Positions 1 to 43,960 of a stretch of 43,960 nt of DNA are shown piece after piece. Within the stretch, counting starts at the first letter, position 1. Every line of letters begins with the position of its first letter. The translations under genes and the position numbers were made by a program. Source of the DNA: a virus; IMG/VR virus record IMGVR_UViG_3300037246_000602, positions 1-43,960 of that record. One strand, 5' to 3'. The notes under the pieces were generated by a model that was given only the letters and a program-made list of their open reading frames with translations, had not been told where the DNA came from and searched no databases.

Positions 1-77
1 AAGTACTTAATAGTAATAAAAAGTAATATCAAGAAAAAAAGTTAAAAAGTAATAATGGGACACAAGATGGAAAATGC

Positions 78-105
78 TTGACAAATAGTGTTAGACGTGA
101 ATAAT
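78..105 (+). promoter_or_regulatory. sigma70-type promoter P1
   Basis: TTGACA at 78-83, 16-nt spacer, AATAAT at 100-105. It is the only good promoter seen ahead of the small-gene and late block. The last two bases of the -10 start a 16-nt element (104-119) found in the same register at two other promoters in this window. The start site would fall near 112, almost on the first ATG at 114, so the first message may be leaderless. Confidence 0.65.
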
Positions 106-119
106 GACATTATATGAAG
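104..119 (+). promoter_or_regulatory. putative operator over the P1 start site
   Basis: The element ATGACATTATATGAAG matches 14 of 16 bases of the elements at 32832-32847 (+) and 28622-28637 (-). All three begin exactly at the last two bases of the -10 hexamer. A binding role is inferred from this fixed register. Confidence 0.45.
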
Positions 120-293
120 ATAAACATCGGCTTCTCAACCAAAGAGAAAACGCAAAAAGATGATATCAATAAGCTGAATTTGGGATTTGTACGCGGCTTA
201 ATTTATAAGTGGTCAGTAGAGAAGAAAGCCTCCAGCAAAGAGGTTAACAGAGTGATTGAAATGTTATATAAAATCCGGCAAGAAATGGAATGA
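114..293 (+). CDS. small hypothetical protein
   Basis: 59 aa, basic and helical (MKINIGFSTKEK...), first gene after P1. No ribosome binding site is visible before the ATG, which lies about 2 nt from the predicted transcription start, so leaderless translation is possible. Its stop overlaps the next start as ATGA, supporting translational coupling and hence a real gene. I do not recognise the family. Confidence 0.5.
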   Translation: MKINIGFSTKEKTQKDDINKLNLGFVRGLIYKWSVEKKASSKEVNRVIEMLYKIRQEME

Positions 294-445
294 AATATCA
301 TCAACAAATAAAAGATACTCAAAGAATGTACAATTGGATAAATAGTAAGTATATGAATGAAATAATTAAATTTAAACCAATTATAACATGTAAAAGAGTA
401 AAGGAAATACTTTCGGGGTGGAGAAATGGAAACAAAGAAGCTTGA
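290..445 (+). CDS. small mosaic protein, probably degenerate
   Basis: 51 aa, ATGA-coupled to the gene before it. Its middle (SKYMNEIIKFK) resembles part of the next gene (SEYMDRIIKLE). Its end (CKRVKEILS) resembles the C terminus of the gene at 1103-1267 (CKRVREILF). In this copy the run CTTTTCGGGG has lost one T, so the frame leaves the homologous ending. It looks like a recombined, frameshifted duplicate and not an original gene. Confidence 0.4.
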   Translation: MKYHQQIKDTQRMYNWINSKYMNEIIKFKPIITCKRVKEILSGWRNGNKEA

Positions 446-448
446 TAA

Positions 449-598
449 ATGGATAAAGAAATAAAATATCGTTCTGAGATAAGAGATATTAAAGAAGAAC
501 AAAGGAAAGTGAACTTTGCAGCAAGTGAGTATATGGATAGAATAATTAAACTTGAAACTATGGTACTGGAAGAAAACAGTTTTTGTAAGTGTGAATAG
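449..598 (+). CDS. small hypothetical protein
   Basis: 49 aa, charged and helical, ending in Cys residues (FCKCE). It shares a segment with the preceding small gene (positions 345-376 against 527-558), which indicates local duplication. Function unknown. Confidence 0.4.
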   Translation: MDKEIKYRSEIRDIKEEQRKVNFAASEYMDRIIKLETMVLEENSFCKCE

Positions 599-600
599 AT

Positions 601-786
601 ATGAATAAAGTGATAAAGAGCGGAAATGAACATACAATCAATTATTATAACTGCGAGCAATTTGAGTTTAGCGCGGTAATGACAGGAGTAGATAAGAAAT
701 ATACGTATACTCCATATTTTAAGATAAACAATAAAAATGGTAAAATTATAAATAATGGGTTTTTAAATAAAAAGGGTAATAAATGA
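601..786 (+). CDS. small hypothetical protein
   Basis: 61 aa, rich in Asn, Lys and Tyr. It follows the previous stop by 2 nt, and its own stop is ATGA-coupled to the next gene. No motif recognised. Confidence 0.5.
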   Translation: MNKVIKSGNEHTINYYNCEQFEFSAVMTGVDKKYTYTPYFKINNKNGKIINNGFLNKKGNK

Positions 787-920
787 ATAATAAGCCTTGT
801 CAACATATATATTTTACTTATGCCGATGAAATAGTATATTATATTGACACAGCAAAGCATAAAGGCACTTATGCAGCATATCACAAGGACAAAATAATAC
901 AGACATGGTACTATATATGA
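783..920 (+). CDS. small hypothetical protein
   Basis: 45 aa with aromatic beta-strand character (HIYFTYADEIVYYID). ATGA overlap upstream. It is followed by a 10-codon ORF (917-949) that bridges, again by ATGA overlaps, to the gene at 946. That tiny ORF may be a coupling peptide or a remnant. Confidence 0.45.
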   Translation: MNNKPCQHIYFTYADEIVYYIDTAKHKGTYAAYHKDKIIQTWYYI

Positions 921-945
921 GCGATAAAGAAGATTGTGAATCAAT

Positions 946-1113
946 ATGAAGAGTAAACAGAAGACAATAATGGATTTAAACATGTTTGAAATGATGGAAG
1001 TATTAAAAACAAGAGACAAGAGAATAATGAAAGAGTATTTAGAATGCAACCTGGGTAAAAATTATAAAGCAAGAAGCATAAATCCGGATATGAAGGTAAT
1101 AAATGAGAGATAA
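946..1113 (+). CDS. small hypothetical protein
   Basis: 55 aa, Met-rich amphipathic helix (MDLNMFEMMEVLKTRDKR) followed by a basic tail. It overlaps the start of the next gene at 1103. No family recognised. Confidence 0.4.
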   Translation: MKSKQKTIMDLNMFEMMEVLKTRDKRIMKEYLECNLGKNYKARSINPDMKVINER

Positions 1114-1267
1114 AGCAGATAGAGATTTTATATGGAGTTTAATGCCTGACTGGATAAAAGCGCAGCCTGCAGGTCTCTGTCCTACGATGTACGGCACTTC
1201 AACTGTAAAAGGGGATAGAGAAGCATGTAAAAGAGTAAGGGAAATACTTTTCGGGGTAGATAAATGA
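1103..1267 (+). CDS. small hypothetical protein
   Basis: 54 aa. The C-terminal CKRVREILFGVDK is the intact version of the segment that is duplicated and frameshifted at 387-430. ATGA overlap with the next gene at 1264. Function unknown. Confidence 0.45.
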   Translation: MRDKADRDFIWSLMPDWIKAQPAGLCPTMYGTSTVKGDREACKRVREILFGVDK

Positions 1268-1407
1268 GTGATAAAGATAAAAAGAAGTTGGTTAATAAAG
1301 ATATAGAAATGAAACGGGTATTAAAAACAGGTTGGATAACCGTAGATTTGTGTAAGAATACAACGACAAAGCCAAAATTTTGTGAAGTATGGGAGTATAA
1401 TGGATAA
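1264..1407 (+). CDS. small hypothetical protein
   Basis: 47 aa, Lys-rich start (MSDKDKKKLVNKD), then a short predicted beta region with two Cys. It overlaps the first codons of the terminase small-subunit candidate by 8 nt, suggesting coupled translation. Confidence 0.4.
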   Translation: MSDKDKKKLVNKDIEMKRVLKTGWITVDLCKNTTTKPKFCEVWEYNG

Positions 1408-2005
1408 TAAAGATAAAATCGGGCAGACTACAGAATACACTGATAACTCGGGACACCTAGTAACAGAGACTATACTAGAAGACAGCACCGACCTTCTCAA
1501 CAAACATAAAAAGAGCAATATGGGTAAAATACCCCTAAAAGACAGAATAACCCCTAACAACAACATAAACCAAGACATCCAAAACAGTAACACTAATAAT
1601 GAAGATAGTAACACGATCCTTGAGCCTGATTCTGAAATACAAGAAAATAAACGTGATTCTTCAGGCGTGGTTATTCAAGGCAAAGGCAAGGCAGGATTTC
1701 AACCAGGAATTTCAGGAAATCCAGGCGGAAAACCGAAGGGTAGGACGGTTGCAAGTTATATAAGAGAGTTGGGCAAGAAGAAGATAAATGTTGAGGGTAA
1801 AGAGAAGAGGGAAGCACGAAATAAGCTACTGGCTGAGAAATATTGGAAAGATGCACTGGGAGGTAGCAAGGCAGCTATGGAGACTATACTCGAAAGAACC
1901 GATGGAAAGGTGGTAGAGAAAAAAGAAATCGCGTTAAGCAAGTTGAGTGACAAGTTACCAGTACATGAGGAGCAATCTATTATCGCAGAGTACACAGTAC
2001 AATGA
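1400..2005 (+). CDS. DUF5681-type protein, putative terminase small subunit
   Basis: 201 aa from ATG 1400, chosen over GTG 1382 because GGGAG sits 4 nt upstream. The N-terminal ~90 residues are polar, Asn-rich and probably disordered. Residues ~98-125 carry the DUF5681 signature (FQPGISGNPGGKPKGR), followed by a helical basic region with EKYWKDALGG and ERTDGKV. DUF5681 proteins sit near phage terminases and are widely taken as small subunits that bind the packaging site. Here TerL lies 3.2 kb downstream behind many tiny genes, an unusually wide gap. The family call is firm; the packaging role is inferred. Confidence 0.7.
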   Translation: MDNKDKIGQTTEYTDNSGHLVTETILEDSTDLLNKHKKSNMGKIPLKDRITPNNNINQDIQNSNTNNEDSNTILEPDSEIQENKRDSSGVVIQGKGKAGFQPGISGNPGGKPKGRTVASYIRELGKKKINVEGKEKREARNKLLAEKYWKDALGGSKAAMETILERTDGKVVEKKEIALSKLSDKLPVHEEQSIIAEYTVQ

Positions 2006-2142
2006 TAAGAAGGTATTGTAAAACATGTCTATATAAGACAAGTAGCACTTGTAAAGTATGTGATAAGCGTATGTTACCGCCTTCAAGGTGGGTCGACAAA
2101 CAGGATGTTTTATGGAACAATGAACATGTAGTTGCTGCTTAA
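2002..2142 (+). CDS. small zinc-ribbon-like protein
   Basis: 46 aa with CKTC and CKVC pairs 7 residues apart, likely binding one zinc ion. ATGA-coupled to the terminase small-subunit candidate. Its first 12 nt (AATGATAAGAAG, 2001-2012) recur at the next gene's start (2149-2160), a possible small duplication. Confidence 0.5.
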   Translation: MIRRYCKTCLYKTSSTCKVCDKRMLPPSRWVDKQDVLWNNEHVVAA

Positions 2143-2149
2143 GCTTAAA

Positions 2150-2323
2150 ATGATAAGAAGATACATAAACAACTTGATAGAAGCTATACGAATAGCGGAG
2201 ATAAAGAGATCTTATAACAAGTATCTTCATGTTCTTGTGTATGGTGGCATAGTGGGTAGTATAGACAGTCTGCCTATAATAAAGACTAAGATTAGTTTAT
2301 TACATGATAAAAGGACAGCCTAA
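2150..2323 (+). CDS. small hypothetical protein
   Basis: 57 aa from ATG 2150; an upstream TTG at 2132 is less likely. Begins MIRRYINNLIEAIRIAEIKR, an amphipathic basic helix, followed by a mildly hydrophobic GGIVGSIDSL stretch. Unknown function. Confidence 0.4.
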   Translation: MIRRYINNLIEAIRIAEIKRSYNKYLHVLVYGGIVGSIDSLPIIKTKISLLHDKRTA

Positions 2324-2373
2324 CATAATGAACCAAGGATTTTATTTTAAATAACTATAAGACATGGAGCACC

Positions 2374-2466
2374 ATGAAGAGAGAGCCAGGAAGCAGGGAT
2401 ATAATAGGAGACATTAAATTAGATTCATTATATATGAGTAAAGAGGGCGGGGGTAAAGCGTTGTGA
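2374..2466 (+). CDS. very small ORF
   Basis: 30 aa (MKREPGSRDIIGDIK...) with GGAG 5 nt upstream of ATG. It is supported only by its ribosome binding site and by filling an otherwise empty gap. About 70 nt after it (2467-2536) show no gene. Confidence 0.25.
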   Translation: MKREPGSRDIIGDIKLDSLYMSKEGGGKAL

Positions 2467-2536
2467 GTCTGTGGAATATATATATGGTAACTACACACAT
2501 CTACCTAACATATTTTTTCAAGAATCAAGGTAAATT

Positions 2537-2677
2537 ATGGATAAAGTTCAAGAAACCAAGTTAGAATGGGATGAGATTAAAAAGCCTTTAAGTAAATGTG
2601 TTGTAACTTACGAGATTTATGTACACATGAAAAAGTATTTGAAAAATTTTAATAAGGATGAGTTTATAATTATATAA
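2537..2677 (+). CDS. small hypothetical protein
   Basis: 46 aa, charged and helical (KLEWDEIKKPLSKC, HMKKYLKNFNKDEF). The stop is 2 nt before the next start. A weak AAGG lies upstream. Unknown. Confidence 0.4.
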   Translation: MDKVQETKLEWDEIKKPLSKCVVTYEIYVHMKKYLKNFNKDEFIII

Positions 2678-2679
2678 CC

Positions 2680-2871
2680 ATGGAAGCTAGAATCTACAAA
2701 GATTGTCTTTCAAGATGTTTACTCTGTAACGGGAAAGATGTTCTATTATTAGACACAAGTCAAACGTGCATGGAATTATGTTTTGATTGCATTAAGAAGT
2801 TATTTGACGGATACGAGAGAAAAAAAGCCATTGAGGATAATTTTGAAGCTATGAGGAGAATGGTACTATGA
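2680..2871 (+). CDS. small Cys-rich (zinc-binding) protein
   Basis: 63 aa with CLSRCLLC in the first 20 residues and CMELCFDC later, a plausible zinc-ribbon layout, followed by a charged C-terminal helix. ATGA-coupled to the next gene. Confidence 0.5.
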   Translation: MEARIYKDCLSRCLLCNGKDVLLLDTSQTCMELCFDCIKKLFDGYERKKAIEDNFEAMRRMVL

Positions 2872-3107
2872 ATCTCAAACAAAGGATATGGTACGAGGGA
2901 CATAGTTCAGTTAAACAAGTTGTTGAATTTAGTCATCTTCAGAACAAAGATTCATGGGACGCGGACATAGTTTTGAGGTTTCCATTTGATATTGAAAATT
3001 TTTTAAGAAAGAGGTTTGTTCCTTATAAGTTGATTTTAATGATAATAGGTTGGTATATTGTCATTTTTAGGGAGAATCGGCTAGTAAACTGGTTTTTTAG
3101 TTCATAA
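2868..3107 (+). CDS. small hypothetical protein with hydrophobic C terminus
   Basis: 79 aa. Residues ~52-66 (YKLILMIIGWYIVIF) are strongly hydrophobic and could be a membrane segment or buried strand, followed by a basic/aromatic tail. ATGA-coupled to the gene before. No family recognised. Confidence 0.45.
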   Translation: MNLKQRIWYEGHSSVKQVVEFSHLQNKDSWDADIVLRFPFDIENFLRKRFVPYKLILMIIGWYIVIFRENRLVNWFFSS

Positions 3108-3112
3108 TAGCT

Positions 3113-3310
3113 ATGGAAAAGAAAATGAATAAAACCATAAAATTTGTAGACTGTGTACCTGAATATCGTAAAAAACACTATAGAGAAAAGCCTCCTGAGA
3201 TGAGTAATAGGCAATTAAATGAGATGCTTGAGACTATCTGGTGTGTAGATGCCATAAAACATGTTTCAAGACCCAAGTTTAACTATAAAGGAGTTGAGTT
3301 GCCATGTTAA
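3113..3310 (+). CDS. small hypothetical protein
   Basis: 65 aa, basic, with two Cys. A second ATG four codons in is an alternative start. It overlaps the start of the membrane peptide gene at 3304. Confidence 0.45.
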   Translation: MEKKMNKTIKFVDCVPEYRKKHYREKPPEMSNRQLNEMLETIWCVDAIKHVSRPKFNYKGVELPC

Positions 3311-3417
3311 GAGTTTTAGCCCTCATATTCATTTTAATTGTGGTATTCTGGGGGATTTTATGGGGAGTTGATTTGATTACAGATTGGATAGGCCGGAGGG
3401 TTGATGGATCTCAGTAA
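3304..3417 (+). CDS. single-span membrane peptide
   Basis: 37 aa, almost entirely one transmembrane helix (LALIFILIVVFWGILWGV) with a short polar C terminus. It overlaps both neighbours. Tiny membrane peptides are common in phages, but nothing here identifies the role. Confidence 0.45.
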   Translation: MLRVLALIFILIVVFWGILWGVDLITDWIGRRVDGSQ

Positions 3418-3571
3418 ATTGTCAGATGACATCCTTATAGATTTTATTAAGTTTGGTGGGGAAACATCTAAGAAGTTGGCGATTAGAGAGATAACTAAAC
3501 GACATTTAAAGTGCAAAATAAGGAGTGTCAGTAGAAGTATGCCGGAACAAGACAGGAGGAAAGATGGATAA
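3404..3571 (+). CDS. small hypothetical protein
   Basis: 55 aa, helical and strongly basic in its second half (KKLAIREITKRHLKCKIRS), consistent with nucleic-acid binding but unproven. GGAG sits upstream inside the previous gene. Its 3' end carries the next gene's ribosome binding site. Confidence 0.45.
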   Translation: MDLSKLSDDILIDFIKFGGETSKKLAIREITKRHLKCKIRSVSRSMPEQDRRKDG

Positions 3572-3785
3572 AGTATTTTGTAAAGATTGCAAATATGATG
3601 GAAGCCGAATGTATGAATTTGAGTGTAGTGATTGTGCTGTGTGGCATGAGTATGCTGATTGTTATGAATGGTTTGATAAATTGATTCGGAATAAAAATGG
3701 TGAATGCACATATTATGAAAAACTTCTTATTGTTGTAGATCCAGTTATACCAGTTAAAAAGAAATGGTGGAAGAGAAATGCCTGA
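3564..3785 (+). CDS. Cys-rich zinc-binding-like protein
   Basis: 73 aa. ATG 3564 was chosen because a full AGGAGG lies just upstream; an earlier start at 3525 is possible. CKDC, CSDC and two further Cys (YADCYEWF, NGECTYY) suggest a zinc fold. Basic Trp-containing end (KKKWWKRNA). Confidence 0.5.
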   Translation: MDKVFCKDCKYDGSRMYEFECSDCAVWHEYADCYEWFDKLIRNKNGECTYYEKLLIVVDPVIPVKKKWWKRNA

Positions 3786-4326
3786 TATAAACGAAGCTAT
3801 ACAAGACGTAAGATCAGCACGTTTCGCAGGGCCGCAGGCTGTAGGGACTAAGTATGATCAGTTGTTACAAGCCCTTAGAGGCGGTTACCAGCGGGACGTT
3901 AATAAAACAGCACCAATTCCACAACAGATTTCTCCGGGCAGGGATCAACTTCTCAGGCAGAAATACCAGGGACAACTTGCGGGGGTTAATCAAAACCTTC
4001 CTCAGCAGCAAAGACCCTTATTTGATAACCCCCTCCCTGCCCTTCCGCCACCGGACGCGGCGTTAGATTTTCAAATAGCGCAGGGTATTATGGAACAGTC
4101 TTTCAGTAAGCAGAAGAAAAATAAGAAAAGTTTAATGAGGATAGCCGGCAAGTACGGATTGAAAGTTAAGGAGTACCAGCCACGAGACATTTTCGGGACA
4201 CATACTTTTAGATTAGAGACTTTTGACGGTACTGTTGTAAGAAATCCGGAAGACTTAGAGCAGGAGACTTCTTTCAGGGAACCTTCGAGGTTTGACGAAA
4301 GGGTAAGGAGGTTTTCGCAGGGATGA
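3778..4326 (+). CDS. hypothetical Gln/Pro-rich protein
   Basis: 182 aa. Residues 1-100 are Gln/Pro/Arg-rich and low in complexity (LPQQQRPLFDNPLPALPPP). Residues ~108-150 are a basic patch (KQKKNKKSLMRIAGKYG) then a short beta-rich segment (GTHTFRLETFDGT). The composition resembles the minor virion and ejection proteins at 21.8-23.7 kb more than its tiny neighbours, so a minor virion component is possible. It is also GC-richer than its flanks. No family recognised. Confidence 0.5.
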   Translation: MPDINEAIQDVRSARFAGPQAVGTKYDQLLQALRGGYQRDVNKTAPIPQQISPGRDQLLRQKYQGQLAGVNQNLPQQQRPLFDNPLPALPPPDAALDFQIAQGIMEQSFSKQKKNKKSLMRIAGKYGLKVKEYQPRDIFGTHTFRLETFDGTVVRNPEDLEQETSFREPSRFDERVRRFSQG

Positions 4327-4508
4327 AATATCTAAGAAATTTAGTTAGATGTCTTAATGCCTTTAGGTGGAAGTTTGTAGATACTGAATTATTTGAAATT
4401 TTTATGGACGATTACAGATTTTATGCAGGGGCACAGTGGGATGAGTCCGCCTTTGATCGAGACAGGGTGGCAATCAACAAAATAACTGATTTAAGGGAAA
4501 CGATATGA
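4323..4508 (+). CDS. small protein resembling the portal N terminus
   Basis: 61 aa. Residues ~29-56 (DDYRFYAGAQWDESAFDRDR then INKI) align with the start of this phage's own portal (DERFYMGDQWDED then INQI, portal residues ~31-62). It lacks everything after that region. It may be a remnant of a second portal gene or a stand-alone protein using the same fold. ATGA-coupled to both neighbours. Confidence 0.5.
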   Translation: MKYLRNLVRCLNAFRWKFVDTELFEIFMDDYRFYAGAQWDESAFDRDRVAINKITDLRETI

Positions 4509-4690
4509 GTGATTTTTGTACAGGATGTCAGGAATTTATTTTAAGAAAAGAAGATGTGGAAAAAGATGGAATAATTGAAGAAGTAGAATACCACAAATGC
4601 CTTGTAGACCATATCGGCTGTGAGAATGTTAAAGAATGTAATTACAAGGTGGTAAAGTCAAACTATAGATTTGAGACAAAAGATGGATGA
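4505..4690 (+). CDS. small Cys-rich protein
   Basis: 61 aa with CTGC at the N terminus and later Cys at HKC, GCENVKEC, likely zinc-binding. Acidic centre. Its end overlaps the next gene by 8 nt. Confidence 0.5.
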   Translation: MSDFCTGCQEFILRKEDVEKDGIIEEVEYHKCLVDHIGCENVKECNYKVVKSNYRFETKDG

Positions 4691-4823
4691 TGCAGACATA
4701 TTAAGACTTTTAGATCTTATGAAAGAAGCCAAACTTACAGGCGAGATAAGAATAATATTTCATCAGGGAGGAATAAGAACAATAGTCCCGATGAAGAAAT
4801 TAAAATGGAGCGATTTGAAGTGA
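4683..4823 (+). CDS. small hypothetical protein
   Basis: 46 aa, an N-terminal helix followed by a beta-like segment (EIRIIFHQGGIRTIVP). Overlaps both neighbours. Unknown function. Confidence 0.4.
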   Translation: MDDADILRLLDLMKEAKLTGEIRIIFHQGGIRTIVPMKKLKWSDLK

Positions 4824-4981
4824 AACAAATAACTTTAAAGTTTGTAAAACCTCCTGAAAAAAATAAAGATTATTTAGTAATACCTGTTGAAGACATAGGA
4901 TATTTTCCTAAAGAATGGTGGGAATGGGTTGAAAGAACTGCAACATTTACCGGGGGAGAAATAAGAAAAGTAATATTATAA
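4805..4981 (+). CDS. small hypothetical protein
   Basis: 58 aa, beta-rich with a Trp cluster (PKEWWEWVERT). It overlaps the preceding gene by 19 nt and is the last gene before the hairpins at 5007-5063. Confidence 0.4.
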   Translation: MERFEVKQITLKFVKPPEKNKDYLVIPVEDIGYFPKEWWEWVERTATFTGGEIRKVIL

Positions 4982-5006
4982 AAATTCGTTAACGGTAGCT
5001 ATAGAC

Positions 5007-5018
5007 CTCCTTCGGGAG
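5007..5018 (+). other. TTCG-tetraloop hairpin
   Basis: CTCC-TTCG-GGAG forms a short hairpin with the very stable UUCG tetraloop, just upstream of a terminator. The sequence is seen directly; any function, such as end protection, is a guess. Confidence 0.4.
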
Positions 5019-5024
5019 ACAACT

Positions 5025-5063
5025 AAAAGACCGCATTACTAAAAAGTGATGTGGTCTTTTTTT
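5025..5063 (+). terminator. intrinsic terminator
   Basis: AAAAGACC-G-CATTACT, an AAAA loop, then AGTGATG-T-GGTCTTTT makes a ~15-bp stem with one G-T wobble, followed by a T run. It lies between the small-gene block and TerL. It could end the small-gene transcript or attenuate transcription into the late genes. No separate promoter is evident after it. Confidence 0.75.
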
Positions 5064-5075
5064 GTGGAGTAAGAA

Positions 5076-5216
5076 ATGTGGAAAAGATTGTCGCTATTAA
5101 GTGATTCTGAATTAAGTGAGATGGTTGAAATGATCAAAGAAGATGAAGATGGTGCAATGGATGGGTGGTATTTTTGGGCTGTACAGATGGAGTATATATT
5201 AAGTGTACATATTTAA
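5076..5216 (+). CDS. small hypothetical protein upstream of TerL
   Basis: 46 aa, acidic with a Trp-rich middle (MDGWYFWAVQMEY). GGAG lies 7 nt before ATG. Its 3' end overlaps the TerL GTG start by 14 nt, so it probably couples TerL translation. Confidence 0.45.
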   Translation: MWKRLSLLSDSELSEMVEMIKEDEDGAMDGWYFWAVQMEYILSVHI

Positions 5217-6840
5217 TAAAAAAGAAGCAAATTATAAAAATGATTACGTAAAGATCACTGAAGATCTTAACGAAGCTCAACGTGATAAAGACGAAGAGTT
5301 TTTAAGAAAACGTATCTCCGTTCTTTCTCGTTATGATTTGTTCTTTCTTCTTTATTTCGTTTTGGATGTAAGACCCATTAATCATCCTTGGTTAGTTGAC
5401 AGGGTGAGGGAGATTGAAGACTCTCACGACAGGACTTTAGACCTCTGGGCGCGGGAACATTATAAATCGACTATCATTACTTACGCCCTTACTATTCAGA
5501 AAATACTTAAAGATCAGAATGTTAGATGTGCTATATTTTCAAATACCAAAGGACTTGCAAAAAAATTCTTGCGGAGAATTAAACTAACTTTTCAAACCAA
5601 TGAATTGTTAAAAGCTACATTTCCTGAAATTCTATATGAAAATCCTGAAACACAAAGTCCCAAATGGAGTGAAGATGACGGCCTTTTGGTGAAAAGAACA
5701 GGAACCGCATCTTTTCAGGAGATGACCTTAGAAGCTCATGGAGTTACAGAAGCTATGCCTGTAGGCATGCACTATACTGAAAGAATTTATGATGACCTTG
5801 TAACATGGGATTCTACTCGTACAGGCGAACAGATTCGAAAAACCAAGGAAGGTTTCGAGATGTCTCATAATCTTGGAATAACCAAAGGTGTGGGTAATGA
5901 AGGATATGTTCGGATAATAGGGACACGTTATGATTTTCATGATCTTTATTCGGATTTAATTAAAGGAGGCGACTGGAATGTTCGTGAACATCCCGGAGAT
6001 CAAGCTCCTAAATGTTATTTAAGTGAAGCGGTTAAAAAACATCCCAGGTATGTTGCTGTAGACAAGCCTTTTTGGGATGAAGAAATAATTGATCAGAAAA
6101 AAAAAGACCTTGGTAAATATACATTTGCCACACAAATAAGTTTAAAACCAGTCTCAGAGGATGAGCAACGGTTTGAAATTGATTGGTTGCAGTACTACAC
6201 CGTTGCTCCGAGTCCTCTCAATAAATATATTCTGGTAGACCCCGCAGGCGATTCAAGGAAGAAAGGATCTTCTTATACTGTCATGCATGTAGTCGGGGTA
6301 GACTGGAACAAAAACAAGTACCTTTTGGATATGGCTAGAGACAAACTATCCATGAAGGAAAAATGGGAAGTTCTTAGAGATTTATTTCTTAAACACTCTG
6401 AGGGTTCTTCGACAGTTATGAATGTTGGCTATGAAAAGTATTCAATGCAGGCTGATATTGCCGCTATACAAGAATGGCAACTTGACGAGCATATAGTCTT
6501 TGGTATTCAGGAGTTGGGCGGAAACGTGTCCAAGAAAGACCGTATTCGCAACGCTTTAGTCCCGGACTTTCAATACGGAAAGTGGTATCTGCCTAAAGAA
6601 TATTGGTACACCGATAAACAAGGAAAGACAAGGGATTTGATTAAAGAATTTATAGAAGAAGAATATAAACATTTCCCTAACGTGACGTATTTTGACATGT
6701 TAGATGCTTTGGCCAGAATCGGAGATGAGAAGTTAGGCGTAGTTTACCCGTCTGCACCTGCGAGGGTAGTTGAAAAAACCACACTTCCTTATTGGATGCC
6801 CACAAGACGGAAACGACATTTAAACTGGATGGCAAGATGA
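5203..6840 (+). CDS. terminase large subunit
   Basis: 545 aa packaging motor: an ATPase that pumps DNA into the prohead plus a nuclease that cuts it. The Walker-A-like motif REHYKST is at residues ~84-90 and Walker B IYDDL at ~195-199. The C-terminal RNase-H-like nuclease shows acidic motifs ILVDPAGDS (~342-350) and YFDMLDALA (~495-503). The start is GTG 5203 because an in-frame stop lies immediately upstream and no ATG follows near the N terminus; the best SD (GGAG) is about 12 nt away, consistent with coupling to the upstream gene. Full length for the family. Confidence 0.93.
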   Translation: MYIFNKKEANYKNDYVKITEDLNEAQRDKDEEFLRKRISVLSRYDLFFLLYFVLDVRPINHPWLVDRVREIEDSHDRTLDLWAREHYKSTIITYALTIQKILKDQNVRCAIFSNTKGLAKKFLRRIKLTFQTNELLKATFPEILYENPETQSPKWSEDDGLLVKRTGTASFQEMTLEAHGVTEAMPVGMHYTERIYDDLVTWDSTRTGEQIRKTKEGFEMSHNLGITKGVGNEGYVRIIGTRYDFHDLYSDLIKGGDWNVREHPGDQAPKCYLSEAVKKHPRYVAVDKPFWDEEIIDQKKKDLGKYTFATQISLKPVSEDEQRFEIDWLQYYTVAPSPLNKYILVDPAGDSRKKGSSYTVMHVVGVDWNKNKYLLDMARDKLSMKEKWEVLRDLFLKHSEGSSTVMNVGYEKYSMQADIAAIQEWQLDEHIVFGIQELGGNVSKKDRIRNALVPDFQYGKWYLPKEYWYTDKQGKTRDLIKEFIEEEYKHFPNVTYFDMLDALARIGDEKLGVVYPSAPARVVEKTTLPYWMPTRRKRHLNWMAR

Positions 6841-7010
6841 AAGTTGAAAGAGATGTGTTTGAGAAAATGCCTTTAGAGAACCAAATGTTGGTTATTTTTG
6901 ACAGCATTGAGGATCTTAAAAAAGGGATAAACATTAAAATTGCATTTTACGCTGTTATCGGAGGAATCCTAGGCGGCGCAGGGGTGAAAATAAGCCCCTT
7001 AATATTTTAA
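6837..7010 (+). CDS. small membrane protein, holin/XhlA-like
   Basis: 57 aa from ATG 6837 (ATGA overlap with TerL); a longer start at 6792 is unlikely. A charged N-terminal helix leads to one C-terminal transmembrane segment (IAFYAVIGGILGGAGVKI). The layout resembles XhlA/haemolysin-type phage membrane proteins that work with holins, but it is far from the endolysin gene, so the lysis role is tentative. Confidence 0.5.
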   Translation: MKVERDVFEKMPLENQMLVIFDSIEDLKKGINIKIAFYAVIGGILGGAGVKISPLIF

Positions 7011-7022
7011 AGGAGAAATAGT

Positions 7023-7634
7023 ATGGCAGAATTAATAGTAGGAAGGGACGAAGAAGGTATAGATCGTATTCCCAGAATAGATGGAGCAACGAGTTCGTTT
7101 TCAACAGTGAGTTTATCACATGAGAAAATACATAATGGGAAGCATTACACTATAACTTACGCCGTGGCAGATCTTGGGGCAGCCACTACTCCTAACGATA
7201 TGATGACTTTAGCTTTTACGACTCCAAACACTACAGCGTGGTTGCATATGCTTATAACAGCAACTTCAGCGGCAGGTACAAGGTTTAGATTTATAAGAGG
7301 TAAAACAGGAGGTGGCGGTACTGGAACAGGGATTATAGATGCTCAGAACAACAACCACAATAGTTCGAATACTTCGTCTATTATAAATCAAGCAGGTACT
7401 CCGGCAGCGGGTAGTGTGACATATGACTCAACTTTGTTTACCGGGGGCGTTTCGGTAATAGATGTTTTTATAGGGACAACCGGGCAAGGCAATGCAGTTA
7501 TTGGTGGCGAGGCCCGTGGAGATAATGAGAACATCCTTAAGCAAGACACTGAGTACCAAGTTAGTTTATTCAATACAGCTAATGTTGCAGGCAGTATAAG
7601 TTTAAGTTGGTATCATCACAGGAAGAAAAATTAA
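7023..7634 (+). CDS. virion structural protein, beta-rich
   Basis: 203 aa. The conserved-looking start (GRDEEGIDRIPRIDG) leads into Gly/Thr/Ser-rich beta sandwich-like sequence (FTTPNTTAWLHM, ENILKQDTEYQVSLFNTAN). Proteins of this pattern are frequent beside tail and head genes of environmental podophages and are annotated as virion or tail proteins. AAGGAG sits upstream. Exact role (decoration, fiber base) unknown. Confidence 0.6.
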   Translation: MAELIVGRDEEGIDRIPRIDGATSSFSTVSLSHEKIHNGKHYTITYAVADLGAATTPNDMMTLAFTTPNTTAWLHMLITATSAAGTRFRFIRGKTGGGGTGTGIIDAQNNNHNSSNTSSIINQAGTPAAGSVTYDSTLFTGGVSVIDVFIGTTGQGNAVIGGEARGDNENILKQDTEYQVSLFNTANVAGSISLSWYHHRKKN

Positions 7635-7861
7635 TGAGATATTTAATACCAATACTATGTCTTTGTATAAGCTGCACAAGTTTTAACGAATACAAATATA
7701 AAGCAGATTTGTTTGATAGATTACATTCTGTTGAAGCTAAGTATAAATATATAATCCGTATGAATAAAGATTCAGTGACTTTTTACAGATATGATCCGAT
7801 CACAGGGAAATTGCAGAAAGTGACTAAAAAGTTTAGGGAAGACAGGAGCTTTGTATTTTAA
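7634..7861 (+). CDS. small predicted lipoprotein
   Basis: 75 aa from ATG 7634 (TAATG overlap). MRYLIPILCLCISC looks like a signal peptide with a lipobox-like ending at Cys14, followed by a charged mature domain. If lipidated it could be a spanin-type or surface lipoprotein, but the usual inner-membrane spanin partner is not adjacent. It sits inside a virion gene cassette, which is odd for a lipoprotein. Confidence 0.5.
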   Translation: MRYLIPILCLCISCTSFNEYKYKADLFDRLHSVEAKYKYIIRMNKDSVTFYRYDPITGKLQKVTKKFREDRSFVF

Positions 7862-8193
7862 TGAAGACTAATGCTTGGGGTAAAACACAAAGATCATGGG
7901 GCTTTGAAGTCCGGGTTGATTTTACAGATGAAGATGCCGGGAAAATATATAATGAGGTTCTAGTGTTTGATAAGGAACCTGATGAAAGTACCCTTGAATC
8001 TGCGATTATAGAATATGAAGAAGAGTTGGTTATTAGGATAGAACAGCAAGCAGAATTTGAAGCAGAACTATTAGCTGAAGAGATCGCCAAGATGAATGAA
8101 TTGATTGATGCTAAAATTGAGATAGACAGATTGACAAAAGAAAATAAAGAATTACAAGATGAAATAGATGATTTAACAGGGGTGTATCTATAA
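7861..8193 (+). CDS. coiled-coil protein next to the receptor-binding cassette
   Basis: 110 aa. N-terminal ~45 residues are beta-like (WGFEVRVDFTDEDAGKIY). Residues ~50-105 form a long acidic coiled coil (IDRLTKENKELQDEIDDL). TAATG overlap with the next gene. Size and position suit a fiber assembly chaperone or hinge protein; this is inference. Confidence 0.45.
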   Translation: MKTNAWGKTQRSWGFEVRVDFTDEDAGKIYNEVLVFDKEPDESTLESAIIEYEEELVIRIEQQAEFEAELLAEEIAKMNELIDAKIEIDRLTKENKELQDEIDDLTGVYL

Positions 8194-9971
8194 TGGGAAG
8201 TCCATATAATTGCTCAGTTAGTGGGCCTTGGAATGCCGCTGGTACAGATACGTGGGGGCAGGGTTTGGGTGTGTTTCCAAATGCTCCGGGGGACGTTTGG
8301 AATCTTGGTGTTAATAAAACTGTAACATATAATGTAAGCTCTGCCGTAGAGCTTGGAAATGGAACTATAAGTGCTTTATCAAGATTGTTATTCAGTCGAA
8401 GTATGTCCACGTTGTTAAGCATGGGAGATAATACTATTACAGTCACAGGATTTAATGCAGGATTGAGGGCTTTTCTGGATATGGGTACAATAGCAAGTCC
8501 TATTCCCGCCGCTTTTACGGCAGGACTTCTATTCAACACCACTTCAGACGGAGTAAAAGGAATTTTCAATGCTAATTCATTTGGGGATTTAACTTTTGTA
8601 GGGCATGAAGACTATTACGGGGCTGACGGAGAAACTGTTTTAAATGCGGATATAGTAGCAACTGATACAACTTTTACAATAGTAGGAAATTATTCAGCCA
8701 AATGGCAGGATGGGCAGGAGATTTATATACATAAGGGGAACGCTGCTCAAGGAATAGATGATATACGTTTAGTTACATTAAATGGCGCACCTTCCAATGC
8801 AGCAAACTCAGTTTGCACAATAAACGAGGCTGCTTTTTCGGATACTTATAATGCAGGGGCAAAAGTAGTCAATGCCAGTAAAAATGTTTATGTAGGTAAA
8901 GTAGGAGCATCTTTGGTCATAGGTTCAGTAGGATATAATACAAACAGACCGAAAATCAATTTAGTGTCGGCAATTGCAACTTCTTTTGTAGCTGATAATG
9001 CAATGTTTACAGGAATGTATGGTTTAATTTTTCCTATTGCTAATCAGATAACGAACTGTACGTGGAGGAATGGAAAGACGGTTGTCGATTCAGCGAGAGG
9101 AATTAATCTTACGGGAAATTATATTGTTAATCAAGCTCCGGTATTAGATTCTTTGGGATGTGTTTTAAATGGGAATTGGATCAGAAATGGACAGTGCGTA
9201 AACAATGGGATGTTTCATTCCTTAGAAGGTGATTTTTATTTTAATATTACGTGTTCTTTTGAAAGTCAATCTAATTTTCTTGTCGGAAACTTTTTTGGAA
9301 ATTCTATAGTTATAAACAAAGGAAGTGGTCATATAATAACGGGCAGAATTGGTTATGATGGGAATGACACTTTGATGGCTAACGGTGATGATTTTGGTAC
9401 TTATATACTCAAGGCGGTATCAAGATCGTTCAAAATGGTAACACCTCCGGTTTTCTTTCAAAGAAACTTTCTTGTGACGACTCAGCATCCTGGAAATCTT
9501 GGATTGTATTGTGAAAATTATGGTGAAGTGAATGGTGCAAGTTATGCTTTCACATTGTGGGGGGATGTGATTAAGAACACCGTAACCGTGCGGCCGGGGG
9601 GTGCACCAGATTCCATAGAAGTCATACCGTTGTCAAGATGCAAAGAGTTAGCTCCTATTCAATTTTTAGACTGGACTGTAAACGCTGTCCCTGCGGCTTC
9701 TCAAAACAAACACCTCCGCATTCGTGGTTCAGGCTGGACAGGGTTTCCAACAAATACAAAATTATGGTTTGAAGCTGAATACATAAGTAATGCAGTAACT
9801 TTGGAAAAAACTATAGTCAAGTCGACTGCCGTATTGGTTGATAATATCACATGGGAAACATTTTCAATTCCGGCATTCACTCCGGCTGTTGTCGGGGTTG
9901 TACGGTATCGAGGTTTCCTGGCACATTACGAAGCCGCAAGTAAAATCTTTGTGGATAATGCGTTATACTGA
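8193..9971 (+). CDS. large beta-structured virion protein, receptor-binding candidate
   Basis: 592 aa. Starts MGSPYNCSVSGPWNAAGTDTW, followed by repetitive Gly/Asn/Thr-rich short strands (ITNCTWRNGK, INLTGNYIVN, LVGNFFGNSIVI) typical of right-handed beta-helix or solenoid tail fibers and spikes. No enzymatic motif seen. It is the largest protein of the 7.0-11.9 kb cassette and the best candidate for the receptor-binding or decoration fiber. Confidence 0.55.
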   Translation: MGSPYNCSVSGPWNAAGTDTWGQGLGVFPNAPGDVWNLGVNKTVTYNVSSAVELGNGTISALSRLLFSRSMSTLLSMGDNTITVTGFNAGLRAFLDMGTIASPIPAAFTAGLLFNTTSDGVKGIFNANSFGDLTFVGHEDYYGADGETVLNADIVATDTTFTIVGNYSAKWQDGQEIYIHKGNAAQGIDDIRLVTLNGAPSNAANSVCTINEAAFSDTYNAGAKVVNASKNVYVGKVGASLVIGSVGYNTNRPKINLVSAIATSFVADNAMFTGMYGLIFPIANQITNCTWRNGKTVVDSARGINLTGNYIVNQAPVLDSLGCVLNGNWIRNGQCVNNGMFHSLEGDFYFNITCSFESQSNFLVGNFFGNSIVINKGSGHIITGRIGYDGNDTLMANGDDFGTYILKAVSRSFKMVTPPVFFQRNFLVTTQHPGNLGLYCENYGEVNGASYAFTLWGDVIKNTVTVRPGGAPDSIEVIPLSRCKELAPIQFLDWTVNAVPAASQNKHLRIRGSGWTGFPTNTKLWFEAEYISNAVTLEKTIVKSTAVLVDNITWETFSIPAFTPAVVGVVRYRGFLAHYEAASKIFVDNALY

Positions 9972-10156
9972 TGGCGATAAACGGAGTATGGGTAGATGGC
10001 GAAAGTCAAACACCACAAGAGTATTCTCCAACTACAGTGTTGTGGGATTGGAACGATGGAGAGAGTGGGGCAATAGTCGCTAATGCAGTAGGCGCGCCGG
10101 TGACAACACTGAGCAATTATTATTATAACGAATATTTGATGGGTGGAAATCAGTAA
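9971..10156 (+). CDS. small virion-cassette protein
   Basis: 61 aa, Asn/Gly/Thr-rich (MAINGVWVDGESQTPQEY). One-base stop/start overlaps on both sides place it in the same operon as the fiber-like proteins. Unknown role. Confidence 0.5.
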   Translation: MAINGVWVDGESQTPQEYSPTTVLWDWNDGESGAIVANAVGAPVTTLSNYYYNEYLMGGNQ

Positions 10157-11088
10157 TGCAGAAGAATGTTTCAGGCCAAAAATGGAGAGTGTTTGCTTTT
10201 AACTTGACAGACAATGTTCCTGTTACCGGGGACTCTGCTAATATTACTGGTAAAATAAATATTGATGGAGCTGGAGCTGGTGCAATTGCAGATACTAATC
10301 CAACCGAAATCGAAGATGGCTATTATGAGTTTGATTTAAGTCAAGGTGAAACCGATGGGGATAATTTAGATATATATCCGGAAAGTTCGACAGGTGATGT
10401 TCAGGTAATTGGTGTCCCTGGAAATTATGTAACAACACCGCCTAATCACAGTATAATGTATATTCCTTTTCAGATAAGCGACGTTGATTTAGCAAATTCT
10501 GCTGCTGTACCATTGGGATTCAAAGTTATTGATTTATATGGAGATTTGCCAACCACAGCAGAAATAACTCCGGGTTCTATCGTAGTAGCAAGAAAAGCAA
10601 TAGGTGGCGCCGCTTTTTCAATAATTACAAATACGGCATGTAGTAAAAATGATGGATATATATACAACAATGAAGTTTTTAGTTCAGGAAGGGGTTATTT
10701 TGCAGGCGATTCCATATGGGTTAGATTTTATAATCAGAAAGTAACAATAAATTCTATAGAGTATATATTAAGTGCAGCCCAACCTTACTCGATGAATTTC
10801 AGTATAAGACAAACTATGAGAGGTACTGACGCTGCTGGAGTTAATACAGAAATGCTTGACGTGTTGACTATAGATACTTTTGCAGAAGTGGGACAGGAAA
10901 CACCAGCAGCAACACAGAGTATTTTAAAAATGTTACAACATTTATATAAACAATGGAGAAACAAACACTCTCAAACGGCAACAGAATATAAATTATATGC
11001 AGATGATACTACAACAGTAGATCAAAAAAGAAATGTTAGTGATGATACAGTAACAGCAACTAAAGAAGAAATAGCAGCGGGGCCATAA
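10156..11088 (+). CDS. virion protein with Ig-like N-terminal region
   Basis: 310 aa. The first ~90 residues look like an Ig-type beta domain (NITGKINIDG, GYYEFDLSQGETDGDNL), and a second beta domain follows (~100-225). The C terminus has a helical stretch (ILKMLQHLYKQWRN) and ends YADDTTTVDQKRNVSDD, a pattern I associate with tail fiber-type proteins of environmental phages. Stop/start overlap with both neighbours. Confidence 0.55.
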   Translation: MQKNVSGQKWRVFAFNLTDNVPVTGDSANITGKINIDGAGAGAIADTNPTEIEDGYYEFDLSQGETDGDNLDIYPESSTGDVQVIGVPGNYVTTPPNHSIMYIPFQISDVDLANSAAVPLGFKVIDLYGDLPTTAEITPGSIVVARKAIGGAAFSIITNTACSKNDGYIYNNEVFSSGRGYFAGDSIWVRFYNQKVTINSIEYILSAAQPYSMNFSIRQTMRGTDAAGVNTEMLDVLTIDTFAEVGQETPAATQSILKMLQHLYKQWRNKHSQTATEYKLYADDTTTVDQKRNVSDDTVTATKEEIAAGP

Positions 11089-11612
11089 TGGCAGTAGATA
11101 CAAGAGCTAAAAGATTTTCGATAATGGAGTCTAGCATAGGACAAAGTTCTATGCCTTTGGCGGATGGTTCGTTCACACAGGGAGACAGGCAACATCTTAT
11201 ATGGGGATATTCAGGGATATTATGGTCTGCTTTACATGCTAAAATTGTAGAGCATATCTATCATATATGTCAAATGACAATACATAAAGTACATTCAACA
11301 TTAATGACTATAAGCAAGGCACATTCAACATTGATGACAACAAACAAAGAGCATTCAACGCCAATGACAATAGGCAAAGAATACGATACTCAAATGACAA
11401 TAGATAAAGAGCATTCAACACCAACAATAACAAACAAGGAACATGATACTCAAATGACAATAAATAAAGCACATTCAACACCAACGACAATAAACGAGGA
11501 ACATGTTACTCAAATGACAACAAGCAAGGCACGTTCAACGCCAATGACTATAAACAAGGAACATGATACTGAAATGACAACAAGAAAGACACACTCAACG
11601 CCAATGGGGTAA
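11088..11612 (+). CDS. virion-associated protein with decapeptide repeat tail
   Basis: 174 aa. Residues 1-45 (MAVDTRAKRFSIM ... DGSFTQGDRQHLIWGYSGI) match a pattern common in small proteins beside phage portal genes. From residue 63 to the end the protein is 11 tandem 10-residue units with consensus M-T-[IT]-x-K-x-H-[SD]-T-[PQ]. The repeat part is basic and His/Thr-rich, unlike the neighbours, and has probably expanded by slippage. Confidence 0.6.
   Translation: MAVDTRAKRFSIMESSIGQSSMPLADGSFTQGDRQHLIWGYSGILWSALHAKIVEHIYHICQMTIHKVHSTLMTISKAHSTLMTTNKEHSTPMTIGKEYDTQMTIDKEHSTPTITNKEHDTQMTINKAHSTPTTINEEHVTQMTTSKARSTPMTINKEHDTEMTTRKTHSTPMG
11274..11603 (+). repeat. 30-bp tandem repeat array, 11 units
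   Basis: Eleven in-frame 30-bp units, with an alternating 60-bp higher-order pattern in the later units (HSTP-type then HDTQ-type). Units differ at several positions each, so the array is not brand new, but the length is held to exact multiples of 30. Confidence 0.8.
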
Positions 11613-11615
11613 AGC

Positions 11616-11909
11616 ATGGGAAAGATATATGTAGGACAGACAGAACTTAGAATGCACTATGATTGTAATGTAGACCTCACTGGTTATTCGGCTATAGTAA
11701 TAAATGTGACTTTGCCCGATGGAACTACTACAACATGGACTCCTACGATTGATACAGTAGCAGAAGGAACTATGTATTATGATATTGCAAATGATACTAT
11801 TTTAGCTCAAGAGGGTAAATATTTACAACAACCTCAAGCGACTATGGGGAGTGGTGACATAGTACCGGGCGAAACTAAAAGTGACTATGTTTATGGGCGG
11901 TATAAATGA
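11616..11909 (+). CDS. conserved small virion protein
   Basis: 97 aa. MGKIYVGQTELRMHYDCNVDLTG followed by an Ig-like beta domain (VNVTLPDGTTTTWTP type). The IYVGQT-x-L start is common among phage structural proteins, including the baseplate/adhesin-type BppU N-terminal group. ATGA overlap with the portal gene. Confidence 0.55.
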   Translation: MGKIYVGQTELRMHYDCNVDLTGYSAIVINVTLPDGTTTTWTPTIDTVAEGTMYYDIANDTILAQEGKYLQQPQATMGSGDIVPGETKSDYVYGRYK

Positions 11910-13783
11910 CAGATAATAATAAAATAAAAGATGTTGAAAGTGCATATAACGAAGCCTTCTCTGCATGGGATCCGTGGATGTCCGAAGCAGAAGAAGATGA
12001 ACGCTTTTATATGGGTGATCAGTGGGACGAAGATTCTAAGGCTGAGTTAAATGATGCCGGAAGACCTGTAGAGAGTATAAATCAAATATTCAAAGCAGTT
12101 AATGTGGTCACAGGCTATTACAGACAAAACAAGACTGATATTAACTACTTCCCCGTAGAAGGATCAGATCAAGCTACAGCAGATATTTTAACGGAGACTT
12201 CTAAGTGGGCTTTAGCTTCATCCGGTGCTGATGATGACATGTCATACGCCTTTGGAGATTGCGTAAGGACTGGCCTTGGTTGGTTGTCTCCATGGATGGA
12301 TTACTCTAAAGATCCTCTTAATGGAGATATTAGAGTAGGGTTTGAAGATAAATATCACGTAATGTTCGAGCCTTACAGTAAAAGTCCTACTTTAGACGAT
12401 TGTGATTATATTATAAGATACGCATGGCCTTCTAAAGAAAGGCTTATATCTTTGTACCCTCAACATAAGAAGCAAATTAAAAGCATGAAGTCAGGCACAT
12501 CTTCTAAGTTTTCACGTCAGTTGCCTTATCAGGGCATTCAAGACAGAGGCATGAGACTTAACGTGGTTGAGAAATGGGAAAGAGAATGGAAAGACATAAC
12601 TCTTCTTATAGATCCCGTTTCATTAGACACGTATGAATGGACTAAAGGCAGGCAGGAATTAGGCAATCTTTTTGAGCAAAGACCTGAAATGAAAGCAGCT
12701 CTTGCAGTAGTTAAAGGCAGAGTGCCAAGGATTAAGTTGATTACTCAAATTGAAGGTAAGGCAATTCTTCATGACGGCGATCCGCCTGCGGGATTTTCAA
12801 AGACTATGTATCCGTTTATACCAATCTTTGCTTATTACGTACCTAATTTCAATGACTGGAAGTGGAAACTTCAAGGGGTCATAAGAGTAATGAAGGATCC
12901 TCAACGAGAATATAATAAAATAAGGTCTGTTTTAATGGATGCTGCAATGACAGTCCCTAATTCCGGTTGGATTCATGAAAAAGGAGCAGTTGACGATCCA
13001 CAACAATTAAGAAAGACAGGCGCAGGGCAACTTATAGAAAAGAATCCGGGGAAAGAGCTTACTCAAATAGACCCAGCACAGATCGCTCCTGCGTTAACTC
13101 AATTGCATGAACAACATAAGGCAGACATAAGAGAATTGGGGACGAATCCTGATTTAATGGGTATTGTAGGTGAAGGTGGTTCAAGCGCAGCAGCTCCGGG
13201 TGTTTCTTTACAGTTAAGGCAAAAACAAGGGTTGTTAAGTCTACAGAATCCTTTCGATGGAATGAGTTTAGCTAAAAAACAATTAGGACTTTATCTTAAA
13301 GAAATGATAGTTGGCTGGCCGAACGCCAAAATAGAACGAATTATAGGCCGTAAAGTACCGCCTCAGTTTGACAAGTATAAGCGAAGTGGCCGTTATGATT
13401 GCATTATAGACGAAAAGACTCATAGCGCGACTTACAGATTGGCTAGCTTTGCTGAATTGCAATCTTTGGTTCAACACGGAGTACAAATTCCTCCCGCAGT
13501 TCTTAGAGAGGCTTCTAATATACCGGCAGAAACCAAACAAATATGGGCACAGCAGGACAAACAACAATCTGAGCAGTCTTTAAAACAAAGACAAGAGGAA
13601 ACTCAACTTAAATTAAAAGAGATTGAAGCAATCAACAGAGGGCCGATTACTGAAAAGCAAATGGATAATCAAGGTGACTTACAGCTTGAGAAGCTTAAAC
13701 AAGAAGGAGATAAGCAAATCAAGCTGATGGACATAGCAGGAAAGAAGCAAGTAGAAAATATTAAACAAAGGAGTACACAATGA
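11906..13783 (+). CDS. portal protein, P22-like family
   Basis: 625 aa dodecameric portal: the DNA entry and exit channel at the capsid vertex. DERFYMGDQWDE (~31-42), ESINQIFKAVNVVTGYYRQNKTD, DVRTGLGW-type strings and PQREYNKIRSVLMDAAM (~332-348) are typical of the P22-type portal family. The C terminus is a long Gln/Lys helix (barrel-like). ATGA overlaps at both ends place it between the small virion protein and the scaffold. Confidence 0.9.
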   Translation: MTDNNKIKDVESAYNEAFSAWDPWMSEAEEDERFYMGDQWDEDSKAELNDAGRPVESINQIFKAVNVVTGYYRQNKTDINYFPVEGSDQATADILTETSKWALASSGADDDMSYAFGDCVRTGLGWLSPWMDYSKDPLNGDIRVGFEDKYHVMFEPYSKSPTLDDCDYIIRYAWPSKERLISLYPQHKKQIKSMKSGTSSKFSRQLPYQGIQDRGMRLNVVEKWEREWKDITLLIDPVSLDTYEWTKGRQELGNLFEQRPEMKAALAVVKGRVPRIKLITQIEGKAILHDGDPPAGFSKTMYPFIPIFAYYVPNFNDWKWKLQGVIRVMKDPQREYNKIRSVLMDAAMTVPNSGWIHEKGAVDDPQQLRKTGAGQLIEKNPGKELTQIDPAQIAPALTQLHEQHKADIRELGTNPDLMGIVGEGGSSAAAPGVSLQLRQKQGLLSLQNPFDGMSLAKKQLGLYLKEMIVGWPNAKIERIIGRKVPPQFDKYKRSGRYDCIIDEKTHSATYRLASFAELQSLVQHGVQIPPAVLREASNIPAETKQIWAQQDKQQSEQSLKQRQEETQLKLKEIEAINRGPITEKQMDNQGDLQLEKLKQEGDKQIKLMDIAGKKQVENIKQRSTQ

Positions 13784-14559
13784 GTGAAAACCAAACGGGC
13801 GTAGAAGAAGCTGCCGCCGAGCCGGTAATACCAGCAGAACCAACGGGCGTAGTTTCAGTGCCGCCGACTGACGATGGGGATAAGCCCCCGGTAGAGCAAC
13901 CTACCGAACAGGAAATCAAAGAAGCTGCTCTTATTCAGTCAAGGGATGATCTCGCAGAAAGAGCGAGGCAATCTGATAAAAGAGCAGACCAATCTGACGA
14001 AACTGCAAGAATGGCATTAGAGGCTGCAAAAAGAGCCGAAGAATATAATGCTTATTTGCAAGGTCAGCAGCAAAGACCGGTTGATAGGTTTGAAGGACGC
14101 GATCCTGACGAAGTTGTTACGATTGCAGAATTAAAACAAATCGAAAATGAGAATAAGCAAAGGATTGAAACTGCTCAATTTAAAACAAAAGAAGAACAGA
14201 GGCAAAACAATCTTACTGAGTCATTAGATCGGGCAAGAGAAAAGCACTCGAATTTTGATGAAGTATTAGCTAAAGCTCAGAAGATTTTTAATCAACAGGA
14301 GTTAGGAGCCATAGGGATGATGAAAGACCCTGGTGAAAGACTCTACAAAATGGTCATAGCTGAGAATCCTGAAATGAAAGCACAAGAAAAGGCAGACATT
14401 GTTAAAGAAACTATTGATACAGTGAACGCCAACCTTAATACCCCGGGCACTCTTTCAGGGGCAGGGGGTAGTGATACTGTGCTAGATCAGGCCAAGAAAT
14501 TTGGACAAATGTCTAATGAAGATTTTGAGGCTGAGATAGCAGCGGTCAAAAGAAAATAA
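13780..14559 (+). CDS. scaffolding protein
   Basis: 259 aa, highly charged and helical, with an acidic/Pro-rich disordered N terminus (residues 1-45) and long Ala/Glu/Arg coiled-coil segments. It has the position (portal-scaffold-capsid) and composition expected of a scaffold that guides capsid assembly and is then lost. Short basic C terminus (AAVKRK), where scaffolds often contact the coat protein. Confidence 0.8.
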   Translation: MSENQTGVEEAAAEPVIPAEPTGVVSVPPTDDGDKPPVEQPTEQEIKEAALIQSRDDLAERARQSDKRADQSDETARMALEAAKRAEEYNAYLQGQQQRPVDRFEGRDPDEVVTIAELKQIENENKQRIETAQFKTKEEQRQNNLTESLDRAREKHSNFDEVLAKAQKIFNQQELGAIGMMKDPGERLYKMVIAENPEMKAQEKADIVKETIDTVNANLNTPGTLSGAGGSDTVLDQAKKFGQMSNEDFEAEIAAVKRK

Positions 14560-14571
14560 TGGAGGTCGAAA

Positions 14572-15576
14572 ATGGCGACTAACACAACCACGGATATAGC
14601 ACCGGCAGTCGTTCCGTATTATGACAGAATACTGTTAATGCGACTTTTGCCGTATCTAGTCCACGATTTGTTTGCAGATAGACGCCCTTTGCCGAAAGGT
14701 GAAAGCGATCAGGCCAAATTTAGAAAGTACACAACTCTGGCAACGGCGACTACGCCGATTTCAGAGGGAGTAGTTCCTTCAGGAAGCCTGGCTACATATA
14801 CTGAAGTAACTTTTATTTTAGATCAATATGGAGACTATCTCAAATACACTGATAAGGTAAGTCTTATCAATCAAGACCCTGTAATCACAGAGTTCACAGA
14901 GCTAAGTGGAGAACAAGCAGGTGAAACAATAGACGAATTAAGGCGTAATTCGTTCAACGCCGGCACTAACGTAAGAAGGGCTACAGCAGCCGCTTCCAGA
15001 AATGCGATAACTGCTAAAATATCAGCTAACGATCTTAAATTTGTTGAGAGAGCTATGCTTGATAACAAATGCAGGTACATGTCAAAGATGGTAGATCCTC
15101 AAAATGGATATGCTACAACTCCGACAAGAGCGGCGTTTTTTGTAATTGCTCATTCAGATGCCAAAAGTGACATAGAAGACCTTACTAACTTTCAGTCGGT
15201 AGAGAAGTACGCGCCTAATACCAAAGTTCACGAAAGTGAAATTGGTCAGGTTGGTAACTTCAGGTTTATTATCACTAACAAGGCTAAGAATTGGCCAGAT
15301 ACAGGAGGTACTGCGGTAACTAACACTTTGGTTTACACAACTGCGGATTCTTCATGTGATGTTTATTCCTTTTTGGTATTCTCAGAACATGCAGTAGCGA
15401 TAACAGACCTTGAAGGTGAAGGTCTTCAGATGATAACCAAAGCAAGAACTTCCGGTGGGCCTGAAAATCCACTTAATCAATTCGGCACGACAGGTTGGGT
15501 AGCTTGGACTACTCAGGGTATTCTGGACGACACAAGATTGTACAGAATCGAAGCTGGCGTTAGCCGGTTGACATAG
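14572..15576 (+). CDS. major capsid protein, N4-gp56 family
   Basis: 334 aa HK97-fold shell protein. N4-gp56 family hallmarks: LLPYLVHDLFADRRPLPKG (~25-43), FRKYTTLATATTPISEGV (~46-63), QYGDYLKYTDK (~85-95) and GEQAGETIDELRRNSFNAG (~113-131). GGAGG ribosome binding site. It follows the scaffold directly and should be the most abundant virion protein. Confidence 0.93.
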   Translation: MATNTTTDIAPAVVPYYDRILLMRLLPYLVHDLFADRRPLPKGESDQAKFRKYTTLATATTPISEGVVPSGSLATYTEVTFILDQYGDYLKYTDKVSLINQDPVITEFTELSGEQAGETIDELRRNSFNAGTNVRRATAAASRNAITAKISANDLKFVERAMLDNKCRYMSKMVDPQNGYATTPTRAAFFVIAHSDAKSDIEDLTNFQSVEKYAPNTKVHESEIGQVGNFRFIITNKAKNWPDTGGTAVTNTLVYTTADSSCDVYSFLVFSEHAVAITDLEGEGLQMITKARTSGGPENPLNQFGTTGWVAWTTQGILDDTRLYRIEAGVSRLT

Positions 15577-15585
15577 GAGGATGAC

Positions 15586-16326
15586 ATGGATCAAAATGTA
15601 CAAACAGGTAGAATAGCAGGAACAGGTACAGCACTTAATGTCGAAGTAGGCTTTATTCCTTCAAGAGTAAAGCTTATGTGTGGCGAGGGTACTGTTAAAG
15701 GTTTCTGGGATGACAATATGCGACCAGGCTCTTTTCAGATGGAAACTATTGCGTTCATGGAAGCAGGTGGTGGTATTTATGGGGCGCATTTACCTCATAT
15801 AGCTTCTACTGATACACAACTGGCAACCAGGCTTTGTGCGGGTGTTTTCGTAGATGCTCAAACTACAGAGATAACCATTCCTGCGGTAACTGCGGGTACT
15901 GCTTTTACAGCAACTACTCACGATGTTACTGCGGATAAATGGGGTTGTTTTCTAATAGAGGTAGACCACGATGGTACGACTTTTGGAATACTACCTTCGG
16001 CATCATTGGCTTATGATACAGAGGCACAGGCTTTAGCAGCACAGCCGACAGTATCGACAAATGAAGCTCCGATGGGTGTAGTAACTATAAAGGCGACTTC
16101 GGCTATCTTATGGAACGCAACTACTGACGCGCTGGCAGGTGGATCAACCGGAACTCCGGCAGAGGAAACTAACTACTATGGTGGTTATGCTCTTGTAGCT
16201 AACGGAATAAGCCAGTACGGCGCAACAGATGGAGATTCGTTTCAAGGTTTTACTCTTGGTACGGATGGGTTAATTAACACAGCAGGAAGCGAAATCTATT
16301 GGGAAGCCATTAGAAACATATTCTAA
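15586..16326 (+). CDS. virion protein carrying the shared capsid-type domain
   Basis: 246 aa. The N-terminal ~85 residues (NVEVGFIPSRVKLMCGEGTV) form one beta domain. Residues ~90-205 match the domain found in the next two structural genes: FLIEVDHDG, YDTEAQALAAQP, MGVVTIKATSAILWNATTDAL. Placed directly after the major capsid protein with GGAGG. Head decoration is the most likely role. Confidence 0.6.
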   Translation: MDQNVQTGRIAGTGTALNVEVGFIPSRVKLMCGEGTVKGFWDDNMRPGSFQMETIAFMEAGGGIYGAHLPHIASTDTQLATRLCAGVFVDAQTTEITIPAVTAGTAFTATTHDVTADKWGCFLIEVDHDGTTFGILPSASLAYDTEAQALAAQPTVSTNEAPMGVVTIKATSAILWNATTDALAGGSTGTPAEETNYYGGYALVANGISQYGATDGDSFQGFTLGTDGLINTAGSEIYWEAIRNIF

Positions 16327-16333
16327 GCAAGGA

Positions 16334-16351
16334 GGGCGGGGAAACCCGCCC
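16334..16351 (+). other. GAAA-tetraloop hairpin after the capsid genes
   Basis: GGGCGGG-GAAA-CCCGCCC is a perfect 7-bp GC stem with a GNRA tetraloop, flanked on both sides by AAGGAG-type sequences. There is no T run, so it is not an intrinsic terminator. An mRNA stability or processing role is plausible. Confidence 0.6.
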
Positions 16352-16362
16352 AAGGAGGATAA

Positions 16363-17025
16363 ATGACAGCAAGAATTGACAGTCAATCGGTTATTCAACC
16401 TGTTGACAAAGAAAGGGTTTTCCGTTCTATCCAAACTGACCTTGCCGCGAATTTAGTGACATCAGATGCTTTGGTGGAGCTGTCGAACGAAATTAAAGCC
16501 GACTACAATGCATTACAGGCTATTTTGACGACAGATAACATTATCACGGCAACTGCATTAAGCACAGGATCAACCCCTGAGAATATAGCTTCGACTGCAT
16601 TTTCTTATCGTATTGATGGTGCGCCTGCTAACAAGGCAGCAGTAGCAGCAGGCACGGCTTTTAGTGCGGCTGATACAATTAATACAGGTGCAGCGGGGGG
16701 TGTTTTTTGGGGAGTTTGGCTGGTTCAAATTGATATAGCTGGCACAATCTCAACTAAACCCGGTGGCGGCTTGAGTGATCAGGTTTATGCTTCTGAAGTT
16801 TTAGCGATTGCAGCATTGCCAGCAGCAACGGCAGCAAATGCAGCTATAGGTTATGTGACAATTGCTGCTACTGCTGGTGCAGATTGGGTAGCAATAACTG
16901 ACGACATCACAGACGGAAGTGATAATACGTCAGTAGATTTTTACAATACAGCCGCAACGGTTCCGACTTCCGTTTCATCTTCGGATGCAACAAGTTCAGG
17001 AACGTTGGGGACTACACAAAGTTAA
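16363..17025 (+). CDS. head decoration/fiber-like protein with the shared domain
   Basis: 220 aa. Residues 1-60 are helical (VFRSIQTDLAANLVTSDAL), perhaps a capsid anchor. Residues ~64-205 are the repeated domain: TALSTGSTPENIAST, AADTINTGAAGG, FWGVWLVQIDIAGTISTKP, SEVLAIAALPA, GYVTIAATAGADW. Ser/Thr-rich tail. AAGGAGG upstream. The domain recurs inside the adaptor at 17434. Confidence 0.6.
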   Translation: MTARIDSQSVIQPVDKERVFRSIQTDLAANLVTSDALVELSNEIKADYNALQAILTTDNIITATALSTGSTPENIASTAFSYRIDGAPANKAAVAAGTAFSAADTINTGAAGGVFWGVWLVQIDIAGTISTKPGGGLSDQVYASEVLAIAALPAATAANAAIGYVTIAATAGADWVAITDDITDGSDNTSVDFYNTAATVPTSVSSSDATSSGTLGTTQS

Positions 17026-17038
17026 AAGGAGATTTTAA

Positions 17039-17437
17039 ATGCGTTATGCAAAAGTAAAAGTAGTTAATACAGACAGGATGCGAGGCTCTAAGTCTAGAGA
17101 CATGTCCGTTCTTGATTTTGATGGTAAGATGCTTGTCATTCAGGATGCAGCAGAAATTGAATTAAGTGAGTATGCTATCAATAGTTTAAAAGACGCTATT
17201 CATGTGGACACGTTTTTTGTTGAGACGGGGCTTAAAGAGCAACCTTTAAGAAAGGAGTTCTCAGAACATCCGAGAATAAGTGTTACTTTGTTAAGTGATT
17301 TGTATGAGAAAGGCAAGAAGGAAATTCTAGTAGAAGCAGTAGCGAGGGTAGAACCAATTTCCGAAGAAATTCCTGTAGAAACAGTAACGGCAGAACCAGG
17401 CAAAGTAATCTTTAATCCTGTTGGGGCAACAGCATGA
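17039..17437 (+). CDS. hypothetical virion-region protein
   Basis: 132 aa. Residues 1-60 are beta-like (RYAKVKVVNTDRMRG, GKMLVIQDAAEIELSEY). The middle is helical and the C terminus is a Val/Glu/Pro linker-like tail. AAGGAG upstream, ATGA overlap with the adaptor gene. Possibly a head-completion or decoration accessory. Confidence 0.5.
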   Translation: MRYAKVKVVNTDRMRGSKSRDMSVLDFDGKMLVIQDAAEIELSEYAINSLKDAIHVDTFFVETGLKEQPLRKEFSEHPRISVTLLSDLYEKGKKEILVEAVARVEPISEEIPVETVTAEPGKVIFNPVGATA

Positions 17438-18564
17438 CGTACGGTCAACTTTATAACGAAATGAGACGCATAGTATGGGGGGACACCGATCCCCCTGTAT
17501 CTGCGTTGACTTCATATCGAGGCTCGACCGGCGTTATTGCAAGAGCCAGGCGCAGGATTATGCAGGATAATAATTACTGGTTCATGGAAGCTTCAAAGGC
17601 TATTTCTTTAATAAGTAACCAAATGGAATATGATTTACCTTCAGACTTCAAGGAAGAGATTGCTGTTTTTACAAGGGATGCTGAAACCGGCACATATAAT
17701 CAGCTTAAAAAGTTTACTTCAGATGATTATACTAATTATATTGAGAAATATGAGATGCCTAACTTGTACGGAGATTATATTTTAAATCCGACAGCTTTAA
17801 GTACAGGTTCTACACCAGAGGAGATAGCGTCTACAGTTTTTGAATATAGAATCAATGGAGCTACTTACTCGGCAGCTGCAGTAGAGACGGCCTTTACAGC
17901 AGCTGATACAATTAACACCGGAACAGCGGCAGGTTCTTTCTGGGGGATTTGGTTAGTTCAGATAAACGCTTTAGAGGTTATCTCGACCAAGAGTCCTTCA
18001 GCAGATCAAGTTTATACTACTGAAGCTTTAGCAATTGCAGCTTTACCTGCGGTTGATACTGATAATGTATCAATGGGTTATGTTGTAGTACAGAGTAATT
18101 CAGGAGCAGCGTGGACAGCGCAGACAGACGATCTAACGGCAGGAAGTGATTGCCTGGATGTTAATTATTATAATACAGCTTCGGCGGTAACTGATGAACA
18201 GAATACAGAATGGCCTTTGTATTATTATATTAAGCCTACTGCTACTGTAGGTCAGTTAAAAATTCAGCTTCTTCCCATACCTGAAGACGATAAGTATGAA
18301 GGATTTTATGTGAGATATTACAAATATCTTCCAGCCCTCAGCGACACGGTAGACACATGGAACGCTTATAATGATGATATTTCAAATTCATGTCCTGAGT
18401 TTTTAATATGGATGGGTGTAAGTGATATAGCAATGGTACAACAGAATCCTCAATTAGCAGGCATGGCAGAAAGAAGAGTATCACAATTTAGAGATGAATT
18501 TAAAGCAATTAACTTTAAACTTTGGGACGCGAATGTAGGGAGGATACCATATAATAACGTATGA
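17434..18564 (+). CDS. head-tail adaptor with inserted domain
   Basis: 376 aa. Residues 1-119 and 254-376 together form an adaptor-like protein that would ring the portal (MTYGQLYNEMRRIVWGD, NNYWFMEASKAI, ... YYYIKPTATVGQLKIQLLPIP, FYVRYYKYLP, CPEFLIWMGVSDIAM). Residues ~120-253 are a copy of the shared domain (TALSTGSTPEEIAST ... FWGIWLVQI ... YYNTASAV). The flanks NLYGDYILNP and TEWPLYYYIKP read as continuous adaptor sequence if the insert is removed. Family assignment is by context and pattern. Confidence 0.65.
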   Translation: MTYGQLYNEMRRIVWGDTDPPVSALTSYRGSTGVIARARRRIMQDNNYWFMEASKAISLISNQMEYDLPSDFKEEIAVFTRDAETGTYNQLKKFTSDDYTNYIEKYEMPNLYGDYILNPTALSTGSTPEEIASTVFEYRINGATYSAAAVETAFTAADTINTGTAAGSFWGIWLVQINALEVISTKSPSADQVYTTEALAIAALPAVDTDNVSMGYVVVQSNSGAAWTAQTDDLTAGSDCLDVNYYNTASAVTDEQNTEWPLYYYIKPTATVGQLKIQLLPIPEDDKYEGFYVRYYKYLPALSDTVDTWNAYNDDISNSCPEFLIWMGVSDIAMVQQNPQLAGMAERRVSQFRDEFKAINFKLWDANVGRIPYNNV

Positions 18565-19058
18565 GTTATGAAGGATTAAAAAATATTCAAATTCCAACTA
18601 TTCCTACGGACGTTTCACGTGGAACAATAGAATGGATGGAAGCTATCTCTAATGTAATTCAAGAGTTAGGAACCAATGCTTATCTTGGAAGTTATGATAC
18701 AGGATGGATTAATAGATCAGACTGGTCAGACGTTCAGATGGGGAGTGTCACAATTAAAAATACAAATAGTAATGTAAACCATAAACTTAAAACGAATTTA
18801 AGTGATTTATTAGTTAGAGTTTTAATAAGTACTGATGGCACAGATGCTAATAGCTTTGAAGTATTGAACTCATGGAGGAGATGGTCTACAGATGCCGATG
18901 TTCATTTTGGATGTCAACCGCGTCAAGTTGATAAGGATAATATAATTATTCATACAGGCACTTCTGGATTTAGATATATAAAAACAGCAGACGGTAATTC
19001 TATTTCTATTGGAAGTAGTGATTGGTATTATAAAATTAAAGTTTATAAAATAAGATGA
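18561..19058 (+). CDS. tail/virion beta protein
   Basis: 165 aa. A short helical N terminus (GTIEWMEAISNVIQELGT), then a beta domain (TGWINRSDWSDVQMG, LSDLLVRVLISTDGT) resembling fiber-tip or carbohydrate-facing modules. ATGA overlaps to the adaptor and nozzle genes suggest a neck or tail component. Confidence 0.5.
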   Translation: MSYEGLKNIQIPTIPTDVSRGTIEWMEAISNVIQELGTNAYLGSYDTGWINRSDWSDVQMGSVTIKNTNSNVNHKLKTNLSDLLVRVLISTDGTDANSFEVLNSWRRWSTDADVHFGCQPRQVDKDNIIIHTGTSGFRYIKTADGNSISIGSSDWYYKIKVYKIR

Positions 19059-21814
19059 AATATAAAACAATACAAGGATTTAAAAGTCTTAATAAAAACA
19101 TCCATGCAAGATTATTGCCTGATGATTTACTATCAGATGTGTCTAATGTAATATTCGAAGACGGTAAAGTTAAGATTAGATGGGGTTATGGTGATTTGGG
19201 TGATAATCTTCCTTTAAGTTCTCCGATAACGGCGGTAGCTGAATATCGTCAGCTTAGAGGTGACTCTAAAACCAAGATTGCTTTATCCGGTACTGATGCT
19301 TATCAGTACAATACGGTTAGTGGTGACTGGGACACAATAAATCCAAGATATACTACGGGTACAGTCACATGGCCTACTATCGCTGCAAGGAGTGAGTTTG
19401 TAGCAATTTTTTTGGGGTCACATGTTACATGTGAAGTTGATACCAATAAAATAGCTGTGGCATACGTAAATACAGCTACTCATGTAGGTTATTGCAGGAT
19501 AGCAACAATTGATGCTAATGGAGCTTATACGTGGGGGGTTGTGGATGATTTTGCTGCTAATGTAGCTGCGGTAAAAATTTGTTCTCATGATACTGATAAA
19601 ATAACTGTTTTATATCATAGTAGAGGTGCTCCAGGAGAGGTATATGGGATAGCTAATACAATTTCTGGAACTACATTAGGTGCGTGGGGAGGTGCTCTTG
19701 CAACAGGTCAATTTGGATCGTATTTTGACATTTGTTCTCCATCTACTAATACCGTAGCTGTAGGTCTTACTGATTTTTATGATAGTGAGAGAGGTGTATG
19801 CAGAGCGTCTTCTGTTGCTGGAACAACATTGTCATGGGGAACAGTATCTTATTTCACGGCTACTGGAGGGCATGTAGCCAGGGATCTTTCTATTTGTTCT
19901 CCATTAGAAGATAAGATTGCAGTGGCTTTCACGGGAAACTCAAGGGAAGGAATTTGTAGGGCTACAACAGTATCGGGGACAACTCTTGCAGCATGGGGGG
20001 CTGCGGATGAATTTGAAGATTCAAAAACCATATACCATACATCAATATGTTCTCCGGCAGAAGATAAAATTGCAATAGCATATAATGAAGATGGTTCAGG
20101 AGATCATAAAGGATGGTGTATTGTAAATACACTGTCAGACAAAACATTGGAAACATGGGGAACTGCGTCAGAATTTGTAGGAGATAGTTTAGATTCGGTG
20201 TCAATATGTTCGCAAAATGACGACAAAATTGCAATAGTTTATGTAGCTGATACTGGAGATGATTTATATTCTACAGTTAATACGATTTCTGAAACTACAT
20301 TAGGCACATGGGGGCTAACGTATGATCATACAACATCAATTGAATCAGATGGTGGAGTTATTTGTTCGTATGATACAGAGAAGGTGTCTATAGCATATCA
20401 TGACGATGTTGGGTTGGATGCACATGGATATGGCGTATCAATAAATTATAAAGTAGAGGGTTCCGGGGTAACATGGGCAGGTGCATGGCCTGACAATGCG
20501 TATTCAATAAAATTTGGTACAGATGTACTTGAAGGAACTGGAACGCCTGACATATGGTTTGTAATAGCTGATTTTATAGATACAGATACTTTATATTTAG
20601 CAGCATACCCTGCTGTACAACAATCTGGTGTCGTATATATAATAAATCAGCCTTTTACTTCAGGAGCAACTGATTATTTTGATTTTTGTAATACAATAGA
20701 AGATTTAACAGCACAAAATGAATGGTTGCTTGTGACGAATGGAATAGAGTTGCCTTTGTATTATGATTCAACAACAGGTTGGTTTCAGGTGCTTGCGGGA
20801 GGTGCGCCTTATGCTAAATATTGTATAAATTTTTATGGGCATTTGCTTCTGGGTTGGTGTATCAGTGGAGGGAATAATCTTCCTCAATCAGTTTATTGGT
20901 CAGCACGAGGTGAGCCTGAAGATTGGTCAAGTGATTCGTCTTCTTTTATTGATTTACTTGATAATGATGATGAGATTACAGGTATGGAGGTTCTTAAACA
21001 AAGATTATACGTGTTCAAAGAAAACAGTATTGTAGAGGGTCAACCTACAGGCTTAACTGATCCTGCTTTTAATTTTATTGAAAACAAAATAAAAATAGGT
21101 GCGCCTACCGGCAGGACTATTGTAAATACAGGGGAGTTAATTATATTTTTAGGCAGAGATAATGTATATTCTTTTAATGGTTTTCAGGCACTTCCTATCG
21201 GCACTCCAATTATAGATGATTTGTTAGCTAACTTGAACACAGACTATGAATATAAATCAGTAGCAGTTCAAATTCCCACTAAGAATTTATATCTATTACT
21301 CATTACGAGTTTAGGTGCAACAAATCCTAACAGAGGTTATGTTTTTGATTACCTTAGAGCTACATGGACTATTTGGGAATTTGCAAATACCATGACTGCC
21401 TTGACAATTACTGATGATAATACAGTTTTATTTGGCGATAGTGACGGCTATGTTTACGAGATGGATTTCACTGATACTGATGATAATGGTACAGATATAG
21501 ATGTAACAATTATAACTAAAGATTATGCTTTTAATGAATATCACAGAGCAGTTAAAATGTTACAAACTATTTTAGCGATGGAAGATAGTTCAGGATTTAT
21601 GGAGATAAGTTGTAGCATTGATTTTGGTGATAATTATTCTGATCCGGTTAGATTTAATCAGGATACAGAAAACACAATACATGAACATGTACAAAACTGG
21701 TTTCAAAGAGGAGAGCAGTTTAGATTTAAAATTGAAAACATAGACGGTGCTTCTTTTGCCTTGGAAGGAATTACCATAGGCACAGAAGATGCAGGTCTAA
21801 GTTTCGGGAGGTAA
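19055..21814 (+). CDS. tail nozzle-like protein with seven-repeat insert
   Basis: 919 aa. The start (GFKSLNKNIHARLLPDDLLSD ... GKVKIRWGYGD) and C-terminal part (YGHLLLGW, VYWSARGEPEDWS, EITGMEVLKQRLYVFKEN) are typical of P22 gp10/T7 gp12-type nozzle proteins. Residues ~126-465 hold seven repeats of ~50 aa with consensus CS-x2-[ED]DKIA[IV]AY ... TT-L-x-WG. Seven such units suggest a beta-propeller inserted into the nozzle. P22 gp10 itself is 472 aa, so the insert explains much of the extra length. Confidence 0.75.
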   Translation: MKYKTIQGFKSLNKNIHARLLPDDLLSDVSNVIFEDGKVKIRWGYGDLGDNLPLSSPITAVAEYRQLRGDSKTKIALSGTDAYQYNTVSGDWDTINPRYTTGTVTWPTIAARSEFVAIFLGSHVTCEVDTNKIAVAYVNTATHVGYCRIATIDANGAYTWGVVDDFAANVAAVKICSHDTDKITVLYHSRGAPGEVYGIANTISGTTLGAWGGALATGQFGSYFDICSPSTNTVAVGLTDFYDSERGVCRASSVAGTTLSWGTVSYFTATGGHVARDLSICSPLEDKIAVAFTGNSREGICRATTVSGTTLAAWGAADEFEDSKTIYHTSICSPAEDKIAIAYNEDGSGDHKGWCIVNTLSDKTLETWGTASEFVGDSLDSVSICSQNDDKIAIVYVADTGDDLYSTVNTISETTLGTWGLTYDHTTSIESDGGVICSYDTEKVSIAYHDDVGLDAHGYGVSINYKVEGSGVTWAGAWPDNAYSIKFGTDVLEGTGTPDIWFVIADFIDTDTLYLAAYPAVQQSGVVYIINQPFTSGATDYFDFCNTIEDLTAQNEWLLVTNGIELPLYYDSTTGWFQVLAGGAPYAKYCINFYGHLLLGWCISGGNNLPQSVYWSARGEPEDWSSDSSSFIDLLDNDDEITGMEVLKQRLYVFKENSIVEGQPTGLTDPAFNFIENKIKIGAPTGRTIVNTGELIIFLGRDNVYSFNGFQALPIGTPIIDDLLANLNTDYEYKSVAVQIPTKNLYLLLITSLGATNPNRGYVFDYLRATWTIWEFANTMTALTITDDNTVLFGDSDGYVYEMDFTDTDDNGTDIDVTIITKDYAFNEYHRAVKMLQTILAMEDSSGFMEISCSIDFGDNYSDPVRFNQDTENTIHEHVQNWFQRGEQFRFKIENIDGASFALEGITIGTEDAGLSFGR

Positions 21815-21816
21815 TT

Positions 21817-22512
21817 ATGGCGGTTTCGCGTAGTGCCACATTAGATTTTTTTGAAGACCCAATAACTGATATAACAGGAGGTGATTTTCAAGATCCGGTT
21901 GGTATTTTAACGCCTGGGGATGTTGAAACACAGATGTCTCCTTATGATCAATGGCTTATGGGTAAACAGCAAGATATTTTTACTCGGCAAGAAACTGCTG
22001 CTGGCAGAGGAAGTCCTTATGCTGCTGGAACTCAAGGGGCTATAGAATCTATGCTTGCTGGAACGGCATTTCAAGGCCCGGAAGGATTAAATGAGCAACA
22101 AATTGGAGATTATTTTCAAAGAGTTTTTCAAGATCCTGCGGTGAAGCAGTATGAACAAACAACAAGACCTGCGTGGTTGGCTCAAACAAGCGGTCTTCAT
22201 AGTGGTTTTAGACAACGACAAGAACAAAGAGGATATGAAGATTTATATGGAGGATTAAACCAACAAAGAGGAAATCTTCAATATCAAAATTTGTTAAGGA
22301 ATCAAGATTTACAACAATATGCAGGAACGCAAAATTTAGCAGCACAACAATTTGGTTTAGGACAAGCCGCACAATATGATCCAAATTTACAATTAAATGA
22401 GATGTATTTAGCATTATTAGGACAACAGCCAGATACCATTGTTTCTCAAGATCCGTCAGATATAGCAGGTATAAGTAGTGTTGGATCACTTGTTAGTTCA
22501 TTTGCTTCATAG
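21817..22512 (+). CDS. Gln-rich ejection/internal virion protein
   Basis: 231 aa. Residues ~45-190 are Gln/Gly/Ala/Tyr-rich helical sequence (NLAAQQFGLGQAAQYDPN), like small ejection proteins of short-tailed phages that leave the capsid with DNA. It lies directly after the nozzle gene and before two further candidates. Confidence 0.6.
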   Translation: MAVSRSATLDFFEDPITDITGGDFQDPVGILTPGDVETQMSPYDQWLMGKQQDIFTRQETAAGRGSPYAAGTQGAIESMLAGTAFQGPEGLNEQQIGDYFQRVFQDPAVKQYEQTTRPAWLAQTSGLHSGFRQRQEQRGYEDLYGGLNQQRGNLQYQNLLRNQDLQQYAGTQNLAAQQFGLGQAAQYDPNLQLNEMYLALLGQQPDTIVSQDPSDIAGISSVGSLVSSFAS

Positions 22513-22521
22513 GAGGATAAG

Positions 22522-23661
22522 ATGCCAATAAGATTTTTACCACAGCAAGATAACACTAGGGCCGTTCAGGGTTTTGCTCAAGCTATTCAAGCTATGATGA
22601 GAAAAAGAGCGCAAGAAGAGCGTAAAGAAAGCATGGAAGAACTCAGACAAAGGACTGAAGAGGCTTTGTATAAAGACATCCTTGGAGATGTTAAAGTAGG
22701 CGAACAGCCTATAAGCGGCCCACAAGAACCTATTGAGTATAAAGAGTCTCCTGAAGTACGTACTGAGACAGAAGCTTTGCTTAGAGAAAGAGGCCCTTTA
22801 CCTCCTACCAGTTTTATAGAAGATGTTACAGAACAGCAAGTTGTAAGTAGAGAAGCTAAACCGGCTGAAGAACAAGCAAGGATTCTTGAGAGTGCAAGGC
22901 GTGAAGCTACAGTCATACAGGGAGAAAGTAGATTAAGGAATCCCTTTGAGAGACAAGCAGGAGTTAAGGGAGGAAGACCTTTTTCTCAGAAAGAATTCTT
23001 TGATATACAAAACCCTAAAACTACTTACAGGTTTAATCCTGATACTCAAAAGAATGAAGTTTACACTTCTGGATATAATGCTGCCCAAGTCAGGAAAATA
23101 CAATCTGAAGCATTGGGCGGGTTAAGAGCCAAAAAACCTCCTACAAAACTTGGCATAGGAATATTAACTACTTTTGTAAACAGGAAAACTCCATTAGAGA
23201 AACAAGATGCTATGGTAGATGACGCGAGAAAAGAAGGGTTAAAGAGAGGACAGGTTCCTATATATGACCCAGGGTTATTAGAATCTGCCACAGAAAAAAT
23301 TCCGGGGATAGGAGGACGTAGAGGTAAATGGAAGCTTGAAAGATATGAGCCTGAAGGATGGGCTAATGCTTTAAAAGAACAGGAGGAAGTTTTTCTTAAT
23401 CCTTCTGAGTTAACCAAAATGATTAAAAAAGTAAGGGCTAAAAACTCAAGAGAAGCTACAGCTCAGATTATGGATGGCGTACCAGCAGTTGATAAAAACG
23501 GCCGTCAATACAGAGTTAATGGTAGGACTTTATATAAAGGTGTAAAAGCTCCTTCCAGAAAGAAACGGCAAGTTGGAGACAGGGTTTCAGATGGTAAAGG
23601 TGGAATTTTGATTTTTAAAGGTTATGAAAAAGGCAAAGAAAAATGGCGGAGAGAGAACTAG
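22522..23661 (+). CDS. internal virion/ejection protein
   Basis: 379 aa, charged, with an N-terminal helical Gln/Arg/Glu region (residues 10-50), a disordered middle and a basic C terminus (PSRKKRQVGDRVSDGKGG). AGGAGG upstream. It overlaps the next gene by 19 nt. Position and composition support an ejection protein; no catalytic motif seen. Confidence 0.55.
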   Translation: MPIRFLPQQDNTRAVQGFAQAIQAMMRKRAQEERKESMEELRQRTEEALYKDILGDVKVGEQPISGPQEPIEYKESPEVRTETEALLRERGPLPPTSFIEDVTEQQVVSREAKPAEEQARILESARREATVIQGESRLRNPFERQAGVKGGRPFSQKEFFDIQNPKTTYRFNPDTQKNEVYTSGYNAAQVRKIQSEALGGLRAKKPPTKLGIGILTTFVNRKTPLEKQDAMVDDARKEGLKRGQVPIYDPGLLESATEKIPGIGGRRGKWKLERYEPEGWANALKEQEEVFLNPSELTKMIKKVRAKNSREATAQIMDGVPAVDKNGRQYRVNGRTLYKGVKAPSRKKRQVGDRVSDGKGGILIFKGYEKGKEKWRREN

Positions 23662-26384
23662 AAGTAGTTAACATCGATCCCGAAGACATTGAAGAGCTTG
23701 AGGTAGTTAATATAGCTCCAAGTGATATAGAAGAATTAGAAGTAGTTGACGTAGACCCTTCTGGTATTGAAGAAGATGTGCCTTGGTATGTATCTAAGAG
23801 GGGTACTCCTGAACAAGTAGCAGATACTCAAGAAATGAAAGAAGAATTAGCTCGTAGGGACAGAGAACTGTCTCTGGGAGACTACGCTAGAGATATAGCC
23901 AAAGGAACTCTAGCTGCTTTTCCTCCTACGAGCGTACTTTCTAAGTTGATAGAATCGCCTGAAGGTAAAGAATTACCTATAGATCCTGCAAGATTTCCAA
24001 ATGTTGATGTATCGCAAGAACAATTAAGAAAATTTGCCACACAAGGTCTTGAAGCTCCGCCTATAGACCCTCCGATAGACATTCCTTTGGGGCTTATTAC
24101 AGGTTTCGGGTTAGGTCGTAAAGCAGGGCAAACAATAGTGGGGGCAGCAGGCACAGGAGTAAGAGACGCTATTGGCGAAGTGACCTTTGGAGCTTCTGAG
24201 GTGTTGAGGGCAGCAGGTAGAAAGGTAGTTAAGAATATTCGTAAAGTTATTCCTCAAAGTACAGAAGTAATGTCTCAAATTCCTGAAGGCGTTACAATGC
24301 AACCTTTTGCAAATAAGGCTACTATTACAAAAGAGGGCATAAAGATAACTAAAGATTTTAAATATCTTCAAGAAATGGGAGATATGAAAAAGATTGTTGG
24401 CACAGAAGCTTATTATGAGACATTGGCTAAGCATGGATATGAAAAAAGCAATCATGTTTTAAACAAAGAAACAAGAGATTTAATAAAAAGAGATATGATT
24501 AAAGAGATGGATCGTATAAGTAAGTTTGGTTCTAAAGATAAGATAATTCAACAAAAAATAAAATTTGGTAATAAAACACTTCCGTTATCTGAGTATGATT
24601 TTAATTTAATAAAAAGTCGTCCTAATTTAAAGTGGAATAAATATGTCCAGCCTGCTCATAGAACTTTTGACGATTTAGGAGAACCTTTAAAAGATGCTCT
24701 TTACTGGCCTGTAAAAAGAGCAGAAAAAGCAGCCAAGTTAGAAAATATTGATATAACGAAAGATATAAATGTTTTTAAAAAAAGTATGCCTAAGCGGTCA
24801 CAAGAGCGTATAGGTATTTTTGCTACTCAGCAACAGCCGGGAGGCATGGAAATTTTAGATGCTATGGGGAAAAAACCTGTAGAGTTAAACAATTTAGAGA
24901 TGACTGCGTATGAATATATGAGGGGTAAATATGAAGATTTATATACGAGGTTAAATGATGCTCGTAAAATGGCAGGAAAGAAGCCCTTTGAAAAAGTAGA
25001 GAATTATTTTACATGGATGAGAAATGTAGGAGATAACGTAGATAATGGGTTTAGCCCTGTTTTTGCAGATAGGAATATTTTATATGGAAGACCTAAAATA
25101 GCAACATTCCCATGGACGAAAGAAAGAGTTGCTAGTGATATAGCAATTGACTTAAATCCGTTCAGGGTATTTGAGAAATATGCAGATAAGGCGTTATATA
25201 ATATACACACAGCTAAACCTTTAGTTAAAACTGCCAATATGATAAACCAAATAGGCACAGGTAAGAAAGCATTTTCATTGGCAAAAGAAAACCCTAAACT
25301 CCATAAATTTTTACGGAATTGGAAGTCAGATATATCGGGGTATAAATTTCAAACAGGGATTACTCCTGAATGGTTTCAAAGAGGACTTGATAAAACAAGT
25401 CATAATATGACTTTTTCTATTCTTGGTGCTAATGCCACTACAATTGCGAAGCAACCGGCCGCTATAGTAGGGACATTGACAGAGATAGGAATACCGTCAA
25501 CTTTAAAAGGTATAACTCAAAATATTTCTCCTGCAATGCGTAAAATGGCAATGGATAAGAGCAATGTTTTAGTGACAAGAGCTTATGATGTAACGGTAGA
25601 TGAAGCCATGAAAAGTGTTAAAGCTACACTTTCTGGTGTTAAAAGCAAAGCAGGTAAGGCTTCTTTATGGCCTATGCAAGTAGTTGATTTAGAGACTGCG
25701 AGAGCCTCATGGTTAGGTGCTTATTCTAAAGCTAAAAAACTAAAGATGCCTGAAGGAAAAGCTATTGAATATGCTGATAGTGTAGTTATAAGAACACAAG
25801 CTTCGGCAGCTAAGAGCGACCGTTCTCCTCTTCAAAGAACTTCGGAAGGAAAATTTATATCAATGTTTAATACTTTTGCTATAGATCATTTTTATTTTAT
25901 ATCTCATGATGTTTTAGGAATTAAAAATCCAAAAATAACAAATAAAGAAGTGTTTAAAAAAGTAATTTCATATATAGTAGGTGCTACTTCTGCCAATATA
26001 GTATATAAAGACATGTTAGGGATGGACTCGCCTTTTCCTAGTCCTATAAGTGATTTTTTAGAAGCAGAACAACGGGGGGAGGACGTAGCAGGAAGCCTTC
26101 TTGAGTCTGCTGAAGGAATTATAGCAAATACTATCCCTCTTATTGGAGGTGTTGCAAAATATGATTCAAATATTGGCGGGGCAGGATTCCAAGTTGTTCA
26201 AGAATTATTTGACAAAGATACCCGGATGCAAGCTATCTTTAAACTGATAGGAATTCCTGGTACTTCTCAATATATTAAATATCAAAAAGCTCGGAAAAGA
26301 GGAATGGAACATTGGGAAGCTATTCTCGGTGTTTATAGAGAACAAACAAAGGATGAATTTGATCTTGATTTGGAGATAAAATAA
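23643..26384 (+). CDS. large internal virion/ejection protein
   Basis: 913 aa. Residues ~4-42 are three 13-aa repeats (ELEVVNIDPEDIE type). A Gly/Ala-rich hydrophobic stretch follows (~150-185: GLITGFGLGRKAGQTIVGAAG), then long helical regions. The C-terminal third (AKQPAAIVGTLTEIG, SMFNTFAIDHFYF, SYIVGATSANIVYKDMLG) resembles large phage internal-core proteins and includes amphipathic or membrane-seeking segments that could form part of the trans-envelope channel. No lytic transglycosylase motif recognised. Confidence 0.65.
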   Translation: MAERELEVVNIDPEDIEELEVVNIAPSDIEELEVVDVDPSGIEEDVPWYVSKRGTPEQVADTQEMKEELARRDRELSLGDYARDIAKGTLAAFPPTSVLSKLIESPEGKELPIDPARFPNVDVSQEQLRKFATQGLEAPPIDPPIDIPLGLITGFGLGRKAGQTIVGAAGTGVRDAIGEVTFGASEVLRAAGRKVVKNIRKVIPQSTEVMSQIPEGVTMQPFANKATITKEGIKITKDFKYLQEMGDMKKIVGTEAYYETLAKHGYEKSNHVLNKETRDLIKRDMIKEMDRISKFGSKDKIIQQKIKFGNKTLPLSEYDFNLIKSRPNLKWNKYVQPAHRTFDDLGEPLKDALYWPVKRAEKAAKLENIDITKDINVFKKSMPKRSQERIGIFATQQQPGGMEILDAMGKKPVELNNLEMTAYEYMRGKYEDLYTRLNDARKMAGKKPFEKVENYFTWMRNVGDNVDNGFSPVFADRNILYGRPKIATFPWTKERVASDIAIDLNPFRVFEKYADKALYNIHTAKPLVKTANMINQIGTGKKAFSLAKENPKLHKFLRNWKSDISGYKFQTGITPEWFQRGLDKTSHNMTFSILGANATTIAKQPAAIVGTLTEIGIPSTLKGITQNISPAMRKMAMDKSNVLVTRAYDVTVDEAMKSVKATLSGVKSKAGKASLWPMQVVDLETARASWLGAYSKAKKLKMPEGKAIEYADSVVIRTQASAAKSDRSPLQRTSEGKFISMFNTFAIDHFYFISHDVLGIKNPKITNKEVFKKVISYIVGATSANIVYKDMLGMDSPFPSPISDFLEAEQRGEDVAGSLLESAEGIIANTIPLIGGVAKYDSNIGGAGFQVVQELFDKDTRMQAIFKLIGIPGTSQYIKYQKARKRGMEHWEAILGVYREQTKDEFDLDLEIK

Positions 26385-26818
26385 TGCCAAGATACAGTAA
26401 ACGCTCCACAGAAAGACTCCTTGAATGTGACGTAGATCTTATTGCTTTATTTATGAAAGTTATTGAGACTGTAGATAATACCGTCCTTTGCGGACACAGA
26501 AGTGACTTGATACAGAAGGAGTATTTCAGGAAAGGGCGCGTATTAAGAGATGGTTTGTGGAGAATTGTTGATAAAGATAAAGTGATAACTTATTGTGATG
26601 GTTACCACAAGAAATCAGATCATAATTGTATCCCTTCAAAGGCTATCGATGATATGCAATGGTATAGTGAAAAGCCTCATATAAGATGGAACGGCATAGA
26701 AGAAATTAAAGAGTTCGCAGGTTTTGTTAAAAGCACGGCTAAAGAAATGGGAATTGACATTAAATGGGGAGGAGATTTCCGGAAGTTTAAAGATTATCCT
26801 CACTGGTATATAAAATGA
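26384..26818 (+). CDS. endolysin, M15-type L-alanyl-D-glutamate peptidase
   Basis: 144 aa. MPRYSKRSTERLLECDVDL is the classic start of VanY/M15C phage endolysins, and GHRS follows at 38-41. Zinc ligands His80 and Asp89 lie in SDHNCIPSKAIDD and His140 in DYPHW; WGGDF (128-132) is also conserved. It cleaves the peptide stem of peptidoglycan. There is no signal peptide, so it needs a holin. ATGA-coupled to the next membrane protein. Confidence 0.9.
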   Translation: MPRYSKRSTERLLECDVDLIALFMKVIETVDNTVLCGHRSDLIQKEYFRKGRVLRDGLWRIVDKDKVITYCDGYHKKSDHNCIPSKAIDDMQWYSEKPHIRWNGIEEIKEFAGFVKSTAKEMGIDIKWGGDFRKFKDYPHWYIK

Positions 26819-27039
26819 ATAAAAAACGAGTAGAACATCTTGCAAATGAGAAGTCAATGTGGCAAGCGTGGAAGCAAGGTGGAGGCATTATTGACTTCAT
26901 GGTTTTCTTTTTAGTCTACAGAAATAAAGAAACAAAAATATGTATAATTATTGTTTTAAGTGTCGCTATAGCTTATTTTATCCTCAACCCTGTAATAGTA
27001 GCCAAGCTTAATAATATGCTCCCTGAGTGGCTTAAATGA
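26815..27039 (+). CDS. membrane protein, holin candidate
   Basis: 74 aa. One clear transmembrane segment (ICIIIVLSVAIAYFIL, ~43-58) and a weaker hydrophobic patch before it (IIDFMVFFLVY, ~25-35). Overlaps the endolysin stop and the next start, the usual place for a holin. Topology alone cannot separate it from a spanin or accessory protein. Confidence 0.5.
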   Translation: MNKKRVEHLANEKSMWQAWKQGGGIIDFMVFFLVYRNKETKICIIIVLSVAIAYFILNPVIVAKLNNMLPEWLK

Positions 27040-27407
27040 AGCCTCTGAACCTTATGGCGGTGTGTTTGTTGCTCCTGTCGTTCGGGTTTGCTATGGGTTG
27101 GTATACAAAGCCTACCCCCAGGGCCAGAATTGTGCCGGGTAAGACGATAGAAGGGCCGACAGTGTATATTCAGGCTCCGAAAGAGGACATTGAGGTGTTT
27201 TATAAATACTGCTATCAATCTCCATTTATTGTAACCCATACGTTTAATGATAACAGTATATCGTATAAAATTCAGGATAAATGTAAAAGTAAACAAGGTG
27301 TAATTCCTTTCACGGTAACCGCAGATCATGACTGGAGAATTACGGCAGGCATAGGTTTAGCTGCTTTAATTACAGGTGGATATTTAGTTTATAAAATAAG
27401 GAGGTAA
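27036..27407 (+). CDS. two-span membrane protein of the lysis cassette, spanin-like
   Basis: 123 aa. N-terminal membrane anchor (LMAVCLLLLSFGFAMGW), a ~75-residue outside domain (VYIQAPKEDIEVFYKYC) and a C-terminal transmembrane helix (AGIGLAALITGGYLVY) ending KIRR. A protein anchored at both ends beside an endolysin could act like a spanin, but it lacks a clear lipobox and an embedded Rz1 frame was not found. Confidence 0.4.
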   Translation: MKPLNLMAVCLLLLSFGFAMGWYTKPTPRARIVPGKTIEGPTVYIQAPKEDIEVFYKYCYQSPFIVTHTFNDNSISYKIQDKCKSKQGVIPFTVTADHDWRITAGIGLAALITGGYLVYKIRR

Positions 27408-27408
27408 T

Positions 27409-27780
27409 ATGAAACGATTATTTTTAATAAGTTTGATTCTTTTAACGATGTGTGAGCTTAGATCGAGCAGCGAGACAGGAACAATTATAAGTGGTGAGCT
27501 TCCTTTAGATCAATCAGCAGATATAATATTTGATTATGTTGGTTGGGATTATCTAGACGGGAACAGTGTTATATCATACACAATAGAAAATATCGGCTTA
27601 TGTACAATTAGTTTTTATGATGTATGGATAGAAATTAGATGTGAACCAGAAATATATAGAGTAGATATAGATCCTTTTACTCTTGCCCCTGGGATAATAT
27701 TAGAAGATAGTGTGACAATAGATACAGAAGGCAATCGGGGAGCTGCTCATGGAAGTTTAACTTATGATTGTATAGAGTAA
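27409..27780 (+). CDS. exported Ig-like protein
   Basis: 123 aa. Signal peptide MKRLFLISLILLTMC, possibly lipidated at Cys15 although Met at -1 is unusual, then a beta-sandwich-like domain (SVISYTIENIGLCTISFYD, FTLAPGIILEDSVTIDTEG). AGGAGG upstream. Last + gene before the oppositely oriented gene. A lysis accessory or surface (exclusion-type) protein is possible; neither is shown. No clear terminator follows. Confidence 0.5.
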   Translation: MKRLFLISLILLTMCELRSSSETGTIISGELPLDQSADIIFDYVGWDYLDGNSVISYTIENIGLCTISFYDVWIEIRCEPEIYRVDIDPFTLAPGIILEDSVTIDTEGNRGAAHGSLTYDCIE

Positions 27781-27813
27781 TTTTTTATTTACATAATCCA
27801 TCTTTTGTCGTAG

Positions 27814-28587
27814 TTACTCAAACATTACTGATTGGTCTGGATCAACTTTAGATCTATTTTCATTTAACCACCAATCAAACATTTCCTTCCCGTCTGCCCA
27901 TCTATCTACAGAAACCTTTCCTTCAGATTTCCTTTTTTTGTGTAATCTAATAAATGCTTTTTCAAACGCATTCTTGTATCTGGGATATCTGTCAGCTTCT
28001 ATTTTCCTTTTATTGGACATGGGACACATCAAACACCCTAACCGCTTCCAACCTTCGTCATATAAAGAACAATATGGAATATTGTTTTGCTTTATGAATT
28101 CCCAAATGTCAGCGTCTTCCCACTCTATAATAACATTAAAATATCGTTTAGTTCTATCTTTATAACACGACTCTACCATCTTCCTGTTGGTTCTCTTGAA
28201 AGATTCCGCCCATCTTATTCCAGTTATAACCCTTCTGCCAGATCCGCCATTCTCTTTAAAAACCTTACAACACCATCTACTTTGTCTTAGAGGAAACCCT
28301 TTTTTGACCAACATGTGAAAAAAGCCATGTTCTGGATTATGTGTTTCAACGTCTTTATGAAAATCCTTAATAAATCTAACTAACTCAGGTGGATCAATAG
28401 TTGTATTATTATAATGTGCATCATATTTAACTCCTGCTCTATCAGCTAATGCTTTAATAACAACACTGTCTTTACCACCAGAAAAAGCTAAATAGTACCC
28501 TTCTTCTGGTTCAAATTCCTTGAGCCTTTTAATGGCCTTCTCAACTTTATCTTCATAACTAAACAATGTTTGTTCTTTTAGTGTCAT
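27814..28587 (-). CDS. PAPS/APS-reductase-like PP-loop protein
   Basis: 257 aa on the minus strand within otherwise plus-strand genes. SGGKDS at 36-41 is the PP-loop nucleotide-binding motif. Cys106-Cys107 (RWCC) and C185-LM-C188 match the CC...CXXC spacing that holds a [4Fe-4S] cluster in APS reductases and related PP-loop enzymes. Candidate roles are assimilatory sulfur reduction, DndC-like DNA phosphorothioation or tRNA thiolation. No dnd or cys partners are in the window. It has its own promoter (P3) and divergent orientation, so it behaves as an accessory cassette. Confidence 0.8.
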   Translation of the reverse strand: MTLKEQTLFSYEDKVEKAIKRLKEFEPEEGYYLAFSGGKDSVVIKALADRAGVKYDAHYNNTTIDPPELVRFIKDFHKDVETHNPEHGFFHMLVKKGFPLRQSRWCCKVFKENGGSGRRVITGIRWAESFKRTNRKMVESCYKDRTKRYFNVIIEWEDADIWEFIKQNNIPYCSLYDEGWKRLGCLMCPMSNKRKIEADRYPRYKNAFEKAFIRLHKKRKSEGKVSVDRWADGKEMFDWWLNENRSKVDPDQSVMFE

Positions 28588-28635
28588 ATTTCTCCTTTAA
28601 TGACATAACTCGTCTTTTGTCCTTCATTAAATGTC

Positions 28636-28663
28636 ATACTACATAAAAGATAAATAATGTCAA
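28636..28663 (-). promoter_or_regulatory. promoter P3 for the PAPS-reductase-like gene
   Basis: On the minus strand: TTGACA (28663-28658), 16-nt spacer, TAGTAT (28641-28636). The 16-nt shared element runs from 28637 to 28622 in the same register as at P1 and P2. A second ATGACAT box, in inverted orientation, is at 28600-28606. AAGGAG precedes the ATG at 28587. Confidence 0.65.
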
Positions 28664-28679
28664 GTAATAAATTTTTTGC

Positions 28680-28706
28680 TTGACAAAAAGGATTGTTTTG
28701 TATTAT
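28680..28706 (+). promoter_or_regulatory. divergent promoter P4 for the RHH operon
   Basis: TTGACA at 28680-28685 and TATTAT at 28701-28706, spacer 15 nt. It lies back to back with P3 (the -35 boxes are about 16 bp apart) and lacks the shared start-site element. AAGGAG precedes the ATG at 28738. Confidence 0.6.
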
Positions 28707-28737
28707 GGTTATTTTTATCTTAACAAGGAGATAAAAG

Positions 28738-28917
28738 ATGCAAAAATTACCTATACAGCAAAACTTCAGAATGTCCAAAGAATTATATTCTCAGATTAAA
28801 AGACTATGTCGTACACTTAATATACGGCGCACAGACTTCTATAGAGACGCAATAGAAGCATGGGCCAAGAGACAAGAAAAAAGAATAAGGAGGGAACATG
28901 ACAAGAAAACGAAGTAA
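28738..28917 (+). CDS. ribbon-helix-helix DNA-binding protein
   Basis: 59 aa. LPIQQNFRMSKELYSQIKRL is a beta strand plus first helix and RRTDFYRDAIEAWAKRQ the second helix of an Arc/CopG-type fold; basic tail. First gene of the early plus operon and divergent from P3, the classic position for an autoregulator. It is the best candidate to bind the element shared by P1, P2 and P3, though this is inference. Overlaps the next gene by 20 nt. Confidence 0.7.
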   Translation: MQKLPIQQNFRMSKELYSQIKRLCRTLNIRRTDFYRDAIEAWAKRQEKRIRREHDKKTK

Positions 28918-29200
28918 GAAAATCATGCTGGAAGTATGGACATATTTCAGAGATCATCCTGAAATTAAAAGTAAAGATGATTTACCAGAAGAAATACTTA
29001 AAAAAATTGATCCTTGTATGAATAAATGTCCGCTTTGTAATTTGTTTTTAGTACGGAGGGGATATTGTCCTGCTTGTATTCTGGATAGATGTTATAATAA
29101 AACCTCAACATTTCACAAGTGGGAATATGCCAAGACCCCTAAAACAAGAGCTAAATACGCAGGACTTATAGTACAAGCAGTAGAGGAGTGGGATGTATGA
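28898..29200 (+). CDS. Cys-rich zinc protein, CxxC...AGLI family
   Basis: 100 aa. CPLC, then GYCPAC and RC, followed by KTRAKYAGLIVQAVEE. The same order (CxxC, x8-9, C-x2-C, Cys, then a conserved Ala-Gly-Leu-Ile helix) occurs in the protein at 32048-32791, suggesting paralogues. GGAGG upstream. Function unknown; a nucleic-acid or protein-binding zinc module is likely. Confidence 0.55.
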   Translation: MTRKRSKKIMLEVWTYFRDHPEIKSKDDLPEEILKKIDPCMNKCPLCNLFLVRRGYCPACILDRCYNKTSTFHKWEYAKTPKTRAKYAGLIVQAVEEWDV

Positions 29201-29517
29201 CAACTAAAACTAAAGCAATTAAGCATTATGAGAAGATGATTGCATGGGCTAAGAAGCAAAGACCGAGAAAAAGGGTCGATATATTTTTTATGGGAAACTC
29301 AATAAGTCAAATATGGATAAGTACTTATTGTTCATACTGTTTGGTTTATTTGGGGTGTGTACTTCAAAAAACTGGTAAAAAATGCCCTTTGTATGAAGCT
29401 AACGCATGGGATGTTTGCTGTAATGAATTATGGAGAAAAATGGACAAAGCTAAAACATGGGGAACATGGGTAAAGCGTGCCGAGAAAGTATTAGAATATA
29501 TAAAGGAGCATGGATAA
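29197..29517 (+). CDS. Cys-rich protein related to its neighbour
   Basis: 106 aa from ATG 29197 (ATGA overlap). CSYC, GC, KC and CC residues in the middle and a C-terminal helix (KRAEKVLEYIKEHG) resemble a divergent version of the family at 28898 and 32048. Confidence 0.5.
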   Translation: MTTKTKAIKHYEKMIAWAKKQRPRKRVDIFFMGNSISQIWISTYCSYCLVYLGCVLQKTGKKCPLYEANAWDVCCNELWRKMDKAKTWGTWVKRAEKVLEYIKEHG

Positions 29518-29717
29518 TGAAAGGTGAAAAACTAATATGCTGTGAAGTATGTTCCGAAGACCCTTGTCCTGTGAGAGACAGAACACGATGTAACATGTGG
29601 CGAGAATGTAGAGAAGATCCTGCTGACTGGAAAGTACAGCGGGACTTATGGCAAGAAACTATGGAGGAATGTGATTATGAGGCTCATCTTAAGAGGGCGG
29701 TAAATAGAAGTATGTAA
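29517..29717 (+). CDS. small Cys-rich protein
   Basis: 66 aa from ATG 29517 (TAATG overlap with the gene before, AAGGAG upstream). CCEVC, DPCPVRDRTRC and MWREC give at least six Cys, likely zinc-binding. Unknown function. Confidence 0.5.
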   Translation: MKGEKLICCEVCSEDPCPVRDRTRCNMWRECREDPADWKVQRDLWQETMEECDYEAHLKRAVNRSM

Positions 29718-29728
29718 GGAGAAAGAGT

Positions 29729-29953
29729 ATGGAAGAATGTATTGAAATAACAACGGGACTAGTAGTTTTTTTATTGTATTTTTTATTGTTGGTTTCTAGT
29801 ATGTGGCTTTTTATCTGGTTTAGTGACAACGGCAAAAAAAAATTATATATCATAGTAAGTTGCTTGTTGGGATTTTGTTTTATATTTTTGTTGCCAGCTA
29901 TACATAGGATACACACAGAACTACAGAAGTTTTTTAAAAATTTATTTTATTAA
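29729..29953 (+). CDS. two-span membrane protein
   Basis: 74 aa with two hydrophobic helices (GLVVFLLYFLLLVSSMWLFI and YIIVSCLLGFCFIFLLPAI) joined by a short basic loop. AAGGAG upstream. Early-region membrane proteins often affect host envelope or superinfection; no direct evidence here. Confidence 0.5.
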   Translation: MEECIEITTGLVVFLLYFLLLVSSMWLFIWFSDNGKKKLYIIVSCLLGFCFIFLLPAIHRIHTELQKFFKNLFY

Positions 29954-30017
29954 AGAGGCCTATGATAATAGGACAATGTAAAGGAGTAATAAATTCCTGG
30001 TATAAGGGAGAAGAGAG

Positions 30018-30170
30018 ATGGAAGAATACAAAGAAGAAACACCGGAAGAAGAACTCAGTGAAATTCTTAAATGTATTAAATTCTCAGCTCAAAGAGTTAG
30101 AGAAGGAGCAACAAGACCGGAATTAAGTTTTGTGGAATATGATATTTTAAAGAAAAGGAGGGCAGTATGA
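30018..30170 (+). CDS. small acidic protein
   Basis: 50 aa, acidic N terminus (MEEYKEETPEEELSEIL) and basic C terminus (KKRRAV). GGGAG upstream, ATGA-coupled to the next gene. Unknown. Confidence 0.45.
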   Translation: MEEYKEETPEEELSEILKCIKFSAQRVREGATRPELSFVEYDILKKRRAV

Positions 30171-30346
30171 GAAAAGTAATAATTGTCGATGATTGTGTTC
30201 ATTGTTTATTAAGAAACAATTGCAAGGAATGGAGACAAGCACCAAAAGAAAGCCGAGTCTATCTATGTTTAGCAGTAGGGAATGATAATCGAATATTGAA
30301 AACATGTAAGCTTCCAGACTTTATACAAACAAAGGAAATATCATGA
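30167..30346 (+). CDS. small Cys-containing protein
   Basis: 59 aa with five Cys (DCVHC, NC, LC, TC), probably zinc-binding. A strong AGGAGG lies in the end of the previous gene. About 55 nt then separate it from the nuclease gene, holding only a 13-codon ORF. Confidence 0.45.
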   Translation: MRKVIIVDDCVHCLLRNNCKEWRQAPKESRVYLCLAVGNDNRILKTCKLPDFIQTKEIS

Positions 30347-30401
30347 CATACCAAGAACAATGGTTCAGGAGCCTTGAGCTTTAAATAAAAAGGAGAAAGA
30401 T

Positions 30402-31376
30402 ATGAATCAAATGATAGAACATGTGCGGCCAGATTATATCAATAAAGATTTTCTTATAGAGGCGAGTCATAATAATTACCGCGTAGATTTAGGTGGAGAA
30501 AGATATTACGTAAGAGTGTTGGAGGATGGAACAGTATTAGGCCCACGTCCTTCATTTACAACAGTAAAGAATAAATGCTCTCCTACACCTTATCCTCTTC
30601 TTGCGTGGTATGTAGACCACGGGTTTGAATGGACTAGTAATTACCTGGAACATTCTGCTAATTATGGAACGTACTTCCATGTTCTTTGTGGAAAATATTT
30701 AAGAGGTGACACGGTATCTATGGATAATTTGTGGTTCTTGGCGGATATAACAGGATTCTTTGCTAAACAAAGCTTAGATATAGAAGGTTGTTTGAAGTGG
30801 GTGCAACAGGAAAAGCGTTCTTTACAAAAAGATTTCTACGGCTTTGCAAGGTTTTGTGAAGACTATAAGATTGTTCCTATTGCTATAGAATATCCTTTGT
30901 TTGGTGAAAGGATTGCGTGTACCCTGGATATAGTCTGCAAGATGGAGATCAAAGGTGCGGAGCTGACAGCTTTAATAGATATCAAGTCAGGCTTAAAAAG
31001 CTTTTACATGGATCACGAAGTCCAGCTACATACCCAGAAGAAGCTCTGGGAAGCCGAACATCCTGACATTTCTATAGACAAAGTATATAATTACGGCTGT
31101 CATGATTACAGGCTACCACTTAAGCCTACAGTGACACCGTACAAACTTAAAGATCAGACTAAAAGTGAACACATTTATCTTATGGAACATTGGTTAAATA
31201 TTTTTGAAGGCATGCCAAAGTCGGAAACAAAGAAGATAGATTTCGGATTAGATATTACTTTAAATATTAAAAAAGAAGTCCCAACATCTATATTTGAAAC
31301 TATAGATGTTATGGATAATTTTAAAAAGGAGGAAGTAAATGGCGAATCCACCAGTAGCAAAAAAGAAAATGGGTAG
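30402..31376 (+). CDS. RecB/Cas4-like PD-(D/E)XK nuclease
   Basis: 324 aa. Nuclease motifs in order: GTYFH (89-93, RecB-type GTxxH), E163 (AIEYPL), D176 (TLDIV), D193-I-K195 (LIDIKSG) and Q208 (EVQLHTQ). Phage proteins of this class act as exonucleases in recombination beside single-strand annealing or binding proteins, and an SSB-like gene overlaps its end. AAGGAG upstream. The Asp/Glu-rich end is likely flexible. Confidence 0.75.
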   Translation: MNQMIEHVRPDYINKDFLIEASHNNYRVDLGGERYYVRVLEDGTVLGPRPSFTTVKNKCSPTPYPLLAWYVDHGFEWTSNYLEHSANYGTYFHVLCGKYLRGDTVSMDNLWFLADITGFFAKQSLDIEGCLKWVQQEKRSLQKDFYGFARFCEDYKIVPIAIEYPLFGERIACTLDIVCKMEIKGAELTALIDIKSGLKSFYMDHEVQLHTQKKLWEAEHPDISIDKVYNYGCHDYRLPLKPTVTPYKLKDQTKSEHIYLMEHWLNIFEGMPKSETKKIDFGLDITLNIKKEVPTSIFETIDVMDNFKKEEVNGESTSSKKENG

Positions 31377-31626
31377 TGTGACATTAAGTCTTTGGGAGAA
31401 AGAATGGGAAGGAAAGAAGCTTCTTTCTTATACTTTACAGAAAAGGTATAAGAAAAAAGATAGTGATGAATGGGTGAATACTGAGTTCTTCAATCTTTCA
31501 GATTTACCAAATGTGTTAGCTTTAATCCAAGATACTATCTTGAATAACATTAAGAAAGAAAAGGTTGTTCCAAAGGGTGAGCAACCGATAACACCAGATG
31601 GATCAAGTCAAGACATACCATTTTAA
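31339..31626 (+). CDS. SSB-like/PC4-like ssDNA-binding candidate
   Basis: 95 aa. VTLSLWEKEWEGKKLLSYTLQKRY is a beta-sheet region resembling PC4-like phage ssDNA-binding proteins, followed by a helix. The C terminus GSSQDIPF matches the SSB tail that docks partner proteins in bacteria. It starts inside the nuclease gene behind AAGGAGG and ends just before a structured RNA. Fold assignment is by pattern. Confidence 0.55.
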   Translation: MANPPVAKKKMGSVTLSLWEKEWEGKKLLSYTLQKRYKKKDSDEWVNTEFFNLSDLPNVLALIQDTILNNIKKEKVVPKGEQPITPDGSSQDIPF

Positions 31627-31633
31627 TAACAAT

Positions 31634-31769
31634 GCCCGGTGAAGAAGGCTTCTCTATGTAGCGGAGTTGACCGCGAGGGTTTCACTGGCGTGTGAGCATT
31701 CAATTCGTTCGAATCGAGATTGGAGGCCTATCAACTATCATGGAACTGAGTTCGAGTCTCAGGCCGGGT
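31634..31769 (+). ncRNA. tRNA-like structured RNA, 136 nt
   Basis: The ends pair as a 7-bp acceptor-like stem (GCCCGGT 31634-31640 with GCCGGGT 31763-31769, extendable by T31633-A31770). A perfect T arm lies just inside: CTGAG-TTCGAGT-CTCAG (31746-31762). The body has hairpins at 31661-31674 (GCGG/CCGC) and 31682-31695 (TCAC/GTGA) and a ~9-bp bulged stem with a second T-loop, TTCGAAT (31699-31724). There is no normal D or anticodon arm, and it is ~60 nt too long for a tRNA. No intron boundary is recognisable and no ORF covers it. Confidence 0.55.
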
Positions 31770-31785
31770 AAATAAAGGAGGAAAG

Positions 31786-32061
31786 ATGAAAATGATACAA
31801 TTCACAGAAGCACAAGCCAAACAAATGTTTAAAGATATGTATGGTTCATGGAGTATAGGGCAAATTGAAACTTTAAAGAATGCAGGTTACATCAAACAAT
31901 CCAAGCTTGAAGAAGCAAGAGAACTTAAAGGAAACCCAATACCAGTACTTAAGTCGAGTTCTTCAGATTTGGTTATTATTGAACGCATGAATCAGATTAT
32001 AGATCTTTACGAAGAAGTAATTAAAGAATTACAGGAGGAGAAACAAGATGAAAGATTATAA
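31786..32061 (+). CDS. small helical protein
   Basis: 91 aa, helical and charged, with a C-terminal coiled-coil-like end (RMNQIIDLYEEVIKELQEEK). Very strong AAAGGAGG. It follows the structured RNA directly and overlaps the next start. Unknown function. Confidence 0.5.
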   Translation: MKMIQFTEAQAKQMFKDMYGSWSIGQIETLKNAGYIKQSKLEEARELKGNPIPVLKSSSSDLVIIERMNQIIDLYEEVIKELQEEKQDERL

Positions 32062-32791
32062 AGTATACGTTAAAGATGAAGAAACAAGTAACAGGGTTTA
32101 TAATTATGGAGTCCAATTAAAGTATAGAGGGAATCGTTATGCGGAGGGTAAATCTTTTTTGTATTTTAATTCCAATGATGATATAACGTTTGATAGTAAA
32201 AAGAGTGCTAGAAGTTTTCCATATTTTAAACAAAGACATGGCAAAGAACTAACCCCGGAAGAGTTCCTCGCCCTTCCACTCCCGAAGCAAGAAATAAAAA
32301 CCGAGCTTGAAGCTGTGGAGATAAGCATGAAGCTTTGGAAATGGTTAATGGAGAATCCTACTAAGGAGAAAGAAGATTATCCTGAGTTTGTATCTTCTGG
32401 AACAAACGAAATGCAAGAACATTGCTCTATGTGTGAATATTGGTTTGCAAGGGAGAGAGGAAGGTGTTCAAATTGTATTCTTGGAATAAAAAAGGTTTGT
32501 TCAAATATAGAAGCTCTGGGTTGGGCTAATTGGAATAATGGCATAAACAAAGCCCACAACGCAGGACTCATATATCATTGCTTAAAAGACAGGTGTGATG
32601 AGCTTAAAGGAAAGAGTGTTAAGCAGTTTGGAGAACCAACAGGTACATTTACAGAATCTTATATAGAAGGCCTAAACCGAAGAATCAAGGATCTTGAAGA
32701 GTGGCGTAATGCTCGTTACAGAGAAGAACGAGGCAAATACATAAGTGGTCAGCAACAGGGATTTGGTGGATTTGGTAGACAAGGATATTAA
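32048..32791 (+). CDS. Cys-rich protein with Gly/Gln-rich tail
   Basis: 247 aa. N-terminal beta-like part (1-70). Zinc module at ~123-180: CSMC, GRCSNC, VC, then NAGLIYHCLKDRC, matching the 28898 protein. A helical segment and a low-complexity Gly/Gln/Phe tail (GQQQGFGGFGRQGY) follow; such tails occur in ssDNA- and RNA-binding proteins. Last gene before the promoter and hairpin RNA. Confidence 0.55.
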   Translation: MKDYKVYVKDEETSNRVYNYGVQLKYRGNRYAEGKSFLYFNSNDDITFDSKKSARSFPYFKQRHGKELTPEEFLALPLPKQEIKTELEAVEISMKLWKWLMENPTKEKEDYPEFVSSGTNEMQEHCSMCEYWFARERGRCSNCILGIKKVCSNIEALGWANWNNGINKAHNAGLIYHCLKDRCDELKGKSVKQFGEPTGTFTESYIEGLNRRIKDLEEWRNARYREERGKYISGQQQGFGGFGRQGY

Positions 32792-32805
32792 ATTTTAATT
32801 AAGGC

Positions 32806-32833
32806 TTGACAAATGACAAGTGTTGTGTATGAT
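32806..32833 (+). promoter_or_regulatory. promoter P2 for the replication region
   Basis: TTGACA 32806-32811, 16-nt spacer, TATGAT 32828-32833. The shared start-site element is at 32832-32847 in the same register as P1 and P3. Transcription would start near 32840 and run straight into the hairpin RNA. Confidence 0.7.
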
Positions 32834-32839
32834 GACATT

Positions 32840-32972
32840 ACATTAAGTTATTGATCTAGGACAATAACGAATCATGATTCAAAGACTTGAGGTTTGGACT
32901 CCTAGAACTTTCAAAATTGTTGCACTTACAGTGCATCTAACCTTGAAAGTGTCCAAGTCTCAAGTCTTTTTT
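32840..32972 (+). ncRNA. long-hairpin leader RNA/attenuator
   Basis: Stem 1 is 19 bp with two wobbles (32881-32899 with 32951-32969). Stem 2 is ACTTTCAA (32907-32914) with TTGAAAGT (32943-32950), stacked directly on stem 1 with a 7-nt 5' bulge. Stem 3 is TGCACT-TAC-AGTGCA (32921-32935). A T run (32967-32972) follows, so the rod is itself an intrinsic terminator. The ribosome binding site of the initiator gene starts ~4 nt later. It could be a stand-alone small RNA of ~130 nt or a read-through-controlled leader. Confidence 0.7.
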
Positions 32973-32985
32973 ATTTGGAGGAAGT

Positions 32986-33711
32986 ATGGCACAGCGAAGG
33001 ATGTTTAGTTTAAGAATAATAGGTTCAGCAAAGTTTTTAAAAATGCCTGTTTCGGTAAGAGAACTATATTTTCAATTGGGAATGAAAGCCGATGATGATG
33101 GGATAGTAGAAGCATATTCAGTAATGAAAGCAGTTGGTAGTACAGAAGATGATATAAAAGTATTATCTGCAAAGAATTTTATTAAAATTTTAAATGAAGA
33201 TTTAGTATCGTATGTTATGGATTGGACAGAACATAATTTAATTAGAGCCGACAGGAAAATAAATAGTATTTATAAAGACTTGCTACTTCAAATAGTTCCA
33301 GAGTGCCAATTATTAGAGCAAAAACCAAGAGCAGACACAGGGAAAGTAACTGGACGTCCAATGGACAACCAAAGGACGGCACAGGTTAGGATAGGTAAGG
33401 TTAGTTTAGGTAAAGATAGTATAGATATAGAGAAAGACGACAATAGTAATCCCCCTACCAACAGTCCTTTAAAAGAAAAAATATTTTTGCGCGTAAATGT
33501 TAAGATGACGCAGGATGAATATAGTAAGTTAGTTGTTAAATTTCCGGATATTGAGGCTAAATTGGACACTTTGTCTGAATATAAGTACAGTAAAGGGGTA
33601 AAGTACGCTTCAGACTATCATACTATATTAAGTTGGGCAAGGAAAGATGACAAGAAAACCAAACCTCAAACACAATACCCTGATCTTGCAAAGATGGGAG
33701 ATGAATATTAA
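32986..33711 (+). CDS. replication initiation protein, DnaD/replisome-organiser type
   Basis: 241 aa. The N-terminal winged-helix-like part (RMFSLRIIGSAKFLKMPVS ... DDDGIVEAYSVMKAVG) is typical of phage replication initiators. A flexible linker (~115-160) is followed by a C-terminal domain with SDYHTILSWARKDD, the usual end of this class. It would bind the origin and help load the helicase encoded 1 kb downstream. GGAGG lies immediately after the hairpin terminator. The 3' end carries a 19-bp direct repeat also found after the methyltransferase gene. Confidence 0.75.
   Translation: MAQRRMFSLRIIGSAKFLKMPVSVRELYFQLGMKADDDGIVEAYSVMKAVGSTEDDIKVLSAKNFIKILNEDLVSYVMDWTEHNLIRADRKINSIYKDLLLQIVPECQLLEQKPRADTGKVTGRPMDNQRTAQVRIGKVSLGKDSIDIEKDDNSNPPTNSPLKEKIFLRVNVKMTQDEYSKLVVKFPDIEAKLDTLSEYKYSKGVKYASDYHTILSWARKDDKKTKPQTQYPDLAKMGDEY
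33691..33709 (+). repeat. direct repeat left of the methyltransferase
   Basis: 19 bp (AAGATGGGAGATGAATATT), repeated at 34381-34399 with one mismatch. Together the copies bracket the methyltransferase gene exactly. Confidence 0.75.
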
Positions 33712-34371
33712 ATGAAAGAGTTGCTAAATAAAATACATTTAATTGATTGTATGGATTTAATGGCAAAATTGCCGGACAAGTCTATTGATTTGGCTATTGT
33801 TGACCCGCCTTATTTTGAGGAGTATGGTAAAGAAATTTATCCGGGTGCCGCAATATCAACTACAGGCATAAAAAGGAACCGGTTTGAATCTAAACACTGG
33901 GATGTTCCAAAAGAAGATTATTTTTTAGAATTAAAAAGAGTTTCAAAAAATCAAATTATTTGGGGGTTTAATTATTATGAGATAAAGAATTTTGGTACAG
34001 GTCGCATTATATGGGATAAGGTTAATGATAAAAGTTCATTCTCTAAAGCAGAAATAGCGTATTGCTCGTTGCATAAAAGTGTTCAGATGTTTAGATTTAT
34101 GTGGAATGGTATGTTGCAAGGAGACATGAAAAATAAAGAAATTCGGATCCATCCCACTCAAAAACCGATTCCCCTTTATAGATGGACATTACAAAAATAT
34201 GCAAAAGAAGGTGATATTATATTAGATACTCATTGTGGATCTGGCGCTCTTCCTATTGCCTGTATAGAAGAAAAGTTTCAATACATAGCTTGTGAAATAG
34301 GCAAAGATTATCACAAAGCAAGCCTTGAAAGAATACAACTTTATTTAGATCAAGGGAAATTGTTTAAATAA
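33712..34371 (+). CDS. DNA methyltransferase, N6-adenine/N4-cytosine type
   Basis: 219 aa. DPPY catalytic motif at 31-34 (IDLAIVDPPY), target region in the middle, IHPTQKP at ~143-149 and SAM-binding LDTHCGSGALP at ~170-180. This order (catalytic before SAM site) is the beta class, PF01555-like. No restriction partner is seen, so it probably protects phage DNA. It starts directly after the initiator stop and is flanked by direct repeats. Confidence 0.88.
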   Translation: MKELLNKIHLIDCMDLMAKLPDKSIDLAIVDPPYFEEYGKEIYPGAAISTTGIKRNRFESKHWDVPKEDYFLELKRVSKNQIIWGFNYYEIKNFGTGRIIWDKVNDKSSFSKAEIAYCSLHKSVQMFRFMWNGMLQGDMKNKEIRIHPTQKPIPLYRWTLQKYAKEGDIILDTHCGSGALPIACIEEKFQYIACEIGKDYHKASLERIQLYLDQGKLFK

Positions 34372-34380
34372 TAATGACAA

Positions 34381-34399
34381 AAGATGGGAGATAAATATT
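34381..34399 (+). repeat. direct repeat right of the methyltransferase
   Basis: 18 of 19 bases match 33691-33709, offset 690 bp. The copy has lost its coding context and now forms the leader of the next gene. Confidence 0.75.
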
Positions 34400-34409
34400 G
34401 GGAGGAAGG

Positions 34410-34661
34410 ATGAAGAAAATTAGCCAAAAAGAGTTAAGTAACTTAAAGGAACGTGTAATATTTTGGGAGGAAATAGCGAAGCTACACAACGAAGAGGCTA
34501 AATATTATCAAGAAGAACTTACAAAGGCACACACTTTACTTGGTAGAGTAATCCATCAAATAAGTGAGAGATGGGATACTGTGAATTTAACAAAATATTA
34601 TCCGACAGACAACTTGTCTCATAAAAGAACAACAGGAAATCCAAGCGGTAAAAAGAAATGA
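34410..34661 (+). CDS. small coiled-coil protein
   Basis: 83 aa from ATG 34410 behind GGGAGGAAGG; a TTG at 34398 is less likely. Residues ~5-55 are a charged helix (SNLKERVIFWEEIAKLHNE), basic end. Between methyltransferase and helicase; role unknown. Confidence 0.5.
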   Translation: MKKISQKELSNLKERVIFWEEIAKLHNEEAKYYQEELTKAHTLLGRVIHQISERWDTVNLTKYYPTDNLSHKRTTGNPSGKKK

Positions 34662-34703
34662 TACATAACAAAGACATAGAGACAGCAACTTTAAGGAGAG
34701 TAT

Positions 34704-35969
34704 ATGATATTTGATAAACTTCCACCTCAAGACATACATATAGAGGAAGCCTGTTTGTGTTGTGCATTAATAAATAAGCAGTCTTTATTGAAAATTCTTG
34801 AGCAATTAAAAGAGGAAGATTTTTATTTAAATACGCACAGAATTATTTTTAATGCTATGCGTGAGCTATACGCAAAGAATGGAGTTGTTGATGCGATTAC
34901 TCTTACAGCGGAAGTTGAAGATACAAATTTACCGGCTGAATATATAGTTGAACTATTAAGATCAGAGGCAATACCTACCAATATTGATAGTTATATTCAA
35001 AAAGTGTACAGTTTGTCGATGAGAAGACGTGGAATACAAACATTAGCTGAAGGTGTAGAAAAACTATATGATCCCAGGGTAAACGTGGAAGACACGACCC
35101 TGGATGTTTTAAGCGGGATGTCTGAGGTAGGCGAGAAGCAGCAGCGTAAGATATTTCATATTTCGGAGTGTGAACCGGAAGAGACATTAAAAGAATCTGA
35201 AGGTATTAGTACAGGTTTTAAGACTTTAGATAAACATTTAAGCCTGCTTCAGTCCGGGGATATGATTATTATAGCCGCAAGGACGAATGTAGGCAAGACA
35301 AGTTTAGCTTTAAATATAGCAAGGAACGTGGCTGAGAAACGGAATGTATTATTAAATTCCCGCGAAGTTACTAAAGAATCTTTAAGGACTAAATTTTTAA
35401 GCACAGAAGCAAGGATGCCTTATTACCAGATTAAATATAAGAAATTTGATTTAGATGAATTAGAACGATATAATAAAGCCGTGGAGCGATTAGATAAATT
35501 AAAAATTGAAGTTAACGATGTTGATAAGGATATGGATAAACTCGGATTAACGATAGAACGACATCATAACAGAAGACCTGTGGATTTGTTAATTACTGAT
35601 TATCTTCAAAGATATGAAACCAAAGAAGGCACGGGGATAAGAGAGAAGGTAACTCACATGAGTAAACGATGTAAGGATTTTGCAGTAGATTTAAAAGTCC
35701 CTCACATTGTGTTATCACAGTTTTCTCGCGAAGTTGAAAAAGATAATCGAGAACCCAGGTTAAGCGATTTAAGAGAATCCGGCGCAATTGAACAGGATGC
35801 TGATATTATACTTTTTATTTGGAATCCTTTGGATGTTCCAAAGATTGAATATGACCGTATAGACGAACAAACAAAATGTTTTGCAATTGCCAAAGGCCGT
35901 AATATTCAAATAGGCGGTGGGATAACTATGTTATTTGAAAAGAAGTTTACTTTATTTAGAGATAAATAG
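34704..35969 (+). CDS. replicative DNA helicase, DnaB type
   Basis: 421 aa. The N-terminal DnaB-N domain (~8-105) is followed by a linker and a RecA-like motor: Walker A ARTNVGKTS (~191-200), Walker B LLITDYLQ (~296-303), LSQFSREVEKDNREPRLSDL and ESGAIEQDADIILF. The usual SLEM string after motif 1 is replaced by SREV. No DnaC-type loader is evident, so loading probably relies on the initiator or host. AAGGAG upstream. Confidence 0.9.
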   Translation: MIFDKLPPQDIHIEEACLCCALINKQSLLKILEQLKEEDFYLNTHRIIFNAMRELYAKNGVVDAITLTAEVEDTNLPAEYIVELLRSEAIPTNIDSYIQKVYSLSMRRRGIQTLAEGVEKLYDPRVNVEDTTLDVLSGMSEVGEKQQRKIFHISECEPEETLKESEGISTGFKTLDKHLSLLQSGDMIIIAARTNVGKTSLALNIARNVAEKRNVLLNSREVTKESLRTKFLSTEARMPYYQIKYKKFDLDELERYNKAVERLDKLKIEVNDVDKDMDKLGLTIERHHNRRPVDLLITDYLQRYETKEGTGIREKVTHMSKRCKDFAVDLKVPHIVLSQFSREVEKDNREPRLSDLRESGAIEQDADIILFIWNPLDVPKIEYDRIDEQTKCFAIAKGRNIQIGGGITMLFEKKFTLFRDK

Positions 35970-35977
35970 GAGACATT

Positions 35978-36247
35978 ATGGCAGAAGACATCAAATGCGT
36001 GGCAGGGTGTATACATTTTACAGGACATGAGGCACACCATCATAAAGATTGTCCATATTATCAGGATTCTTTTAGCAAAAGATTTGATGATTTATATAAC
36101 GATTCTGTAGAATTATTGAAGCAAAAAGACAAGAAGAATAAAAAACTTGAAGAACAAATACAAATAATGGATCTTGTCTGTCGCAGACAAGACACAGTTA
36201 AGAACGGGCTGTGTAAAATATGTCGTGATAAAATAAGGAGGAAGTGA
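35978..36247 (+). CDS. small zinc-binding-like protein
   Basis: 89 aa. An N-terminal Cys/His cluster (CVAGCIHFTGHEAHHHKDCPYY), a coiled-coil middle (LLKQKDKKNKKLEEQIQ) and a C-terminal CRR...CKIC pair. AGGAG upstream. Unknown. Confidence 0.5.
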   Translation: MAEDIKCVAGCIHFTGHEAHHHKDCPYYQDSFSKRFDDLYNDSVELLKQKDKKNKKLEEQIQIMDLVCRRQDTVKNGLCKICRDKIRRK

Positions 36248-36651
36248 TGAAAGAATTAAAGATGGGAGATTTGGTTGAGATAAGAACTGTTGGATCGTGG
36301 GGAGAAAGAATTTTTATTAAACATGGTTTTAATGGTATTGTTGTTGTGCATCCAAAAGACAGGGGGCGATACTGTAATGGATACGGGTTTGTGAGTAATT
36401 TTTTTAGTGGGGGTCAGTGGCGGCGTATAAAAGAAAAAACATATCGTCCTTTTACATGGGAAGAGAGAGATCAGTTGTGTGGCAAGTGGATTAAGCATAA
36501 AGATGATGATAATTCGATTTATATGATAATTCAAATAGAGAAAGATGGTATTTATACTGGGGATTTTTATAGGGATTATAAAGAATTGTTAGAGTGGTTC
36601 TTCTGTGACATAGAAGGAGAAACGGGACTTCCTGTAGGAGTAGAAGAATGA
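36247..36651 (+). CDS. conserved phage hypothetical protein
   Basis: 134 aa from ATG 36247, preferred over the GTG one codon earlier; AGGAGG upstream. The first half is an SH3-like beta region (MGDLVEIRTVG, FNGIVVVHPKDRG). The second half, FTWEERDQLCGKWIKHK through LLEWFFCDIEGETGLPVGV, is a pattern I associate with unnamed phage proteins. Function unknown. Confidence 0.5.
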   Translation: MKELKMGDLVEIRTVGSWGERIFIKHGFNGIVVVHPKDRGRYCNGYGFVSNFFSGGQWRRIKEKTYRPFTWEERDQLCGKWIKHKDDDNSIYMIIQIEKDGIYTGDFYRDYKELLEWFFCDIEGETGLPVGVEE

Positions 36652-36806
36652 AAGAATTAAGTCCAAGTGAATATAAGGTATATTGTCCAGAATGCAAAAA
36701 AACAAAATCTTGGTTATTCGATGGTATAGATATATTATGCGAAGCACATCATATTGTAGTTACTTTTATTAAAAGAGGAGGAAGGGATGAAAAAAAAGGA
36801 AATTGA
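36648..36806 (+). CDS. small zinc-ribbon-like protein
   Basis: 52 aa. VYCPECKKT plus LCEAHH gives a plausible zinc site. It resembles the gene at 39657 (YYCPKCKKT). ATGA-coupled upstream and overlaps the next gene by 20 nt. Confidence 0.45.
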   Translation: MKELSPSEYKVYCPECKKTKSWLFDGIDILCEAHHIVVTFIKRGGRDEKKGN

Positions 36807-36972
36807 TTTTTGGTTTTGGTTGGTTAGGTTGTTGCCGGAAAAGATAATTTATTTTTGTTTTGTGCACGTTATGGCTTATTCTACAACAGGAAAATATGGT
36901 TCAACTATAATGCCTGAATTATCAGGTATGGATGCTATAGACAGATACAGCAAAGACAAAAAGATAATTTAA
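36787..36972 (+). CDS. small hydrophobic protein
   Basis: 61 aa. Residues ~8-31 are hydrophobic and aromatic (FWFWLVRLLPEKIIYFCFVHVMAY), broken by a charged turn. AGGAGG upstream. Possibly membrane-associated. Confidence 0.4.
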   Translation: MKKKEIDFWFWLVRLLPEKIIYFCFVHVMAYSTTGKYGSTIMPELSGMDAIDRYSKDKKII

Positions 36973-36984
36973 GGAGGAAACATC

Positions 36985-37053
36985 ATGGAAACTATAATAG
37001 TGGGGGCTTTTGTTTTTTTGGTACTTTACATGATAATTATGTTAGGAGATTAA
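36985..37053 (+). CDS. 22-residue membrane peptide
   Basis: METIIVGAFVFLVLYMIIML plus GD: essentially one transmembrane helix. AAGGAGG with good spacing supports translation. Its stop is 1 nt before the next start. Confidence 0.4.
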   Translation: METIIVGAFVFLVLYMIIMLGD

Positions 37054-37054
37054 T

Positions 37055-37600
37055 ATGTACTATGCTTTAATATTATTGCTAATGCTCACGACTTGTAAGA
37101 CAGAAATTTTAAAACCGAGTTATGGAAACTCTATCCCGGAGATGGAAGTAAGATACTTACAATTACAGGCCATGACAGGCAGAGAAGTTAGTCAGGTATG
37201 GGACAGAATTTTATTTAAATGCCGTTATAAATTAGGAGCAACAGGGCCGGACTTTTATGATTGTGGCACAGGGTTATGGACAGTGCTTCGTCATTTGGGA
37301 GCCGTGCACGAACTTATGAATGTTGAGGCATTGTTCAAGAAGTTAGGTAAAAAGAGAAAGAAACTAAAAGAAGTTGAGACTGGAGATATAATCATTTGGA
37401 AGTCTGTTAAACCGAAGTCAGGAAAAACAGTGAGGCATGTTGGTATGGTAGTTGACAAGAATTTAAGCTCAGGTATGATAAGATATAGGGATGTCAATGT
37501 CAAAGATAATGGAAGTGGTGATAATTGGGTTTCATTTTATAGTTCTAAACTGGATGGTGAGTACAATATGCCTAAGTGCTTATTTATGGGGTTTAATTAA
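37055..37600 (+). CDS. NlpC/P60-like peptidase, predicted lipoprotein
   Basis: 181 aa. Signal peptide with lipobox-like LTTC (11-14). Catalytic-type Cys70 in GPDFYDCGTGLW and His128 in VRHVGMVVD match the NlpC/P60 layout that cleaves peptidoglycan stem peptides. The usual DCSG is changed to DCGTG. It lies in the early region, far from the endolysin. A role in envelope remodelling or superinfection is possible. The start is ATG 37055 directly after the membrane peptide. Confidence 0.65.
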   Translation: MYYALILLLMLTTCKTEILKPSYGNSIPEMEVRYLQLQAMTGREVSQVWDRILFKCRYKLGATGPDFYDCGTGLWTVLRHLGAVHELMNVEALFKKLGKKRKKLKEVETGDIIIWKSVKPKSGKTVRHVGMVVDKNLSSGMIRYRDVNVKDNGSGDNWVSFYSSKLDGEYNMPKCLFMGFN

Positions 37601-37661
37601 TGTTGTTAAATGAATGATCCGTAGTTGCGGGTTAGCAAATTAACAAACGAGAGGAAAAGAA

Positions 37662-37901
37662 ATGAAAGACAAAGAAATATTAAAATGGGTTGATATAAAT
37701 GTTTCCGAAAGCGATATAGATAATGGAGTAATTGTTGAAATAATTAAGCAGTTTATTAAAGATAAGCCACTAGCAATTTCGGATACTTATGAACTAGATG
37801 TAGTACTTTCGGAGCTTGAAGATGCGGGTGTATTTTTCGATGGATATTTTGCATCTAAAATATGTTTGGCAGGTGATATATTGAGCAAGTATTTCATCTA
37901 A
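37662..37901 (+). CDS. modular small protein A
   Basis: 79 aa. N-terminal helical module (1-35), linker LAISDTYELDVVLSELE (~37-53), C-terminal module ending AGDILSKYFI. The linker is shared with genes B and D and the end with gene C. GAGAGGAAAAG upstream. Its last codons lie in a 53-bp block repeated exactly at the end of gene C. Confidence 0.55.
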   Translation: MKDKEILKWVDINVSESDIDNGVIVEIIKQFIKDKPLAISDTYELDVVLSELEDAGVFFDGYFASKICLAGDILSKYFI

Positions 37902-37927
37902 TGTTAGACGGGTGATTAGTAGTTGCG
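37875..37927 (+). repeat. 53-bp exact repeat, copy 1
   Basis: Identical to 38538-38590. It covers the last eight residues plus stop of gene A and the leader of gene B (TTAGACGGGTGATTAGTAG...). A shorter related leader (GTAGTTGCGGGTTAG) precedes gene A near 37621. Confidence 0.9.
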
Positions 37928-37944
37928 GGTTAGGAGATAAAATT

Positions 37945-38250
37945 ATGAACGTAATAGAAGAATTAAAAAGATGGGATAAAATAATAGATAAAGAGTTGAA
38001 AAAAAATGTTGTGGTCGCAGTGCCGAGTGGAGTAATTAAAAAAGCTATAGCTGAGTTGGAAAAAACACCAGCAATTTCGGATACCCGTGAAATGGATGTA
38101 GTGCCGAATTATTCGTTAACAGAAGAGCAAATCAAAAAAATTGTGAACCAAACAATAAATGTCGTCTGCAATGCTATTGAATGGCATGGAGAATGGAAAG
38201 AAGAATATACAGACGATCTAGTATGTCAAATTAAAAATGATTTAAAATAG
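37945..38250 (+). CDS. modular small protein B
   Basis: 101 aa from ATG 37945 (AGGAGA upstream); the longer GTG-type start at 37912 lies in the repeat. N-terminal helical module, linker TPAISDTREMDVV (~39-51), and a different C-terminal helical module (LTEEQIKKIVNQTINVVCN). The linker DNA is a 37-bp exact repeat shared with gene D. Confidence 0.55.
   Translation: MNVIEELKRWDKIIDKELKKNVVVAVPSGVIKKAIAELEKTPAISDTREMDVVPNYSLTEEQIKKIVNQTINVVCNAIEWHGEWKEEYTDDLVCQIKNDLK
38059..38095 (+). repeat. 37-bp exact repeat, copy 1
   Basis: Encodes the ISDTREM linker of gene B; identical to 38722-38758 in gene D. A diverged version occurs in gene A near 37768. Confidence 0.9.
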
Positions 38251-38315
38251 GCATTTCATCCATTTCAGGCGTATGTGACGTTGCGTGTAGGAAAATAAAA
38301 CTTGGAGGATGAAAG

Positions 38316-38564
38316 ATGGATGTATTAGAAAATTTAGATTTGGCATGGGAACACATTGTAGATAATAGTGGTGAACCTCTCGTGACGGATGCAATAACTG
38401 AGGCAATAAATGAAATTTTAAAATTACGCCAGCAATGTTCTCATAAGCCTGAATTAGATGTTGTACTTGCGGAGCTTGAGGAAGTGAGTTTTACTCCAAA
38501 AGGATATAAGACTGTTGTTAATTATAAAATTGCTAAAGATATATTGAGCAAGTATTTCATCTAA
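38316..38564 (+). CDS. modular small protein C
   Basis: 82 aa. A unique N-terminal helix, then PELDVVLAELEEV and ending AKDILSKYFI, so it shares its C-terminal half with gene A. GGAGG upstream. A ~65-nt gap before it contains GCATTTCATCCATTTCAGG, echoed after gene D. Confidence 0.55.
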   Translation: MDVLENLDLAWEHIVDNSGEPLVTDAITEAINEILKLRQQCSHKPELDVVLAELEEVSFTPKGYKTVVNYKIAKDILSKYFI

Positions 38565-38590
38565 TGTTAGACGGGTGATTAGTAGTTGCG
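38538..38590 (+). repeat. 53-bp exact repeat, copy 2
   Basis: Identical to 37875-37927: end of gene C plus leader of gene D. Confidence 0.9.
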
Positions 38591-38607
38591 AGTAAAGGAG
38601 AAAAGAT

Positions 38608-38907
38608 ATGAAATTAAGAAAAATATATGAAGACGAAACAGGCGAAAAGGCGTTATATCGTAAAGGAGCCAGTGATTACCATACACTGAAATATGTAACA
38701 TGGCTTGAGAACAAAGTAGAAGAAAAAACACCAGCAATTTCGGATACCCGTGAAATGGGTGATGTTGCGGAATACGTGCTTGAAGATGATGATAGCAATA
38801 CATACAGATGTTCAAACTGTGATTTAGAATGGCAATTAACAACAGGGAATCCCGTTGTTAACGAGATGAATTATTGTCCAAAATGTGGATTGAAAATAAA
38901 ATATTAG
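38608..38907 (+). CDS. modular small protein D with zinc ribbon
   Basis: 99 aa. N-terminal module (1-38), the shared linker TPAISDTREMGDV (~40-52), then a C-terminal zinc ribbon (YRCSNCDLEW ... YCPKCGLKIKY). AAAGGAG upstream. A domain-shuffled relative of genes A-C. Confidence 0.6.
   Translation: MKLRKIYEDETGEKALYRKGASDYHTLKYVTWLENKVEEKTPAISDTREMGDVAEYVLEDDDSNTYRCSNCDLEWQLTTGNPVVNEMNYCPKCGLKIKY
38722..38758 (+). repeat. 37-bp exact repeat, copy 2
   Basis: Identical to 38059-38095; encodes the linker of gene D. Confidence 0.9.
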
Positions 38908-38984
38908 TAATTTCACCCATTTCAGGTATATATGACATATGTCTGATATACCGCTATATAGAGTTATATATGAGGTAATAAGCC

Positions 38985-39242
38985 ATGGAAATGCAAAGAT
39001 GTAAAGGATGTGGGAATATGATGCCGTTAACTACATTTCATATGACCTCTACAAAACATATCTTGGTGAGTGGGCTGGTTAAAATTTATAAATACAGAAG
39101 AGCAAAGGCAGTATGTTGCAGGAATTATGGCAGAGGAGTTGGAGGAAAGCAGACAGGCTGGTATAAAGATTTAATACGAAAGAAAAATTTAGCAAGGATT
39201 AAAGAAGTAGCTGAAAGGGTAAAGTGGTTGGGGAGAATATGA
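38985..39242 (+). CDS. small zinc-binding protein
   Basis: 85 aa. CKGCGNMMPLTTFHM resembles the CxxC-xxx-PLxxF start of small phage HNH/zinc proteins, a second CC pair follows (AVCCRNYG), and the end is basic. GAGG upstream; an alternative ATG lies two codons in. ATGA-coupled to the next gene. No full HNH motif seen. Confidence 0.5.
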   Translation: MEMQRCKGCGNMMPLTTFHMTSTKHILVSGLVKIYKYRRAKAVCCRNYGRGVGGKQTGWYKDLIRKKNLARIKEVAERVKWLGRI

Positions 39243-39643
39243 AAATAGGATTTATTAAAAAGAATGGTGGATTTTTCCCTGTCACCAATCAGGATCTTGA
39301 AGATTTTGCCAAGATATCCGAAGGTAAACAGACGATACTTGATGTTAAAATAACTCGTAATGTATTACTGTTTAGAAAATATTGGGCTTTAATGCGTATG
39401 GTTTTAGAGAATACAGAAGGCTTCAGAGATAAGGAGCATGTTTCTCATTCTTTACTTATAGCTACGGGTTATTGTGATCAAAGAGTCTTGAGAGATGGTA
39501 CAAGTTATGTTACACCTCATCATATAAATTGGGAAAGTTGCAGTCCAGAGAAATTTGATGAGATTTGGGATAAGATAATTCCTTATGTTATGGAAGCATT
39601 AAAAGTTACAGAGCAAGAGATAAATGATAATTTAGTTTTTTAG
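39239..39643 (+). CDS. DUF1367-like phage protein
   Basis: 134 aa from ATG 39239 (GGGGAG upstream, ATGA overlap). NVLLFRKYWALMRMVLEN and the following helical layout resemble DUF1367 proteins found near NinB and RusA-type recombination genes, and RusA lies just downstream. Family call is tentative; function unknown. Confidence 0.5.
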   Translation: MKIGFIKKNGGFFPVTNQDLEDFAKISEGKQTILDVKITRNVLLFRKYWALMRMVLENTEGFRDKEHVSHSLLIATGYCDQRVLRDGTSYVTPHHINWESCSPEKFDEIWDKIIPYVMEALKVTEQEINDNLVF

Positions 39644-39656
39644 ATTGAGAGGGAAG

Positions 39657-39797
39657 ATGAAAGTAAATAAATATTATTGTCCTAAGTGTAAAAAAACAAT
39701 AGAGCGTGAAAGTAATAAGTTTTTAATAAAGTCCTACTGTGAGACTTCTGGAAAATATGCAATAATGCGGAGAAAGTGGAATGAAAAAAGTAATTGA
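39657..39797 (+). CDS. small zinc-ribbon-like protein
   Basis: 46 aa. YYCPKCKKT and a later Cys; basic. Resembles the gene at 36648. GAGGGAAG upstream. Overlaps RusA by 17 nt. Confidence 0.45.
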   Translation: MKVNKYYCPKCKKTIERESNKFLIKSYCETSGKYAIMRRKWNEKSN

Positions 39798-40113
39798 TCT
39801 TGAAAATGTTAAATTTGTAAGTCTTAATAATAGATATCGCGGTAAGTATCATTTAACTGAAGAGTATAAAGTTTTTAAAGAACTTTTATTTGTAGTAGCT
39901 AAACGGATTAAAATAGATCCTCCTTATTCAGTAAGGATAGATGCCAAGTGTTATCATGATATAGATAATTTTATAAAGCCAATATTAGATACATTACAAA
40001 AGGTTAAAATTATAAAGGATGATAAGCTGGTGGAGCATTTACTTGTAAATAAAGAGCCAGGGAAAAGAGGGCGGCCGGGAAGGTTGGAGGTATATGTGGA
40101 AAGTTTAATATAA
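39781..40113 (+). CDS. RusA-type Holliday junction resolvase
   Basis: 110 aa. HDIDNFIKPILDTLQ (59-73) and IIKDDK (77-82) carry the catalytic aspartates: Asp60, Asp62 and Asp81 have the same spacing as D70, D72, D91 of E. coli RusA. The end has KRGRPGRLEVYVE. It resolves branched recombination and replication DNA before packaging. Located late in the replication operon. Confidence 0.88.
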   Translation: MKKVIDLENVKFVSLNNRYRGKYHLTEEYKVFKELLFVVAKRIKIDPPYSVRIDAKCYHDIDNFIKPILDTLQKVKIIKDDKLVEHLLVNKEPGKRGRPGRLEVYVESLI

Positions 40114-40137
40114 ATACGGAATAGAGGTGCAGGAAAT

Positions 40138-40296
40138 ATGAAAATATGGATAGATCCAAATACTAAATGTGAAAATCCAGATGGTACAGAAGAAAAACCT
40201 TTTCGAGATTGTGACGAAGCTATGAAATTATTAGATAGTAAAAAAAATAAAACATTGGATGATTATCATAGGGTATATGAGGTACAGGAGATATGA
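40138..40296 (+). CDS. small hypothetical protein
   Basis: 52 aa, charged. KIWIDPNTKCENPDGTEEKPF resembles the 'G-T-x-x-x-P-F' opening of parallel beta-helix modules, but only this fragment is present. GGAAATATG spacing, ATGA-coupled to the next gene. Confidence 0.45.
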   Translation: MKIWIDPNTKCENPDGTEEKPFRDCDEAMKLLDSKKNKTLDDYHRVYEVQEI

Positions 40297-40532
40297 AGAT
40301 TATGACAGAATGGGAAGAGGGTACAAGAGGAGATATAATTGATATAGTTGATGGAATATGGAATCACGAAATAGATCAACAACACGCGGAAGATATAATT
40401 TTAAAATGGACAAAACAAGAATTAAAAGAACATGGAGATGTAATATTAAAAATTATGTATGTATGTTGTTCTGATGGGCAGAGAGAATTTCTTAAAAAAT
40501 TAGGAAATTTAGAACTTAGCAAGGGAATATGA
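40293..40532 (+). CDS. small acidic protein
   Basis: 79 aa, acidic and helical (GDIIDIVDGIWNHEIDQQHAED), with two adjacent Cys. ATGA overlaps on both sides, AGGAG upstream. Unknown. Confidence 0.5.
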   Translation: MKIMTEWEEGTRGDIIDIVDGIWNHEIDQQHAEDIILKWTKQELKEHGDVILKIMYVCCSDGQREFLKKLGNLELSKGI

Positions 40533-40825
40533 AAAAGATTGATATTGATTTATTGGCTGATTTTCATTGGTGCGAATGTTCAAAGAATTGTCCAAAACAG
40601 GCAACAGACAAACATCATTTTTTTAGTAAATCACGAGTAAACAAGAAATTGTATGGTAAATTATTAGATAAAGATATAAATATCGGGCTATATAATAATG
40701 GATGTCATTTAAATAAACCTAAGAAAAAATTATCAGAAAAAAAGTTCTGCGAGATGTTAGGCATAGAACCAAGATCGAAAGTTTTGAAACAGAAGGAGAA
40801 GAGAGATGGAATGGATAAACGTTAA
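40529..40825 (+). CDS. HNH-like endonuclease
   Basis: 98 aa. CECSKNCPKQATDKHHFFSK then NIGLYNNGCHLNK gives paired Cys, HH, Asn and CH in HNH order, though the second CxxC half is incomplete (GCH). The remainder is basic. Often such proteins sit among phage recombination genes. It may be a structural HNH fold or active nuclease. Overlaps DUF551 by 20 nt. Confidence 0.6.
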   Translation: MKKIDIDLLADFHWCECSKNCPKQATDKHHFFSKSRVNKKLYGKLLDKDINIGLYNNGCHLNKPKKKLSEKKFCEMLGIEPRSKVLKQKEKRDGMDKR

Positions 40826-40988
40826 AGATAAAATGCCAAAGGATTACGATTCGGTTTTAATTTATGACCAGCGTGTTGAGATGGCTGTAGGATACTGGAA
40901 CAAGTTATTTGCTAAATGGTATGGCACTCAAACTCTTATTTTAAGGGAAGTCACCCACTGGAGGCCATTACCGGAGCCACCAAAATGA
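40806..40988 (+). CDS. DUF551 protein
   Basis: 60 aa. WINVKDKMPKDYDSVLIYD at the start and VTHWRPLPEPP at the end are the DUF551 hallmarks. Common in phage early regions; function unknown. AAGGAG upstream. Confidence 0.8.
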   Translation: MEWINVKDKMPKDYDSVLIYDQRVEMAVGYWNKLFAKWYGTQTLILREVTHWRPLPEPPK

Positions 40989-41128
40989 AATGTCCTATAT
41001 GTAACAAAGAAATGAAAGTTGTTGATCGCTGGAACATAGAGGAAGAATGTAAAAACCCTAAATGTGAAAGCGGTTATCAGAAATTAAAGGACAGAGGTAG
41101 TTCTAATCGTTCCACAGGCTTGTTTTAA
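40985..41128 (+). CDS. small zinc-ribbon protein
   Basis: 47 aa from ATG 40985 (ATGA overlap). MKCPICNKEM plus ECKNPKCESG form a four-Cys zinc ribbon. Last gene of the early plus operon; a terminator follows. Confidence 0.6.
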   Translation: MKCPICNKEMKVVDRWNIEEECKNPKCESGYQKLKDRGSSNRSTGLF

Positions 41129-41196
41129 GCTACGTAGAGAGGTTTTGTAAAGGTAATCGTAGTTTCATAGGAGGGATAAGTAATTTCGTGAAGATT

Positions 41197-41227
41197 GCCC
41201 CCTGGTATATGCAGCAGGGGGCTTTTT
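41197..41227 (+). terminator. intrinsic terminator of the early operon
   Basis: GCCCCCTG (41197-41204), a 10-nt loop, CAGGGGGC (41215-41222), then TTTTT. It separates the plus operon from the convergent minus operon. The ~70 nt between 41129 and the stem hold no gene. Confidence 0.9.
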
Positions 41228-41229
41228 CT

Positions 41230-41433
41230 TTATTTAAAACTAAGATCTTCGGGGCGTGTTGCTGCTGCGGTATAGTCATTAAAATTATCCCAATCATCGT
41301 TGCAATTATAAACAACAAATATCCATTTTATATTCCATGATTTTATTTTTCCAGTTTCAGGCTCTTTGTGGCCGGGATTATAAGATACAAATTTGCCGAT
41401 GTCGTTTTCTTTTAAAGTTTTTAAGCCTATCAT
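41230..41433 (-). CDS. conserved phage hypothetical protein
   Basis: 67 aa. ETGKIKSWNIKWIFVVYNC, WDNFNDYTAAAT and PEDLSF form a beta-barrel-like pattern I have often seen in unnamed phage proteins. GGAG upstream. Last gene of the minus operon, ending next to the convergent terminator. Confidence 0.6.
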   Translation of the reverse strand: MIGLKTLKENDIGKFVSYNPGHKEPETGKIKSWNIKWIFVVYNCNDDWDNFNDYTAAATRPEDLSFK

Positions 41434-41451
41434 TTTTTTCTCCTTTTTTAC

Positions 41452-41480
41452 TTGACAAATTAGTTTTAGTTTATTAAAGT
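41452..41480 (+). promoter_or_regulatory. weak candidate promoter P5
   Basis: TTGACA 41452-41457, 17-nt spacer, TAAAGT 41475-41480. It points away from the gene at 41433 and towards a terminator 40 nt later, so it could make a ~60-nt RNA. It lacks the element shared by P1-P3. Confidence 0.25.
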
Positions 41481-41523
41481 GTATTTTTAAATTTATTTAA
41501 CCCCCCTTAGATTTTTAAATTTA

Positions 41524-41552
41524 GCCCGTCAATCGTAGGCGGGCATTTTTTT
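41524..41552 (+). terminator. intrinsic terminator, plus orientation
   Basis: GCCCGTC (41524-41530), loop AATCGTA, GGCGGGC (41538-41544), then A and a T run. The hairpin abuts the stop codon of the minus-strand RHH gene. Read on the minus strand it lacks a good U tract. Confidence 0.65.
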
Positions 41553-41718
41553 ATTCTTCTTTTTCAACTGCATCTTTTATAACTTTGGCAACAAAAGATG
41601 CCATACTGACTTTATATCCTCCTATGTTATTTATAGACTCAATAACTTTAAGTAATCTTTCATGCAGGTGATTTGAGATGTTGGCGTAAATTGGTTTAGT
41701 GTCTTTTTTTCTGGTCAT
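41551..41718 (-). CDS. ribbon-helix-helix-like protein
   Basis: 55 aa. DTKPIYANISNHLHERLLKV (strand plus helix) and KVSMASFVAKVIKDAVEKE (second helix) fit a CopG/Arc-type fold. AAAGGAGAAAAA upstream. Second putative small regulator of the phage, in the minus operon; it may be an autoregulator. Confidence 0.55.
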   Translation of the reverse strand: MTRKKDTKPIYANISNHLHERLLKVIESINNIGGYKVSMASFVAKVIKDAVEKEE

Positions 41719-41732
41719 TTTTTCTCCTTTTT

Positions 41733-42260
41733 TTATTTACCTTTTTTTGTTTCATTTAAAGATTTACATATTTTAATATAGTTTCTATATTCTTTAGATT
41801 GTTCTTTGGTGCGGTTGTTTTCTTTTTCTATTTTGTTTGCATTTGTACCCCACCATTTAAAACTATGGATTTCACAGCCTATTTGAACTTGGTTGTTGAT
41901 GCAGTATATATCATAATCCGATCCTTTTATATGTATATAAATAGAATCGAGATCAGCTCCCCAAAGATTAGCTTCCCTGAGATCAGCTTCCCAGAGATCA
42001 GCTCCCCTGAGATTAGCTTCCCTGAGATCAGCTCCCCTGAGATCAGCTCCCCAGAGATTAGCTTCCCTGAGATCAGCTCCCCTGAGATCAGCTCCCCTGA
42101 GATCAGCTCCCCTGAGATCAGCTCCCCTGAGATTAGCTTCCCTGAGATCAGCTCTCCTGAGATTAGCTCCCCTGTTCTGTTGTAATGCGTCTTTAATTGA
42201 TTCATAATCCCCAGACAAAATAGTTTTATCTGTTTTAAAATTTTTAATTGTTATTTTCAT
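41733..42260 (-). CDS. pentapeptide-repeat protein
   Basis: 175 aa. Residues ~31-104 are about 15 pentapeptides of the A-[DN]-L-x-x type (ADLRG/ANLRG), forming a right-handed quadrilateral beta-helix. Residues ~105-175 form a separate domain (IYIHIKGSDYDIYCINNQVQIGCEIHS). Some pentapeptide proteins mimic DNA and bind gyrase, but many phage ones with this C-terminal type have no known role. The repeat DNA is nearly uniform in 15-bp units, so copy number is likely unstable. AAAGGAGAAAG upstream. Confidence 0.85.
   Translation of the reverse strand: MKITIKNFKTDKTILSGDYESIKDALQQNRGANLRRADLREANLRGADLRGADLRGADLRGADLREANLWGADLRGADLREANLRGADLWEADLREANLWGADLDSIYIHIKGSDYDIYCINNQVQIGCEIHSFKWWGTNANKIEKENNRTKEQSKEYRNYIKICKSLNETKKGK
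41951..42176 (-). repeat. 15-bp tandem repeats coding pentapeptides
   Basis: About fifteen near-identical units (plus-strand unit GATCAGCTCCCCTGA with few variants). Variants are mainly GATTAGCTTC/GATCAGCTCC switches that change Asp/Asn and Arg/Trp or Glu. Confidence 0.85.
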
Positions 42261-42282
42261 CTTTCTTTCTCCTTTTTTTTAT

Positions 42283-42702
42283 TTAAAACGGGATAAACTC
42301 TTTTTCGAAATACCGAATTATTGCTTGACGTATTATATAATTATTATAATATACTCCCATGATCTGAGAGTCAAAATATATCGTAGGATCGTTTATAAAT
42401 TCTGGGTATTGTAATTCCCCGGATTTAATCAGGACTTCTATGTGATGTATCATATCACTTTTAGATGTTTCCATACGATCTTTAATAACCAGGGAAGCTT
42501 TCTTTTGTGCTGGAGTTCTTAACTTTTTAACTTTTTTACTAACTTGTAATTCAGGGATATTTTTATGGACTGTTAATTTTTTGTTATATTCTTTTTGTGC
42601 TTTTTTCATAGCTTCTTTTAAATCGATATTATTGGCAGTAATGAAAGCCTGAAGCATATCTGGATTATATTTAATGGTTGATTGAAATTCTGCTAATGTC
42701 AT
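42283..42702 (-). CDS. hypothetical protein
   Basis: 139 aa, helical. A basic middle (KKVKKLRTPAQKKASLVIKDR) and a C-terminal domain with aromatic residues (NDPTIYFDSQIMGVYYNN). Leader AAAGAGGTTAAATATT is repeated before the gene at 43935. Possibly nucleic-acid binding; not recognised. Confidence 0.55.
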   Translation of the reverse strand: MTLAEFQSTIKYNPDMLQAFITANNIDLKEAMKKAQKEYNKKLTVHKNIPELQVSKKVKKLRTPAQKKASLVIKDRMETSKSDMIHHIEVLIKSGELQYPEFINDPTIYFDSQIMGVYYNNYIIRQAIIRYFEKEFIPF

Positions 42703-42730
42703 AATATTTAACCTCTTTTTATTTTTGATT

Positions 42731-42771
42731 TGCCAGCTTGCAATTGAATGCTACGTCTTGAACGGCTGGCA
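42731..42771 (-). other. intergenic hairpin element, copy A
   Basis: TGCCAGC (42731-42737) pairs with GCTGGCA (42765-42771) around a 27-nt loop, between two minus-strand genes. The left half is almost identical to copy C. No T run follows on the minus strand. Confidence 0.65.
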
Positions 42772-42783
42772 GGGTGTTATTGA

Positions 42784-42990
42784 TTATTGTACTTCTAAAA
42801 GATGATGTACATTACTTAATAACACTTTATCATTATTATGAATATATTTAAAATAACAGTTTCCTTGTTTAAATATAATTTCTCCAATCCATAAATTTTC
42901 ATTGTCATTATGACTGTGGCCACTATCCATCAAACATTTATTACCGATAACAATATTTATTCCTTTACAATCTTTTAAGTCTGTTAACAT
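42784..42990 (-). CDS. small hypothetical protein
   Basis: 68 aa, beta-like, with a His/Asn-rich middle (DSGHSHNDNENLWIGE). Its stop is followed by hairpin A. No strong SD visible; the preceding gene ends 1 nt before its start, so coupling is likely. Confidence 0.5.
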   Translation of the reverse strand: MLTDLKDCKGINIVIGNKCLMDSGHSHNDNENLWIGEIIFKQGNCYFKYIHNNDKVLLSNVHHLLEVQ

Positions 42991-42991
42991 T

Positions 42992-43129
42992 TTATTTTAC
43001 CTTTTTCCCTGCGATATAACTTAATGATACTAAGTTGTGTTTTTTTGCAAATATCCATTTAGCACTATTCATATTGTTGGCTGAAATTGTCTCTCCGTTT
43101 CTTGTTCCTCTAAAATAGATATAATACAT
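42992..43129 (-). CDS. small hypothetical protein
   Basis: 45 aa from the ATG at 43129 (AAGGAGAA upstream); a longer start at 43201 would run through hairpin B and is unlikely. MYYIYFRGTRNGETISANNM then a basic helix (AKWIFAKKHNLVSL). Confidence 0.5.
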   Translation of the reverse strand: MYYIYFRGTRNGETISANNMNSAKWIFAKKHNLVSLSYIAGKKVK

Positions 43130-43167
43130 GATTATATTCTCCTTTTTTTTATTTATCTTTTGGCATT

Positions 43168-43220
43168 TGCCAGTATGGATTTTGAATCCGTAATCAATCA
43201 AGTTCAGCTCTATACTGGCA
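43168..43220 (-). other. intergenic hairpin element, copy B
   Basis: TGCCAGTAT (43168-43176) pairs with ATACTGGCA (43212-43220). Inner bases differ from copies A and C on both sides of the stem but pairing is kept, while TGCCAG...CTGGCA is conserved. Confidence 0.65.
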
Positions 43221-43224
43221 GCGT

Positions 43225-43524
43225 TTAATTTAAGTCTGTTAAGATGTATTCCCCGGAATCAATTTTTGCTTGTGTTTCTTTTTTAGTTTCTCCGAGAAAT
43301 TGATTTCTGTATTTTCCGGTCGTTACTGAGAAGTCCCATTTGTTGCGGTCAATTTCAACCTTTGAAATATCGTCCCAGTGAGTGATAATGGCGATAACGC
43401 TTTTATAGCTTTGGAAAGTGTGTCTTGTTTTAAAATTACCCAAAGCTCCCCGTCCTTCGTCTGTAATAATAAATTGATTGGCTACTGGTTTTCCGTTACT
43501 GCTTTCCATGTTTGATACTTTCAT
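43225..43524 (-). CDS. hypothetical protein
   Basis: 99 aa from the ATG at 43524 (AAGGAGAAAAG upstream); the longer frame to 43647 crosses hairpin C and is rejected. NQFIITDEGRGALGNFKTRHTFQSYKSVIA and a C terminus with DRNKWDFSVTTGKYR. Probably a small alpha/beta protein; unknown. Confidence 0.55.
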   Translation of the reverse strand: MKVSNMESSNGKPVANQFIITDEGRGALGNFKTRHTFQSYKSVIAIITHWDDISKVEIDRNKWDFSVTTGKYRNQFLGETKKETQAKIDSGEYILTDLN

Positions 43525-43555
43525 AATCTTTTCTCCTTTTATTTTATTTTTGATT

Positions 43556-43598
43556 TGCCAGCTTGCAATTGAATGCCACAGCATGAAAATGGCTGGCA
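43556..43598 (-). other. intergenic hairpin element, copy C
   Basis: TGCCAGC (43556-43562) pairs with GCTGGCA (43592-43598). Shares TGATTTGCCAGCTTGCAATT and more with copy A, but the second half of the loop differs. Confidence 0.65.
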
Positions 43599-43603
43599 GG
43601 GTG

Positions 43604-43792
43604 TTAATATGCAACTTGATAATATAGGTATGGGCAACTAGAGACATTATAAATATAGTTTCCGGACTTAATAAGTAGAGCGTCTTTTCCGTAATATTTA
43701 TCCTTCATTCCTTTTATGCTTCCTGTTGCTGAAAAGCTTGGATATATGGATAAATCGTGAGAAGTTTTTGTTGATAAATATTTAACTTTCAT
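43604..43792 (-). CDS. small hypothetical protein
   Basis: 62 aa, Lys/Tyr/Ser-rich (SATGSIKGMKDKYYGKDALL), beta-like. Start overlaps the upstream stop by one base (TAATG), AGGAGA upstream. Its stop is followed by hairpin C. Confidence 0.5.
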   Translation of the reverse strand: MKVKYLSTKTSHDLSIYPSFSATGSIKGMKDKYYGKDALLIKSGNYIYNVSSCPYLYYQVAY

Positions 43793-43935
43793 TATACTCT
43801 CCTATCTAATTTATTTGATTCATAAATTTTTGTTGCGTCAATGCCATATTCTTTAAAACTGTCTAGTCGGTCGATTCTGGATTTTAACACTTGGAGTTTG
43901 TCTTTTAATTCTGTGGATTGTTCTTTTTCGCTCAT
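43792..43935 (-). CDS. small hypothetical protein
   Basis: 47 aa. MSEKEQSTELKDKLQVLKSR is a coiled-coil-like helix, followed by RIDRLDSFKEYGIDATKIYE. AGAGG leader identical in style to that of the gene at 42702. First gene of the minus operon inside the window; its promoter is not visible before the window end. Confidence 0.5.
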   Translation of the reverse strand: MSEKEQSTELKDKLQVLKSRIDRLDSFKEYGIDATKIYESNKLDRRV

Positions 43936-43960
43936 AATATTTAACCTCTTTATTTATATT

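Follow-up and report, generated by a model that had tools for sequence, protein, structure and literature searches.

Results

The window (the whole stretch of DNA that was analysed, 43,960 nt) is a whole virus record, that of a phage whose portal belongs to the phrog_156 family and distantly resembles the portal of Burkholderia phage BcepMigl. Its replication operon opens with the gene of a DnaD-like helicase loader, the replication initiator (32986–33711, + strand; phrog_8489, E 4.5e-52), which is followed by genes for a DNA methylase and a DnaB-like helicase. The leader of this operon, described below, is preceded by genes of the same orientation. No integrase or repressor was found among the window proteins tested, which cover part of the ORFs. 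Elsewhere in the window, a phosphoadenosine phosphosulfate reductase-like gene (phrog_424; 27814–28587, − strand) lies on the opposite strand between the structural and early genes, and two opposed promoter-like sites, each with an 11/12 match, overlap within the ORF at 37055–37600 (37452–37479, +; 37503–37475, −).

The leader begins with a predicted promoter, TTGACA-16-TATGAT (32806–32833, + strand), in which a −35 box (32806–32811) and a −10 box (32828–32833) are separated by a 16-nt spacer. It matches the consensus at 11 of 12 positions, as do three other sites in 16 kb, and places the predicted start of transcription near 32840. Downstream lies a rod-shaped terminator hairpin (32881–32969, +) built from an outer stem of 19 bp (32881–32899 with 32951–32969), a middle stem of 8 bp (32907–32914 with 32943–32950) and an apical stem of 6 bp (32921–32926 with 32930–32935). 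The final three nucleotides of the rod and the three that follow form a U-tract (32967–32972, +), after which only AUUU precedes the ribosome binding site GGAGG (32977–32981, +) of the initiator, whose ATG is at 32986. All of this agrees with a sequence-only reading of the locus, which had called the promoter, the 19 + 8 + 6 bp hairpin and a T-run 4 nt (ATTT) from the ribosome binding site exactly as we find them. A stable hairpin with an immediate U-tract is what defines an intrinsic (Rho-independent) terminator, and the predicted RNA fold is far more stable than that of shuffled sequences (−44.8 kcal/mol versus −23.9 ± 3.6; z = −5.8; 0/200 shuffles equally stable).

Between promoter and rod we identified a second element, absent from that earlier reading. 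A 5′ hairpin, P1 (32847–32868, +; GUUAUUG/CAAUAAC, 7/7 pairs), presents an 8-nt loop, AUCUAGGA (32854–32861), of which nucleotides 2–8, UCUAGGA (strand S1a, 32855–32861, +), can form 7 bp with UCCUAGA (strand S1b, 32900–32906, +). S1b is the 7-nt bulge between the outer and inner stems of the rod; it is the only large bulge there and is unpaired in the minimum free energy (MFE) fold. With an 8-nt loop of this composition, such a match would arise by chance at a frequency of about 1e-4, and the elements follow one another (5′ element, left arm, bulge, right arm) as in an H-type pseudoknot. In a crude shuffle test the window leader was not significant (p = 0.21), and the case for its pairing lies in the exact register of loop and bulge. 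P1 and the rod are joined by a linker that is a perfect 12-nt palindrome, GAATCATGATTC (32869–32880, +), which could be a protein site. The suggestion that the loops might be complementary to phage genes did not hold, as neither the 5′ loop nor the bulge has a 9-nt match outside the element; the complement of the 5′ loop lies inside the leader itself.

Relatives of the initiator were collected from viral contigs and species genomes, and all leaders below belong to this set, which was searched by way of DnaD-like initiators. The initial pass, restricted to terminators near the start codon, gave the window leader and those of L004, L070 and L047, and in all four a 5′ element is complementary to the interior of the rod. 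The same plan was then read upstream of further initiators (L204, L210, L247) and recovered upstream of another by a complementarity scan (L135), and it was also seen before other early genes (L206, L331, L272, L265, L304, L288, L319, L286 with two leaders, a second copy in L004, and L079). Altogether about 30 leaders, from 27 phage contigs, have in common both the self-complementarity and the plan of promoter, 5′ element, rod terminator, U-tract, ribosome binding site and early gene. Among them, L079, L427 and one leader of contig G394 are weaker cases or needed completion by manual inspection. A leader usually heads the operon of the initiator, either directly or one to three genes away, and most DnaD-like initiators in the set have none. 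A search of 380 patescibacterial genomes added one further distant initiator.

Between leader subfamilies there is no detectable sequence similarity. The window gave no match to Rfam 15 at the gathering cut-off, 11 other member loci gave tRNA only, and no DNA-level relative of the window was found among GenBank phages. When 15 leaders were compared with GenBank phages, the matches were limited to short promoter, start-codon or downstream homing-endonuclease sequences. Six annotated phage genomes, five of them with a DnaD-like initiator, held no candidate at p ≤ 0.05, and a literature search of open-access PMC full texts found no description of such a leader. As only the pairing is conserved, this structured RNA class would be missed by sequence-based family searches.

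Genes resembling homing endonucleases (GIY-YIG, HNH) lie immediately behind the leaders at L265:4484, L304:11397 and L004:5164; they were named from sequence and, for L304, also from GenBank matches. At L413:4037, L417:6160 and L418:7653 the position of the leader is constant and differing inserts (methylase-like, GIY-YIG-like and a small ORF) separate it from the initiator, so that the site immediately past the U-tract appears to be an insertion hotspot.

Because a first loose scan for rods gave many chance matches, we added strand contrasts, shuffles and tests of self against cross pairing. Shuffling the 5′ part of the seven initiator leaders that had first been picked by their terminator, and not by self-complementarity, gave a combined p of 1e-10. 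Among candidates with a promoter and a rod, complementarity at p ≤ 0.01 was seen in 8/49 on the strand of the replication genes and in 1/47 on the other strand, and complements of at least 7 nt between 5′ loops and rod loops in 10/62 and 0/50, respectively (Fisher p = 0.002). For 19 leaders the self score was 11.3, versus 7.2 for all cross pairs, a descriptive comparison given that the set was partly chosen by complementarity. The crude shuffle test by itself was weak in the last set to be fetched (1/13 at p ≤ 0.05); the members of that set were recognised by loop register, and one of its subfamilies was later confirmed by covariation.

Contig G394, the phage of L288, carries three leaders with three different loop/bulge pairs. 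One precedes a group of small genes with an SSB-like gene, another the replication operon, and the third, on the opposite strand, a gene for a Rha-like regulator (the SSB-like and Rha-like genes being presumed from their sequence). The first two leaders, of the SSB region and the replication operon, share a ACAUGUGCAG..CUGC..UGUAG framework, the stem GCAG/CUGC, the flanks and the sequence past the U-tract, and both use nucleotides 2–8 of an 8-nt loop, the same geometry as in the window leader. Their loops, AGUCGAAA and CCUGAUCA, are nevertheless complementary solely to their own bulges, UUUCGAC and UGAUCAG, respectively. In a cross table of nine leaders self pairs reached 6–8 nt and non-self pairs at most 4. 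The RNA is not tied to an origin of replication, since paralogues are found ahead of an SSB region and of a gene for a Rha-type regulator.

Covariation, another of the checks proposed for the structure, was found in a sister subfamily, A5; the window leader has no close relative, and so its own copy offers none. A5 consists of six homologous leaders (L406, L416, L403, L411, L414 and L413) fetched after the class had been defined. Its structure comprises the P1 hairpin, the P2 rod, P3, P4 and two long-range helices, PK1, which joins the P1 loop to the strand separating P3 from P4, and PK2, which joins the linker to the P3 loop. All 240 of 240 cells are paired, and 11 pairs have changed on both sides, two of them in PK1 and two in PK2. 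Thus, in L414 the PK1 loop has gone from UGGUG to UGGAA and its partner from CACCA to UUCCA, while PK2, CUAGU/ACUAG, has become CAAGU/ACUUG in L413 and UUAGU/ACUAA in L414. When the partners were slid by 1–3 columns as a control, pairing fell to 25–52%. These compensatory changes represent few evolutionary events, yet they strike both long-range helices. A covariance model of A5 matched its own six members and none of the other subfamilies. As the subfamilies cannot be aligned, common descent is not established, and they may have converged on one design.

The order in which the pairings could form was followed in predicted folds. The MFE fold of the growing transcript contains the 5′ pairing in 19 of 19 leaders as long as the right arm of the rod is incomplete, and the full rod then displaces it; for the window leader this switch is predicted between 32955 and 32960, just ahead of the U-tract. 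Since the pairing forms first, it can compete with the terminator or shape it. Only 1–3 nt separate the 5′ element from the rod in L304, L272, L070 and L265, perhaps too few for the pairing to persist in cis alongside the full rod; this suggests alternatives rather than coexistence in the short-linker leaders, although a bent junction could allow both.

Discussion

That these leaders form a real class of structured RNA is well supported. How they are regulated is an inference. The sequence, the predicted structure, the recurrence of the plan and the covariation in the sister subfamily are results of the analysis; the start and end of the RNA, its termination, the direction of regulation and any feedback in trans are predictions. 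The best explanation, in which our confidence is about even, is that the leader is a transcription attenuator of the replication operon and that the loop–bulge pseudoknot is the regulated step. The sequence-only reading, which is supported in part, had offered a small RNA of about 130 nt or an attenuator that needs antitermination. The two are mutually compatible, and the comparative evidence favours a regulated leader or attenuator of early operons, because the same plan heads replication operons in unrelated sequence.

A transcript from the local promoter would expose the 5′ hairpin first, then the left arm and bulge of the rod, and last the right arm and U-tract. By default it would end as a terminated RNA of about 133 nt; read-through RNA alone would carry the initiator gene. 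The 5′ loop could pair with the bulge as soon as the latter is made, ahead of terminator closure, and this pairing might either delay closure, acting as antitermination in the nascent RNA, or set the final fold. As each leader has a private loop/bulge pair, the finished RNA could also act in trans with self-specific feedback, pairing with new transcripts of its own operon, blocking the pairing in cis and so pushing them towards termination. The private pairs, including those of paralogues within one genome, fit such feedback. Counting against attenuation are the elaborate tertiary pairing, which is more than a plain attenuator needs, the short linkers of some leaders, the many DnaD-like initiators that have no such leader, and subfamilies that do not align.

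A broader and more tentative proposal, which we regard as possible but doubtful, is that these leaders represent widespread undescribed lock-and-key attenuators of phages, sense-strand RNAs in which the pair of 5′ loop and terminator bulge is private and fast-evolving and the terminated RNA recognises new copies of its own transcript, thereby metering replication and other early operons. Such a system would need no antisense gene or protein, and several orthogonal pairs could coexist in one phage.

Several known systems resemble parts of this attenuator. In plasmids pT181 and pIP501, countertranscripts attenuate the transcription of replication initiators (PMC5703833), and there too the terminator lies just 5′ of the initiator ribosome binding site (4 nt between U-tract and GGAGG here) and, in pT181, an upstream leader pairing, the pre-emptor, competes with the terminator (PMC5703833). 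However, those plasmids are regulated by a countertranscript made from the opposite strand, and the target of the pre-emptor is the 5′ arm of the terminator (PMC5703833), whereas in the leaders described here the partner of the 5′ element is a bulge or loop within the terminator (in the window, the bulge at 32900–32906 and not an arm). A countertranscript was rejected for the window leader, as no minus-strand promoter site of at least 9/12 occurs from the rod to 150 nt downstream; weak minus-strand sites occur in 6/19 leaders. The CI RNA that confers immunity in satellite phage P4 is likewise a short RNA from the leader of replication genes, tied to premature termination and complementary to sites within that leader (PMC4825925), as S1a is to S1b over 7 bp. 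It arises, however, by processing of a primary transcript that is not translated, and its pairing partners are two separate sites, seqA and seqC (PMC4825925), whereas here both partners would lie in one predicted, intrinsically terminated hairpin RNA, in a phage with no integrase among the window proteins tested. Self-specific feedback by the leader RNA would be comparable in effect to that of the P4 CI RNA (PMC4825925) and of the pT181 and pIP501 countertranscripts (PMC5703833). In Gifsy-1, a phage leader gives either a terminated small RNA, IsrK, or a read-through mRNA, and the short form acts on the long one; IsrK differs in that its action is to switch on the translation of anrP and a small ORF, and the paper that describes it does not mention a pseudoknot (PMC4825925).

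Of the other explanations, the one that survives best, although we consider it unlikely, is a stand-alone small RNA, stabilised by the pseudoknot, which would act in trans on a host RNA, another phage RNA or a protein, the next gene being incidental. The discrete product of about 133 nt predicted here and a fold more elaborate than a terminator agree with this, as do the L135 leader, whose start codon lies 108 nt past the U-tract, and L413, L417 and L418, where the RNA is retained while a methylase gene, a GIY-YIG gene or a small ORF separates it from the initiator. Nevertheless, in most leaders the ribosome binding site is just a few nucleotides past the U-tract, and there are at most three leaders per genome, each ahead of its own early gene. 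The window phage contains no 9-nt target for loop or bulge, and the loops vary while the frameworks stay, unlike a conserved targeting seed.

It is more improbable still that the rod is a plain intrinsic terminator, insulating the replication operon from upstream transcription and later passed by a phage-modified, antiterminated polymerase, with the 5′ hairpin incidental. Although the hairpin and U-tract are of textbook form and the upstream genes run in the same direction, this would leave unexplained why a private promoter sits right before the terminator, why loop–bulge complementarity recurs across subfamilies and why long-range helices show compensatory changes.

We give slightly less weight again to antitermination of the HK022 put or lambda nut type, in which the 5′ RNA domain would bind polymerase or a phage protein and carry it through the terminator. 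The put RNA of HK022 suppresses pausing and termination; it is not known to include a terminator or to form a lock-and-key with one. The position of the leader at the start of an early transcript, with a terminator immediately after it, would suit such a mechanism, as would the 5′ framework common to the two G394 leaders, but no sequence is conserved across leaders, contrary to a common binding partner, and the 5′ loop has its pairing partner in the terminator itself. The likeness to putRNA is that of a structured RNA which starts phage early transcripts and governs termination without a protein (PMC9378689).

Attenuation by a leader peptide, in which a ribosome translating a small ORF across the rod (44 codons in the window) would prevent termination, is very improbable and was rejected, since rod-crossing frames are not clearly commoner than chance (11/19 leaders versus 7.9/19 expected from shuffles), the window frame has no ribosome binding site and no peptide is common to the leaders. 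A type III toxin-antitoxin system of the ToxI kind was also rejected, the downstream gene being a DnaD-like helicase loader and not a ToxN-like toxin.

If attenuation by the loop–bulge pairing is correct, a compact RNA that recognises itself would control phage replication genes without the help of a second gene. This would account for the setting of copy number or timing in phages with no obvious regulator at this position, and the leaders would be natural orthogonal transcription switches. Because paralogous pairs occur naturally in one genome, the mechanism is directly testable by swapping loops and bulges.

Other structures were seen upstream of related genes. L003 has a GC-rich rod, GGCCCC..GGGGCC, about 30–100 nt before the initiator at 5001, with no U-tract on that strand. 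In Lachnospiraceae genomes (L109, L110, L107 and L136) a different conserved stem-loop, GCCCCTCTGCAAAGGGGC-like, lies upstream of DnaD-like genes.
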